A DNA stretch of 64,000 bases from Bolinopsis microptera (lineage: Eukaryota > Ctenophora > Tentaculata > Lobata > Bolinopsidae). The notes beneath the pieces were generated by a model. That model ran no database searches. It was not told the origin of the DNA and was given only the letters and a program-made list of their open reading frames with translations. Position numbers and translations under genes: made by a program. The stretch is from positions 8,904,902 to 8,968,901 of the forward strand of contig NC_087076.1 in the NCBI RefSeq assembly GCF_026151205.1, read 5' to 3'. Shown here in pieces: positions 1 through 64,000 of this stretch (position 1 is its first letter; each line of letters opens with the position of its first letter).

Positions 1-298
1 GACGCTTTGCTGCATCATCACACCCTTGAAATTGTATCCCTCTCTCGATTATACGTTAAAACAATTTCCTGATCACACCGTTACTAGTAATCTCTTATGT
101 TGGCAGCAAGTTGACTGTATGCTAATGTATGCTAATGTATTCTGATATTCATATATGTTAGAATAATATTCATTAGCCTCTATCACAGCACTGCGTATAA
201 TAGTGTAGTGCCATCCTAGAGATGCACAATGTGTACAGAACATACTATTTTCAGTGTACACTTTCCGTGCTGGTAGTACGAGATTTACTCTAAATGTG

Positions 299-329
299 CT
301 GTGAGAGAGAGCGAGAGAGAGAGAGAGAA
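299..329. repeat. (GA)n microsatellite
   Basis: A nearly pure GA/AG dinucleotide run with a single interrupting C. No function is implied. Confidence 0.9.
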
Positions 330-3105
330 GAATTATTAATTTGACAAAATTTCAATTAATCTCAATTAACACGGTTTCCAAATACATTGATACTCTTTTT
401 CCGGGGGTATCAGGACAGCATACCAAAGGTGCTTCAGCTTGAGGGTTGAATGTTTTTGTCGTTAGACATTGGTGACAGAATAATTTGATGGCGTTGAGGC
501 GCGAACTTTTAATTAAGAAGACAAATTCAATACAATGTGTTATGTGTTGGTGGATTTCAGACAGGGCAACAATGATATTCAAATTTGATGAAATTTGGTG
601 AATTCTTTGAGTCTATGAAGTATTGAAACGCCCTATCATACATTATGTGATGACTTAGAATTGTAATAACATTACATTCAAATTAGAAAATATGCATCAA
701 GAACCTTCCCACGAAAATCAATTATGTAATTAAGGAATTTTCTGAATAAAGGCTTAAATGTAGAAAATAGAGAAATGAACGCCCAGTGACATAACAATTA
801 TTTTACATTATAGTTAACTCTACAAAGGCGGCCACCAACGAATCATAAGCCGAGCATGTCTTGGAGTTCATGTTTACGCCTAGCATGTACACTTGCAGAT
901 TTAAGTACTGAAGCATGCTGTTGAATAATATGCTATTATTATGTCGAATTCATTACATTTCATCGTCCGGAATATTTTTATTGGTGATTTAAATATTATT
1001 ATGTTCTTTTAACAGAAAACATCCGAGTGAGTGTCCAACATTGGATTCATTCGTGAAACGTCTGTGTCATGCAAGTTAGGAATTTTAGATGAAATAATGT
1101 TTATTTTAGGCATTATGGAATTATAATTAAGTAGGTACTGTCAGTTTCACTACTCATAATAAGCTTTGGGTAAAATTTGGAATTTTGTCAAAGTTTTTGA
1201 AGATTAACAAATAATTCCAAACAGTAAACACACCTCGAAATGACGATAATGCGCAAACTTTTGAATATTTGAGGAGTTGTTCAGTCCAATGTTATGGTAT
1301 GTCCCAGATAATTTTACCACATAATATTACTCTGCAGCCCCTGAACGATCAAAGGTGTCAAGAGCCCACTAGCCCTCCAAATTAATAATCTTGCTCCGAC
1401 CCCAAAAACATTGTTAAGAACATTTACAGGACCACACGGAGGTGCACCTTCCTGGATTAACCAATCAGAACGTCTTATTATCATCACGTGACCAGATCCA
1501 GCCAATGGCAGCCAAGTAATTGCAGTAAAGAGATTCAGTAAAGTATCCAATAAGTTGCACCGCACATTGTTCCTAGATCAGGAAATGAGTTTATCACAGT
1601 GTTTCACTAAAGTGCACGTGCAGCTCTTCTAGCGCACGTGCGACAAGAAATGGGGCCTGCTTCCTGGGGACCGCGAACAATGTGACTGATATTGTTTCCA
1701 TGATACTTCAAGTACTTCAACTAATTGCTACTTTGTTCGTACTCATCTGAACAATGGCTCATCAATAACTTATAAAGTATCATGAGTGTTCTATACGTAA
1801 CAGTTTGAACCCAACAAAAAGCCTCTTCGCCTTATATATTTCCTTTAACAGTCCGTATCTTGAATTACCCGAAATGTTAATACAGTCTACTACAAGAATC
1901 CATATCCTACCACCGTAATCACAAGCTAACAAGAATATCCCCAAAAAACACGAGATACCAGTCTGTAAGTGCCCGTAAGTCTGAGAGTCAATGTTGTGCC
2001 CTGTCAGTTAAGTCATGCACTGTCACTTGATCCTATTTATACCAGCACCCTTTTCTGACGGCTTCCGACGTGCTACTACACCAACATTGTCAACAAATTC
2101 CTTACCTGAAAAAATGTGATAAAGCTGCCTAGCACCTGCCTAATTTCACTAAAGTCGGTAGAAGGAAACTGTACAAGTTTGTAAGGCTAAAACTCCTTTG
2201 AGAGGTGAGGCTTGCGTCTAGGCACGCCCCCTTGAAATTCCTCGAGGAGAAGTTGGAGAATGGGAGATGTTACAAAATTACAATCCAGGCTCCGGCTACA
2301 GATCTGGTCTACGTGGTTGTGTCAGTCGGATGGTAAGGTTTGAGCTTACTGTATAACAGGTAGGGTTTTGAAGTCTTAGTGTACATTCAACATTGGGTTT
2401 GCATTTTTAATCACGTACAGTTGTACAAGGCTTTCTCTTGTGTGCCCGAAATAAGCTTCAAACGAGGCGAACTGTTGTCACGTCCTTACAGTGAATAGTG
2501 AAATTTGTCAGCTATCTAATCGTGTCTATCAGTACGATTATTAGAGTCGCCATAGTCCTGAATGCTGCATATATTTCGTTTCTATTTCTGGTAATAATGT
2601 CAACAATAACTACAAGCGGCACTGTCAATAACCCAAGTTAGTCAATTATTTTGACAAAAAAGAACCCACACTCAGTACTAACTGAAATTGGCTGGGCACC
2701 CATTTGTAATGCTGTCGTTCAAGTGCCGATTTCTGAAGTTCTGAGTGCATCATTGTCACTGAAATGACCGTTACACCTGTCTGCGATCTAGTGTCTAGGG
2801 AAATGTATGAGGAGACTTTGGTAAATAACAAATGTGTCAGCTTTTCAAAAATAGGATCACTTCAGACCTCCGCGGTTCTAAAAACAAGAATATCATGACA
2901 TGAATGTAGGACACATAACACACACTAAGCATGATCTAAGTAGGTCAACCGATATACACTATCATTCATCTCATCATATTATAATACAGATATAGTTGAG
3001 CTCTTGTATCAGGTGCATACACAGATATACAGCAGATATACGCCAGTAATTGACGGTAACCGTTATCAATACACAACAATCATCACCGACATATGATCAG
3101 AGTAC

Positions 3106-3260
3106 CCTCACGTGTCGGAACCAGAGAGCACGTGTCGGAACCAGAGCAGTGAGCACGTGTCAGGGATCACGTGTCAGGAATACCAGCACTTCAGGTCACG
3201 TGTTAGTTGCATTCCAGAAGGAGCAGGTAGTAGAGATACCAGCACTTCAGGGCCTCTGTA
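3106..3260 (+). repeat. Degenerate CACGTGTC-containing short repeats
   Basis: The octamer CACGTGTC occurs four times within about 75 bases, followed by duplicated segments containing ATACCAGCACTTCAGG. The overlapping open frames at 3050-3351 are by-products of the repeat. CACGTG is an E-box palindrome that is also common elsewhere in the first 12 kb, so the cluster may be only background enrichment. Confidence 0.6.
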
Positions 3261-5397
3261 TAGTAGGGTCTCTGTAGGAGAGGAAGGTTGGGGAGTGATT
3301 ATCAGAGACATTACGGTAGTTATAAAGGGCGTGTGTTACAGAGAGACGTAGAACAGTGCGACATTGTGCGACAGTGCGACATTGAGGGACACTACATTTA
3401 CCTGTAGCCACAGTTTGGCTGAGATGGAACCTTATATAGTATTGTAGTCGTATAAAGTATTGCGGACAAGACTGATCTATGATAGCTTCTCTCGAATGAC
3501 TTTAGGCGACCAAATGTACTGCAACTAAAGTCCCCATACCCATTATGATTTTATTTCTCCAATCATGGATTAGGAGTGTGATTAAGCTTTGTAGGTCACA
3601 GTAACTCTCAGGAATAGAGTTTGAAAATCACTTTCTACCTCCCAATAACGCTGTATTGCGAAGAATAATAAAACCCTCCTTCTAATCAAGGATATGTTAC
3701 CACAACCGTTAACCTGTGTTTAGAGGAGGAATAGTGCGGTTGCCATTGTCCCTAATCCATCGGGTACCTTTGAGTCCAGGGTTAACTACCGGAGCTAACG
3801 TTCTCTCATCTCACTTACGTGCTCTCTTAAAATAATCCATCACATTGTCTCTCAAGAATTATCAGTGTAACTATTGCAACAACCATTGTCCCCAGTACAA
3901 GAGTAATATATTACGGCAGCACACGAGCAGTATACCCTAGTATTGTAATACCCACACTATGTAGTTATATTGGTGTAGTGTATACGGTGGGCCTGTCATC
4001 CAACAATTCTTAGGAAATTTACACGGGTGAGCAAAATCTGTAGTAATTTCATGTTGTATAAATATAATCTGTACTAATTCTACACATGATATTATACGGG
4101 CTTATACCCCACTGTCACGACAAGTCTACCCTCAAGAATTACAATTTGTCGGTGATGGTGTGGGTGTTTCCTGATCCGGAGAATTTATCAGCTTTTTTCA
4201 GGGTAAACAACATGGTCCATGGTCCAACAATAACACACATCCTGCTTTATCACAGCTCCAGTGTCTCAGAAATTCTCACTCATGACAGTGTTAATCACCC
4301 ATAATTTGGTCGGAGGTTAGGGGAAGAATAATTCGTAATATTGCGGTGTCCGACTATAATTTTAGGATTTCACAGCAAAACCCGGTGATGGTTATTCCAG
4401 ATTTTAACAGTTTGCGATCACGATCGTTGCTGATAAGAGTTTTAAAATTAAAAAGAGGTTGCCGACACATTTAGTTCTTATCAAGGTGGCTAATTTTAAA
4501 TCATTAAATATTTAGAATATTAAATCTTAGTAAAATTTAGAGTAAGAACATAATTGAATAATATGAACATAATATACCGACTGATGTTCGACTGTCAATG
4601 ACGGTTTCAGAAAGTGGCATTAGTTTCAATGGTTTTATTTTAAGGGCGGCCTCATTGCCTTAATCAGGGCGCATCTTTCAGTCTCGACTCTGAAAATATT
4701 CTTCCTGGTAATATAAGACTTAAGGGCATGAACAATTGAACATGACATAAGGGCACCGTAAATTGGAGATGTTACAGGATAATAATATGTACCCTAAATG
4801 GTACCCCAATAATTCAGGATTGGAAACTGATTGTAACCTAATTGCAGTCTAATTGTAACCACAGCAAGGACCCCATCGTGTGTGGTTGGTAAAGAAATAA
4901 TATTATGGTAGCTGGTAATTCTGTACCCCAATAACCTACTGTGTAAATGTAAATTGTAAGACATGTTTTAATATTCACTGCCAACTGCCAAGGCCTGGAG
5001 GCCCCATAAAACCTCATTTTTCACTGAACATGACTGTCAAATATGACTGCCCAAATAATTATGTCCAATCGTTACAGACTCCAACATCCCCGGTAGATTC
5101 ACCTCTCCAGTCCAGCTCGAGTCTCTCCTACTTATGATACACACACGTGTTGAGTGAAACTGAATATCACGTGCAATCACGTGACCATTTTAGCTATCAT
5201 TATGTTATCCTGTTGTAATATATTTTGAGAAATTTCCAGTTCAAGTCAGAGCTAGAAGTTATTAAAGAAGTAAGTTTTCACTACTTATATATTAGAGTAC
5301 GTGTTACGTGGAGAAGCTAGCGACTGTTGATGGAGGTGTGGTAGACATTGTGTCGGAGTCAACAGTCCGTACCAGGTACTACAAGTGGGGAGCATGT

Positions 5398-5456
5398 TCC
5401 CCCGACAACAGGTCACTGTTGCTAGGTTACCCCGACAACAGGTCATTGTTGCTAGG
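5398..5456 (+). repeat. 27-bp direct duplication
   Basis: A segment beginning CCCCGACAACAGGTCA and ending GTTGCTAGG occurs twice in direct tandem with one or two differences, inside an open frame at 5308-5505. It looks like a local slippage duplication; no protein family is recognised in the frame. Confidence 0.8.
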
Positions 5457-6713
5457 GGTTGGGAGGTGTTATCCAGAAAATAATATATTATTACCTGGAA
5501 AGTAGTAGTTCTTGCTAGTTACGATCCGTCATTGTGTAGTAGTAATAGATGACAACAGGCACAGCTGGATTTTCAACAAGTGCCAAAATGTAGTCGTTAC
5601 CTAATATCAATCATCATAACAGTCGTAACATCATCTAGAAGTAGTACTGCTACAATTTAGTCTTAGTCATAATACCCTCCAAAAGAATTGAAGTTTTTAG
5701 AACTTTCAATATTCTTGATACTTCCCTTGGGAAGAAGATACAGAAGATGGATATAATAATACGATACGGAACAGAATATTTCTGCTCACAGCACAGATTT
5801 CCCACCGATTTTACAGATCTTGAATCGGGTAATGTGGAATGTTGCCAGCGTGTGCTGCAGGTTTTCAAGGTGGACTAAGCTCTCACAAACCCAGCGCTTG
5901 CTACGTGACTGTCACAACACTTCGTCACTGAAGTACTGTGCTGGTTGTAGGGGAACCAATTGACAATTGCTGTTCCGATAGGCTTTTAAAAATCTAATTA
6001 AGACAATTCCATTGTGTGTCAATTCAGAGTCCCAAGTGTCAGTGAGTCAGTGGACAACAAGATAAGGTCCAAGGAATTCTAAATTAATTATTCAATATTC
6101 CAGGACATTACGTTAGTACTTTTGACCACCCTCTGCATGTAGATTCACGGATATTGTTTGTAATTCACTGACCGAAAGTCTAACAAGAAGGTACATTTTT
6201 TGACGCAACATTACACGTCTTATAATAATTTATGAGAAATATGTGGTAGACCTTAAAAACATTTCTGAGCATTTCAATGCCTATTGTTCCTGCGACACAG
6301 TTCCTGTCTTGACCTGTTAACGTCCAAATAAATACTAAAAGTTATAGCTGTAAATAGAACTGGTATGTATGTACAATATCAAATCAGAATTTAGTATACT
6401 AATGACGTTGGTGGTCAACTTCAACGTCAAAAGCGCTCACTTCTACAGCTTGTGAGGTTTGAAAGTTGTTTTGAAGTCTGAAACCTTGCAAAGCTTTGCT
6501 AAATTATAACGCGAGTGCGTGTTCACCCCCTCTTGAGTGCGAATTATTCATGGACCTCAGTCTACGGGGGTGGTGTTATCTTGACATCAGGCAGCGGGCG
6601 GTCAGACCCGGCCCTTCGACATTCACACTTCTCAAAAAGGAGACGCAAGGTCAGGGTTAGATAATCGATCATAATGTTAGAATTTAATCAGACAATAATA
6701 GAGGAGTATACGT

Positions 6714-6742
6714 AGAGAGAGAGAGAGGGAGAGAGAGAGAGG
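6714..6742. repeat. (GA)n microsatellite
   Basis: A GAGA run with one GGGA interruption, immediately beyond the stop codon of the putative minus-strand gene at 6744-7324, so it would lie in that gene's 3' untranslated region. Confidence 0.9.
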
Positions 6743-6743
6743 A

Positions 6744-7324
6744 TTATCTCCCCAACTTCACTTCTACGGCCTCATCTGTGTTGTTGTGATGACCATTAGG
6801 TTTACCATCACGACACAGCTCCCATTTCCAACGCCTCACTGTCTTCTGGGGATCACGGCCAAGACAGCAGTAATAAGTGATAGATCCCAACCAAATGTTA
6901 AATATAGCAGGATTTGAGATGAAGGAGTAAAAGTGTGTTTTAGGCTGGAGGACGGTGGATGTTTTGAAGTAAAGAAGCAAGTTGGATAGTAAGTGCATTC
7001 TTTGGTAGGGTGATGACGTTATCTGTACAGAACAAGATCTGAAACGACCTGAAGGTCATTACCACGAGTTTATCTGTAAAACATCCATGTTGGCTGTAGC
7101 CTTGAACTGTCACTGTCACTTGGCCTCTAGACGGAACTTTCTCGTCATAGTTTGAAGGCCGCCCTTTGTCTGTCCTAAATGTCTTCAATAAACCTATTCG
7201 AAAGACCAAACGTCTTGATGGACAGTCTACGATCCATAGTCTGCGATCTAGTCGGTGCCTCACCAAAACATTACACTTCCCTCATCAATATCCTCAACTG
7301 AACCCTTAACTGACACCAACCAGC
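6744..7324 (-). CDS. Putative gene, three 3'-terminal exons, unrecognised product
   Basis: Three open segments on the minus strand join with matching splice phases: 7324-7264 (acceptor CATCTTAG, donor TTTTG/GTGAGG), 7174-7063 (acceptor ATTTAG, donor CTCGTG/GTAATG) and 6845-6744 (acceptor CCCCAG, ending in TAA). The joined 90-residue C-terminal peptide includes GSVMFWTDKGRPSNYDEK across the first junction, then RGQVTVTVQGYSQHGCFTDK and RRWKWELCRDGKPNGHH. The first intron would be 89 bases and the second 217. Residue use looks protein-like (W, C, V/T-rich strands), but I do not recognise a family. A further possible minus-strand exon is 8940-8880 (RCTVNINPIALRVLLSWRP), though its phase does not join directly to the 7324 exon. 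The call rests on splice-phase agreement, not homology. Confidence 0.35.
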
Positions 7325-10300
7325 CTAAGATGCTTACATCTATATTTATTTATTACACAAGTTTTACACTCTGAGGGTCCCTGGTAAAACTAAACCTGGC
7401 GCCAGCTAGTCTGGTACCAATGTGCCACTTGTGTAAGCACCTAAACCGCGTGGTAATGGTACTTACAGCCCTTCACTCAACCATCACCCGCGCCGGAAGT
7501 CTCTGTGAACCAGTTGACACTTAGCTACTTTAGTAACCCTAACTGTACCCCGTTAGTAGCATTAGTAGCGTGCTGCTCATTCTCAGGATGTTTGTAGTTA
7601 TGTGGCGTGTGCTTCAAGAGCAGGAAGTCGGGGTTTTATTGAGGTGCAAAGTGTCTTATTGGGGTGATTATTTGCTCTCTCTGCCGATGGAAATTAATAA
7701 ATGAAGGAAGTTAAGTTTGGTTATTCGACGGTTAGTGAAATTTTATTAATCCCAGTCCAACTTGTGCCTGGGTGTTAGGAGGCCGGAGGAAATATAGCCT
7801 CTAAAGTGCTAAGGTTGGGCCACTAAATTCTTAAATTTGCTACAATTCTCCTGTCGGGATATCCCCTTATAATGGCCCACGTTTCAATTTCATTAACAAT
7901 ATTGCACCTAATAATCCTCTGAGCCTGGCACCTCTACATGAATTATCAGCTTTAATCTGAGATTAACCGCCATCCAAACAATAACACTCTCTCGTGCCCA
8001 ATTTTCATTTCCAAGTTAACAAAGAGGTCCTGATCACGTGTCTAATATACCACTCTCTGATTGGTCAGATCAGCTGAAAGCAACTTGCTGATTGGATGAT
8101 TCCCATGTACAGTATACAATGCACGATGTCGTGATTAATAGTTGCACGTGCTGCGCGCTCTGTCGTGTGCCCTAGTATTAAACATGCCGCGAGAGTTGGA
8201 CCCCAGTAACCAGTTGCAATACGATGAATTGAGCCTGGGATGATCGGTATTATAGCGTGGTTGTGCTAAACCAGCACTCACCAGCAGTCCCAGATTTCAA
8301 GATAATCTGTTGACATTCTCTCCACTATAATAATAGTGACTTTAGTTATTCAACGTCTGGATAGTGGTATTGTTTAAACCAAATACGGGACTACAAATCC
8401 AGAGATATACTAGATTGGACACCCTGCTCCTTCACCCCCGCCTGTATTATGTAGTGATTATTGGTCGGTGATTGTGTGCAAAGAAAATAATATGATCATT
8501 TGCGATATTGCTGGCTGGTTTCTCAAACATTGTACATTAACACCTTCAACAGTTTAACCTTTGAAATGCAGAAAGGTATCTCGATGGACACAGCTGTAAA
8601 TTGAAATACGGCAGGTACCATGAGTTTATACCGTACTCATCCAATTAAGTGTTACATTTCCGAGAGTAAGGCATTCGGCAATTGGGTTGGTCAAAACCTC
8701 AAAGTAATTACCGGACAATTCATGATATCGGATTTAGCGTGACCCTGTGACAACCACCGTTCAATTTCCAGCAAAGTTTACCCGATTTGAGCTGCAAGGC
8801 CGCACATCGAAGGTAATCGTACAAGTGCGAGATATAGTTAATCAGATAATAACCATGGTAAGAAGGTAAGTGTACGAACCTTGGTCTCCAGCTTAACAGA
8901 ACTCTCAGGGCGATGGGATTGATGTTTACCGTACACCTCACTGCGCTTAGTAAGTAGTAACCACCATGTAACATGTACATTACCAGTGGTTTCTTCTGTT
9001 CCGGGGTGATGGAACATAATGACGACCACGCAGCATTCCTACAGCTTCATTTATCAATATACCAGATACTAGACGAGTGGTATTTTGGTAAGTATTTGAA
9101 CCGTGCCAAGTACATGAGGGATCACGATAATCCTGTTAATAAGCACAATACCAGGATGAAGTTACATAATATTAATTACTCACAAAACCCTTTAAATTAG
9201 TAATCTACACATGTCGAGATCACTTCCGAGTGCCTGTACGTTAAAAGAGCCTCAAACTTGCCTTATAAGGAATAACCACTCTTTCAAGCTGCAGCTACAA
9301 AATATTATGATTAATACCAGATGATGTAGGTATAGTTTGAGGGATATTTCTCCCTCTTTCTCTCGCTCCCTCCCTCATTAATTACAGATATATATATATA
9401 TACACCCTGATATAGTACGACCAAACGTTCAGATTGTGCGTGGACAAACCAGGACACGACTCCTTTCATTCATAACAAACATATTTCAATCTTAGTTATT
9501 ACAACATCGAGAGCTATCTTTAATCTCTTAATCTGTATTAATATCAGCAACGATGGTTTGTTGGCAATTCTGAGAATGTTTGTTGCTGTGATCGCTGTTA
9601 AGAAAATATTTGAACATATCAGGCTGTGTGATTGAGGAAGCAGACGAATGATAAAATTATAATAATATGTTCTTGACATAAAACAATAAAATATGAGACT
9701 TCCTTGACGTATCCCAAAACTTCACTTGATATGATATTGCTTCTATCCATCTCATTGTTGTCTCATCCTGTATACCAAGTGTAGGTGTAGGTCAGGTAGA
9801 ATTTCAGATTAGACGTGTGTGTCGTGTGCCTAGCGTCAGCACCGGAAATGGGATAGTTTTGTTCGTGGGAAGCCCTCGTATCACGTGATCTCATGTCAGA
9901 GTTCTCTGCAACCTGAGCACATTGTGTAGAGAGTGTGTGCTGTTATTACAATGGGAGCTTTGTGCTGGGAGAGAAACTTGGTGATGAAAATATTTCTAAA
10001 ATCGGACCTCATTTAACTCATTTAATAGGCTGTTACATGTTGAAAATGTGTTGGTTTTATGTTCAAAAGGTTGGATTTGCCGAAAACGAGTCCTTTGTCT
10101 TACACCTCCCGGATTTCTTGACAGTTTTGGGTTTTAAAAGAGGCTATTTTAAACTGTTTTCAAGTAAATTCTGGTGTGAAAAGGTGGAGGGGTGCGGTGC
10201 TTGGTTCCTACTCTGGTGGAATATTTAGTTTTAATGCACGCACAGTTGAGCACATGAAAAACTCTGTTATTCTTGAGACGTAGTATTTTAAGAGAGAGAA

Positions 10301-13300
10301 CTCGGTTCTTTCAACTCCCATGAGCAGAATCACCTCAAAAACACTAAATTTGGTCCAAGAATTGTAGGCTTCTCTGGTAGGATGATTGCTCGGTGACAGC
10401 CAGCTCCTCTCACTACAGCTAGTCATGTACCTCACACACGTGTATCTTCATGTGTCATGGTGGCAGGTTACCAAAGCAACACTTATCGTGGTAACAGAAT
10501 AACACGTGGGCTGGTGGGTGGTGGATGTACTCCGACGTTTCGTCTCATCGCCCTTTACCATCCCTCACAACCAACCAGTGTCCAGTGCTGGGTCACGTGG
10601 TATTGACGACGAATCGTCTGGGAGGTGATGAGATTGTCAGGTATGATGTTGAAGGACCACACACACTTGTGCAATCAGTGTACTTGCTACTTTACAGATT
10701 ACAGTGTTACGAATACAAAGTTTCTCTCTCTCTTAGATCATCTCTTATCATCTCGTCTCACTCCACCACTCTCAATCAATCACCAAATTCAGTTAAAATC
10801 GCGTGCTTAATTTCAGTTTTGCTTGCTGGAATAACCGTGATAATATCACCCTGAGGCGGACGTGAAAACTCCCTACCTCTCCCGGATACAAAACTAATCC
10901 CAAGTAACACCACAACACAGAGTCACACGCCACACCTTACAACCTACAAGCAAATCTCTCATCTCTCACTGCCGTAACACGTTATAGACCACGTGTCTTA
11001 CTGATAACACACGCTAAGAATCTGTCTGTAAGTGTTCGTGACTGTGTCACGCATTTCCCATTAAACCTCCCCTTGCCATCCTACCGTCAAAGTAATCAGC
11101 GAGGAGGGGAGCTGCCTGCTGCTGCTCCTTTATAATATTATATCAACTCCTTGACAGCTTAACTTTCCAAAATATCATTCTGCCGTACTCCCCAGCTATT
11201 GTAATGTTATAATTCTGACAAAATAGAGTGAGAGAATTGAGAAAGGTCATTTTGTGGTTAAATCTTCTGAGATTTAACGCCTGATAGAGTATTGTTAGAC
11301 GGTTATAACAGGGAACAATGTACATTTTGATATTTCTTGTCGTATCCAGACAGGCTATATAACGCCAACGATTGACAGGCCAATATTTGGTTTTTGAGGT
11401 CACGATTTATCACATGACAGAACTGTCTGTGTCACGTGACAGCAATACTCACGATACAACTCGGTCACGTGACACTCAGTCACTTGTTGGGTGGTCCACT
11501 ACTGTAACGTCTTTGTCAACGCTAAAATTTAGCGACGACCAGTTTCTAGTGGAGCTGATAAAATGGATTATAATGAACCTGAACCAGATATAACCGTTAT
11601 ATATTATCTTATTATCCAGCTGAACCTGGACCAGGTTTTGTGGTATGATATTGGATGATGAAACTAAATGCAGGCCTCTGAAAACCTTCCTCTGACCATA
11701 ATCATAAAAGTTTAAATTACTGGAACTACTTTACCAACGCATTTTAGTTAAAATGTGTCACTTACAGGTGCCCGCCTTTAATGACAAATTGTATCTTTAA
11801 ATTTTGATAAATCAAAGCTGCTTGAACCGTTTAATAACGGCACTATCAATTTTCAATAGTTGCTCCATGTAAATCTAAAACTGGAAATGTACATTTATTT
11901 TAACTATTCACCTCATGAAATAACTTTAAATATAACAGCTACCAGATCTTAGCGCTGTAAGATTCCTAAAGCATACATTAAGTTTCGTTGTGATCTACGT
12001 ACATAAGATTTTAATGAAAATAAGCTGTTGAGTGTGGAGTGTGATCACTTTCTCATGATCATCATTCACTCAACAAATCAAAGTCTTTGTGAACTTCAGT
12101 CGAATTCTATATCAAATCTTTACTAAAACTAATGAAGCTTTGCACTCGCATTCCCGAGTCAAAAGAATGAGATCAAACACTCATTGACCAATAACAATCT
12201 CCACTCAGCATTCTCAACCAATGAAATTGCTTTAGGTTTGTCATGTGTCAGTTGAGCACATGTCAGTTAATTAAATCTACAGAAAACGATTACCCTGTTA
12301 AACACCTGCTACCTCCGCAAATCCTTCACATTCTCTTGCACTATTAACTTATTAATCGGGTTCAAACACCTCTCTCTCATCTTCTTGTCAAATACCACCA
12401 AGATTACTCGAAATTTAAGGTCGAGGGTTAGCGTTAGGGAAAATTCTAGGGTTATGTCTCTGTGACAGGTTAATATAAGGCGAAGGGTTATTATATTGAG
12501 TTGTCGAACGTCATGAATCATGATATGAAATATTGACGGTTAAAAGTGGTGCATCCCATCGCTTCTCAGTTGGAGATTCACCCCATCTCAGTACTAGCCA
12601 GCTGAGTTAAAAGGGTAAACTGTTGGTTAGATATTAGCCCCAAATACAGTATAATTATAGGGTAAATTGTGCTTCTAGTAGAATATCATAGAACTTTTCT
12701 GGAGCCTAGACGATCGTGAACAGGGGTAACTACAGCGTAGTCAGTGAATATTCTCTGTAAATTTACCATTCATGGTTGTAATTTTACATAATTGCGTAAC
12801 ATAATTGTTGGTACTTAATGATTTCCGGATGGTATCATAATTAGTATATGATTATCATAATGATGCTATACTATGATGACCTTTCATTTAAAATTATCGT
12901 ATTACTATTAGAAGAATAACTCATAATTATCACAGTAACTAGAATAAATAGGTAAATTGGACATTATTTACTAGTATGAGTATTATCCTGAATGCCTTGT
13001 ACACAGATTACTATCACAATTATCAAGGATACCACAATGCCATGAATACATAGTTTAGCCAACACAAATTCCTCCTTCCCCCTTATCCTTTTGTAACTGC
13101 AAATTGTAATTTAAGGAGATATTGAATTCAGGTCTGTGATTAATACTGTAAATCTTTTTATCAGACTTTTGGGACGTCTACTTAGATTGTAAATAAATAT
13201 ATAAAGTTAAACGGGTGATTTTTGTCTGATAAAAATCGTTAAACGGGATATTACTCCGTTATACATACTCCGTTACGGTATTTTGTTAGTTAACACCGTT

Positions 13301-13406
13301 AAATCACTGTCCCAACTCTCCAATATAAACGAGTTAACCCGAATTATATAATATTTTGTTAATCATTGCCGAAATCCAGACTGGAATCTAACCCTCTCCC
13401 CTTCAG
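7325..13406. other. No recognised gene
   Basis: Apart from the possible minus-strand exon at 8880-8940, I see no supportable coding feature. A pyrimidine-rich tract (9350-9377) and a TA run (9388-9402) are simple repeats. The open frames at 9935-10228 and 10525-10854 lack recognisable domains; the latter ends in a donor-like site near 10640 and could be an unproven upstream exon of the plexin gene. If the plexin starts in this window, one or more of its Sema exons should lie in this stretch. Confidence 0.5.
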
Positions 13407-16400
13407 ACGACCTGTACAGACGTTTGCACGTGCAATATAAAGAATGACAACTATCCACTGGAAGTGGGTGAGAAGTTGAGGTCGAGCAGTGTGAAACTGA
13501 TTGAGGGAGATGTGTTGGCAATCTCTACAAACGTGGTGAAGACTGATGTAGAGGTGTTCTTAGGAGTGGAGCATCAGAATATACACACTCTTCAAAAGGT
13601 AAGAGAAGTTCTGGTTAAGGTTAAATATTGTGTGTTTAATTTTGAAATTACTTATTAAGTTATGAATACCATGATATTCAACTGAAACCTGTTTCCTGTC
13701 ATACCGTGATAGAACATTTATCCTCCCTTATCATAAATTCCGAAACCAAGCATATGCTCTAAAATCTTGTGTCAAATTGGTCAAGCTGTCGTGTTGGTTG
13801 CGTCTAGGTGTTGAACTTTCGTCTGTTTTGATCTCCCGCCGCGCATCTCTCTTGATCTGTCCTGAACTTTCTTGGAGAACTCACCGACTTTTCAGCCTCT
13901 GCTCGCTAACCACCGGTCTATGCGCATATTGGTTTCAGGAGGCGCTCAATCACAGATACCTCCCCTGTTATTCTTCACCGAGCCTGGCACTTTAGTTAAA
14001 CCTGTTAAACTCGGCACAAAAATACCCCTGTCATTACCGCTGAATTTTTAGAAGCATATTATGTGCAGTACTGTAATTCCGAATCTTGGGCGGTTTTCTT
14101 GTGAGGTGCCGACAGAATTTCGGATGAATTCGCATTAACGTAGGAAAGCACATTGTCAAATACTAGTAGTGTGGCTGACTTCATGTCGTTTGAAACTTGT
14201 GATGTTATTGGCTTATTAAGCTTAAATGATCGATAATACGTTGACAAGGTAGAGTGAGAAAGTTGACAAGAGACAGTTTAAAATAAAATAACAGAACACC
14301 GTATAGCGGCGAAGCACGTTGAGTTTACAATACGTTTTAAATAAGTGCAGGTTAACTACCTGTGACTCTGTTAAACGTAAAGTGCCTATTTTTAGTGAAA
14401 ATGACTTATGTTAAATGCTTCTAAATTTGGATGTACAGCGAATAGAATTCAGGCCTCTAACTTTATAAACTGACGCGGGATGGATTCTTGTCAACATAAT
14501 GGAATTTATTCGTGAACAATGCATATTAAATATTTTATGAGCTCTAAAATCCCATGTGATCGAGCATGCTCAAAAGGATCCACTGTAGTGATGTTTTCCC
14601 GAGTGATTTCACGATACCCTTTCAGCTGTTCACGTGGATTCTGTTTAATGATCTATGATCCGAGCCTTTTAAACCGTTATTGATAATTGAGAAATTATCT
14701 GCATACATTTGTTTTGGATGGTGTTATTTTTAGAGGCGAATTGTTAAAGAAACGTGCTGGTAGATTCGGTGCGTGAATTCTTGAGAGTGGGTCTTCTATC
14801 ATGGTGATGTTGGAATGTAGGCTAGAACCTGCATGTTGATCATTCAATCAAATAGTTTGATTTTCACCAGCAACCATTGTAAAGGCCAAACATAAGTATC
14901 AGAATTGTATACTTTGACAAGTAACATCATTACCCGATCTGATAGAAATTTAACGTAACGCGCTAAGGCGAAAAGATAGCTTATTGTAGCCGATTACTGC
15001 TGCGCGCGTCAAAATAAACCACGTGTTTGACCACCTGTTATTTCAGTATGTCATCGAATCGGTGGATAGAGTTCATCACATAGACGATTACAGCACAGAA
15101 ACGCTCTCCAGCAAAGTGCTACAGATAAAGGTGTTATCCGAGAAAGCCGAAGTGTTGATCTTGACTGAAAACTCCGTAAGTACCAATTATCTACAGGCGA
15201 TATCCGCTCTTCAAAGAAACCTTTAACTTGTTTATCACCGACCAAAAGATTGGCACGTCAGACTCAGGGCGTGCCTAAAAACTCCAATTATGAACTAACA
15301 ATCCTTCTCCGCTAACAAACACCACCACTTCCAGGTGTTCACCCGTCCCATCTCCGTTTGCTCCAGCTACATTGACGCAGACTGTGAGAAGTGTATTGCA
15401 GTGCGAGACCCACACTGTGGGTGGTGTGAGATGGCAGGGAGGTGTACTCCTGAACACGAGTGTACGAGTGATGTGTGGCGTGCAGGGGGCGAGTGTACCA
15501 GCATCACCGCCCTGAAACCCAACATGATGAGCATGGGTACTCAGAGAGTGGGAAACATGGTCGCTGTAACCACCAACAATCACTACCCTGAGGGGACTCC
15601 TGTTAGTTGTGATTTTGGGAGGTACGGACTGAAGGAAGCTGCTGTTGGGGAAGATGGTGAAATCACTTGTTTGGTAAGTTAAAAGATTAGCGCTTTTACA
15701 AAACTATCACATCTCTCTGGCTGCCGGCTGACTGTGTTGACTTGGGATACCGACTTGACAGAAAATAATTATCGCGTGTTCATTCCAAGTTCCTTGTTTT
15801 CTGACCTTTTATTTATTTCAGATTCCTTTCCTTAACCCGCCGATAGACGGCCAGCACATGGTGGATTTCTCCCTCATTAGTGGAGACATAGTCCTTGCAT
15901 CATCCGAGCAGGCGTTCACCTTCTTCAACTGTGAATCTTACACCACGTGAGTGCGCCATGCCAGCTTTACTTTTACCTGTGACCTTCATTTGTAGGGGGT
16001 GTTTTCTGCTAACAACTCCAAAGTCGGAGGGGAGTTTACCGTTTGTTGGGGACTAAGGAGTTGGGTAAAACATTAAATTCCTCTCTTTGAAGTGCTGAGT
16101 TAATCTGCTGGGAAAGTTTGCAGATACGATAAGTGATAAGAGCAATAATTCAATTTCGGTGACGGTATATCTGATAAGACCCAGGATATTGCGTAATATC
16201 GGAAATTGAGAAAAACTACCACGAATACCAACACACATCTGTTTGAATTAAGCCTTGTAAGTGAAGAGTAATTTCTAAATCTATCCTTTATCTTTACTAA
16301 ATTCCCCTCTTCCTCAGATGTACATCCTGCACCAGTGCAGCAGTGGGTTGCGGGTGGTGCACGTACGCAAACCGTTGTGACCAGGTCTGTGAACAGATCT

Positions 16401-19400
16401 CAGAACCACATCAGTGCCCAGCCCTGAACTACGGGATCTCATACATTCCTGCTGACTACTCCCATCGACTTGAAATATCCGGCCGTAATCTGCCGCAACC
16501 TTTTGGGGTAAGTACCCTAAGTAGATACAAGATAATTTGGAGTTAGTTTGAGAATTAAGAACTTCCGCCTTGTTCATTTAGCAACAAGTTTCCATGTTCT
16601 TGTCTGCCATAATCAGCAGTGGAAGAGGATGTCCCAAATTTAAAAGCTTCGCATAACATGATTGTTATAATTTCGTAGCGTAACTGTTTGAGATGTCTCT
16701 TGCCATAAATAGTGGATGAAATGGCAAGCTTCGATTTAAAATAAGTGTTTAATGTGCTTGCAAAGTTGAGCGACGGTTAAACGAATTTTAATAGATTTGT
16801 TCAAATTAAGAAATGCGGTTGCTTTATGATGATACACTTAAATGGCAAGCACGCTGCATCACAAATGGACGTGATTTCAAAATACACAACATAACACAAA
16901 AGATATCGTTGCAAAAAGTCAATTACGTCATTAACCGATGACGTCACAATGTCACCATTTTTAACGTCACACTCCGTCATAGCAGGACCAAGACAGTTAC
17001 ACATGTGTAGTCAACATACACGGTGAGGAGACCAGACTCCCGGGTACCTACGTTAACGACACTAAAGTTATCTGTGCTACAAACCACACGTTTAACAGTC
17101 CTGCTACCGCTGGTGAAGTCATCTCCCCCGTCAAGGTTCGTTAGATCTAAAGATTGTCTTATCTCTTGATAATATCCTTACAATATCAGCAGGGGAGAGT
17201 TCATAGTTGACACTTGACATAATATGTACTTGATGATCACAGCATCAACATTCTATAACTAGATATTTTCCTTTCCAGGTGCTCTGGAATACCAAAGAAA
17301 TTGAATCAGAACGACAACCCGAAATAGACATCTACCGTTGTGGGGTCCTTGGTAAGGACTGCAGTTCCTGTCGTGCTAACTCCATGCTGAGAAGGTGTGG
17401 GTGGTGCGATGAACTCTCCCAATGTCTCCTCCAGACTGGAGGGTCCAACATATGTCCGGGAGCGTACAGTTCAGTCTGTGTCGGTCTCACTGTCGAGTCA
17501 TTTGAACCTAAACATGGTCCGGTGGAGGGTGGAACTCTGGTGACTATCAGGGGTACTAACTTGGGAAGTAGACCTACAGACATCACTTCTATCAAGATAG
17601 CAGGTCAGTAAAGTTATAGATTTAATCTCTTTAGTCTGCACTGTTTTCGGAGAACTATGTTTATCAAAAAACTGCTCATCCCTTAAAACTTAAAAACAGA
17701 AATCAATGAAACTTTAACTTACTCATTCCCTCAGGATTACCCTGCGAGGTACAGACAGAAGGGTTTGAAGTGTCCCGAGCAGTAGTCTGCCAGACATCCC
17801 CTAGTGGAGTGCCTAAACACGGCTTAGTGGAGGTCACTACTAGTGGGGACCAGTACATTTACCCTAACTTCATGTACTATTACAAGGTAAGGGCAACCTA
17901 GATTCAGCTGTTTATTTATTATAAGTACTGTATATTGTACGTTTTCTGATTATTTGTTATTAAATGTTCTCACTTAGCTACAACAAGCCTCACCTCTAAC
18001 ACCGTCTATCCCACAGAAACACAAGGTTAACGACGTGTCACCTCGTTGTGGTATCGCTGCTGGTGGAACTGATCTCACCATCTCTGGAGACGAGCTTAAT
18101 ATCGGGGTTTCCATGTCTGTTATTGTTGCTGGTACCATGTGTGACGTCATCGACAAGGCTACCCAGAAACAAGTGTCCTGTACCACCAGAGCAGGAGTGA
18201 TCGGAGAGTCCAACCTTCAGGTTAACATTGACGGTGGAATGGTTAACAGCCCCTTCCTGTTCCAAGTGGTGGAAAACCCGATACCTCAGTCTCTGAGCAT
18301 TAACAGTTCCATAAGCTCAGGAGGGATCCCAATAGAGATTGGCTTTAAAGAAGGGTACAGGCTTGAGTGCGTTCAGAAACTGTCGCTTATATTCGAGACT
18401 GTCAACAGAGTCAACGGTGAAAATAAATGTGAGAAATCAGGTTCCAAATTCTTGTGTAAAACTCCCACATTGGACATGGACATGGCAGGGCTCTCGGACC
18501 TTCCTGTATCTTATGTGACTGCCCATCTGAAGGCTGACAACCATCTGATAGCACTGAATCCTTTCCCTGTCCACGCTGATCCTATACTTGATCCTGTTAA
18601 TAATACTAATGAAGGTTTTTATTTAACTTATTTGTATGACAAACCCTATAAATGTAATCGTTTTTAGTTTTATTCTGCCTCACAAGGAGTGCTTGTTGAA
18701 AATCAAGTTACCATACGACCATAATAGATTAAGTTTTAAAACGTTCATTCTTTTCAGATGGTTTTATTGAGTGGCCTCTCTCTGGTGGACAGCAGTTTGT
18801 CATTAACGGACAAGGTCTGAACAAAGTTTCCGGTCTAGAGGTTTTTGTCGGAGGTCTTGCTGTAACTATAAACGACATAACCGAGAACCTCATTATCATC
18901 ACACCACCCAACTACAATACCTACAAGGAACACAAAGCCCAGATGAAGGCACTCTCCCGCCCTAAGCGTGAGGGGTCACGCAAGTTGCGTGAGGCTGATG
19001 ATGACGTCACAGATGCACCTGACAAGCGTTCTCACGACAAGAAGTATTCGTCGGAGTACATGGCGATCGTGACAGTGAAACTTGGAAACTGGAAGCACAC
19101 AGCAGGAAAGCTTTACTACACCAAGAGCCCTTCGGGTGGTATTCCTTATGTGGCTATCATCATCCCTATTGCTGGTTTTATTGTTCTAGTCGTCCTCCTG
19201 TCATATGTGGGACTCAAGTAAGTTCACATAAACCTCTGATATTATTATATCTTACATTGCTATTTAAATATTCAGACAACATTTTTGACATGTTTTTGTA
19301 AAATTCTGAATTATTTCTAACCAAACAAATTTTTCTAGATATCACAGAAGCCAGCGGTCTCATCGTCGAACTCTCAAAACGGTCCGCATGCACATGGAGA

Positions 19401-21760
19401 AACTGGAGATGCGAGTGGCAAACGAATGCAAAGATGCGTTCACTGCACTCCAAATGCAGCTGACGGACGTAAACGGAAACATTGCCGAAATTCCTTTCCG
19501 ACCTTTCTCGGACTTCATGTCGAGTGTTTTGTTTCCCGGCACAGAAGCTGAAACTAAGATCTTCTCGCCAGACTGAGTGCTCCCAGCTCTAAGGTGGTGG
19601 AGACAGCACGGTTAGCTCAGTTCAGACGACTGTTAAGAGATAGGGCCTTCTTGCATAAGTTCGTCGAGGTTGTGGAGGCTGATCCACACTTTGATGTGGC
19701 AGCCAAGTGTAAGATGGCCAGTTTGTTGGTCATCGTCATCGGCAACGACATGGGCTACCTCACTGAGGTTCTCTTCTCATTGATGGAGAAGTTGATAGAC
19801 AAGTTCCTGGCAAAGAAGAACCACCCTCAACTGCTGCTCCGGAGAACGGAGAGTGTAGCTGATAAACTCCTCACTCACTGGCTCAACTACTGTTGTTACC
19901 AGTATCTCCGACAAAACGCAGGAAATGCCATCTTCACCCTTTTCTCTGCCATCAAACAACAGCTGGACCTGGGACCTCAAGACGAGATAACGTACGAGGC
20001 TAAACTGAGTCTGAACAACGAGAAGATGTTAAGAGAGACAATCGAGTTTAAACCTATTGTAGGGACTGTCCGGGATCTTAACAAGAAGGAACATTCCGTC
20101 ACCTTACTGACTTGTGACAGTATCAGACAAGCAAAACGAAAGGTACAGTTTAATAAGAAGACCTCTTGATTTTTTTGACCTGTTCAGTTTCTGAGAAAGT
20201 AGAGAACAACATTTAAATTGTATCTCTTTTCAACATGTATTTGGTATAACTTTCAAATAAGTTAATCGAATGAAAGCTTAATTCGCCACTTTTCAGGTTA
20301 TCGAATCAGTACACCGAGGTAAACCCGCCTCTCAAATCCCCTCGATTGAATCCTTCGATCTCATGTACATCAGAACAGGGAACACCCCAATGATCCTCCG
20401 TGAGAATCAGGCCCCAATCGTGGAGGGATGGAGAAAGCTGTGTACTCTAGCGGACTACAAGATAGAAGATCCTACTCCAGTTCTCGCGATGATACCACTC
20501 AGCACAGACTCCGAACACAGCTCTCTCAGTCCTACTACTGACAGGAGGAAAGCTAGCTTCCTGACTACTAAGCGATACAGGAGTAAGGGTAACCTGATAA
20601 CAGCGGGAATGAACACGAGTGACACTGACAAGTCGGAAGAGCGACACCAGGTCTATCACCTGGTGAAACCTGGTTGCGACATCAACGAGTCTGACACCCT
20701 CCTCAGCACCAAGATGATGTCCGAGGTAAGAACATTTTTTATCAACTCTGAGATATTTGAATTGTTTGCAAATATAACTAAGTTGAAAAAATTTAGAGGG
20801 GATGCGTTTGTTTGTTGATTGATTTGTTCTCTGTCCATATTGATATTTTACCACATATCCTCTAACCCCTCCTCTCCCCAGGTGTTCCTTACCCGTTTAT
20901 TGTCAACTAAAGGTACCCTACAACCCTACGTAGACGACCTCCTGGGTAACGTTTTCATGTCACGTGAAAGAGTCCCTCCGGCTGTTAAGTACCTGTTCGA
21001 CTTCCTGGAGCGTCAGGCTCAGCGGCATAACCTACTTCACAATCAGGTACGTGATTATCCTCGGCCTTTTCAATCTGAATTCTGATTTTAAGTGTTCTAC
21101 TTTTGTCTTTCTACACTTTCATCCTCTCCTATATCAGGATATCGAATTAACGGCCCTTATTTCCAGGCTTGTATTCACACGTGGAAGAACAACAGTTTGT
21201 CACTTCGGTTCTGGATGAACGTGATAAAGAATCCTCAATTCCTATTTGACATCGACCAGACCCCTACTATCGACTCTTCTCTGAATATCGTGTGTGGCGT
21301 GTTTATGGACTCCTGCTCGACCTCAGATAAGGGGCTTACAAAGGATTCTCCTATAAACAAACTCCTGTACGCTAAAGATATTCCAAGATACAGGAAACAA
21401 GTCCAGAAACACTACGAACAGGTAGGCTGAACAGAGATTAAGGTTTAGCCGGTAGTCGGCTAGTATTGCTGTTTTAAAAACACTCAATCTCCCCTCAAAA
21501 TGATTAAGATAAAGTTTTTTCATGAACTAAAACTCTCCCTCCCTCAGGTGTCGTCCCTCCCTCCAGCACCATTAGACTTCCTAACAGGTCTCCCTCCTAC
21601 TGGCCTCAACTCCACCGTGGCCGTCTCAGAGCTCCTACAAATCGCCAGCAAGTACTCCAAACAGTTACAAACTTCTTTTGGACCCGACTCACCCTCTCTT
21701 AACCTAAAATTCACATCCATCATTGACGCTAGCTTAATGACAGCTCCCAATTTAGTGTAG
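13407..21760 (+). CDS. Plexin receptor (5'-partial; 15 exons)
   Basis: A plexin, the single-pass semaphorin receptor whose cytoplasmic GAP acts on Rap/Ras-type GTPases. Exons: 13407-13598, 15047-15175, 15335-15673, 15822-15946, 16318-16507, 16986-17135, 17279-17603, 17735-17886, 18017-18614, 18758-19217, 19339-20142, 20297-20725, 20882-21046, 21167-21421, 21548-21760; all have GT-AG borders and agreeing phases. Exons 1-2 are the last Sema blades. Three PSI modules follow (CEKCIAVRDPHCGWC; CTSCTSAAVGCGWC; CSSCRANSMLRRCGWC), then IPT domains, a TM helix (about 19140-19210) and the split GAP with LLLRRTESVADKLL and LRFWMNVIKNPQFLFDI, which carry the usual catalytic arginines, around a Rho-binding domain. 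The stop at 21758-21760 is a normal C-terminus. Exon 11 has a frameshift at about 19561-19576: its length (804) is one base short of what its flanking phases require. The N-terminal Sema exons were not found. Confidence 0.93.
19339..20142 (+). other. Plexin exon 11: juxtamembrane and GAP segment with frameshift
   Basis: The first reading frame runs from the transmembrane anchor through MRVANECKDAF and SSVLFPGTEAETKIF and hits TGA at 19574-19576. The homologous protein resumes in another frame as RLSAPSSKVVETARLAQF, continuing through LLLRRTESVADKLLTHW and AIKQQLDLGPQDEIT. The two frames overlap around 19561-19573. No GT-AG pair removes the break without deleting the conserved LFPG motif. A single missing base restores the frame, so this is either a sequencing or assembly error or a real disabling allele. 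Every downstream exon is intact. Confidence 0.8.
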
Positions 21761-23390
21761 TGTTTTCACGGTTTATTAGTTGATTATTTAGATAATTCGT
21801 TAATTGGTGAATTGATAAGTCGATTGCTAGGTACATGTTTTTTACGGTCGAGCCGATGTTACAGGTTGAGTGAACTGTGCAACTGTTTTTGAGTGGTTAG
21901 GGTTCGTTATGATTGATGCTGTTGTACTTGTAGAGCTATGATAGCAATGTTTTTACTGTTTTATTGGTGATGTGGAAATGCTGACAGCTGGCCGATTATT
22001 CGACGATTATAAGCGAAAACATTGAATAAATTGCTGATATAATCCGTTTATATAAGCTGTGCCTCACACTCGTTGTTGATATTATTGTAGATTATTTGTA
22101 CAAATACTATAATTTTGACGAAGTTTTATATACCAGAATGAGTTACGATCCAATTTTTGAAATGTCCAAAAAATTGAATCCTTTCATAATAATAAATTTG
22201 CATTCGATGGTGGAATATTTTGCTCTGCCTGATCGTAGCCCTTTCTCTTTTTTTCTCGGAGGAAGTTCAGATATTTGCAGGACATTGTTGAATATCAAAT
22301 AGTTAGTCTCCGTGACGAGGTGACCCGGTAACAGTTTAGCTGCAATGTCCAAACCTCCTTCGAAACAATACACCAGATAAATTTCCTGTTTTACGCATTG
22401 TTTGTTATTCATCTGCTTCAAATACTTTAAAACAATAGCGGGGTTAGTTACCTTCTTAAGTTTACTAACTTTACTCTAGGGGTTTACAAATGTTTATCCC
22501 GCACTGGGAACTTTATTTTACTAATTCCAGTCGCTAAGTTATAATGTTCACGTCATCTTTGTTTTTCCCCGTTTCAATGTTGACTGTTAAGTACTTTTTA
22601 ACAAGTTTGTACGAAAGTTGGCTTTAATGCATTTAAATCCCAGAAAGAGATATGAAAACGCATGGAATTGATGAAATCCATAATCAGTAATTGTTAAAAA
22701 CCGGTTGATGTTCTATTATCTATTTGAAATCTTATTTATAGGTTATTGTTTAGAAGTTAATCATAACTAAAAATCAATATTTTCAAAATTTTCACGATTA
22801 CAATTAACAAAAATAATGTGAAAGTAAATTTGCTTAAGACTTTCCGCATTGTTAAAGGAGATATTTTATAAGTCGAATGTGTAAAATTTCAATTGTTTTT
22901 AATCCATTTTGGACTTAAATTATTTATATAAAAGAATTTTCTCATCTTTTATCTAAAATAAATCGCCGTTTTATTTGGTTTGACTTAAGAAATTGAACTT
23001 ATAGGCGTCTTGCCCATGGAATGGAACAAGCTAAGCTAAGTTACATAAACTCGGTCACTAGGGTTTGCATTTTCTGTCCAAAATATTTTATCGAGAAAAT
23101 CGATAAATTTTTACATTTTAGTAATTATCGAAATAATACCGTTTATCGGTCGATAATTTGGCCATCGAATTTGAGTTCGTAAAATCAAAGAAGTAAGTAA
23201 AATAGGTTCATAGTCAAAAGCTTATATAATATTGAAACGTAAATACAACGTTTGACGTCACGTCGTGGACGCTAGATTTCCATTCACTATAACTTTAAGT
23301 ATAAGTATAATGTATAATGTATAAGCTCTAATCAGCTCACTTCATAATAATAATATTGATAAATTATGCTTTAACTAGGGAAACACTTGA
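21761..23390. other. Plexin 3' flank and intergenic DNA
   Basis: An AATAAA hexamer at about 22025 is a plausible poly(A) signal for the plexin, about 265 bases after its stop. The rest is AT-rich with no recognisable coding content; the small open frames at 22096-22421 have no domain features. Confidence 0.5.
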
Positions 23391-23780
23391 AATGCGAGCC
23401 CTAAACAATCGAATTCCTTTTTAACTAGCTTGTCACGTGACCAAAAAAGTTTTTGTCTATGACTTTCCAGGGAAGCATTTTTACCCTATGGCTATACGTC
23501 ATGAAAGTGATTCGGAATTTAACGGGTGATACTCGTAAAATATCTGTTCCAGTCCAACTCGGCGCGTGTCCTGGTAGGTTGTAAACCTACAATTCTGAAT
23601 TCGGGATCAGCGTCCAAAAATACACCGAATTAGATAACTTTCATACCCTCAGGGCCTTGTAGGTTTACAACCTTATACCAGGACGCGCGCCGAGTTGGAC
23701 TCGTCGACAAACAGATATTATACGAGTATCACCCGTTAATCAGGGCCTTTTCACAAGAATTTTCCTAAAATTTGCGATTT
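23391..23780 (-). mobile_element. Repeat element with internal foldback (family copy 1)
   Basis: The sequence from GCCCTAAACAAT through AGGGAAGCATTTTTACCC to GGCCTTTTCACAAGAATTTT is the reverse complement of a copy at about 54040-54225, the same family seen on the other strand. Within it, 23521-23737 is an inverted repeat with arms of about 80 bases, starting AACGGGTGATACTCGT and ending with its complement, around a loop of about 60 bases. The loop contains the family motif CAGCGTCCAAAAATACACCG. It looks like a non-autonomous DNA element whose centre was rearranged into a hairpin. Confidence 0.7.
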
Positions 23781-24066
23781 AGTGGGAGCGGTTAAATTAA
23801 ATGACGAGAACACACAAATCAATGGCAAAGAACTGTGGATCTTCAGATAAAATTAGTTTTAAAATAAGTCATATTTGGATGCATTAGATACAGGTATGAT
23901 TGATGATATGATGATTAATGAAAGTGCAGGTGGGCTAGTGTGGGAAGTGTTATTTAGATTAGATTAGTGTGGGAAGTGTAATAAGATGAGATAATGGTAA
24001 GAATGCAATTGTTGTAGGTTGTAGGCCATGAAATTCAGGAGACAGGACGGTGTATGGCTCCATGAT

Positions 24067-24112
24067 AAAGTGAGTCATACAAGGAATACAAGGAATACAA
24101 GGAATACAAATT
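24067..24112 (-). repeat. LINE 3' terminal microsatellite tail
   Basis: Three direct copies of ACAAGGAAT (ATTCCTTGT on the element's sense strand) lie downstream of the minus-strand LINE reading frame. Short tandem 3' tails of this kind are typical of CR1/L2/RTE-type non-LTR elements, so this probably marks the element's 3' end. Confidence 0.6.
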
Positions 24113-24342
24113 TAAAATCTTAAGCTACAATAGTAACTGTTAAGATAATAACAATATCATAAGATTTGAATTTATTATATTAATATAACTTAAACTAAAG
24201 TGAAAAATAAAGATTATGACAAAAAATATTTTGTTTACAGTCGCCTTGGTTATAATGCTGTAAGTAATGCTTGAGCCAGGCCACTTTGCACTCGTTGTTA
24301 CGCGAAAAGAAACAAAAGCGCTGGTACAGTGATTTTCAGTGT

Positions 24343-25895
24343 TCATGTACTGGCCAGAGAGTCGACGAATTTCTTGCGGTTGTTAAAACACGTAGTGGCA
24401 AATCTAGCAACGACTCTCGTGAGGTGGACTTGACTTTCATTCGTGATTAATTCAATGATTTCACTATTGTTGCTGATGAATTTGAGGACGTTTGCTCCAG
24501 GGATGACAGTGTAAACATAACAAGATGTCGCAGATGGTTTGATTAAATTTGATATGATTGATTGGATCTTGTCTAGGACTTTTCGCCTCGATGCAGCGTT
24601 AAGATCACAATGGTTAAGGAAGTGATCTTCATTCTCAATGATACCAGAACCTAAGACTATATTGCACCAGGAGCATATTCGCTCATCGCGAGGAGTTTGA
24701 TTATATCGGCCAAGTTCAATTTCGAGTCGATGTGCACTGATCCGCAGTCTTGTGATAATGATATTAGCACGGTCTGCATATTTGATGACACTGTCTAGGT
24801 AATACTCTTTGTTAAATTTGGATTTTAGGTCACGATAGAATTCTAATTTCCGAGAAGTGTTGATACACTGATACAGGATCCCCAATATTCTCTAAAGCTA
24901 CTTTTCAAAGTTTTAGTAATGACGTGTGGTGTGAATATTTTACTCCCGATGGGTCGTGTTGATTGCGGAGGAATTCGTTTCTTGAAACCGTTGTGAATAA
25001 GAAAGTCCTCTTTTGGTGGTTTTGCGATACTCGGGTTTCTTTCGAAAATTGACTTGGAGTGATTGTTTTTGAGTGTGCGGTAGGCTGTGACATGATCGGT
25101 AGAGAAACATGGGTCTAGCGCGAGGACAGGCTCCAAACCCCTGTACCAGTCCAATTTCATGTTCATCTGTTCTTTGAAAGCTAAGGATACAAGGGAGTTA
25201 TCTTTGAGATTTTTCAAGCGTTGGCTATATTTGAGAGTGAGGTTAATACATTCATAGATTAATGGGTAGCGGCCTGACTCACCCCAGACGCCTGCGTTGC
25301 TGGTTTTACGATTTACACCCAGTGACCATTTAAGAAAGTGAAGGTGAACTTTTTCGCTGTTCAGAAGACTTATTTTCTTGAGGATACTAGTTTGAAATTT
25401 TGTTTTTGTGTCGGGATCCATATTGAGATCGACTTGTTTTGTTATGTGTTTTATGATAGCCATATTAGGTGTGTAAATAGGCGCTTCGTAAAGAACGATA
25501 GGTTTAATAAGAGCGTCAAAGAGTGTTGTTAGAGAACGGAATGATAATTTGGATTTGTTTACTGAGCTTTTCATGCCATAAAGTGCACGCATGGCTTTCT
25601 TTTTGAGCTCAGTTCGGGCATTTGTGAATGTGCCGGATTTGTGTATTTCGATTCCTAGATAACAGTATGACTCGACTTCTTCTAACAAGTGATTACCAAT
25701 TTTGAGGGGAACCGGCTGATAATTATCGAAGCGGGAATTAAATTTCATGAGTTTAGTTTTATCTGCATTAATTTCGACGCCCCATTCCAAGCAGAAATTG
25801 TTCAAAGCATCGAGTTGCTTTTGGAGGGTTTTGGGGTCCAGTGCCAAGAGTATCAGATCATCTGCCCATAGTAAGTGACTGATAAGTTGGTTCAT
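24343..25895 (-). pseudogene. 5'-truncated non-LTR retrotransposon (LINE family A), reverse transcriptase C-terminal half
   Basis: The minus-strand frame starts inside the reverse transcriptase at SHLLWADDLILLALDP, which contains the catalytic ADD box. It continues through the thumb region (EVESYCYLGIEIHKSGTF) into a C-terminal region with a cysteine/histidine cluster (ERICSWC, then NEDHFLNHC). The reading frame breaks once, at about 24845-24885, where two frames overlap. Nothing upstream of the ADD box is present, so this is a dead 5'-truncated insertion. The C-terminal architecture matches the longer copy at 50320-52076, so the two belong to related elements. The copy lies between the plexin and sulfotransferase genes. 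Confidence 0.9.
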
Positions 25896-26210
25896 TAGTT
25901 TTTAGGGATCATATGATCGTTTTAGGGAACTTCCGCCCTTGTGTCATGTGATCGACTTCCGCCCTTGTGTCTTCGCCCTCGTGTCTTCCACCCTCGTGAC
26001 TGGTTCCCATGTATAATAGCCATTAGATTTAGTTTTAATGTTTAGTTATTAAGTTTCATTGTAATATGTAGCAATTTGACGATTCTTCCATATGATTCCG
26101 GTGATTAGGTTTCAAATTCATGATTGGTAGAATCTCTCGAGCGAGCAATCACTCTGAACTTGAACTTTTGGATGTTCCTAAAAGGGCCCTTGGATCTGCA
26201 ACTTGAATAG

Positions 26211-26310
26211 ATGTATTTGTGAACAATGATTCCAAATCACCCCACATGAGATAGGGTTAGAATGTTCCCCGACGAAAAAGCTGTTTCGTCGTTTCGATCA
26301 CGTGACATGA
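26211..26310 (+). repeat. Diverged copy of the 23.4/54.1-kb repeat family
   Basis: ATTCCAAATCACC followed by ATGAGATAGGGTTAGAATG resembles ATTCCGAATCACC and ATGACGTAGGGTTAAAATG at about 54104, with a GTCACGTGAC-like site following in both. The similarity is short and imperfect. Confidence 0.45.
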
Positions 26311-26638
26311 CCACATTATAGTGAAGTTGGTCTCGTAGGGTTAGGAATTGGGTTACTATATGACATCGGATCTCATCTAATCATCAACTGGTTATAGGTT
26401 TCAGGTCATTATTATTGAAACTAATTAGTAGAAGAAAGCCTGTTCTTCCTTTTTCTTAAAATTTGTTAATACCTATCTCTTTTGCCATCCAAAATATCTA
26501 ATTTATTCAAACCCTGATCCCTCTTATATTATTATTTCATCAATTGAAATTATTCTGCCTGACAATTTATGATGGCGCGTTTTGTCACTTTGTGTACCTT
26601 ATGTGACACTGTTGCTAGCTACATAATGTTTGACATTG

Positions 26639-26970
26639 TATGGAAGCGCATGTGTGTCAAAAAAAATAATGATACACATGCGCTAGCAGGTTTACTATGT
26701 AAATCAATAGGTGGCCCATGTGTGTCATTTTTGTAAAATTGCTGTAAAATCTCTATATAATATTCTAATCGCTATCTTTATCTATTTATCTATGTATTTT
26801 ATCCTTATCTACTTTATCTTTAAACTCCTCTCCGCTCGCCTCCCGTGTGAAACGAGCGCGCCTGCATGCTGCACTGGCGCGAAAGCACATGGTCGGTTAG
26901 GTGAAAACGCGTGTTGCTGCACAGGCTATGCCTATATTTATATATTTTTTGACACACATGCGCTTCCATA
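26639..26970. mobile_element. MITE with 26-bp terminal inverted repeats
   Basis: The 332-bp element starts TATGGAAGCGCATGTGTGTC and ends with the exact reverse complement. It is flanked by direct copies of GACATTG (7 bases), a likely target-site duplication; hAT elements normally make 8 bp, so one base may have diverged. The subterminal motif CACATGCGCTAGC repeats part of the terminal sequence inside the element. It is non-coding; the 86-codon frame inside is incidental. Confidence 0.85.
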
Positions 26971-27427
26971 GACATTGGTTGATAAAGCTTTTATCAAACG
27001 TTGTGCAACACGTTGGCATTAATTTGCCGGTTCAGGATTTTTAGTAACTTTATAAATTTCTTACCTGAACATTTGGGTATTTTTAAAAACATAATGAGTT
27101 TGTTTTTCCAACTTCCAATAAACTAATCAAAACCGGGTTCATTTGAGTTGAATGTTTTAAAAAATCTTTAGCTTAATTTTACTCCCCTTCTCCACAACTT
27201 TATAAAGTTGTACAGATAAACTACAGACTACAGATAATCAGATATACATCATCTGCAGTCTAGGTTTCTATCTCAAACCTTTAGTCGGGTGCGCAATTGA
27301 CTACACTACAATAAAGCTACACACTATCCTGTCACCTTTACATCAAGCTTCACAAACCTGGTGCACACAACAGTACACACAATAAGTGGGAACACAAAGG
27401 TTTTTACCTGGTTAAGGAGACAATTAT

Positions 27428-27516
27428 AGTACAATAACCAGCCCCCGCCCCTCGTATATAAATATATAAGCTGGTCCACACACTCCCTCGTATATAAATA
27501 TATAAGTTGGTGGCAA
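27428..27516 (+). repeat. Tandem duplication with TATATAAATATATAA
   Basis: The string CCTCGTATATAAATATATAAG occurs twice, about 46 bases apart, each time followed by a diverging TGGT segment. It could be mistaken for twin TATA boxes, but no gene starts nearby. Confidence 0.7.
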
Positions 27517-27583
27517 ACTCCTGTTGTGTGATATTGTGTGATATTTGACTCTGTTAAAACTTTGTACTCCCCTTATTGAGTTA

Positions 27584-27925
27584 CTAGTGTAACCCGTGCC
27601 TACGGCCGGGACTTCATGACTGTCGCAGTCGAACTGATCGCTCAGTCGAAACCGGCCGCATTAGAGTAAATTTAATTCTGAGCTTCCAACACATATCCAA
27701 TAGTACTATAGTAATACTTAATAGGCAATCTTGCAGCTATACAAAACCATCAATTAAACCACTTACCACCAGCCGATTTAGAAAAACTTTGCTTATTGGC
27801 TTCGTCAGAATTTTGTCTAAACTATACCGAAAAAACCAGTCCCATAACTCTTACCGTTTTCTCGATTAATCCGTTCGGAAATTATACACATACACACATA
27901 CATTTATTGGGATTATTAGTATAGA
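27584..27925 (-). mobile_element. Non-autonomous Helitron-like element
   Basis: Read on the minus strand, the 342-bp element begins TCTATACTAATAATCCC after a flanking A and ends with a GC-rich hairpin (CCCGGCCGTAGGCACGGG) a few bases before CTAG, followed by T. These are the Helitron hallmarks: 5' TC, a 3' hairpin just before CTRR, insertion between A and T, and no target duplication or TIRs. A second element with the same layout and orientation is at 45619-45933. There is no Rep/helicase coding sequence. Confidence 0.7.
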
Positions 27926-27927
27926 TT

Positions 27928-28113
27928 GAGGCAGCGGGATTAGCCTATTTTCCCCCTCTTACATAAGTTGGACCACACACAAGTTGCTAAACTCGTGTGT
28001 GGTCGTGTGTTAAATCAGCTGAGGCAGCGGGATTAGCCTATTTTCCCCCTCTTACATAAGTTGGACCACACACAAGTTGCTAAACTCGTGTGTGGTCGTG
28101 TGTTAAATCAGCT
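27928..28113 (+). repeat. 93-bp tandem duplication (two copies)
   Basis: Two direct, nearly identical copies begin GAGGCAGCGGGATTAGCC and end GTGTTAAATCAGCT. Each holds a short inverted repeat around CACACACAAG and CTCGTGTGTG. The first copy abuts the 5' terminus of the Helitron-like element. Confidence 0.9.
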
Positions 28114-28149
28114 TTAGTGTAGCCTCAAACTCGTGTGTTTCTTTTCCTG

Positions 28150-28340
28150 CAACATATTTTTACACATTTAGTTTGAGAACCTGGCATTTGGCAAGCAAGG
28201 ATCTGAGAGGCAGGGATAGTGAGGGAGTTGGGACCTCTCTTTTCACTTCACTGTTAGACATTGTTTCTACTCGGCTACGCTTATAGTTGAAATATTTATA
28301 TAACGTCTGCATTGTACCAACATAATTTGAATTACAGTCT
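28150..28340 (+). pseudogene. Duplicated 5' flank of the sulfotransferase gene, lacking exon 1
   Basis: This segment matches 29160-29290, sharing CTGGCATTTGGCAAGCAAGG and TTGTTTCTACTCGGCTACG, and later matches intron 1 sequence around 29450-29510. The portion carrying the ATG and signal anchor of exon 1 is absent, so this copy is a partial, non-coding duplicate about 1 kb upstream of the real gene. The duplicated flank may include promoter sequence. Confidence 0.8.
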
Positions 28341-28625
28341 TTACTTTATTTCTGCAAAGAGTTGATTTATTTCTGCAAAGAGTTGATTTATTTCTGCAAA
28401 GAGTTGATTTATTTCTGCATAGAGTTGATTTATTTCTGCAAAGAGTTGATTTATTTCTGCAAAGAGTTGATTTATTTCTGCATAGAGTTGATTTATTTCT
28501 GCAAAGAGTTGATTTATTTCTGCATAGAGTTGATTTATTTCTGCAAAGAGTTGATTTATTTCTTCATAGAGTTGATTTATTTCTGCAAAGAGTTGATTTA
28601 TTTCTGCATTAATAGTTGATTTAAA
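28341..28625 (+). repeat. 21-bp minisatellite, about 13 copies
   Basis: The unit TTATTTCTGCAAAGAGTTGA (plus T) is repeated with A/T changes in the CAAAG/CATAG position. The intact gene copy at about 29485-29510 carries only a single unit, so the array expanded in the duplicate. The 85-codon frame with a seven-residue IYFCKEL period is an artefact of the repeat. Confidence 0.95.
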
Positions 28626-29302
28626 GTCAATAGGCCGATTCGCAGTTTGCCTCGTTAATCCGTTTGTTTTTATTTTATGACAATATAATATATGAAAAAA
28701 TGGAAAAGAAATTACGAATTGATCGAATTCGCTTTTGTATTATTAGCGATTTTTGGCCCTAGTATTAGTAGAACTAGATGTTGTTACGGGGAAAAATGCC
28801 ACTTTTCTGCAACAAGCCTTTGTGATCTTTTAAAAATCCAAATAACAAATCATCGGACACAAATATGTAATATTTAAAGATCAAGAATCTGGTTAGAAAT
28901 ACAAATGAGGCCTAATCAGTCACGCGCACCACAAATGTGTGTTTTAAACTTTGACATCCTAGAACTCATAGGCCAATCAAGTTACTGTGTCTGTATTCGT
29001 ATTGTGTAAGCAGTCAGATCACATCATCCTGAGCTCTTCTTTCTTGCGTAAAAATGTGTACCAAAATGGACTGAAGCTAGTTCAGTTATGTTATGTTTAA
29101 AGTTTTTACAATGCGCATACGTGTATAGTAGTGGGGGCAGAGTGATAATAAATAATATATTCTTACACATTTAGTTAGCGAGCATAGAGAAACTGGCATT
29201 TGGCAAGCAAGGATCTGAGAGGCAGGGATAGTGAGGGAGTTGGGACCTCTCTATTCACTTGACTGTTAAACATTGTTTCTACTCGGCTACGTTCCTGCCA
29301 GC

Positions 29303-32300
29303 ATGTTCGTGGAGAAGAATACCCTCAGATGTGTTGCAGTTCTTGGTTCGTTGTCCTTGTTACTCCTTTATTTCAGAGATAGTATAGGTGAGAATGATTG
29401 TTGTTGTTTTGTTAAACTTTCATATTTTAAATTTAAATATAGCGTTTGTGTCGGCTTTATACCAGCGTAATTCAAATTATAGCCTTTATTCCTGCATAGA
29501 GTTGATTTAATGTCGGTCTAGGCCAATTCGCATTAAGCTACTTGTCCGATTAAAGGGGGTTAAGACGCATTTTCCCGGAATAAGCCGCTGCCACGTGACG
29601 AAGCATTATGCCTATAATGAGGCTGCAAGATCAAATTAAAAACATGTCCTGGTTTAATGTAAAACAATTAAAGAATTAAGTGAAACAGAACAGCGCAAAA
29701 ATAGTTCTGAGAAGAAAGAAAGTTAAAGGATCAGTCAGTTAAACGTTTTAAAAACATTCGCAATTTATTCGTATATATTTTGATGTTTAATATTAATAAG
29801 GATGTCCAAATCTTTGAAAATCAAATATAGTTAATATAATATGGCTGCCCGCCAGCCGCCATGTTATCATAACTATATTTGATTTTCCGCACATCTTTTT
29901 ATATCTTATCGTAGTATAAGTTGAATTAGTTGAACTGTTAGCCAACCAGATACGTTTTCAGAAGCTGATCTGGCGGGGTGGAAACAGTCACAAGAGTTCC
30001 TCAACATTAACATACACAACGAACAAGTACAAGTTGAGAAAGTACAGAAAGAGGAGTCTCACACATATTCAGAGTTACTCCCCGATTCGACCCCCACCAC
30101 AACAGTAACTTCTACTACTCCTAATTCAACACAGAATAATGACGACTCTTCTGATAAAGAGGAGGAGATTGAAACAGGTAGGAAATTATACCAGATGTAT
30201 ACCAGATGTATACCAGATTTATACCAGATGTATACCAGATGTATACCATATGTATACCAGATGTATACCAGATGTATACCATATGTATACCATATGTATA
30301 CCAGATGTATACCAGATGTATACCAGATGTATACCAGATTTAAACCAGATGCCCTCCCCCACTCCCAGACTGTCCTGCTCCGGGTGTTTTACCCCAGGTT
30401 TTCGTTCTTATAATCAATATCAATAATATCAGATAACGGTACCTGGAACAGTGCAGTTAAAGCAAGAAATCAGAGTTATAAAGGTTCGCTCTCTTTGGAA
30501 ATGGAGGTTATCATAGAGTCCGCTAAAGGTCACCATGTACAGCTTGATGATAGACTCAAGAGGACGATATCTTCCATCGATCAGGTAGTTATTGTTACCA
30601 TGGTAACTGTGATTATACGTAACTATAGTTACCATGGTAAATTTAATAATACGTAAGTTACTATTGATAATACATAGTAACCATGGGAAATGTTACCATG
30701 GTAAATACATAATGATACGTAACTAAAGTTACCATGGCAAATGTAATAATACGTAACTAAAATTACCATGGTAACTCCTCAGAGAAGTGGTGTAGCGCCC
30801 AGTCAGGCAACCCTACGAGACCACATCTCACAACAGTGTAAAACATTAGGACTTGACAACGGAGAGGTAGAAATTAAACCTAGACTAGTTTACTATAACA
30901 CTGAGCACAAGCTCATCTACGTGGCTAACCCTAAATGCGGTGAGTTTAGATGTCAGAAAAGCAATTTTAATTAATTAATGTGAAGCATTATCATTATCTA
31001 GCTAATTTTAATTTTCTTTGATAGATTGCAGTGGTAAGATTAGATTCTAATGTAAACTGGTGGGCCAATTAATTGTTTAATATAATAAAAATAAGCTTAT
31101 AATTATGAGAAGGCTTATTATTACCAGCAGGCAGAATTGACGTATTGTCTTGTTACTAAATCGCCTAAGAAAGTGTTGCCCCAACACTAGTTTTAAATAA
31201 AAGTCCTCGAGGTGACAAGGAAATGATTTCACAGGTAGCACCTCCTTTAAGAAGTTCATGTTGAAACTAGGAGGAGATAAAAGAGAATACTCCGAGATGG
31301 AGGAGGTACACAACGAGGAGAAGAATCCACTTTTAAAGTTAGTCCCACTTCACACAAAGTTAGTCAGATTTCACACAAAGTTAGTCACACTTCACACAAA
31401 GTTAGTCACACTTCACACAAAGTTAGTCACACTTCACACAAAGTTAGTCACACTACACACAAAGTTAGTCACACTTCACACAAAGTTAGTCACACTTCAC
31501 ACAAAGTTAGTCACACTACACACAAAGTTAGTCATACTTCACACAAAGTTAGTCAGACTTCACACAAAGTTAGTCCCACTTCACACAAAGTTAGTCCCAC
31601 TTCACACAAAGTTAGTCACACTTCGCACAAATTTAGTCACACTTCACACAAAGTTAGTCACACTTCACACAAAGTTAGTCAGACTTCACACAAAGTTAGT
31701 CACACTACACACAAAGTTAGTCATACTTCACACAAAGTTAGTCAGACTTCACACAAAGTTAGTCCCACTTCACACAAAGTTAGTCCCACTTCACACAAAG
31801 TTAGTCCCACTTCACACAAAGTTAGTCACACTTCGCACAAATTTAGTCACACTTCACACAAAGTTAGTCACACTTCACACAAAGTTAGTCAGACTTCACA
31901 CAAAGTTAGTCCCACTTCACACAAAGTTAGTCCCACTTCACACAAAGTTAGTCACACTACACACAAAGTTAGTCACACTTCGCACAAATTTAGTCACACT
32001 TCACACAAAGTTAGTCACACTTCACACAAAGTTAGTCACACTTCACACAAAGTTAGTCACACTTCGCACAAATTTAGTCACACTTCACACAAAGTTAGTC
32101 ACACTTCACACAAAGTTAGTCACACTTCACACAAAGTTAGTCACACTACACACAAAGTTAGTCACACTTCACACAAAGTTAGTCCCACTTCACACAAAGT
32201 TAGTCACACTACACACAAAGTTAGTCACACTTCACACAAAGTTAGTCCCACTTCACACAAAATCAGTCACACTTCACACAAAGTTAGTCACATTTCACAC

Positions 32301-34190
32301 AAAGTTAGTCACACTCCACACAAAGTTAGTCACACTTCGCATAAAGGTAGTCACACTTCTTTTGAATAATACACAGTTTACACTCCCTCTGTCCTTCAGG
32401 AGCCTCTGGGAAGCACCTCTAGAGTTGCAAAAGGAAGCTTTGAGAACATACTACAAAGTAACATTCGTCAGAAACCCCTTAGTTCGTCTTGTGAGCGGGT
32501 ACAGGAACAAGATAGTAAGAATTCCTAAGGGGCATTACGTGGACCAAATACAGGTACAGCCCCCGGCCCCCCCCCCCCTGTATTAGTGCTTTTCATGCAA
32601 CAAGTAAAACAAATCCTTTATGTCATGTTTCCAGGGTTTGGACTGGAATTTCCCGCTTAAAGAACCTCCATCACGTTACATTACATAATTTTCTGAAACA
32701 TATATTACATTTACAATAAATTATGCAATATCATAACATTACAATCAACAAAATAAATTTAATCGCAGAATCTCAAATGCAAATAATCGTAAATTAAACA
32801 CAAAAAACAAATAAACATGCAATAAATGAATATACGAATGCGCATCTTTTGTCAACTTACTCCTTCATAAAAGTAGTATGATATAACACTAAACAGCAAA
32901 ACCCGATTTACTGTGCAGTATACATTTTAGGGGGCATACAGTATACACCAAAACTGTCCAACCCAAATGACCTCATAGGAAGCTCAGTAACCATCTAGCG
33001 CAACGTTTCCACACCAAAAATTGTTTTCGAGGATTCCCATTTTTGTAATCGAGCATTTCCTGGTTAAAGTGCATCTTTCGGAAAAGCACAATTTGTTTTG
33101 TTGAGAGGCTATAAGTCAATCATTTCTTGTGATATCGAGCTGAAATGTTGCACGAAGTTTATTCATATCTTGTTCAAGATGTGTGTAAAATCTTGATATC
33201 GTATCGGAAAAGGCTGCGTTTTATAAAATGCACTTTGACCAGGAAATGCTCGATTACAAAAATGGGAATCCTCCACAAAAAATTGTATGGTATGGAAAGG
33301 GTGCGCTAGATGGTCACTGAACTTCCTATGAGGTCATTTGGGTTGGAAAGTTTTGGTGTATGCCCCCTTAAGAGGTAAGGCCTTGATTCAAATAGCAGAA
33401 TTGTCTACGTTTTGAGCTAAGGTTTTTGGGTTAGAAAAAAAAAGAATTAAAAACATGTACCTGGCAGGAGATTATAGCTCAGAACTACGGAGTGGATGCG
33501 GCACTGAGTTGGATGCCAAGGAGGCAGTACCGGCCCTCGTTCGAACAGTTTGTAGAGTACCTTATCTACACGGGAAATGGTAATTAATTAAACATACTAA
33601 TTAATTATTTAGCTAATTGACTTGTTCAGTTAATTACAATGTGTTGATAATATTCGGTTTATGATTGTAAGCTAAGTAGTTGTAACAGTAAGCCTTGTAT
33701 TTGAGAAAATAATGTAAATTAATTAAAACTATTGGGCAGCTAGAGAGAATTACCACTGGGCCCCGTTTGCAGACTATATAGGGTTATGTGGCTCAACAGT
33801 AAAGTACGATCTTATCGCACAGCTCGAAACAGCACATCAGCACGTAGAGGAGATGAAGGAGATGGTAAGTTAATCTACAAGTTTAGATCTAGGGTGAAAT
33901 ACTGATATTTTAAACCAAGTTTACACTAATTACTAATTACTAAATACTAATTATTACAGGTGCCAAGTTTAAAAGATATTCCCTTTCCCCCGAGCCGGAC
34001 TGAAAGAGCAGCGGATCAGTACAGTTCGGAGGAAGTGACCGCCCTGGCCTTCTCCAACCTGACCGAAACACTGAAAACAGGCGTTTATAAGCTGTACGAG
34101 AAAGAGATCAAATTATTGGGCTATTCACTGATACACGATCAAAACTTTCCCTTTCTCACATCGGCAACTGTTCATTTAGAGGATATATAG
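29303..34190 (+). CDS. Golgi carbohydrate sulfotransferase (Sulfotransfer_2 / CHST8-14-like), nine exons
   Basis: Type II Golgi enzyme predicted to move sulfate from PAPS to a glycan such as chondroitin, dermatan or an HNK-1-type sugar. Exons: 29303-29387, 29962-30177, 30433-30584, 30783-30939, 31235-31337, 32400-32553, 33468-33579, 33740-33864, 33960-34190; phases agree and give 444 residues. Exon 1 encodes a short cytosolic tail and signal anchor (VAVLGSLSLLLLYF); exon 2 a Ser/Thr/Glu-rich stem. The 5'-phosphosulfate loop is IYVANPKCGGSTSFKKFM across exons 4-5; the 3'-phosphate motif is VTFVRNPLVRLVSGYRNK in exon 6. Later family signatures are FEQFVEYLIY, NYHWAPFADYIGLC and KYDLIAQLE. NGT and NQS are possible N-glycosylation sites. 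Introns 2, 3 and 5 are largely minisatellites and intron 6 holds a MITE. The acceptor sugar cannot be told from sequence. Confidence 0.92.
30187..30345 (+). repeat. 11-bp minisatellite in sulfotransferase intron 2
   Basis: The unit ATACCAGATGT is repeated about 14 times with CATATGT and GATTT variants. It begins about 10 bases after the exon 2 donor. Because the period is not a multiple of three, retained sequence would read as a 33-bp (11-residue) pattern. Confidence 0.95.
30585..30782 (+). repeat. Sulfotransferase intron 3 made of GTTACCATGGTAAC palindrome repeats
   Basis: The palindrome TTACCATGGTAA, or a one-base variant, occurs about five times, separated by AATAATACGTAACTA-like linkers. 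It fills nearly the whole 198-bp intron from just after the donor to the acceptor (CTCCTCAG). Each unit can form a small hairpin. Confidence 0.85.
31338..32362 (+). repeat. 21-bp minisatellite (about 48 copies) carrying a 5' splice donor in each unit
   Basis: The unit CACTTCACACAAAGTTAGTC (plus A) begins exactly at the exon 5 / intron 5 junction, where the exon ends TTTTAAA and the intron begins GTTAGTC. Most units therefore repeat the AAA/GTTAGT donor. Some variants (AAATTTAGTC, AAAATCAGTC) lose the GT. Intron 5 (31338-32399) is 1062 bases, a multiple of three, and contains no stop in the gene's frame, so the whole exon 5 to exon 6 stretch is one open frame of seven-residue repeats (LHTKLVT). 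Confidence 0.95.
32927..33371. mobile_element. Long-TIR MITE in sulfotransferase intron 6
   Basis: The left end GGGGGCATACA and the right end TGTATGCCCCC head imperfect inverted arms of about 150 bases, sharing CCCAAATGACCTCATAGGAAG and GAGCATTTCCTGGT. The right flank is TTAA and the left TTTA, consistent with a TTAA target site as used by piggyBac- and Kolobok-type elements. The arm sequence recurs at 56228-56470. Confidence 0.75.
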
Positions 34191-34643
34191 TTTATTATAA
34201 AGCTATCAATTTTATATTTTAAAGGTACCATTACGAGTTACATGATTGTTGCGAAGAATCAAGAATGAAATTTGCATAAATTTTAATTACAATTAATGAT
34301 TTATTATTGAGATTTGTAAATGATAAAATTTGTATTCAGAAATTTGATTGTTTTAATGTACATTAAACATAAACTGATGACTGGACGTAAACAGCATATA
34401 TAAATTATTTGATGGCAACCACACAAAATCTCGGAGAATTATGGAAATTATTCGACTTTGTATATGCGGAAGAAACAATTCCTCGGTTGTAGATGTTCCA
34501 GATTCCTTCGTTACAGCTGTAAAGTGTGAGTTTTGTAGTATAGTTTGAGTTAAGCAAGGCAATTCGCAATGACGTTTATATGTGAAAAATATCTTGATTA
34601 AGATCAAGAGTAAGAGTTACCAAGTCAAAATATAATGTCGAAA

Positions 34644-34750
34644 AAATAATCTACACTGTAGAGTAAAGAAATAATCTACACTGTAGAGCAAAGAAATAAT
34701 CTACATTGTAGATTAAAGTAATAATCTACATTGTAGAGTAAAGAAATAAA
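34644..34750 (+). repeat. About 25-bp tandem repeat with CTACACTGTAG palindrome
   Basis: Four copies of AAATAATCTACACTGTAGAG followed by TAAAG or a variant lie downstream of the sulfotransferase gene. Each contains the near-palindrome CTACACTGTAG. Confidence 0.9.
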
Positions 34751-35415
34751 TCTCCAAATGGGAGTTTTTTAGAGGATGAGACATTTTTTAAAGAAGTGCA
34801 CTTTCTAAAACAGCGTTCTGATTATATTAAGTATGCGATAATAAGTAATGAAGTACGAGTAGAAACTGAGTAGAATTAGTAAGTAATAAATGAGGGAAAT
34901 GAAAGTAACATGAAAGAGTGAGATGACTGATGAAAGAAGTAAGAACGGCCAAAATAAGGGTGCTTGGAGCTGGTGAAATAATTATAAACACTGAGAAACA
35001 AACAGTTTGGAAATTATAAAGGAGTAAGGAAACTGATCCTGATACGCACTTTAGGTTCGATTTATAACAGATACAGCTGATACATACATTTTGTACGCAT
35101 ATACATACATATATTTACATGCATTTTACAATTTTACAACCTGATTTTAGGCCTGAAATCGGCGAGCTTAAAAGAAGAAGAAGAATACATCCCTTTTTGT
35201 TGAAGTGCAAATCATAACAAATTATAATTTAATCATCATATTTAACGAGTACGGCTTCAGAGTAATCTCTTTGTACCGGTCTTCTTTATAAGCTCCGTAT
35301 TACAATAAAATCCCATCAGATTCATGTTTTGAAACATGATCGCCATTAGTATACTGTTCCCTTCATTCTTCTTTGAATTTGTTTCTTGATCTGTGATTTT
35401 TCTACGGGGTCAACC

Positions 35416-38358
35416 ATGGAGGACGATTTGAAAGGTACAAAAGTAGTAAGAAGTAAATATTCCGAAAATCAGCCATGCAAGGGAGTCCAGGAGTTCTTTG
35501 ACAACCGCGGAATCAAGTCTTTTACTAAGGTAATTTTTGTGGCACTGTAGCTGTGTTCGCAACTGTTTGTGAGACTGTGCGTTCGAATGTACAAATATTT
35601 TAAAGTTTTAAGACTGTCCAAGATGGAAGTTATTATTTCTTGTAATACTCTAGATATTTGCTTTCATCTTAACTTTGTTAACTAATGTAACTATTTTATC
35701 AATTCTTTGTGAATATTTGACTACTCCCCACATTAGATTGAGGAATGTTACAACTACATAGGACCCTTAGGACGAGCCCAGATATGTTATCTAGTTGTTC
35801 TGAGTCTTCTCAACCTGCTCTCTGCGTACAACTTCCTCATGGCCGTCTTCTTAGTGAGTAATAATTTCATCGTTATAGTTTAAATAATTAGTTACGACAG
35901 CAAACAGTAAAACTTTGTGCTTTGATTGCTACAGTTTTTTAGTACGCAGATAAAGTGATCGTATTATTACTGCCGGCCATCCCTACTATTTTATAATTAT
36001 ATCCTACTCCTACTATGTACTATGTAGGTATGTATTACCAGTAATTACTAATTATGGAAATGTCAAAATAAAACAAAAGTCACCCAAAAATAAAGGTTAA
36101 CCGTTCAGCTGGTGGTGCCGGAATGGGAGTGTAAAGCAGGTAAAGTGTGTGTTGAGGATATGTGTAAGATGCCCCGAGAGAACTGGGACTGGGTGCGGTC
36201 TGACCGGACCATGGTCAGCTACTTCGAGCTGCAGTGTGACTCCAGCTACGCTATCCTGGCGTCTTCGCTCTTCTTTGTTCCTGGAACTGTTGTAGGTTTA
36301 GCTGTCAGTGGGTGAGTAGGAGTTACACAAAACCTGCGGGTATTCTTTATTTCACTCAGAAACAGGTCAACTACTAATTATTTATTACTGTATTTCCATC
36401 AACTGATCCATACTAATTACATACCTGGTGTTAAAATAATTCGTGAAATGTATATAATATGTATTATTCGAACAGGTACCTGTCTGATAAATATGGTAGG
36501 AAGAAGACTCTCCTGTCATCTATAATATTGTCCCTGATTCTGGCTATCGGCCAGACATTTTCATCCTCCTACCCCCTCTTCCTAACCTTGAGAACCTTAT
36601 CAGGTAAATGTTCAAATTACATATCACTTTACAGTTTAACATCAGGATAACCGTATAACTGAGCCTAGTAAAATGTTAAATTGTTGTTACGTAAACTGAA
36701 TTAGAAAATTAGTGTGTACTGTGTTATCTATGATTGTACTCAAATGTCAGGCGTGACGAGCGTTGCTTACATGTCTATTCACATAACATATAGAGACGAG
36801 TTCTTCCCTTCAACAAAACGACCTGTTTGCTATTTCCTCGGGGTAAGTAATGCTATCTAATATTTTGCACGTGCAATTTAAGCGCATTTGGAAGTGCAAA
36901 CGTATGGCGGTATGGGGATATAATTTAATTTTAAACATGCAAATTTGTATGCTCAATTATTGTTAATTCTTTGTTCCAAACCCCAAAACCTTACAAGGAA
37001 GACATCGAAATTGCGATTTTTCAAGTTTATAACTGTTGACGATGATAAGATATATTTTTTTAAATAAATAGAAATAATACAATTTTGTCATTTAAAAGAT
37101 GTATTTGTAATTACAAATCTATTTCTCCATTTCAGTTGTTGTTCAAAACGGCTGGTCTCTTGCTGCTGGCTGGGGTGTACGAGATGTTCACTTCGTGGAG
37201 AGCTCTAAACGGGGCAAGTGCCATTCTCCTTGCTGTTCCACTGCTTGCAATATTCGTACCAGAGAGCCCACATTGGCTGCTCACTAACTCCACTACACAG
37301 GAAACCACTGATGTGCTCCTCAAAATGGCCAGGTTCAATCTCGGACCTGACCACGGTCTGAGAGAGGAACACTTCCAGTTAAAGAAGGTTTCTGAAGGTG
37401 GAGAGAGTGGGGATGTTATGATGATAATAAGGAACCGAGCCTTCCTCATCACCACTCTCAAGTTCTTCTTCCACTGGTTCGTTACAAGTTTGCTTTACTA
37501 CGGCTTCTATTACGCTCTTGATGCCCTCTCTGGAAGTGTTTCTATCAACTTCATGATCATGGGAGCTCTGGAGGTTAGGACACTTTATTTTTACCACTTC
37601 AAACTAACTCTGCATTATACTATCTAAGTGCATTAAAACCCAGATTAACCGTACATTAGAACGGTAATCGGTGTGTAGTCTTGATAAGGAGCTAGTGAGG
37701 GCGGGGGGGGGGGGGGGATGGAGCTAGTAAATTATAATATATTGGAAATAAAACGAAATCCTTCAGTTGCCCATGGCAGCCGCAACAGCGGTCATGATGG
37801 ACAAGATCGGGAGAAGAAAAACTCTTTTTGTGAACCTACTTTTGGTAATGATTTGCTGCGGACTTTCTCTTCTGAAAGTGAGCTTGGTTGGAGCCTGGAC
37901 CGTGAAGAGAGTGGCCTCTATTGTGGGCTCCAAGTGGGGGGTGGCCGCCATGTTCATGATAGTCTATATGTACACTAACGAGGTATATGTTACAGAATTA
38001 ATGTCTTGATGTTATTATAGCTCTTTAAAGTAGAGATACGTTTACAAAATGAATTTATTAGAGTTTAAAATTTCAATTAATTTAACGTTTACAGTTTAAT
38101 AATCAGGTGATGCCGACCTCTATCCGATCAACTGGACTGCATATGTGTTCCATATGTGCTAGAATCGGAGCCTTCATAGCACCATACCTTGTTAAGGCTT
38201 GTAACGACTCGAGCTACTACCTGCTCAACTCTTTGTGTGTGTTGCTGTGCGGAGTCGCTATACTACTAACGTTAGGACTTCCCGAAACCAAGGATAAAAC
38301 TCTGCGAGCTAATCTTAATGATGAGGGTGAAGTTTTCAGGGACGACGAAAAACTTTGA
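35416..38358 (+). CDS. SLC22-type organic ion transporter (major facilitator), eight exons
   Basis: Plasma-membrane transporter of the organic cation/anion/carnitine family. Exons: 35416-35529, 35737-35853, 36109-36311, 36476-36603, 36751-36842, 37136-37573, 37767-37982, 38107-38358; every border is GT-AG and phases give 519 residues, normal for SLC22. Family marks in order: the N-terminal YIGPLGRAQICYL helix start; an extracellular loop with Cys and the WDWVRSDRTMVSYFELQC element; the MFS signature GYLSDKYGRKKTLL after TM2; VPESPHWLL after TM6 (PESPRWL in most relatives); the second-half repeat MMDKIGRRKTLF; YTNEVMPTSIRSTGL before TM11; and a C-terminal GLPETKDKTLRANL. The first extracellular loop is short for the family. 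Substrate cannot be predicted. Its tail faces the receptor gene about 500 bases away. Confidence 0.92.
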
Positions 38359-38865
38359 AATGTCTTGGATTTTGTAGAAATTTTGACAGTTTAAATACAC
38401 GAACAATCGAATTCATATTAAATCAATATAAATTGTTAGATTAATTGAAAGTGTTTACTCGTTTGAGGTTGATTTAAGTGTAATGAAAATCTGATGTAGC
38501 ATTAGTACTTTATTAATTATAGCAATTTTATTCAGGTGTAAACGCACAATTATTTAATTTTTAGGCTGCTTTCTGAAACATCTACATTTTTGATTACTTA
38601 TTCTTGATTCTATTACCAAACACTGTGTAACATTGCTCAAACAAATAAACCTCCAATTAACAAAATTTACCTTTGACATTTTAACCCAATATCACCTTCG
38701 CTTCACCCATCCAAGAAACCAGATTTTAAAAACTTATCTAGCACCCTCTTTCGTATCCTACATGATTAAAGAGTAAGTTTAATAAAATTTAGATTTTAAA
38801 ACTTTTGAATTGGTATTATTCTTGGCGGTAAAATGAAAATTCTCATAATACGTAATGAACAACCA

Positions 38866-41417
38866 TTAAAACTGCACAGATGTTGGGGCACGAGAAATCA
38901 TATCCACCCCACTCCCAACCTCATCATCAGAGTCCATCCCACTGTGTCCCACCCTGACATGAGGTCCAGTATCAGTGGCTTCATTAACAATAACAGGAGA
39001 AATGTGGTAAGTAGACAAGCTCCTGACACGTCTCAAGAAGAACTGAGAGGTAAGGGTGTATGTGAGGGGGTTTACCACAACTGAGAAGTAGTAGAAGAGG
39101 TAGGTGAAGACGAAGACCTGACTGGAGACCACACCCCGGTAGTAGGAGGACACCACCATGAAGGGCAACCAGCAGGCACAGTAGAAGAAGGTAACAAAGC
39201 AGCCCCGTCTGGTTAACCTCAGAACGCCCGGTACCTGGTACTTGGTGTGGTAGTAGCCCACTATCACGTACATTACAGCACACACCACAGTCGGGGTGTA
39301 GAAGAACAACACTGACTGGGAGGTCATGTACGCGGGGTGGGACGTGCCCGTGAAGTCACAGCGGCGTGATTTGTTGCTGTATTGGATGTAGAAACTGTGG
39401 GGTGTGATGTGACCCTTTATTGTGAAGGAGGTGAGAAAGAGAGCCGGTATTAGCCAGGAGACTAAGCTGAGTTTTATCATGAACCAGTTGGTGCAGCGGT
39501 CAAATCCTCTCACTGAAAATCATAATGTTAGTGAGACAAATCTTAGATAAGGGCTCTTATTCTATCATCAAAGTTACCATCAGATTAGGCGGTAAATTAC
39601 GTGACTGTGATAAAAAAGAACTTGTCGAAATTCAACCAAAGTCGTCAAACAGATTACACAATACACCGTAAACTGTACCATGCTGAAGTTTGGGATAAAA
39701 GTTCTATAACATAAGTCCAGATTTAAAGAGGCCATATTACCCGTGACGACTAAGATGGATAGAGTGATAGGCACGATCACCAACAAATCCACTTTTGAGC
39801 AGAAGGAAACAATGTAAGTAGTAACCACACAGAAACCCCGGTTGTCAAACAGCTTCTGGAGGAACAAGCCTGCACAATAATTGGAAGTGAATTTTCCGAC
39901 TGTGTGATTAATTTATGAGATCAAATAAATTCCAAATTAAAGTAGGAAGGAAGAAAGAAGCTTTTTATTTGAACTTCTTTGCTGGTGCTGATATTATCGA
40001 AAGAACATTCCTAAGCAGCTCATTTAGTCCCACAATCTCAATATTCAGAATTATTTAAATCTTACCTGGTCCCCTAATGAGACAAGCAACAAGAGAGAAG
40101 ACTAAGTTGGAGATAGCGAGGTTGATGTAGACAATCTTCTGAGCGATAATCCGCTGCTTGTACAGACTGTGAAGCAGAAATGCCAATAAGAAGCTGTTCA
40201 GGGTCACGCCCACACAACCTGGACAGGAGTGTTAGAACTGAAGGATAACGCCCACACAACCTGGTCAGGAGTGTTATAACTGAAGGATAACGCCCACACA
40301 ACCTGGACAGGAGTGTTAGAACTGAAGGATAACGCCCACACAACCTAGACAGGAGTGTTATAACTGAAGGATAACGCCCACACAACCTGGACAGGAGTGT
40401 TAGAACTGAAGGATAAAGCCCACACAACCTGGACAGGAGTGTTAGAACTGAAGGATAACGCCCACACAACCTGGACAGGAGTGTTAGAACTGAAGGATAA
40501 CGCCCACACAACCTGGACAGGAGTGTTAGAACTGAAGGATAACGCCCACACAACCTGGACAGGAGTGTTAGAACTGAAGGATAACACCCACACAACCTGG
40601 AAAGAAGTGTTAGAACTGAAGGATAACGCCCACACAACCTGGACAGGAGTGTTAGAACTGAAGGATAACGCCCACACAACCTAGACAGGAGTGTTAGAAC
40701 TGAAGGATAACGCCCACACAACCTGGACAGGAGTGTTAGAACTGAAGGATAACGCCCACACAACCTAGACAAGAGTGTTAGAACTGAAGAATAACGCCCA
40801 CACAACCTAGACAAGAGTGTTAGAACTGAAGGATAACGCCCACACAACCTAGACAAGAGTGTTAGAACTGAAGGATAACGCCCACACAACCTGGAAAGAA
40901 GTGTTAGAACTGAAGGATAACGCCCACACAACCTAGACAGGAGTGTTAGAACTGAAGGATAACGCCCACACAACCTGGACAGGAGTGTTAGAACTGAAGG
41001 ATAACGCCCACACAACCTGGACAGGAGTGTTAGAACTGAAGGATAACGCCCACACAGCCTGGACAGGAGTGTTAGAACTGAAGGATAACGCCCACACAAC
41101 CTAGACAAGAGTGTTAGAACTGAAGGATAACGCCCACACAACCTGGAAAGAAGTGTTAGAACTGAAGGATAACGCCCACACAACCTAGACAGTAGACAGG
41201 AGTGTTAGAACTGAAGGATCGTTCAAATATTCGTAATATTATTATTTATTAGTAAGAATATTCGTAACATTCAGTGATCTGTCCATTCCAGACCCCCGCC
41301 CTCTTATCGGCTGTATTAGCATACAGCTCTCTCCTTTTACTTACCTATTATAATTAGAGAGTATGCGGTGAAAAGAGCCAAAGAATCTGCCTCAGAAGCT
41401 TCACCACTCTCGACCAT
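38866..41417 (-). CDS. Rhodopsin-class seven-transmembrane receptor, four exons
   Basis: G-protein-coupled receptor. Exons on the minus strand: 41417-41345 (ATG), 40218-40066, 39869-39741, 39512-38866; phases agree and give 333 residues. TM1 spans the exon 1/2 junction (AYSLIIIGCVGVTLNSFLLA). TM2 has INLAISNLVFSLVA, in place of NLAxxD. TM3 ends VVTVRGFDRCTNW, a variant (DRC) of the D/ERY motif. TM6 has FFYCACWLPFMVV with the CWxP core, and TM7 has VVVNPLTYTLTSQFF, an NPxxY variant. Cysteines at GFCVV (start of TM3) and RRCDF (second extracellular loop) can form the usual disulfide. The ligand is unknown; very short extracellular N-terminus, so peptide, amine or lipid ligands all remain possible. 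Intron 1 is almost entirely a 42-bp minisatellite that duplicates the exon 2 acceptor. Confidence 0.9.
40205..41215 (-). repeat. 42-bp minisatellite (about 24 copies) carrying branch point and 3' splice acceptor
   Basis: In gene orientation each unit reads GTTGTGTGGGCGT, then TATCCTTCAGTTCTAACAC, then TCCTGTCCAG. The first 13 bases are the first bases of exon 2; the rest is the end of intron 1, including a CTAAC branch-point-like motif, a pyrimidine stretch and YAG. The changeable base before AG is C or T in the units I read, so the acceptor dinucleotide is kept. The units keep two long open frames, but in the receptor's own frame each unit contains TAA. Confidence 0.95.
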
Positions 41418-42781
41418 GATCTGTCCTCCTTATTAACCGAGCAGGTATTGACTTATGTGGAGGATTGTAGAAACTAGAAGGAATAGTAATTGAACGCACT
41501 GAAATTTTGAATTTTAAAAATACTGTGGGCTCTATTCCACCTTCTGTTTTTATATACACGCAGTTGCTAAGACCAAATGAAATACGTTTATTCTTAAACA
41601 TTGTATTGTATAAAATTATAACAATCTAACAAACGCAATCTTAAAATACACTCTATTGTTAATCAGAGCGGTACAACAACACGATTTAGTTCATTAAAGA
41701 TTTGGAAAATAAAACTTATTATTTAACTTCAAAACAGTGAAACATCGAACTCGTCGCATGTTTGAACAGCTCAAAGGTTTTCGATCAAAATTTGGTTCGA
41801 GGTTAGATAAAATGCTCAAATATACTTTAAGCCCCCCCTCCTCCCCTCCCCCACCTCCCTTATACTCCCCGCCAGGTATGGAAATTTGACATTTTGCTGG
41901 TTCTGATCTCAATTGGTCGATGTTGAACTGAATGCTAACTACATATATAAATCAAAAACTATCAACAATCTGAGAAGTTACAGTACAAAATCAACGAAAA
42001 CATATTTTAGTTCTTAAACACGGGACACGGGTTAAATCGCAGAATCATCGAAGGGACCTTTTCCAAGATAGTACTTAAACTTAAGAGGCATAAGTTTATG
42101 TCACACTGAGAAAATACTTGCTAAAACCCTCGGAAACATCAAGAACGCAGTGTAAGTACTAGTGTATTTATTACAATGGTAGTTGTGAATTGTGATAATA
42201 AGAAGCTAACAAAACGAGCACATGATTACGTCAAGTCTTCTTAAATTTCAAATGAGTGTTGTATTTCATAAATGTTCATTTAATAGAAGATAAGAATGAC
42301 GAAAAGGAAACAGCAAAGAATGCCGTGGGTAACGATTATGGAGCATTTTACTTCCTCCTTTTACTTTATACACTTATGCAATGTATACATGTCAGGGTTA
42401 ACGAATGTAACATTTATAGGTGAGTTTCTGATAGATGTTTGACGGTTTAGTTATTTAAAAGTATCTAATTATTATCAAAACACTTCCAGTCACCCTATAC
42501 GAACAAATACAATCCACAAACAATATTTTAAAAACGATGAGTTCAATATAAACTTGAATGATGGATGATTATATATTATGAATGTACATGCGTTATACGA
42601 ATCATTATAAAAACATTCCCGGCTATTCAGCAGTCATTTGTTACAATATCTTAATTTTAGTAGGGCTCCTTAGATGAGGCTGAGGAGAAGGTTGTATTTT
42701 TCAGAAGTATCCGGGTTCACCTTAAACAACATTAACTGTTATGTAACTTGGTATACATATGTATTAAACAACATTAACTGA
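41418..42781. other. Intergenic, no feature recognised
   Basis: This is AT-rich sequence between the receptor's start codon and the 3' end of the FAM174-like gene. A 21-base segment containing TATTAAACAACATTAACTG is locally duplicated near 42723-42781. The receptor promoter should lie at the left edge, but no motif is clear. Confidence 0.5.
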
Positions 42782-45330
42782 TCAAGTCTGTCTGGCTGAG
42801 TCGAACACGATGTCTTCCTCGTCGTCGCTCTCGTAACCAAGAGGTCTCAGCTCGATATTGTCTCCACGAGCGCCCACGATGTGATATCGACTGCGAGGCA
42901 GACGACAGATTAGAACACTTTCGTGAGATTTCAGTTGACAGAAATCATATCTTAAGTCGCAGTTTAGAGGTTTTACTGTGTTTAAAGATATTTATCCGCT
43001 AATCATCCGGTCAAAAACGATGTTGAATTGATAAGGGCAGTAATAACAGTATCCACTATCCAGGAAGCCCACTTACTAAGGGTAGACAACTTTTGAGTAA
43101 GGGTCAGTGACCCTACCGTTATTGAATACTGATCTGATTATACTCATAGTTTCAATTAATATTAATACTAAATACTTATCGGACTAATTATACTACTTTA
43201 GTACTTGGGTTAATTGACAGGAGATGATTATTCTGCATCACTCTCATTGTGATGCACTAAACCTTGTAATATTTAGGATCTAGTATTGTGCTGAGCTAAA
43301 CTGCCACGTTTCAGAGCCTTCTTGAGCAACGAGAGCTAAACAGATAACTGCCACATGGCTCGGTGATCTCATGTTCAGTTCTTCATTTAATCGAATTAAT
43401 CATAATATCTACAAATTTAAGTACGTGCAATGAATTACACCCTCCACAAAATCATCGCGCGCTACGCTACTGAATTTGAGAAGACCCTTCTAATGCTGTG
43501 ATTACCAGGATTTCAGCTATTTTGGGATGGGCGTGGCCCCTGGGAGTGGCCTGAGTGGGTTGGGAGGTCGAAACTTGATTTTTATGATGGTTTGGGATAG
43601 GCAGTACCCATTTTTATACTAAAACATGGGCCACCTACCCCGGAACATAAATCGCATACGGGGGTAAAGATTCTTAGTCTGGATTTGTATGGGATTTGAC
43701 CAGGATTTCAGCTATTTTGGGATGGGCGTGGCCCCTGGGAGTGGCCTGAGTGGTTTGAGAGGTCGGAACTTGGTTTTTATGATGGTCTGGGATAGGCAGT
43801 ACCCATTTTTATCCTAAAACATGGGCCACCTACCCCGGAACATAAATCGCATACGGGGGTAAAGATTCTCAGTCTGGATTTGTATGGGATTTGACCTGGA
43901 TTTCAGCTATTTTGGGATGGGCGTGGCCCCTGGGAGTGGCCTGAGTGGTTTGAGAGGTCGAAACTTGGTTTTTATGATGGTTTGGGATAGGCAGTACCCA
44001 TTTTTATAAGTTTATACTAAAACATGGGCCACCTACCCCGGAACATAAATCGCATACGGGGGTAAAGATTTTCAATCTTGATTTTACCAGGATTTCAGCT
44101 ATTTTGGGATGGGCGTGGCCCCTGGGAGTGGCCTGAGTGGGTTGGGAGGTCGAAACTTGATTTTTATGATGGTTTGGGACAGGTACTAACTATTTAAAAC
44201 CCTCAACCTGTTCCAAATACCCCGGAACACAAATCGCATACAGGGGTGAAATCGCATACAAATCGCATACACAAATCAAGGAAACGTGCTCTCGATTTAA
44301 TTAAAGGCGGATCTAGCACGCGCAAAATTTAAAGCAACAACTTACTTGAGAAACATGTGACTGTTTCCTTTCAGACCCTTCATAATGAAGTAGATAACAA
44401 CTAACGCACTCACTGGAGCTATCTGAAGAGCAGTTAGTTATCAAACATCTTGTTCACAAAAGATTACTGATCATTATAATCTATTGAGCAACACAAAATA
44501 TGTAAGCCAAGTAGGAAATTATTACCCCATCCAACTCCTCCGAACACTTACAATATAAAGCATTAACTTGACAGTGTGGAACCGGGCATCAGTCTCCTCG
44601 GAGATCGTATCTGGGTCCACAACTTGTGGATTGTCATTCAGGTCATCTTTCTTATCTGTTATCCCCTCTTCTCCTTTTTGATCATTTTCATCTTTCTGTT
44701 GCTCATTAGTTTCACTTTCAGGTTCTTTTTCATCTGTTTCACTCTCTTCAGCTTCTACTTCACTTTTTATAGCGACATCATCTGAGCCACTATTTATATC
44801 GTCTACTTTAGTTGGATCAGAACCGGCGTCCTCCCCCACTCCCTCTTTTACTACATCATCCTGTACCTCATCCTCTAGCTCTACTCCCTCAGCTGGTTCA
44901 TCTGGCAGAACTACTACTCCCTTAGCTGGACTATCTGAAGGAACAGCTGGTTTATCTGGCAGAACACTGTCCTCAGTATTTGGTATATCTGGAACTGTCT
45001 CACCATCCACTAGATCAGTCTGAGCAACTTCAACCAGGCAGATACCTGAGGATAAATTTATTATAAAGCTTAAAACAGCTGCTGGTACGACACATTCCCA
45101 ACAGGATAAGTGAATATTATCTGCAATTAAATAAATCTTGTAACGCTATCAGAATAAAGCTCCTGTTTGATGGTTGTTCGTTTAGGACAATAAACTTGAT
45201 TAAACAATAGCCCCATTACATGACCTAGTAAACTGCTACTACAGAAGTTATGCTGAACTGCACTTATAACTCAATACTTTATTGCAATACTTACATGCTA
45301 GGGCAATGTAAAGACAGGTCACTAATCTCA
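42782..45330 (-). CDS. FAM174-like type I membrane protein, four exons
   Basis: Small single-pass protein resembling FAM174A/B. Exons on the minus strand: 45330-45294, 45045-44552, 44422-44346, 42890-42782; phases agree and give 238 residues. Exon 1 plus the start of exon 2 encode a signal peptide (MRLVTCLYIALACICLVEVA). Exon 2 is a long acidic, Pro/Ser/Thr-rich luminal region with no domain. One TM helix follows (LMLYIIAPVSALVVIYFIM). The tail has the family-like RYHIVGARGDNIELRPLG and DDEEDIVFD, matching the FAM174 pattern of a Y-x-V/L element, N-x-E-L-x-P-L and an acidic stretch ending in FD. FAM174 proteins are associated with Golgi and plasma membrane, but their molecular role is poorly defined. 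Exon 2's low complexity makes homology there undetectable; the call rests on TM plus tail. Intron 3 holds a 193-bp tandem array. Confidence 0.8.
43499..44275 (+). repeat. 193-bp tandem repeat in FAM174-like intron 3 (about four copies)
   Basis: Copies begin near 43507, 43700, 43894 and 44087 with CCAGGATTTCAGCTATTTTG (once CCTGG), and share TGGGCGTGGCCCCTGGGAG and AAATCGCATACGGGGG. The last copy is shortened and diverged at its right end. The unit is too long for simple slippage and probably grew by unequal exchange. Confidence 0.95.
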
Positions 45331-45354
45331 TCTTTGTGGATGTCTACATTCTCA

Positions 45355-45615
45355 CTCCCTCAGCTTTCCGTCGTATTATTATAACTATTATTATCAGTTA
45401 TTATTATAACTATTATTGTAAGTTATTATTATCAGTTATTATTATATCTATTATTATCAGTTATTATTATCAGTTATTATTAACAGTTATTATTATCAGT
45501 TATTATTATCAGTTATTATTATATCTATTATTATCAGCTATTATTATCAGTTATTATTATCAGTTATTATTATAACTATGATTATAACTATTATTATCAG
45601 TTATTATTATAAATA
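45355..45615 (+). repeat. TTATTATTATCAG microsatellite
   Basis: Interrupted (TTA)n with CAG and AAC insertions sits just upstream of the FAM174-like start codon, in what should be its promoter or 5' region. The 79-codon frame within it is a repeat artefact. Confidence 0.9.
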
Positions 45616-45618
45616 TTA

Positions 45619-45933
45619 CTAGAAAGCCCGTGGTAACAGGGACGAAGCTAGTAGTATTCTTTGAAAGAAAGTTTTAATCGCATCAAAAAAGATCCATCCC
45701 GACCGAAGATACAGCCGATTTAAATATAAAACACTTTAAACACAACGTAATCACCACAAAACTGATCAAAATGACGTTAAAACAATCTTTGCACGTGCAT
45801 GTGTGCATTAAAACACCGTTGCTATGGAACCTTTTGGTTGTTACCTAAATTCCTATTTCTCGTTTAATTTGCACGTGGGCGGTCGTACATACATACATAC
45901 AGACAAAAATAATTCTCTGAATTATAGTAGAGA
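45619..45933 (-). mobile_element. Second non-autonomous Helitron-like element
   Basis: On the minus strand it starts TCTCTACTATAATTC after a flanking A and ends with a hairpin-forming CCCTGTTACCACGGG shortly before CTAG, then T. Length is about 315 bp. The layout, orientation and a subterminal TGTATGTATG run match the element at 27584-27925, although internal sequence differs. Confidence 0.65.
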
Positions 45934-46929
45934 TTATAAAGTTATAACTATTATTATCAGAAACTTTATTAATTCTTTGTCTACGAGATAATTATCTGAA
46001 CTTAGAACCGTTATTCTTCCACTGCACTTAAAGTGAAAAATAGAAGCATCGGATTATTAGAACATTGAAACAGTTTAATTTTGGCAGATAAAGACATATT
46101 CATTATATAATTTCTCTCTCATGTTCAAATTCTATATTATTTTCACTAAACAATATACAGATCACAAATGCGCGCGCGAGCGCTTGCGCGGCTCACTTAT
46201 CCAACACTCATGTTTACATCGTATCAGGCAATGGTTCAGTACAATTATGGAAGGGCACAGCCTGTCAAAAACCCTTTTCGCATGATCCGTCGACACCGCG
46301 TGAAGGTGACTGCATAATAACGGATTTACATGGAATCAAATGTTAATAAGCTTGCAGCTTCCGATGACAATGTGTTCAACTTGGTGTCATGCTTGAATTG
46401 GTTTTGGACCTCTTCATGCTTTTGATTATTTATTATTGTTATTTGGTATTATGAGCTAATATGTACATATACATATGGTATATCTAAAAGTTAAGTGTAT
46501 AGCGAGCATATTTAACAAATTTTAAGCAATACGTAATGTATTGCAATACGTAATGTATTGCAAGCAGCTGTTATTTAAATATCGCATAAAAATCATTTAA
46601 CTCAAACTAAAATTTTACTGGAATATAGGGAAAACTAAGATAAAATTAATGTCAGACCCGTCACCACTCTCAGCAGTAAACCAGGGCTCATAAAAGCTTA
46701 ACAGCGCCTGGGTCCGTTCACCAACTGTGCTAATGTGAGTGGCGGTGTGGTAAGACCCATTTTAACAGCGTGTATATTGTTTAATACAAGCGTGCTAGCT
46801 GCTAGCATACTTGTATCATTGAATTTTAAATCAAATTTATTCGGATATATATTTATTGATTATGTATTGAATTGGTGATAAATAATAAAATTGTCTTTTC
46901 TCAAAATTGTCTTTTCTCAACTGCTACTC

Positions 46930-47263
46930 ACTGCTGCTAACTGCTGAAAAATCTCTATGAAGAGAGAGTTCTTCAGTCAGAGAAAGGGTCCTTTGTCCCA
47001 CTAGTCTTTGCAACATCTGGAGGAATGGACCACTCTGCACTGTGTTCATAGATAGTATCTCTGAGATGATAGCTGACCACAATAAAGAAGCTAAGAGCCA
47101 GGTCAAAAATCACATCAGGACACGATTCAGGTTTGATCTGCTACAAAGCACACTCATAGCACTCACAACTCAGGAAAATCAGAAGAAGACAAAAAAGCCA
47201 GCACCTTGGACTGAATGCAGAGGTATCCTTCAATCTCATACTTCAGAAGACGAGCTATGAGTT
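46930..47263 (+). pseudogene. Relic of a transposon-encoded C-terminal domain
   Basis: Frame-shifted pieces read KGPFVPLVFATSGGM, then in a second frame SISEMIADHNKEAKSQVKNH and IRTRFRFDLLQSTLIALT. This combination (hydrophobic PLVFxTSGGM, a spacer, then IRxRxRFxLLxSTLIAL) is one I associate with C-termini of repetitive, transposon-derived open frames in invertebrate genomes, but I cannot name the element. It has at least one frameshift, and the rest of the element is missing. Confidence 0.5.
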
Positions 47264-47266
47264 CTC

Positions 47267-48010
47267 TTAAGGGGGCCGGGGGGGGGGGGGGGGGGGGGTC
47301 TTCATCAAAATTCTCTCGAAATTGACTTTATAGTTGTTTCTGGTAGAGGGGAGTGATATCTACCAGCTGCTTTTGGTCCCATGGAAAAATATTGTTCCTA
47401 GCCGAAATTATCGCCGGTCTAAGGTCAGCGCTTATGTGTAATTGTATTGCGCGAGCGATTTTCAATCGCAAATTCTGAAAATCGAGTCTAAAAATCTATC
47501 TTCTCCTACATTTTTTGAGCAATCACCCTGAAACTTTCAGGATATGTTCTAGGGACCATTTAGAAGATTTGTTTGAGCCAACATTTTGAGATAGGCCTTT
47601 AAAAATTTTTTATTCAATTTTGAAAATCTTGGACCTCGTTTTTTTACGATTTTTTCAGGTCCAAGATTTTCAAAATTGAATAAAAATTTTTCAAAGGCCT
47701 ATCTCAAAATTTTGGCTCGATCAAATCTTCTAAATGGTCCCTAGAACATATCCTGAAAGTTTCAGGGTGATTGCTCAAAAAATGTAGGAGGAGATAGATT
47801 TTTAGACTCGATTTTCAGAATTTGCGATTGAAAATCGCTCGCGCAATACAATTACACATAAGTGCTGACCTTAGACCGGCGATAATTTCGGCTAGGAACA
47901 ATATTTTTCCATGGGACAAAAGCAGCTGGTAGATATCACTCCCCTCTACCAGAAACAACTATAAAGTCAATTTCGAGAGAATTTTGATGAAGACCCCCCG
48001 GCCCCCTTAA
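47267..48010. mobile_element. Giant foldback element flanked by TTAA
   Basis: The two arms, about 47267-47637 and 47658-48010, are nearly perfect reverse complements over about 350 bases, around a loop of about 20 bases. The ends are TTAA-GGGGGCC and GGCCCCC-TTAA, so the element has TTAA flanks and G-rich termini as in piggyBac- or Kolobok-type transposons. The left end carries a longer poly-G tract. There is no coding capacity. Confidence 0.9.
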
Positions 48011-48450
48011 GTTTGTTTATGTAAATTTTATAGATAATTTATTGTAGCTTTTATATTATACGAAATGTTACGGACGAAATGTTACCAGCAACTAGGGGGG
48101 ACTCTCAACCCACCTCTTCAGCGGTAGTTGATACACCTTTCACAAGCAAGAGCCACTTTGGTCTACTTGCTGTGATGTGTCTCAGCTACATGGGTTGGGG
48201 GTAACCCTTTTTTTAAATTTTTTAAATTATAAATATAGTACTGTACCATACTACATCATCTTCAATCGGTGTGTCTATAAACACAAAACCTTGGATCTCC
48301 AAGTAAAATTCAAAAGAGTGAGAAGAAAATTCAATGAATTTAACAAACATTTAATTTAACACAAAGTTGGTAGTTATGTAGCGCTCAATTGTACAGTGGT
48401 GCGTTTGTATAAAATTTAACTGTTTGGAACCTGAGGTTGACCTGGAATAA

Positions 48451-49250
48451 ATGTGGGACAACTTCAAGACAACTGTCGCACAAGTGTCCATGGTAATCCT
48501 TGGGGAAAGACCTCAAAAAAATAAGGACAGGCACCAATCTCAGAAGACAAAAGAGTTATTGAAGAACCGTAAGGAATTTAAGCGTGTAAAGACCCTAATT
48601 CGAACGCTAACAGGTCAGAGTATTCTAGATTGAATAAGCTCTTTAAAAAAAGTAGCAAGGTGGACGATAACAACTGGGCACTTAGAATGGCCGATGACTT
48701 GGAAGAAGCTGCGAGAAAAGGTCAGCAACGCGAGGCATGGCAGAAGATCAATGTCATATCTGGAAAGAAGAAAAAGCAGTCGTTGTCAACTGCAGTTAGA
48801 GACGTATCTGGCCAGTTGATTGCCGACCCACATGCCCAAAAAGAAAGGTGGAAAGAGCACTTCTCTATGCTCTTGAACCCTCCCCCCCCCCCCCCCCCCC
48901 AAGAGGCCAATATTTCTGAGCTAGACAACATCCCTCCACAACCCAGTTTTGACGACCTTTCCGATTCGGATGAGGCTCCTACAAGAAACGAGATTGTTGA
49001 TGCCGTCAAAAAACTCAACAATCACAAAAGTCTAGGATAGGATGCTATCACCAACGAGCAACTTACATTAAGTATGGACAGGATGGGTTGGTTGATCAAC
49101 TAGTTTTGTTGTTCAAGAAAGTGTGGGAAGATGAAAAGGGTGACACCTCTCATTGCGCTAACAACAGAGGAATTACATTAACATCCACAGCCTCAATCTC
49201 CTGCAGATGATACTCCTGCGGAGACTTAGTAATGGCATGGAAAAATTAAG
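48451..49250 (+). pseudogene. Non-LTR retrotransposon relic (LINE family B), pre-RT and first RT motifs
   Basis: Frames at 48451-48633 and 48630-49040 read as the linker and start of a LINE reverse transcriptase: KERWKEHFSMLLNPP, then APTRNEIVDAVKKLNNHKS. After a stop they continue with NNRGITLTSTASIS at about 49160-49200, the classic N-x-RGI-x-L reverse transcriptase motif. A C homopolymer of about 20 bases at 48883-48901 lies in the frame. The element is interrupted after 49250 by a TIR element and resumes at 50030. Confidence 0.8.
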
Positions 49251-49255
49251 TATAA

Positions 49256-50026
49256 TACAGGGTGGGCCAAAAGTCAGTACCCATACGTTGACCTTTATAG
49301 ATAAGTCACAGAGTGCCCAATTTAAATACTTCTTTCTGGTATGACTTAGTACCACCACTGGTTCGAGGAATTTGTCAACTCGAAAAATATTCGCGTTCAT
49401 TTTTTTCAAATGGAGGTTCATTTTCACATTTATTTGATAGTTTGGATAGTCGGATCAAGCTAAATATTATTGAATTGTGTTTGGCCATTCGAATTACGTT
49501 TGTCCTGAAAGAATTAGAACTGTAGCTTCTCAGATGACCGAGATATGAAGCATAACGAGTTTATTCATTACGTGTGATCAGGTGATTGGTTTACCTAATC
49601 ACGTAATAAGGTGACCCCGTTAACTACCCCGTTAAACATTATGGGAATTGTTAAGGGTGCCCAATTAAGGTGTCGTGTCACGGTGTCACATAATCACCCA
49701 GTCAATTTTGTTAACGAGATACACAAAATGCTTGATAACTTCGTCATTTCTAATCCGTTTTGCCTCATGTTTTCAGATCATATGCAACATTTGATAATCT
49801 ACCGCCTCTGAAAAAATTAGGCGTTCAGCATGTTCAGAGAAAACAATATAGGTGTTTTAATATTGAATGGGCGTGGTCTAAAATATTCGAATTTTCAAAT
49901 TTTGACGACGGAATCCTCGAACCAGTAAGTACAGTATGCCATCTGCAAAGCAACAGCTCTCAAGTATAAAACACGGCGGAGCTATTAAGGCCAACGTATG
50001 GGTACTGACTTTTGGCCCACCCTGTA
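49256..50026. mobile_element. TIR element nested inside LINE B
   Basis: The ends are inverted copies of TACAGGGTGGGCCAAAAGTC followed by AGTACCCATACGTTG. A TA dinucleotide at each end fits a Tc1/mariner-type target. The reverse transcriptase reads across only when this 0.77-kb block is removed, so the insertion is younger than the LINE. The internal small frames show no transposase. A rearranged relative is at 58690-59000 and a lone terminus at 61918-61955. Confidence 0.85.
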
Positions 50027-50029
50027 TAT

Positions 50030-50334
50030 TGGTGTATATTCATTTTGTTGATTTCAAAGCAGCTTTTGATTCAATTGACAGGCAGTTCATTTGGAGAAGT
50101 ATGCAGCACTACGGCTTACCTGACAAGTACATTAGAATCATGAAGGCATTCTTTATTCACACAGTTAGTGCTGTTAGGGTCAATGGAGAGGTTACAGGTT
50201 GGTTTGATGTCAACTCGGGTACTGGGCAAGGTGATATACAGGGCCCACCAGTCTTCAACTATTGTTTGAATTTTTCGGCATACCTGATGGAACTGAACAA
50301 GGTCATTAGGCTTTACCAAAGGAAGTCATTGTAG
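50030..50334 (+). pseudogene. LINE B continuation: RT palm segment
   Basis: The frame reads HFVDFKAAFDSIDRQFIW, RT motif A with the catalytic F-x-D, then YGLPDKYIRIMKAFF and SGTGQGDIQGPPVFN, the QGD-type motif B. It stops abruptly at about 50330, where the different LINE A begins. The VDFKAAFDSIDR and QGD forms differ from LINE A's IDLRKAFD and EQGHPLS, so this is a separate family. Confidence 0.8.
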
Positions 50335-52076
50335 GCTTTACCAAAGGAAGTCAATGTAATGACCATATATTCACGCTGATGTCCACCATAGAAAAATACA
50401 AGAAAGTCAAAAGTAAAATATATGCAGTGTTCATTGATCTTCGCAAAGCTTTCGATCTAGTCTGCAGACAAGCTCTCATGTTCAAACTAGCCTGCTATGG
50501 TGTCAATGGTGGCTACTACGACATCATCAAAGACATGTACAGCAAATCAGAGGGTCATATCAAGATGAATGGGAAAATCAGTGAAGCATTCAAGATCCTT
50601 AAAGGAACTGAACAAGGACACCCACTTAGCGCTCAGTTTTTCAAAGTTTACTTTAAAAAGCTTTCTGACCTCCTCAGCGAAGCTACTGCGAACTGTCCGA
50701 CACTCGCTGGACTTTCAGTGACTCACCTAGCGTGGGCTGATGATCTAGTAATCCTCGGCCTAGATCCTGAGTCTCTCCAAAAGTTGCTTACGATTATTGG
50801 GGACTACTGTAACGAATGGGGTCTGGAAATCAATATCTCCAAAACCAAATTCATGGTCTTCAATGGCAAAGGACCAGACATCCCAAATTGGCGTCCTTCC
50901 ATTCACGAAAGAGATATCGAGATGGTCTACAGCTACTGCTATCTTGGGATTATTATAAGCAGCACAGGGAAATTTCGGCAAGCAACTGACTCTCTATACC
51001 GTAAAGGACTTGGAGCTTACTTCAGCTTGAGAAGCACTATAGACCGGAGAATCGTTGATGCATCCTGCCTTAACAAATTATTTAACACCCTTGTTAAGCC
51101 AATTTTACTTTACGGCTGTCAAGTTTGGGCCCCGGTTCTACCCACCGTCAATAAGGTCCTCTCTAGCTTCAGCAAGTTTCACAATCTTGATCATGCGGTC
51201 TCTCACATCGCTAAACAGCAACTTGAGCAAGTGCATCTACAACACCTAAAATACCTTCTTGGTATAAACAGAAGGGCAGTCAATGCTACAGCCTGGGGAG
51301 AAACTGGCTCATACCCAATCATTATTGAAATGTTGAAACTGAGTACTAAATATTTCAAAAGAGTTATGAGCCTCCCCTCTACACAACTAGTCAAAGCTGC
51401 AATGACTGAGCAGATTAACCTCAAATTGTCATGGTTTGTAGGCATCGAATCAATCATCAAATCATTCAATAACATCGACCTTCTTGAAAGGAATTCATCG
51501 TCGCTGTTGAACGCAACCTCACTCGCAGACTCCTGCAGCCCTGAATTAATCACAGAGAACCTGAAAAAACAGTTCCGCGATTCCTGGGGTTCTCTGGTGA
51601 AAGATTCTAGAAAACTATCATTCTACAGTGAAGTCAAAACAGAATTTGCATGGGAGCCATATCTAACCTATGCTAGGTCTTTTCAGGACAGAAGGGCAAC
51701 CACACAGATTCGGTCCAGTTCTCATCACCTTAGAATTGAAAGGGGGAGATATGACAAAACTCCAATTGATGAAAGGACCTGCAACTATTGCGAGCGTAAC
51801 ACCAACCAGCTATTCATCGAGGACGAGAATCATATGCTCCATTTCTGCCCCCTAGGGAAAGGTCCTAGGGACAAATTTCAAAATCTCAGTGGAAACCTAC
51901 TCAACAATGTTGGTAATGGTAGCTTCAATCTTGCCTCCACGTTCATGTCGCAGTCTGATTGCAAGGATACTCCCAGTGATGAGGACGTAAGTTTGATCAA
52001 ACTCTCAACCAGCACCATTAACAAGATCTACAGACTAACCCTCAACTTCAAAGACAGTCTGAAAGCAGATAATTAG
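50320..52076 (+). pseudogene. 5'-truncated LINE (family A) with long RT C-terminal frame
   Basis: It starts in RT motif 2 (VGFTKGSQCNDHIFTL, with its first part duplicated at 50309-50355). It continues through VFIDLRKAFDLVCRQAL (motif A), KGTEQGHPLSAQFF (motif B) and THLAWADDLVILGLDP (motif C, ADD) to a thumb and a C-terminal Cys/His cluster (ERTCNYC, then DENHMLHFC). The frame is intact for 565 codons to a stop at 52076. The N-terminal endonuclease and early RT are absent, so it cannot be autonomous. It is related to the copy at 24343-25895. Confidence 0.85.
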
Positions 52077-53360
52077 TTTCCTTTCTCAGTTTTCTATTTT
52101 TGTATTCTTTCTTCTTTTTTCCTCTCCTCCCTTTTTTCCTCCCAGCTTTGAATCTGTGATGGATGTGATGGAAGGCTTGCGTTCACTTTTATCCCTACAT
52201 GGGCTCCCGGCCGTGCGTCCATGTAGGAGCTGTGGGGCCTTCCGAGTGATAGGGTTACAGTGACTGCTAGTAGAGAAAATATGAAGGTTCCACCAGTAGA
52301 CATAAGTATCGAAAGCAGGGCATTGGCTCGACCTCCGAGGCGGGGTATCCGTGAGGACCCTGGTCGTAATCAAATCTGCACTGTTTCAGTGTATCCTGAT
52401 GCCTGAAATCTCGGACATTGCCTACGTACGGGGTAGACAGCCACGGATGATTTTGTCTGTGAGCTTTTCATCACTTCCTGACATGAGCCAGACCTCAGCT
52501 GGATCCTTCCTTTCCCTTTTTCTTTACTTCCCGTTCAGTCTACCTCTTCATCATCAGTTTGAGTTGCTTCGCATTGCATTCGAACTTTTCCTCCTCAGTT
52601 CACCACGGCACCTCTTTTGGATGCCTCCTACCGGGCAACACTAGCTTTCAGACACTGGCTAACTTACCGCGCACGGTTTAGTTTCTGTGTCTTTTCTGTG
52701 GCCGTGTATTCCGTTTTATGCCACCCTCTCTGCCGTTTTCGCGCTTGCGCTCACCACTCCTCAGTGGGCTGTTCATTTGACAGAATTACTGGCTGGCACT
52801 CCCATCATCTTCTCACTCACCATCACTGCCCAATCAAATTTATGCAATCAAAATCACTATACACCCATAATCATGTGATCAAAACACAAAGCTTTGAAAT
52901 ATACTTTTTTCTGTTTGAGATTTGAATAACGTTACTGTAATGTTCCAAATTATATTTTAAATGTTCAAATGTTAGTAATGGGGGCTTTATTACAGCTGCC
53001 AGCACATGAAACTTCCCAGGCTCATAGTATACCATACCAGACATTTCTTTAACTCCTCGTTACAGCAAGGTTACTACAACACGAAGAAGAAAAGAAATAG
53101 AGAGAAGAATACGACAGCCATGGACTCTTACAAAAGACTAACAGAAGGAACATCCCAGTTTGATCTTTCTGAACTATGCATCTTATATCGTATAGTATTG
53201 GTATCTATTTTTTACGTATTGTTACTTTTTATCTTTGCTAGTTAATCAGGTTTTTGGGAACCGGACAATCCTGGTTACCCTGTTATGGGCCGTTCCCCTG
53301 GCTTCTGCAGGTCTAGTTTACCCATATATATATACAGCTGCCAGCCACCAGGGTAGAAGA
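52077..53360 (+). other. LINE A 3' region and unassigned DNA
   Basis: A pyrimidine-rich stretch (52081-52145) follows the LINE stop, then a segment with inverted copies of CTACATGG and CCATGTAG around 52193-52225, probably part of the element's 3' untranslated region. I see no recognised gene; the frame at 53006-53245 has no domain. Confidence 0.4.
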
Positions 53361-53369
53361 GAAACATCT

Positions 53370-54045
53370 CTTGAACACTAATTACTCTGATGACATGGCC
53401 ATGCTAGATAACTCAAAAGAGGGGCTGCAGGACACCACTGACCTTCTCTGCAAATATAGTGCCTATGCGGGTCTGAAGATTAATGCTGACAAAACACAGA
53501 GCATTGTTGTCAGTTAAAGTGCATCGCAGCAGAGGCCGTATTCTAAAGACGACACTATGGACATCGATGTGGAAGGTCTCCCAATACAGCAGGTCAGCAA
53601 TTTTACTTACTTGGGTGCTATCATCAGTGCGGATGGGACAATCGGCTGGAATTCAAAATGCCTCTGGGGCATTCTATCAGCTAAGCAGTATATGGTACAG
53701 TCGCAACATCAAGACTCCAACTAAAATCGGGATATACAAAGCGGCTGCCCTCACTATACTGCTTTATGGAACTTGGAAGTGCGGTATGGAATACTACACA
53801 GACGCAAATGTGTTCCATAGATGTCTGAGAAGAATCCTGAAAATCAAATGGTTTTTTCATGTATCTAATGCTGACGTACTTAAGCGGGCGAACATCGCCC
53901 CTGTTGATACTTTCGTACGAGCAGCTAGGCTCCGATGGTTTGGCCATGTGATGGAGGATGCCAGAAGAAAGAATACCCAACTATCTTCTGTACTGGATCC
54001 TAAAGCCGCTCCTACTAAATCACTCGCCCAAATTTTAAGAAAATT
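53370..54045 (+). pseudogene. RTE-type LINE relic, RT C-terminal part
   Basis: Shifted frames read NYSDDMAMLDNSKEGLQDTT (the YxDD box), GLKINADKTQSIVVS, FTYLGAIISADGTI, then TPTKIGIYKAAALTILLYGT and RAARLRWFGHVMEDARRKN. These are standard RTE/BovB-like palm, thumb and C-terminal motifs. There are at least two frameshifts and a stop. The C-terminus is displaced to 54535-54676 by an insertion. Confidence 0.85.
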
Positions 54046-54530
54046 CTTGTGAAAAGGCCCTTTGGGCATGTAAGTGATCGGAATCGGTGTATTTTTGGAC
54101 GCTGATTCCGAATCACCCCCATGACGTAGGGTTAAAATGCTTCCCTGGAGAGTTATGGGCAAAAAACCGTTTTGGTCACGTGACAGGCTAGTAAAATACG
54201 AATTCTATTGTTTAGGGCTCGGGTTAGGGTTAGGGTTGGGCCCAACCCTAACCCTAACCCGAGCCCTAAACATGGGGTAAGGGTTATGGTTAGCTTCGGA
54301 GTTATGGTTAGGGTTAGGATTGGGATGTGGGTTTATGTAAAACCGTTTTGTACGGCTGCAAAATCATAAAAACCAAGGTCACGTGAAATTTTTGGGCGGG
54401 CGAATTAGTAAAAGCCTCCTAAAGCATGGTAAAAGGTTACTGGGCCGCGCTCAGCCTGTCATTCCGCCAAATCTATATTTGGAATGTTAATGAACATAAT
54501 AGCCTGGGGTCCTCAGGTAAGGTAAAAGGT
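54040..54530 (+). mobile_element. Repeat family copy inserted in the RTE relic
   Basis: Its first part (about 54040-54225) is the reverse complement of 23391-23780, sharing AAAATTCTTGTGAAAAGGCC, GTGTATTTTTGGACGCTG and GTCACGTGAC. It then contains the TTAGGG palindrome. GAAATTTTTGGGCGGGCGAA near 54388 recurs in similar form near 59110. The block separates two parts of one LINE frame. Confidence 0.7.
54210..54271. repeat. Perfect 62-bp palindrome containing TTAGGG telomere repeats
   Basis: The left arm reads GTTTAGGGCTCGGG, then TTAGGGTTAGGGTTGGG; the right arm is its exact reverse complement, with the centre between 54240 and 54241. Degenerate GGGTTATGGTTAG repeats follow to about 54330. Confidence 0.95.
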
Positions 54531-55766
54531 TAAAAGGTAGACCTCGGAAAAACTGGTTGACATGTATCAGGGAGGATGCAGCAATCTTCACAGGTGTCGA
54601 TAACATCACGATAGAAGATGAACGACTAGGAGGAGACCTTTTCAAGTACATGCACCTTTTTAAGTACAAGGCATAAAATACGAAATAAACTCGCGGCGCG
54701 TCAATAAAAATATGCGCGGCGCACCAATTTTTATTTCAATTTTTGATTTTATGCATATCATTTAAAACGAAAAACAGTAATCAAGCAGATTAAAGATATT
54801 TACTGTTTTTGCCCTGCATTATAGCATCCGTTGACATGAACATACGTTGCATGCAACTTTTTTGCGCAAAGTTGCTTGTTGCTCTAACCAGAGCCCTTTC
54901 GCTTGCAGTAGCGCGCGACTGCCGAAGGCGGCAAAGCAAAGATATATTCTACTTGTGAAACAAGCACGTCACGCGTATACACATGGCTATGTGAACAAAG
55001 TTGCCATGTTGCATGTCACTAAATGAATTATACATCAAAATTCTTCAAAATCTTTAAAAGCGTGGTTTAGTACTGCATTTGACCATTGTTAATTTCGAGA
55101 AGAAAGCGGCGCGCGCTACTTCGAAAAAACTAACATCCGTCAATACTGCATGGGCGCACAGGGCTAGACTAAAGTGCAACGAAACTGCTGCTAGCTGACT
55201 GCTGCTAACTGCTGCTGTCGCGCGCGCCATTTGCATGCAGCAGTTAGCAGTACTTTTTAGCTTTGTACTTTAATTTTCCTTTAGGTGGCGTTCAGCATGC
55301 CAAATTTCGTTTTTGTGGTGGCGTGGTGCGGTGTCATGTCAGGGCAATTATATGATAGAAGCAAAGAATATTATAATTTTGTATAACTTTGAGGTCCAAA
55401 ACATAATATAACTTTTGTTGTTGATTGAACACCTTTTGTGTAAAAATTATTATATTATATTAAAATCTTCACATAGCCATGTGTATACGCGCTACTGCAA
55501 GCGAGAGGGCTCTGGTGAGAGCAAATTAAAATCCAATGTTTCCTAATTGACTTAATTTTGGTAAAAGTAAGTCTGAAATGGACAATTTCAGCCTTTTTGA
55601 CTTAAAAAGGTTGTAATAACAACACATCTTTTTGATTGACGGTGTCAACCCATCGAGATTGTTGCTTTGCTTACCTGGGGACCCCAGGCTATTATGTTCA
55701 TAAACATTATGAACAATAAAGATTTGGCGGAATGACAGGCTGAGCGCGGCCAAGTAATGCTCTGCA
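54441..55766. mobile_element. Large nested foldback region
   Basis: 54441-54520 (GCGCTCAGCCTGTCATTCCG onward) pairs with 55670-55753 in inverted orientation. Further in, 54890-54990 (CTCTAACCAGAGCCC, CGTATACACATGGCTATGTG) pairs with 55470-55527. A short hairpin of CTGCTAACTGCTGC and its complement lies at about 55198-55250. The left arm contains the displaced RTE tail, so the element is composite. Confidence 0.7.
54535..54676 (+). pseudogene. Displaced C-terminus of the RTE relic
   Basis: The frame reads GRPRKNWLTCIREDAAIFTG and DERLGGDLFKYMHLFK, then a stop. GRPRxxWxxCIxxD is the usual RTE tail and should directly follow the frame that breaks at about 54040, so the 0.5-kb repeat was inserted between them. 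Confidence 0.7.
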
Positions 55767-56227
55767 AGAAACACATATTTTAAAAATACAATAACAACAT
55801 TTTACATGCATGAAGAAAAAAACAAGTAATAATTTGGCTAAAAATGTTGGCTCGATATTAGAAAAATGTTGACATACGTTGCATGCCACTTTTCGCGCGC
55901 GAAGCGCGCGCCGCCGCCGAAATGACTAAATAACTGAATTATAGCCTAGAGACAGAGGTGCGGGAAAGAACTGTGTCAATATAGATATTTTAGATTTGAA
56001 CTTAGAGCCACATAACACATAACAAGGCCAAGACACATTCAAGGGTGATTTTCAAATGTTTCTCCCAATATTTGAGATAGGGAAGATATTGAGTTTTTGA
56101 AGGGTTGTTTTTATATAAGGTCATTGTGACATGCATTATATGTATACTGTTTGAAAAATTTTAATTATTTTATATTTAAATTATAGCCTCTCATGTCAAC
56201 CAGAACAATTATTTTTTCCAAAAGATG

Positions 56228-56470
56228 CACTTTAACCAGGAAATGCACGATTAAAGAAATCGGGGTTCTCAATCAAAATTTGTTTCGTTTAGAGACGTTG
56301 CGCTACATGGTCACTGAAGTTCCTCTAAGGTCATTCGTTTAATTGGCCGACTCAAACCCCTGGCATTTTAACCAGGAAATGCTCGATTAAAGAAATCGGT
56401 GTTCTCAATCAAAATTTGTTTCATGTGGAGATGTTGCGCTAGATGGTCACTGAAGTTAATTGGCCGACAC
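56228..56470 (+). repeat. Two tandem copies related to the intron 6 MITE arm
   Basis: ACCAGGAAATGC(A/T)CGATT occurs twice, each followed by AAAGAAATCGG and then by TTGCGCTA(C/G)ATGGTCACTG. The same ordered motifs form the arm of the MITE at 32927-33371, so this is a head-to-tail remnant of that family. Confidence 0.75.
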
Positions 56471-56595
56471 AAACCCACATTTGTCAGAAACCGGCAGATA
56501 TAGCCTTGAATCTTATTCATTTCCCTTTTTTTGCTTTTTATCATCTGATTCATTTCACATGTATATCGATTTACTACAAAGCTAAAATTCAATTC

Positions 56596-57314
56596 CGCAG
56601 CATAACAGACGTTTCTTATTATACACATAATTATAGTGGTCTTTATTATTAAAAAATTTGTTGTTTTCTTTCTAATGCGAAGGAGCAAACATTTTTCGTC
56701 AACGTAGCCCACTTTTTTCACTTCATATATCCAAATCCGATTACTTATTCCCTGCGATCTTTTTGCCTTCGGCAATAGTAGGGAACAAATTTAACAAGAA
56801 TTGCGCATGTACAAATTAGGCCTATTACCTAATACTATACATTACATGTATACATTAAAATACACTCACGCCTCATATTCATTGATCACAGGCTAGCTAA
56901 ACGTCACATCTCCGCAAGCAACCCTTGTGCGCTGCACGCGGCTAGTTGACATGGTAACGGACAGTAGTAAGTAAGCACGAACGACGTATTCAGACCCACC
57001 TACCTCGTTCTCCAAAATCCACGTTTTTCTGCAAAAAAGACCATTTGTAACCTTTCACTTAACATTTTTTCAAAATTGTGAAATGGAAAAAATTCTAGGT
57101 TAAAAATACTATATGAGTTAAAACCGTTGGTTATCAAACATTGGAATTTTTTTCCCAACTCTTGCCGAAGGCAAAAAGATCGTAGGGAATAAGTAATCGG
57201 GTTTGGATATATGAGGTGGCCCGATGGACCTGCGATGATGACAAAAGTCTGCTCCTTCGAAATATAGACCACTCCCCTATAATTAAGTGAATAGGAAGCG
57301 TCTGTTATGCTGCG
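56596..57314. mobile_element. Foldback element with arms of about 150 bp
   Basis: The left arm runs from GCAGCATAACAGACG to GATCTTTTTGCCTTCGGCAA (about 56596-56776); the right arm is the diverged reverse complement (about 57160-57314). The minus-strand frames at 56368-56775 and 57000-57329 lie on these arms and are not genes. Confidence 0.75.
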
Positions 57315-57536
57315 CGCGACGCTAGCCATGTGTTAATTCATTACAGTGAAATTCCTCCTTCGCAAAGTTATTTTCCGCAATTGTCTGGATTTATTTATTG
57401 TTGATGCGCGGCGCTGCATTGGTCAAATAAATCGTCAATTTTTACCATGCACGAATCCCACTCATTTATAAAAAACATAGTATGTAAATATGGTGCACTT
57501 TTTTCCAGTCACACTTTTCACTCAAAAGAATTAATT

Positions 57537-58170
57537 AGTACAGTCAAATACGTCTTTTTGTCGGACAAAATTCGCAACAAAACGATTTTAACGGGATATT
57601 TTCGGGACAGGTCCCAGGAATCATTCCAGAGAATTCCCAAAAAAAAAGACTTCAGGAAAATCCACAATTACCACTTTTCTGCCACCTTTTTACCACTTTG
57701 GTTTTCCGCAAATAAGTCACGTTCTGAATATCCTAGAAGATTTTAGTTTAAAGCAGTGTGTTTAGAAAACAAAGAAGAACAACTTTCTCTTTAACAACTT
57801 TTTCAAAAATAAATTATTTAATTAATTAATTAAATAATTACAAAATTTTCAAATATTTCAAAAATATATTTTGATAAAAATGTTCACAATTACATTCCAC
57901 GTATAATGAACTAATTTTTATAAAACTTTTGAAAATTTTCACTTTCAATATTTTGGACTTGTAAAATTTTCGAAATTTGTAAAGAATAACCACTATTTAC
58001 CACTTTTTACCACATTGAATCTCCGCTAATAAAACGACTTCTGAATGTCGTAGAAGGTTCTAGATTGAACCAGTGTGTTCAAAACATAAAAGAGAACATC
58101 TTTTTATCTGATAACCTTTGGATTAAATAATTAATTAATTAGTTAATCGATTATTAAACAAATATTCAAA
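57537..58170 (+). mobile_element. TACAGTCAAA-ended AT-rich repeat, copy 1
   Basis: It begins TACAGTCAAATACGTC, then has GTCGGACAAAATTCGCAAC, GGGACAGGTCCCAGGAATC and AT-rich blocks with (AATT)n, and ends near a GAACATCTTTTTATCTG segment. It matches the two inverted copies at 60230-60920 and 61306-61852 but lacks their TAGTGATATATT insertion. The terminus resembles those of pogo/Tigger-like elements. Confidence 0.8.
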
Positions 58171-58309
58171 AATTATAATAATTATTTTCGATCAAAATAT
58201 TTTAAAATTACATAACACGAATAATTGACAACTTTTCATTAAACTAATCGGAAAATCGAAGCAGTACTTTATATAACCATATATACTAGATAAGAGTCTT
58301 ATTTATGAG

Positions 58310-58600
58310 TCCTCAGCTGGCACATTGGTGCAATTGTGCTGACATTTGAGGCAGGTTGATCCACAATGTATTCCTGCTTTTCTGCATGAACAAGCATTGC
58401 CACCTGACTTTAAACATAAAACAGTTGCAACTGATGTTTTGAATGAGCTTTTTCGGAGCTGTACTCATAAGAGTGGTCACTGGAACATGCGCCCCATTGT
58501 TCATCTTCCATCCCCATTCCCCAGCTTATCGGATCTATAAGGTCATTCTCATCCCACGCCTGCAGCTGATGGTAAACACGATAAGTGCTGCCCCCTGTAT
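58310..58600 (-). pseudogene. Relic of a transposon-encoded Cys-rich C-terminal domain
   Basis: Minus-strand frames read YHQLQAWDENDLIDPISWG, PVTTLMSTAPKKLI, then NACSCRKAGIHCGSTCLK and CQHNCTNVPAED. The order (H..Q.W, P.T...AP..L, then CxCRKxGxxCxxxCxxCxxxCTN) is a pattern I have seen at the ends of transposon-derived frames in invertebrates; I cannot assign the superfamily. At least two frameshifts break it. Confidence 0.55.
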
Positions 58601-58689
58601 AAGTAATGTTTCAAATCGGTATTATAGCAGCAACGTGGTCGTTAAATAACACTTAGAAATCAAAATATCCTCCAAGTTACGTTTAGGGG

Positions 58690-59130
58690 GAGTGGGGGTG
58701 CCGTGAGTCAATACACATACGTTGAGTCTTATAATCAACATGTACTCGTGTTTGCGAACATGCTGTAAACTGCACTATAACATATTGCAATAGGCCATTA
58801 CATTCGGAATATGATCTGAAAAGATGGCGCGAAACGGATTGAAAATGACGAAGTTATCAAGCAATTTGTTTATCTCGTTCGAGAAACTGATTGGGTTATC
58901 AATGATTACCCAATCGATAATCACGTGACAGGATGTTAGGATACCGTAATTGGGCTTTCTGCACGATTTCTATGCCACTCATTCACTGGATCAGACACCA
59001 CCAGTCGGATCCACGGAGTTGGTAAGGATCGGCTATTCAGAACGATTCCGATAGTGGGAATCTAGTGCACTAAGCTACGGAGAAATAATAATAATAAAAG
59101 TCACGTCGGAGAAATTTTTGGGCGAGCGAA
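58690..59130 (-). mobile_element. Relative of the nested TIR element, reverse orientation
   Basis: The reverse complement of 58800-58950 matches 49655-49800, sharing GCTTGATAACTTCGTCATTT and TTTTCAGATCATAT. The end at about 58692 (GGGGGTGCCGTGAGTCAATA) is a diverged form of the GGGTGGGCCAAAAGTCAGTA terminus. The right part (59098-59130) resembles 54380-54412. Confidence 0.7.
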
Positions 59131-59192
59131 TTAGTAAGAGCCTAACGTATGTGTACTATACCACCTCCCCCCTCCCCCACACAATAACTTAC

Positions 59193-59537
59193 CCTGTCTG
59201 TAATCCGATTTGAGGATTTATCATTTGGTGCGATCTCTACGTTACAGAATGGATATTTGTTTAAACTGTGTTCGTGAACCAAAGATGGTTCTGACTCAGT
59301 TACAACGGACTCATCTTCATTGGCCGATATGAATCTTTGGAACTGGTCTATGATCACTGTCTGCAATAACACACAATAGACGTCACTCTGAGCAGAATCA
59401 GTCAGGCCGTTGTACTGCCGTTTAATTTCGTTCAGTGACCAGGGGTTGTTGAATGTTGATCCAACCTGTGTTACGATGGTTTGTTTATTTATACAGAGTA
59501 TGAGAGGCCTCAGGATAATGAATAGGACTGTAACCAT
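59193..59537 (-). CDS. Candidate first exon of a secreted or membrane protein, unrecognised
   Basis: From an ATG at 59537 the minus strand encodes a signal-peptide-like start (MVTVLFIILRPLILC) and 115 residues ending at a strong donor (GACAGG/GTAAGT) in phase 0. It includes NNPWSLNEIKRQYNGLTDSA, YCVLLQTVIIDQFQRF and a second cysteine in KYPFCNVEI. Alternatively an acceptor (GCCCAG) at 59552 would make it an internal exon. Another open segment with a strong donor, 59912-59784 (MLTSLRKKVKYAKNLGLK, ending CRFY/GTAAGT), lies upstream on the same strand, but I could not join the two in phase. No family is recognised and no downstream exon was found. Confidence 0.3.
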
Positions 59538-60229
59538 CCGTTTCAAACTTGCTGGGCATAGTTTAAAAGTTAGTGTACTTACTTAAAAGATAAATAGTTA
59601 AAATAGTACCTGGGTTTAACTCCTATTCACCGGAATTAACTCCTCATTTGCCTGGTAAATTAAAACATAGTATTGGTTGAGAATGCCTCTAGTTGCGCTC
59701 TCGAGTCTCGGTTGACATAAAACTGAAAAGTAAAACGGTAAAAACATATTACTATTATTGTATATTAGTTGACAGCTACTTACATAGAATCTGCACGCGT
59801 AGAGTATCAGGCACACGATGTGTTCTTCTGTTTTCAAAATGTCAACTATTTGGTGTGATTTCAGTCCTAGATTTTTAGCATATTTAACTTTTTTACGAAG
59901 AGAAGTCAACATAAAGTAAAAGCTGAAGCTTACACTTCCAAACGATAAACTGACAATCAGAGATAAGATCTCTAGTTAGCGATTGAAAAATTGCTAAGTC
60001 TTGTTTAAACAACCATTTTAACAATATAGTTAAGCACAATACTAAGTCGAGAGATATGATGTGTTAATATTTAATAGTTATTAGCTATAATAGTATCGTA
60101 CAAATTTGGATATTTTACCGTTTATTCCATTTATCTGGATCTCTTTTTATCTGTTATCTAATTCTAATCTATGTGACGATGTATGTTCGGTTATTCAAGT
60201 AAATTCATTTTACGTTTCACGTCACGGCA

Positions 60230-60920
60230 AATATTTTTGATAAAAATTATATTTTTAAATTTTTAAAAATTTAATTAATATTTAATTAATTAATCAATTG
60301 ATTATCTTATCCAAAGGTTGTCAGATAAAAAGATGTTCTCTTTTATGTTTTGAACACACTGGTTCAATCTAGAACCTTCTACAAGATTCAGAAGTTGTTT
60401 TATTAGCGGAGATTCAATGTGGTAAAAAGTGGTAAATAGTGGTTATTCTTTACAAATTTCGAAAATTTTACAAGTCCAAAATATTGAAATATATCACTAA
60501 AAGTGAAAATTTTCAAAAGTTTTATAAAAATTAGTTCATTATACGTGGAATGTAATTGTGAACATTTTTATCAAAATATATTTTTGAAATATTTGAAAAT
60601 TTTTTAATTATTTAATTAATTAATTAAATAATTTATTTTTGAAAAAGTTGTTAAAGAGAAAGTTGTTCTTCTTTGTTTTCTAAACACACTGCTTTAAACT
60701 AGAATCTTCTAGGATATTTAGAACGTGACTTATTTGCGGAAAACCAAAGTGGTAAAAAGGTGGTAGAAAAGTGGTAATTGTGGATTTTCCTGAAGTCTTT
60801 TTTTTTGGGAACTCTCTGGAATGATTCCTGGGACCTGTCCCGACCATATCCCGTTAAAATCGCTTTGTTGCGAATTTTGTCCGACAAAGGCTTAAATTAG
60901 GACGGATTTGACTGTACTAA
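60230..60920 (-). mobile_element. TACAGTCAAA repeat, copy 2 (left arm of large inverted repeat)
   Basis: The reverse complement of the family, ending GACTGTACTAA at 60920. Over 60372-60920 it is nearly identical to the inverted copy at 61306-61852, including a shared insertion absent from copy 1, and both encode the same 62-codon frame. From 60372 down to 60230 it continues with sequence shared only with copy 1. Confidence 0.9.
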
Positions 60921-61305
60921 TACTTAAACTTGCAGTAAACAAATTTAATAAAATACTGCGTATAAGAAGCTTGAAATATTATTTGTGGTTTGGCCGATTA
61001 TGTACTGAGTATGTTTTGGAATGAGCAGATCCGTTCTTAGTCTGGTAGATTCAGTAAGAGTAGTAATAAGTTACAATAATCCACAGTTACGTTCTTTTCT
61101 TCCGGAGAGAGCAAGACCATATTTGAACAAACTTCCTCCAGACGTCAAGAGCTCAGATAAAAGACAGTTCTAAGTTTTAAAGTTAAATTAGAAGGATTTA
61201 AGAAAGAGATGATTTCTGAAAAGTTTATTTTCCTTAACAAGAATTTCGCCGCGGTTAAACTTAAACCACGCACGATCAATTTTCCCTACCATGTACTTGT
61301 ACCAT
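60921..61305 (+). other. Spacer between the inverted arms, with a possible LINE tail
   Basis: One plus-strand frame reads LRSFLPERARPYLNKLPPDV, then KSSDKRQF and a stop. The form xFxxRxxxxxNxLPxxV is reminiscent of the last residues of LINE reverse transcriptases, so the spacer may be a captured LINE end. This is weak evidence from about 30 residues. Confidence 0.35.
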
Positions 61306-61852
61306 TTAGTACAGTCAAATCCGTCCTAATTTAAGCCTTTGTCGGACAAAATTCGCAACAAAGCGATTTTAACGGGATATGGTCGGGACAGGTCCCAGGA
61401 ATCATTCCAGAGAGTTCCCAAAAAAAAAGACTTCAGGAAAATCCACAATTACCACTTTTCTACCACCTTTTTACCACTTTGGTTTTCCGCAAATAAGTCA
61501 CGTTCTAAATATCCTAGAAGATTCTAGTTTAAAGCAGTGTGTTTAGAAAACAAAGAAGAACAACTTTCTCTTTAACAACTTTTTCAAAAATAAATTATTT
61601 AATTAATTAATTAAATAATTAAAAAAGTTTTAAATATTTCAAAAATATATTTTGATAAAAATGTTCACAATTACATTCCACGTATAATGAACTAATTTTT
61701 ATAAAACTTTTGAAAATTTTCACTTTTAGTGATATATTTCAATATTTTGGACTTGTAAAATTTTCGAAATTTGTAAAGAATAACCACTATTTACCACTTT
61801 TTACCACATTGAATCTCCGCTAATAAAACAACTTCTGAATCTTGTAGAAGGT
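61306..61852 (+). mobile_element. TACAGTCAAA repeat, copy 3 (right arm of large inverted repeat)
   Basis: Plus-strand copy starting TACAGTCAAATCCGTCC and ending abruptly at GTAGAAGG, inside the family's body. It pairs with 60372-60920 across a spacer of about 385 bp. Confidence 0.9.
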
Positions 61853-61917
61853 ATATTTAAAGTCTGTGAACAAATTGTAGATTTTTAAAAAAGACCGATA
61901 TTCAATATACTACAAGG

Positions 61918-61955
61918 TGGGCCAAAAGTCAGTGTGCAAACGTTGGCCATAATAG
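61918..61955 (+). repeat. Solitary terminus of the GGGTGGGCCAAAAGTCAGT element
   Basis: AAGGTGGGCCAAAAGTCAGT followed by GTGCAAACGTTGGCC matches the TIR of the element at 49256-50026. No partner end was found, so it is probably a truncated copy. Confidence 0.7.
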
Positions 61956-62899
61956 CTCAGTCACTGAGTGTATTTAAAGATCAAAGTAAACTAATTTGTA
62001 AATTGCCATATAGTAGCCTTTAGAAGCCTTTGGTTCTTAAAATTTTACACAATATAAAAACTACAGTAAAATATCTACAAAATTTACATTAACAAATCTA
62101 AGAGACCTCAAGGCTTGTCTTCTGAGGAATGAAGTTGAAGGATACATCTTGCAGTTCAAGATGCTGTGCTGTTGATCTTCCTCTGATTCAACAGGTTAAA
62201 CACAATTCTACTCTTTTCCATAGAGCAAGTCAAACTTTTCCGGAAGATGAGCGCAGTGCCTCCCCCTCTCGCATCAGACCTGAAGTTAAAAACAACTCTG
62301 AATTTATAGTAAGCTGTCACCCTATATAAATAGCCCACACTGCTAGTTCTATTCCTTTTAATACATTTACAATCCCAATACTGCCGTATCTAGACCGCAA
62401 CCAGTAACCATAAACAAATTTTACTATGTTGCCATTTTGTGTTAACAATAGCGAACAGCATGCACACCCTTTACCTGTCAACATTTCTAAGTTAGTTATA
62501 GAGTGACAACCATACTGCATATTGTATTAGGCTTCCTTTAAATACCAAATTGATTTGTTTTTAATTTAGTTTTGTTTCCATGCACCGGTTGCATGGAACT
62601 CTCATCCACAGATGTTGAGATGTATAACTGATATCAACTGTTTCAAGCGAATGTTAAAGAACCATTTATATAATCAGTTTTGATGTTTTTTCTTTCCATT
62701 TGTCTTCACTTTGCAAGACACCTTGGCTTTTATTTTTTACTGCACTCCATTTTATGTCTTGATCTCTATCTTTCTAGGATCTGTTTCTCTTTTGGTTGAT
62801 TATGTCACTGTAATCTGTACTAACCTTTATTATACCTACATGTATATTGTATTGTATGCAGTGGTTATACTTTTACACATTTGCTCACATCACTCACAG

Positions 62900-63000
62900 T
62901 CAGCCGCTCTGACTGGTTAACCTTCCTTGTGTTGTTGGTTAATCATATGAGCGGGATATAAATACCTCATTTCATTCCATTTAATAAATGGCATAACATT
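62900..63000 (+). mobile_element. Possible 3' end of a LINE
   Basis: GAGCGGGATATAAATACCTC followed by ATTTCATTCCATTT resembles the short CATTT/CATTC tails that end many CR1/L2-type elements. The upstream 62100-62900 shows no surviving reverse transcriptase motif. Confidence 0.3.
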
Positions 63001-64000
63001 TGAATTTTAACTGAAAAAATTGTTTTTAAACTGAAAATAATGTCAATGTAATTTTGCATGACTATGTAAAGCTTGACTCTCATATATAATAATTAACTTA
63101 AACCTCCAACTTATCTCAACTCAACACTTTGGCGCATAACTGATGCATCCATCACTCCTAGTTTGTGAATGATATTTCATGGACTTTCTCAAACTTTCTC
63201 ATGATTGATTATATTCTTTTCATTTGGAGCTAGTTTTAACTTTAGGGCATGATTTTTCCTACCTTCAGCAACACTCTGTTATAAACCCTGTCTGTAAATA
63301 CAATGATCTATCAGGCACTTCCTTGTTGGATGTGACAAGGTGCATTATCTTCACAATTATTTGTGATCCTGCTATTATGTTTTGATAATACCTCTGTCAT
63401 ATTTGTGTCTGATTAAAACTGTGCACTTTCCAATTGAAAGAACTATCAAGTGAGAGTATGCCATAAAAATGGTAAACTAATAAACATACTAGTTACTACT
63501 CCAACTGGTTTTTAATGCCAACTGAGACATTGGTATCATTGCAAGAAAAGATGATCTGAGTCACGTGGTTTGTTGCAGAAAAAAGAAGATAAATGTGTGA
63601 ACAAATCAACATTTTGGTCCCATAATTTAGTGCACAGATAGAATGGTTACTGCAGAACGAAGTCAAACAATTGTTTCGCTGAAAGGGTGATATTTCACTG
63701 TAATGTGGCCCCCTCTGATGGCATAAATATTCATGCCTCGAGTCTGTGAACACTAAATGAAGCAATACAGTAGCCATTATTTTTCCACATATTGTCACTG
63801 GAAACTTCTCACCTGTTGTCGTAGTGACATAATGTACACACTTCTCCGTGTGTTTTCAACAAAACAACTTCACTGTTACCGTGACAACCAGTTGTGTCTG
63901 TGGCTTGTTAGGCTTACAGTTTGTGTTTGCTGTCACTCTCTCAGTTACAAAATACAATTAACAGAGTGTGCTGCTCGCAATTAAAATCAGCTTTATATGC
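63001..64000. other. No feature recognised
   Basis: AT-rich sequence with only short open frames on both strands; none has recognisable motifs or paired splice signals. Confidence 0.5.

What the first reader, a model, noticed from the sequence alone, without database searches (positions are those of the whole stretch)
31235..32553. Intron built from about 48 in-frame copies of its own 5' splice donor
Seen directly: the sulfotransferase exon 5/intron 5 junction (TTTTAAA/GTTAGTC) is the first unit of a 21-bp array, and most units repeat AAA/GTTAGTC. The 1062-base intron is a multiple of three and stop-free, so retention or use of any internal donor gives an in-frame product with 7n extra residues. 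The insert would fall between the 5'-phosphosulfate loop and the 3'-phosphate motif. Inference: a tunable, possibly length-polymorphic protein linker or a tolerated splice-noise array. I do not know of a described system like this.
Basis: partly seen in the sequence, partly recalled or inferred. Interest (0 to 1): 0.85.

Follow-up and report, generated by a model that had tools for sequence, protein, structure and literature searches.

The report
Intronic minisatellite copying its splice donor
An intron of an animal-type sulfotransferase gene has grown into about 49 copies of a 21-base repeat, 43 of which carry an identical in-frame copy of the splice donor; this is a large example of a kind of boundary-spanning minisatellite already described in lancelets and in one human gene.

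Summary
In my model of a nine-exon Sulfotransfer_2 gene, exon 5 (31235-31337) ends AAA|GTTAGT; intron 5 (31338-32399, 1062 nt) is almost wholly a 21-bp array (31335-32359). Of 49 units, 43 carry the identical donor AAAGTTAGT in one frame, and exon 5 to exon 6 reads through without a stop. An internal donor would add 7n residues; full retention adds 354, which is not 7n.

The special reading is weakly supported. About 65% of random 21-mers stay open when repeated, substitutions between units look neutral for protein, and a donor-dead unit is present four times.

The kind is in print: boundary-spanning minisatellites with repeated splice signals are called "mirages" in amphioxus, where normal splicing is reported to be kept; human IFI6 has a minisatellite with several donors.

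My reading: a mirage-type minisatellite, spliced mainly from the first donor or first few, with possible minor +7n isoforms. Unusual is the number of identical in-frame donors. Which donor is used is open: a reported preference for intron-proximal donors would favour the last units. Species unidentified; no transcript data.

The parts
29303..34190 (+). Nine-coding-exon carbohydrate-type sulfotransferase gene (416 aa): 29303-29387, 29962-30177, 30517-30584, 30783-30939, 31235-31337, 32400-32553, 33468-33579, 33740-33864, 33960-34190
   Evidence: Eight introns, all GT-AG, one open frame ending in a stop; PF03567 Sulfotransfer_2 E 6.7e-34, profile 5-252 of 252. Hand-built model, no transcript
31235..31337 (+). 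Exon 5, carries STSFKK of the presumed 5'-phosphosulfate-binding loop; ends AAA, phase 2
   Evidence: motif name recalled
31338..32399 (+). Intron 5, 1062 nt, GT-AG, stop-free in the gene's frame
31335..32359 (+). 21-bp minisatellite, 49 units (the last one partly diverged), consensus AAAGTTAGTCACACTTCACAC; 43 units carry AAA|GTTAGT
31335..31343 (+). Presumed main donor AAA|GTTAGT, unit 1 of the array
   Evidence: Phase match with exon 6; second lowest of the gene's eight donors by a recalled human-like matrix
32322..32330 (+). Last intact donor (unit 48); would leave a 75-nt intron and add 47 heptads
32400..32553 (+). Exon 6, carries VTFVRNPLVRLVSGYRNK, the presumed 3'-phosphate-binding motif
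   Evidence: the part from exon 6 on matches Pfam from profile position 74; motif name recalled
30187..30351 (+). 11-bp array starting at +10 of intron 2
30590..30774 (+). 34-bp array starting at +6 of intron 3; the five other GT sites of that intron that score at least as high as its own donor lie inside it (30603-30771)
   Evidence: recalled matrix

Best explanation
Intron 5 holds a minisatellite that sits across the exon 5/intron 5 boundary, so its unit includes the donor (last three exon bases and the first intron bases). Repeated duplication of single units and of blocks of units filled the intron with identical donors. Because 21 is a multiple of three and the unit has no stop in this frame, every extra donor is in frame. 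The gene is most likely spliced mainly from the first donor or first few, which gives a complete Sulfotransfer_2 domain; use of later donors, if any, adds 7n residues at a place where the family profile takes small insertions at little cost, and is tolerated rather than selected. It works like an amphioxus 'mirage' or the human IFI6 minisatellite. Shown: array, donors, frame, domain fit, block repeats, neutral pattern. Inferred: growth by duplication across the boundary, which donor is used, tolerance, length polymorphism.
For: Array and donors. Among the 15 best-scoring GT contexts of 31235-32553, the only in-phase ones in exon 5 or intron 5 above a score of -6 are the 43 AAA|GTTAGT sites; GAG|GTACAC (31306) and AAG|GTAGTC (32347) are out of phase. 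Domain fit, tested on the part from residue 147 on: donor 1 119.9 bits, +7 aa 118.8, +35 aa 112.8. Block repeats: a six-unit block recurs; 0.15% of 2000 shuffled unit orders reach this. Substitution types 8 non-synonymous: 3 synonymous against 44:16. Donor-dead unit type present four times, each after the same neighbour type. Three of the four Tandem Repeats Finder arrays in this gene's introns start within 10 nt of a donor. A different 21-bp unit is present once at 29484 and about 13 times near a duplicated stretch at 28345. Precedents: PMC3087553 and PMC3902484 say that mirages duplicate splice sites without disturbing normal mRNA.
Against: No transcript was available, so first-donor use is not shown. 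PMC6002489 says the intron-proximal of two comparable donors is favoured, which would favour the last units. The donor is weak by a recalled matrix: 1.09, gene range 0.28 to 6.46; two GT sites in exon 6 score higher (1.7, 1.51), and 222 of 3768 GT sites elsewhere in the window score as high. Pfam hardly separates 0 from +7 residues, and the spacing between the two halves (14 residues for 21 profile positions) is matched by the +7 form, not the first-donor form. Only three exonic bases are in the array and a longer exonic seed is not supported, so it spans the boundary only just. The arrays of introns 3 and 5 nearly fill their introns (slack 13 and 37 nt), so their nearness to the donor says little. 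The donor 9-mer is somewhat less variable than the rest of the unit (2 of 9 against 6 of 12 sites), not significantly (P 0.37).
Confidence: 0.7

Rival explanations
1. Late-donor use: identical donors compete and the one nearest the acceptor wins, so much of the array is coding sequence and the real intron is about 75-117 nt.
For: Intron-proximal preference for comparable donors (PMC6002489 passage); units 46-48 would leave introns of 117, 96 and 75 nt, and the gene's shortest other intron is 95 nt; the read-through frame is open and is modelled as long helices.
Against: Substitution types look neutral; 10 of 49 units carry proline in a would-be helix. More than 300 residues would enter the catalytic domain. 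The other introns among the first seven are 160-914 nt, so long introns are usual here. Amphioxus mirages are reported to splice normally.
Confidence: 0.12
2. The repeated weak donors serve as a U1 snRNP landing array that helps this exon or intron to be recognised or protects the transcript from early polyadenylation; the product is still mainly the first-donor mRNA.
For: Weak donor by a recalled matrix, repeated 43 times; [quoted passage not shown] 2010, title seen in the reference list of PMC6002489).
Against: The U1-protected stretch given in PMC6002489 (23 nt upstream, 12 downstream) exceeds the 21-bp spacing, so neighbours could hardly all be bound at once (inference); donor-dead units were copied too; donor sites not significantly less variable than the rest (P 0.37).
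Confidence: 0.1
3. A selected, tunable, length-polymorphic linker made by choosing among in-frame donors.
For: All 43 donors in one frame and 0 stops; small inserts cost little domain score.
Against: No sign of protein constraint; openness is the common outcome for a 21-bp repeat (65%); 3 of 63 single changes make a stop, so none in 11 substitution types is expected 58% of the time.
Confidence: 0.05
4. Assembly artefact in copy number: the array is real but its length is wrong.
For: Block repeats within the array are easy to misassemble; PMC3087553 says that one amphioxus mirage was aberrantly assembled in the draft.
Against: Distinct unit variants in an ordered pattern; no indels.
Confidence: 0.03

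Closest known systems
Amphioxus 'mirages' (Adh3, globins BflGb6 and BflGb9, troponin C; PGBD5 repeats are likened to them)
   Same: Minisatellite-like tandem duplications at exon-intron boundaries, many units carrying splice signals; reported Adh3 units of 10-72 bp, a range that includes 21 bp (PMC3087553, PMC3902484, passages)
   Different: Here about 49 units with 43 identical in-frame donors and only three exonic bases in the unit; the globin BflGb6 case has 6 or 3 units of 150-160 bp. Organism here not established
Human IFI6 (6-16/G1P3) minisatellite, Turri et al. 1995
   Same: [quoted passage not shown] downstream repeat units are used, giving three mRNA species
   Different: Use of several donors is reported there and unknown here; unit length and copy number there were not seen in a call
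Internal tandem repeats at exon-intron boundaries in human segmental duplications (PMC2812944, passages)
   Same: Repeats at boundaries can generate alternative splicing and be kept or spliced out
   Different: Recently duplicated primate genes; on average 30-bp units repeated four times

Membership tests
Mirage (boundary-spanning minisatellite of cephalochordates) | Tandem repeat spans an exon-intron boundary | tested here: met
   Array begins at 31335, three bases inside exon 5 of my model; extension further into the exon not supported
Mirage (boundary-spanning minisatellite of cephalochordates) | Many units carry the splice signal | tested here: met
   43 of 49 units; here AAA|GT, not the AG/GT named in PMC3087553
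Mirage (boundary-spanning minisatellite of cephalochordates) | Normal splicing is kept | not testable with these tools
   No transcripts; the spliced model gives a full domain
Mirage (boundary-spanning minisatellite of cephalochordates) | Length instability between alleles or cells | not testable with these tools
   Only internal block repeats seen
Mirage (boundary-spanning minisatellite of cephalochordates) | Found in a cephalochordate | not testable with these tools
   No genome is held for the window; species not identified
IFI6-type multi-donor minisatellite | Several repeat units used as donors in mRNA | not testable with these tools
   Potential donors only
Sulfotransfer_2 (PF03567) | Profile match above the gathering score over the whole domain | tested here: met
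   118.6 bits, cut-off 22, profile 5-252 of 252

The most novel reading that the evidence does not exclude
Forty-three identical in-frame donors are used along a gradient, giving a ladder of sulfotransferase isoforms (416 + 7n residues) with a heptad, possibly helical, insert between the two halves of the PAPS site, whose length distribution varies with allele and cell.
Probability: 0.07. Interest if true: 0.75.

Novelty: new member of a known kind. Interest (0 to 1): 0.38.

Why it matters
An intron with 43 identical, equally phased donors, mostly at even 21-nt spacing, is a natural test of how the splicing machinery picks among equal 5' splice sites: first, last or spread. It would also take boundary-spanning minisatellites to a high copy number, and it shows that an in-frame array can look like a designed protein repeat without any sign of protein constraint.

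Tried and rejected
Long exonic seed: I tried to show that the end of exon 5 (CCACTTTT) is a decayed unit; anchored alignment is no better than chance (P 0.44, 5000 random 21-mers), nor is the local one (P 0.34) or the flank after the array (P 0.16), so I dropped it. Exon 5 ending at GAG|GTACAC (31306): out of phase with exon 6. Using Pfam to decide which donor is used: 0 and +7 residues score alike. Solved-structure search: one irrelevant hit, E 0.49, so no template for the loop. Single-sequence AlphaFold of the read-through frame 31258-32586 gave long helices with pTM 0.31; I give it little weight, as I do the Pfam hits of that frame to coiled-coil families. Donor-site constraint: P 0.37. Donor-like sites in the intron 3 array: five score at least as high as its own donor, but so do four in intron 6, where Tandem Repeats Finder found no array. 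Own-genome search: none held. Turri 1995 and Canestro 2002 are not held; I know them here only through citing papers. Papers opened, passages only: PMC4526556, PMC3087553, PMC3902484, PMC2812944, PMC6002489; in PMC2572611, PMC3618361 and PMC8724738 I saw only reference-list entries. I saw no described array with this many donors in the searches; these cover open-licence papers only and the lists were cut (20 of 40 and 12 of 28 shown).

Full report
What is there. The window holds a sulfotransferase gene on the + strand, with nine coding exons between 29303 and 34190 in my hand-built model. All eight introns are GT-AG, the joined frame gives 416 residues and a stop, and the protein matches Pfam Sulfotransfer_2 over positions 5-252 of 252 with E 6.7e-34. 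No transcript was available. Exon 5 ends at 31337 with AAA and exon 6 begins at 32400, so intron 5 is 1062 nt.

The array. Tandem Repeats Finder places a 21-bp array at 31335-32359 with 48.8 copies and no indels. Of 49 units listed, 43 carry AAAGTTAGT; four carry AAATTTAGT, one AAAATCAGT and the last AAAGGTAGT. The 43 donors are identical over positions -3 to +6 and in one frame. Exon 5, intron and exon 6 read through with no stop in the gene's frame; the other two frames have 60 and 5 stops.

How surprising is the open frame? Of just under 20,000 random 21-mers of the window, 65% are open in a given frame when repeated and 98% in at least one of three. Only 3 of 63 single changes of the unit make a stop, so none in 11 substitution types is expected with probability 0.58. 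The 11 types, counted by hand from the table with unit 49 left out, are 8 non-synonymous and 3 synonymous, against 44 and 16 available (Fisher P 1.0). There is no sign of protein constraint, though 11 types give little power. Nor is each donor kept: the type with the destroyed GT is present four times, each time after the same neighbour type, as block duplication would give. A block of six units recurs, which 0.15% of 2000 shuffled unit orders reach.

Where the extra residues would go. The part up to the end of exon 5 matches profile positions 5-52 (20.0 bits, below the cut-off of 22 on its own) and the part from exon 6 on matches 74-252 (93.2 bits), so the insertion point lies between the two parts of the nucleotide-binding site (motif names recalled). 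On the domain part alone, donor 1 gives 119.9 bits, one extra unit 118.8 and five extra units 112.8: the profile takes small inserts at little cost. Between the two matches the first-donor protein has 14 residues for 21 profile positions; one extra unit would make it 21. The profile therefore does not single out donor 1. The read-through frame is a heptad repeat with leucines, modelled by single-sequence AlphaFold as long helices (mean pLDDT 73, pTM 0.31); I give this little weight.

Context. Four Tandem Repeats Finder arrays lie in this gene's introns: an 11-bp one from +10 of intron 2, a 34-bp one from +6 of intron 3, the one studied here, and a short 7-bp one from +61 of intron 8. The arrays of introns 3 and 5 nearly fill their introns, so nearness to the donor is informative only for intron 2. 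In intron 3 five other GT sites score at least as high as the real donor by a recalled matrix, all inside the array; but intron 6 has four such sites and no array, and the other five introns tested have none. A 105-bp stretch just upstream of the start codon is 96% identical to one 1012 bp further up; a 21-bp unit present once at 29484 is an array of about 13 at 28345. The sequence after the unit aligns between the two places; the stretch between the 105-bp copies and the unit was not recovered by the alignment, so that this is one duplicated segment is an inference. It suggests that such units expand readily here.

Known relatives. [quoted passage not shown] For human IFI6, PMC4526556 (passages) says that two downstream repeat units are used as donors, giving three mRNA species, and cites Turri et al. 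1995 on a minisatellite providing multiple splice donor sites; that paper is not held. The finding is therefore a member of a described kind, if a large one. Whether the window comes from a lancelet I could not test.

Which donor? Two lines disagree. Mirage reports suggest the normal first donor. The passage in PMC6002489 says that of two comparable donors the intron-proximal one is favoured, which would mean units 46-48 and introns of 117, 96 or 75 nt. The donor is weak by a recalled matrix, second lowest of eight. I put mainly first-donor (or first-few) splicing with minor noise at 0.7; a long-read cDNA experiment would settle it.

Noticed in passing
40206-41213 (minus strand): A 42-bp array in what by eye looks like the first intron of a GPCR-like gene; on the minus strand it holds TTCTAACAC 22 times, and CCAGG or CTAGG 16 and 8 times, so most units look like a branch point plus acceptor: the mirror case of a donor array. 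The downstream exon 38866-39513 has no Pfam hit.
   Followed up: partly
28175-28279 and 29187-29291: 105-bp stretch repeated at 96% just upstream of the start codon, with a 21-bp unit single at 29484 and about 13-fold at 28345: a possible before/after pair for minisatellite growth.
   Followed up: partly
30187-30351 and 30590-30774: Two more introns of the same gene have arrays starting within 10 nt of the donor.
   Followed up: partly
27927-28113: 93-bp tandem duplication, 2.0 copies with 100% matches.
   Followed up: no
24843-25895 (minus) and 50379-52076 (plus): Reverse transcriptase reading frames (RVT_1), probably LINE-like elements.
   Followed up: no
18035-18667 and 19594-20169 (plus): Exons of a plexin-like gene: TIG domain, plexin cytoplasmic RasGAP and RhoGTPase-binding domains.
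   Followed up: no
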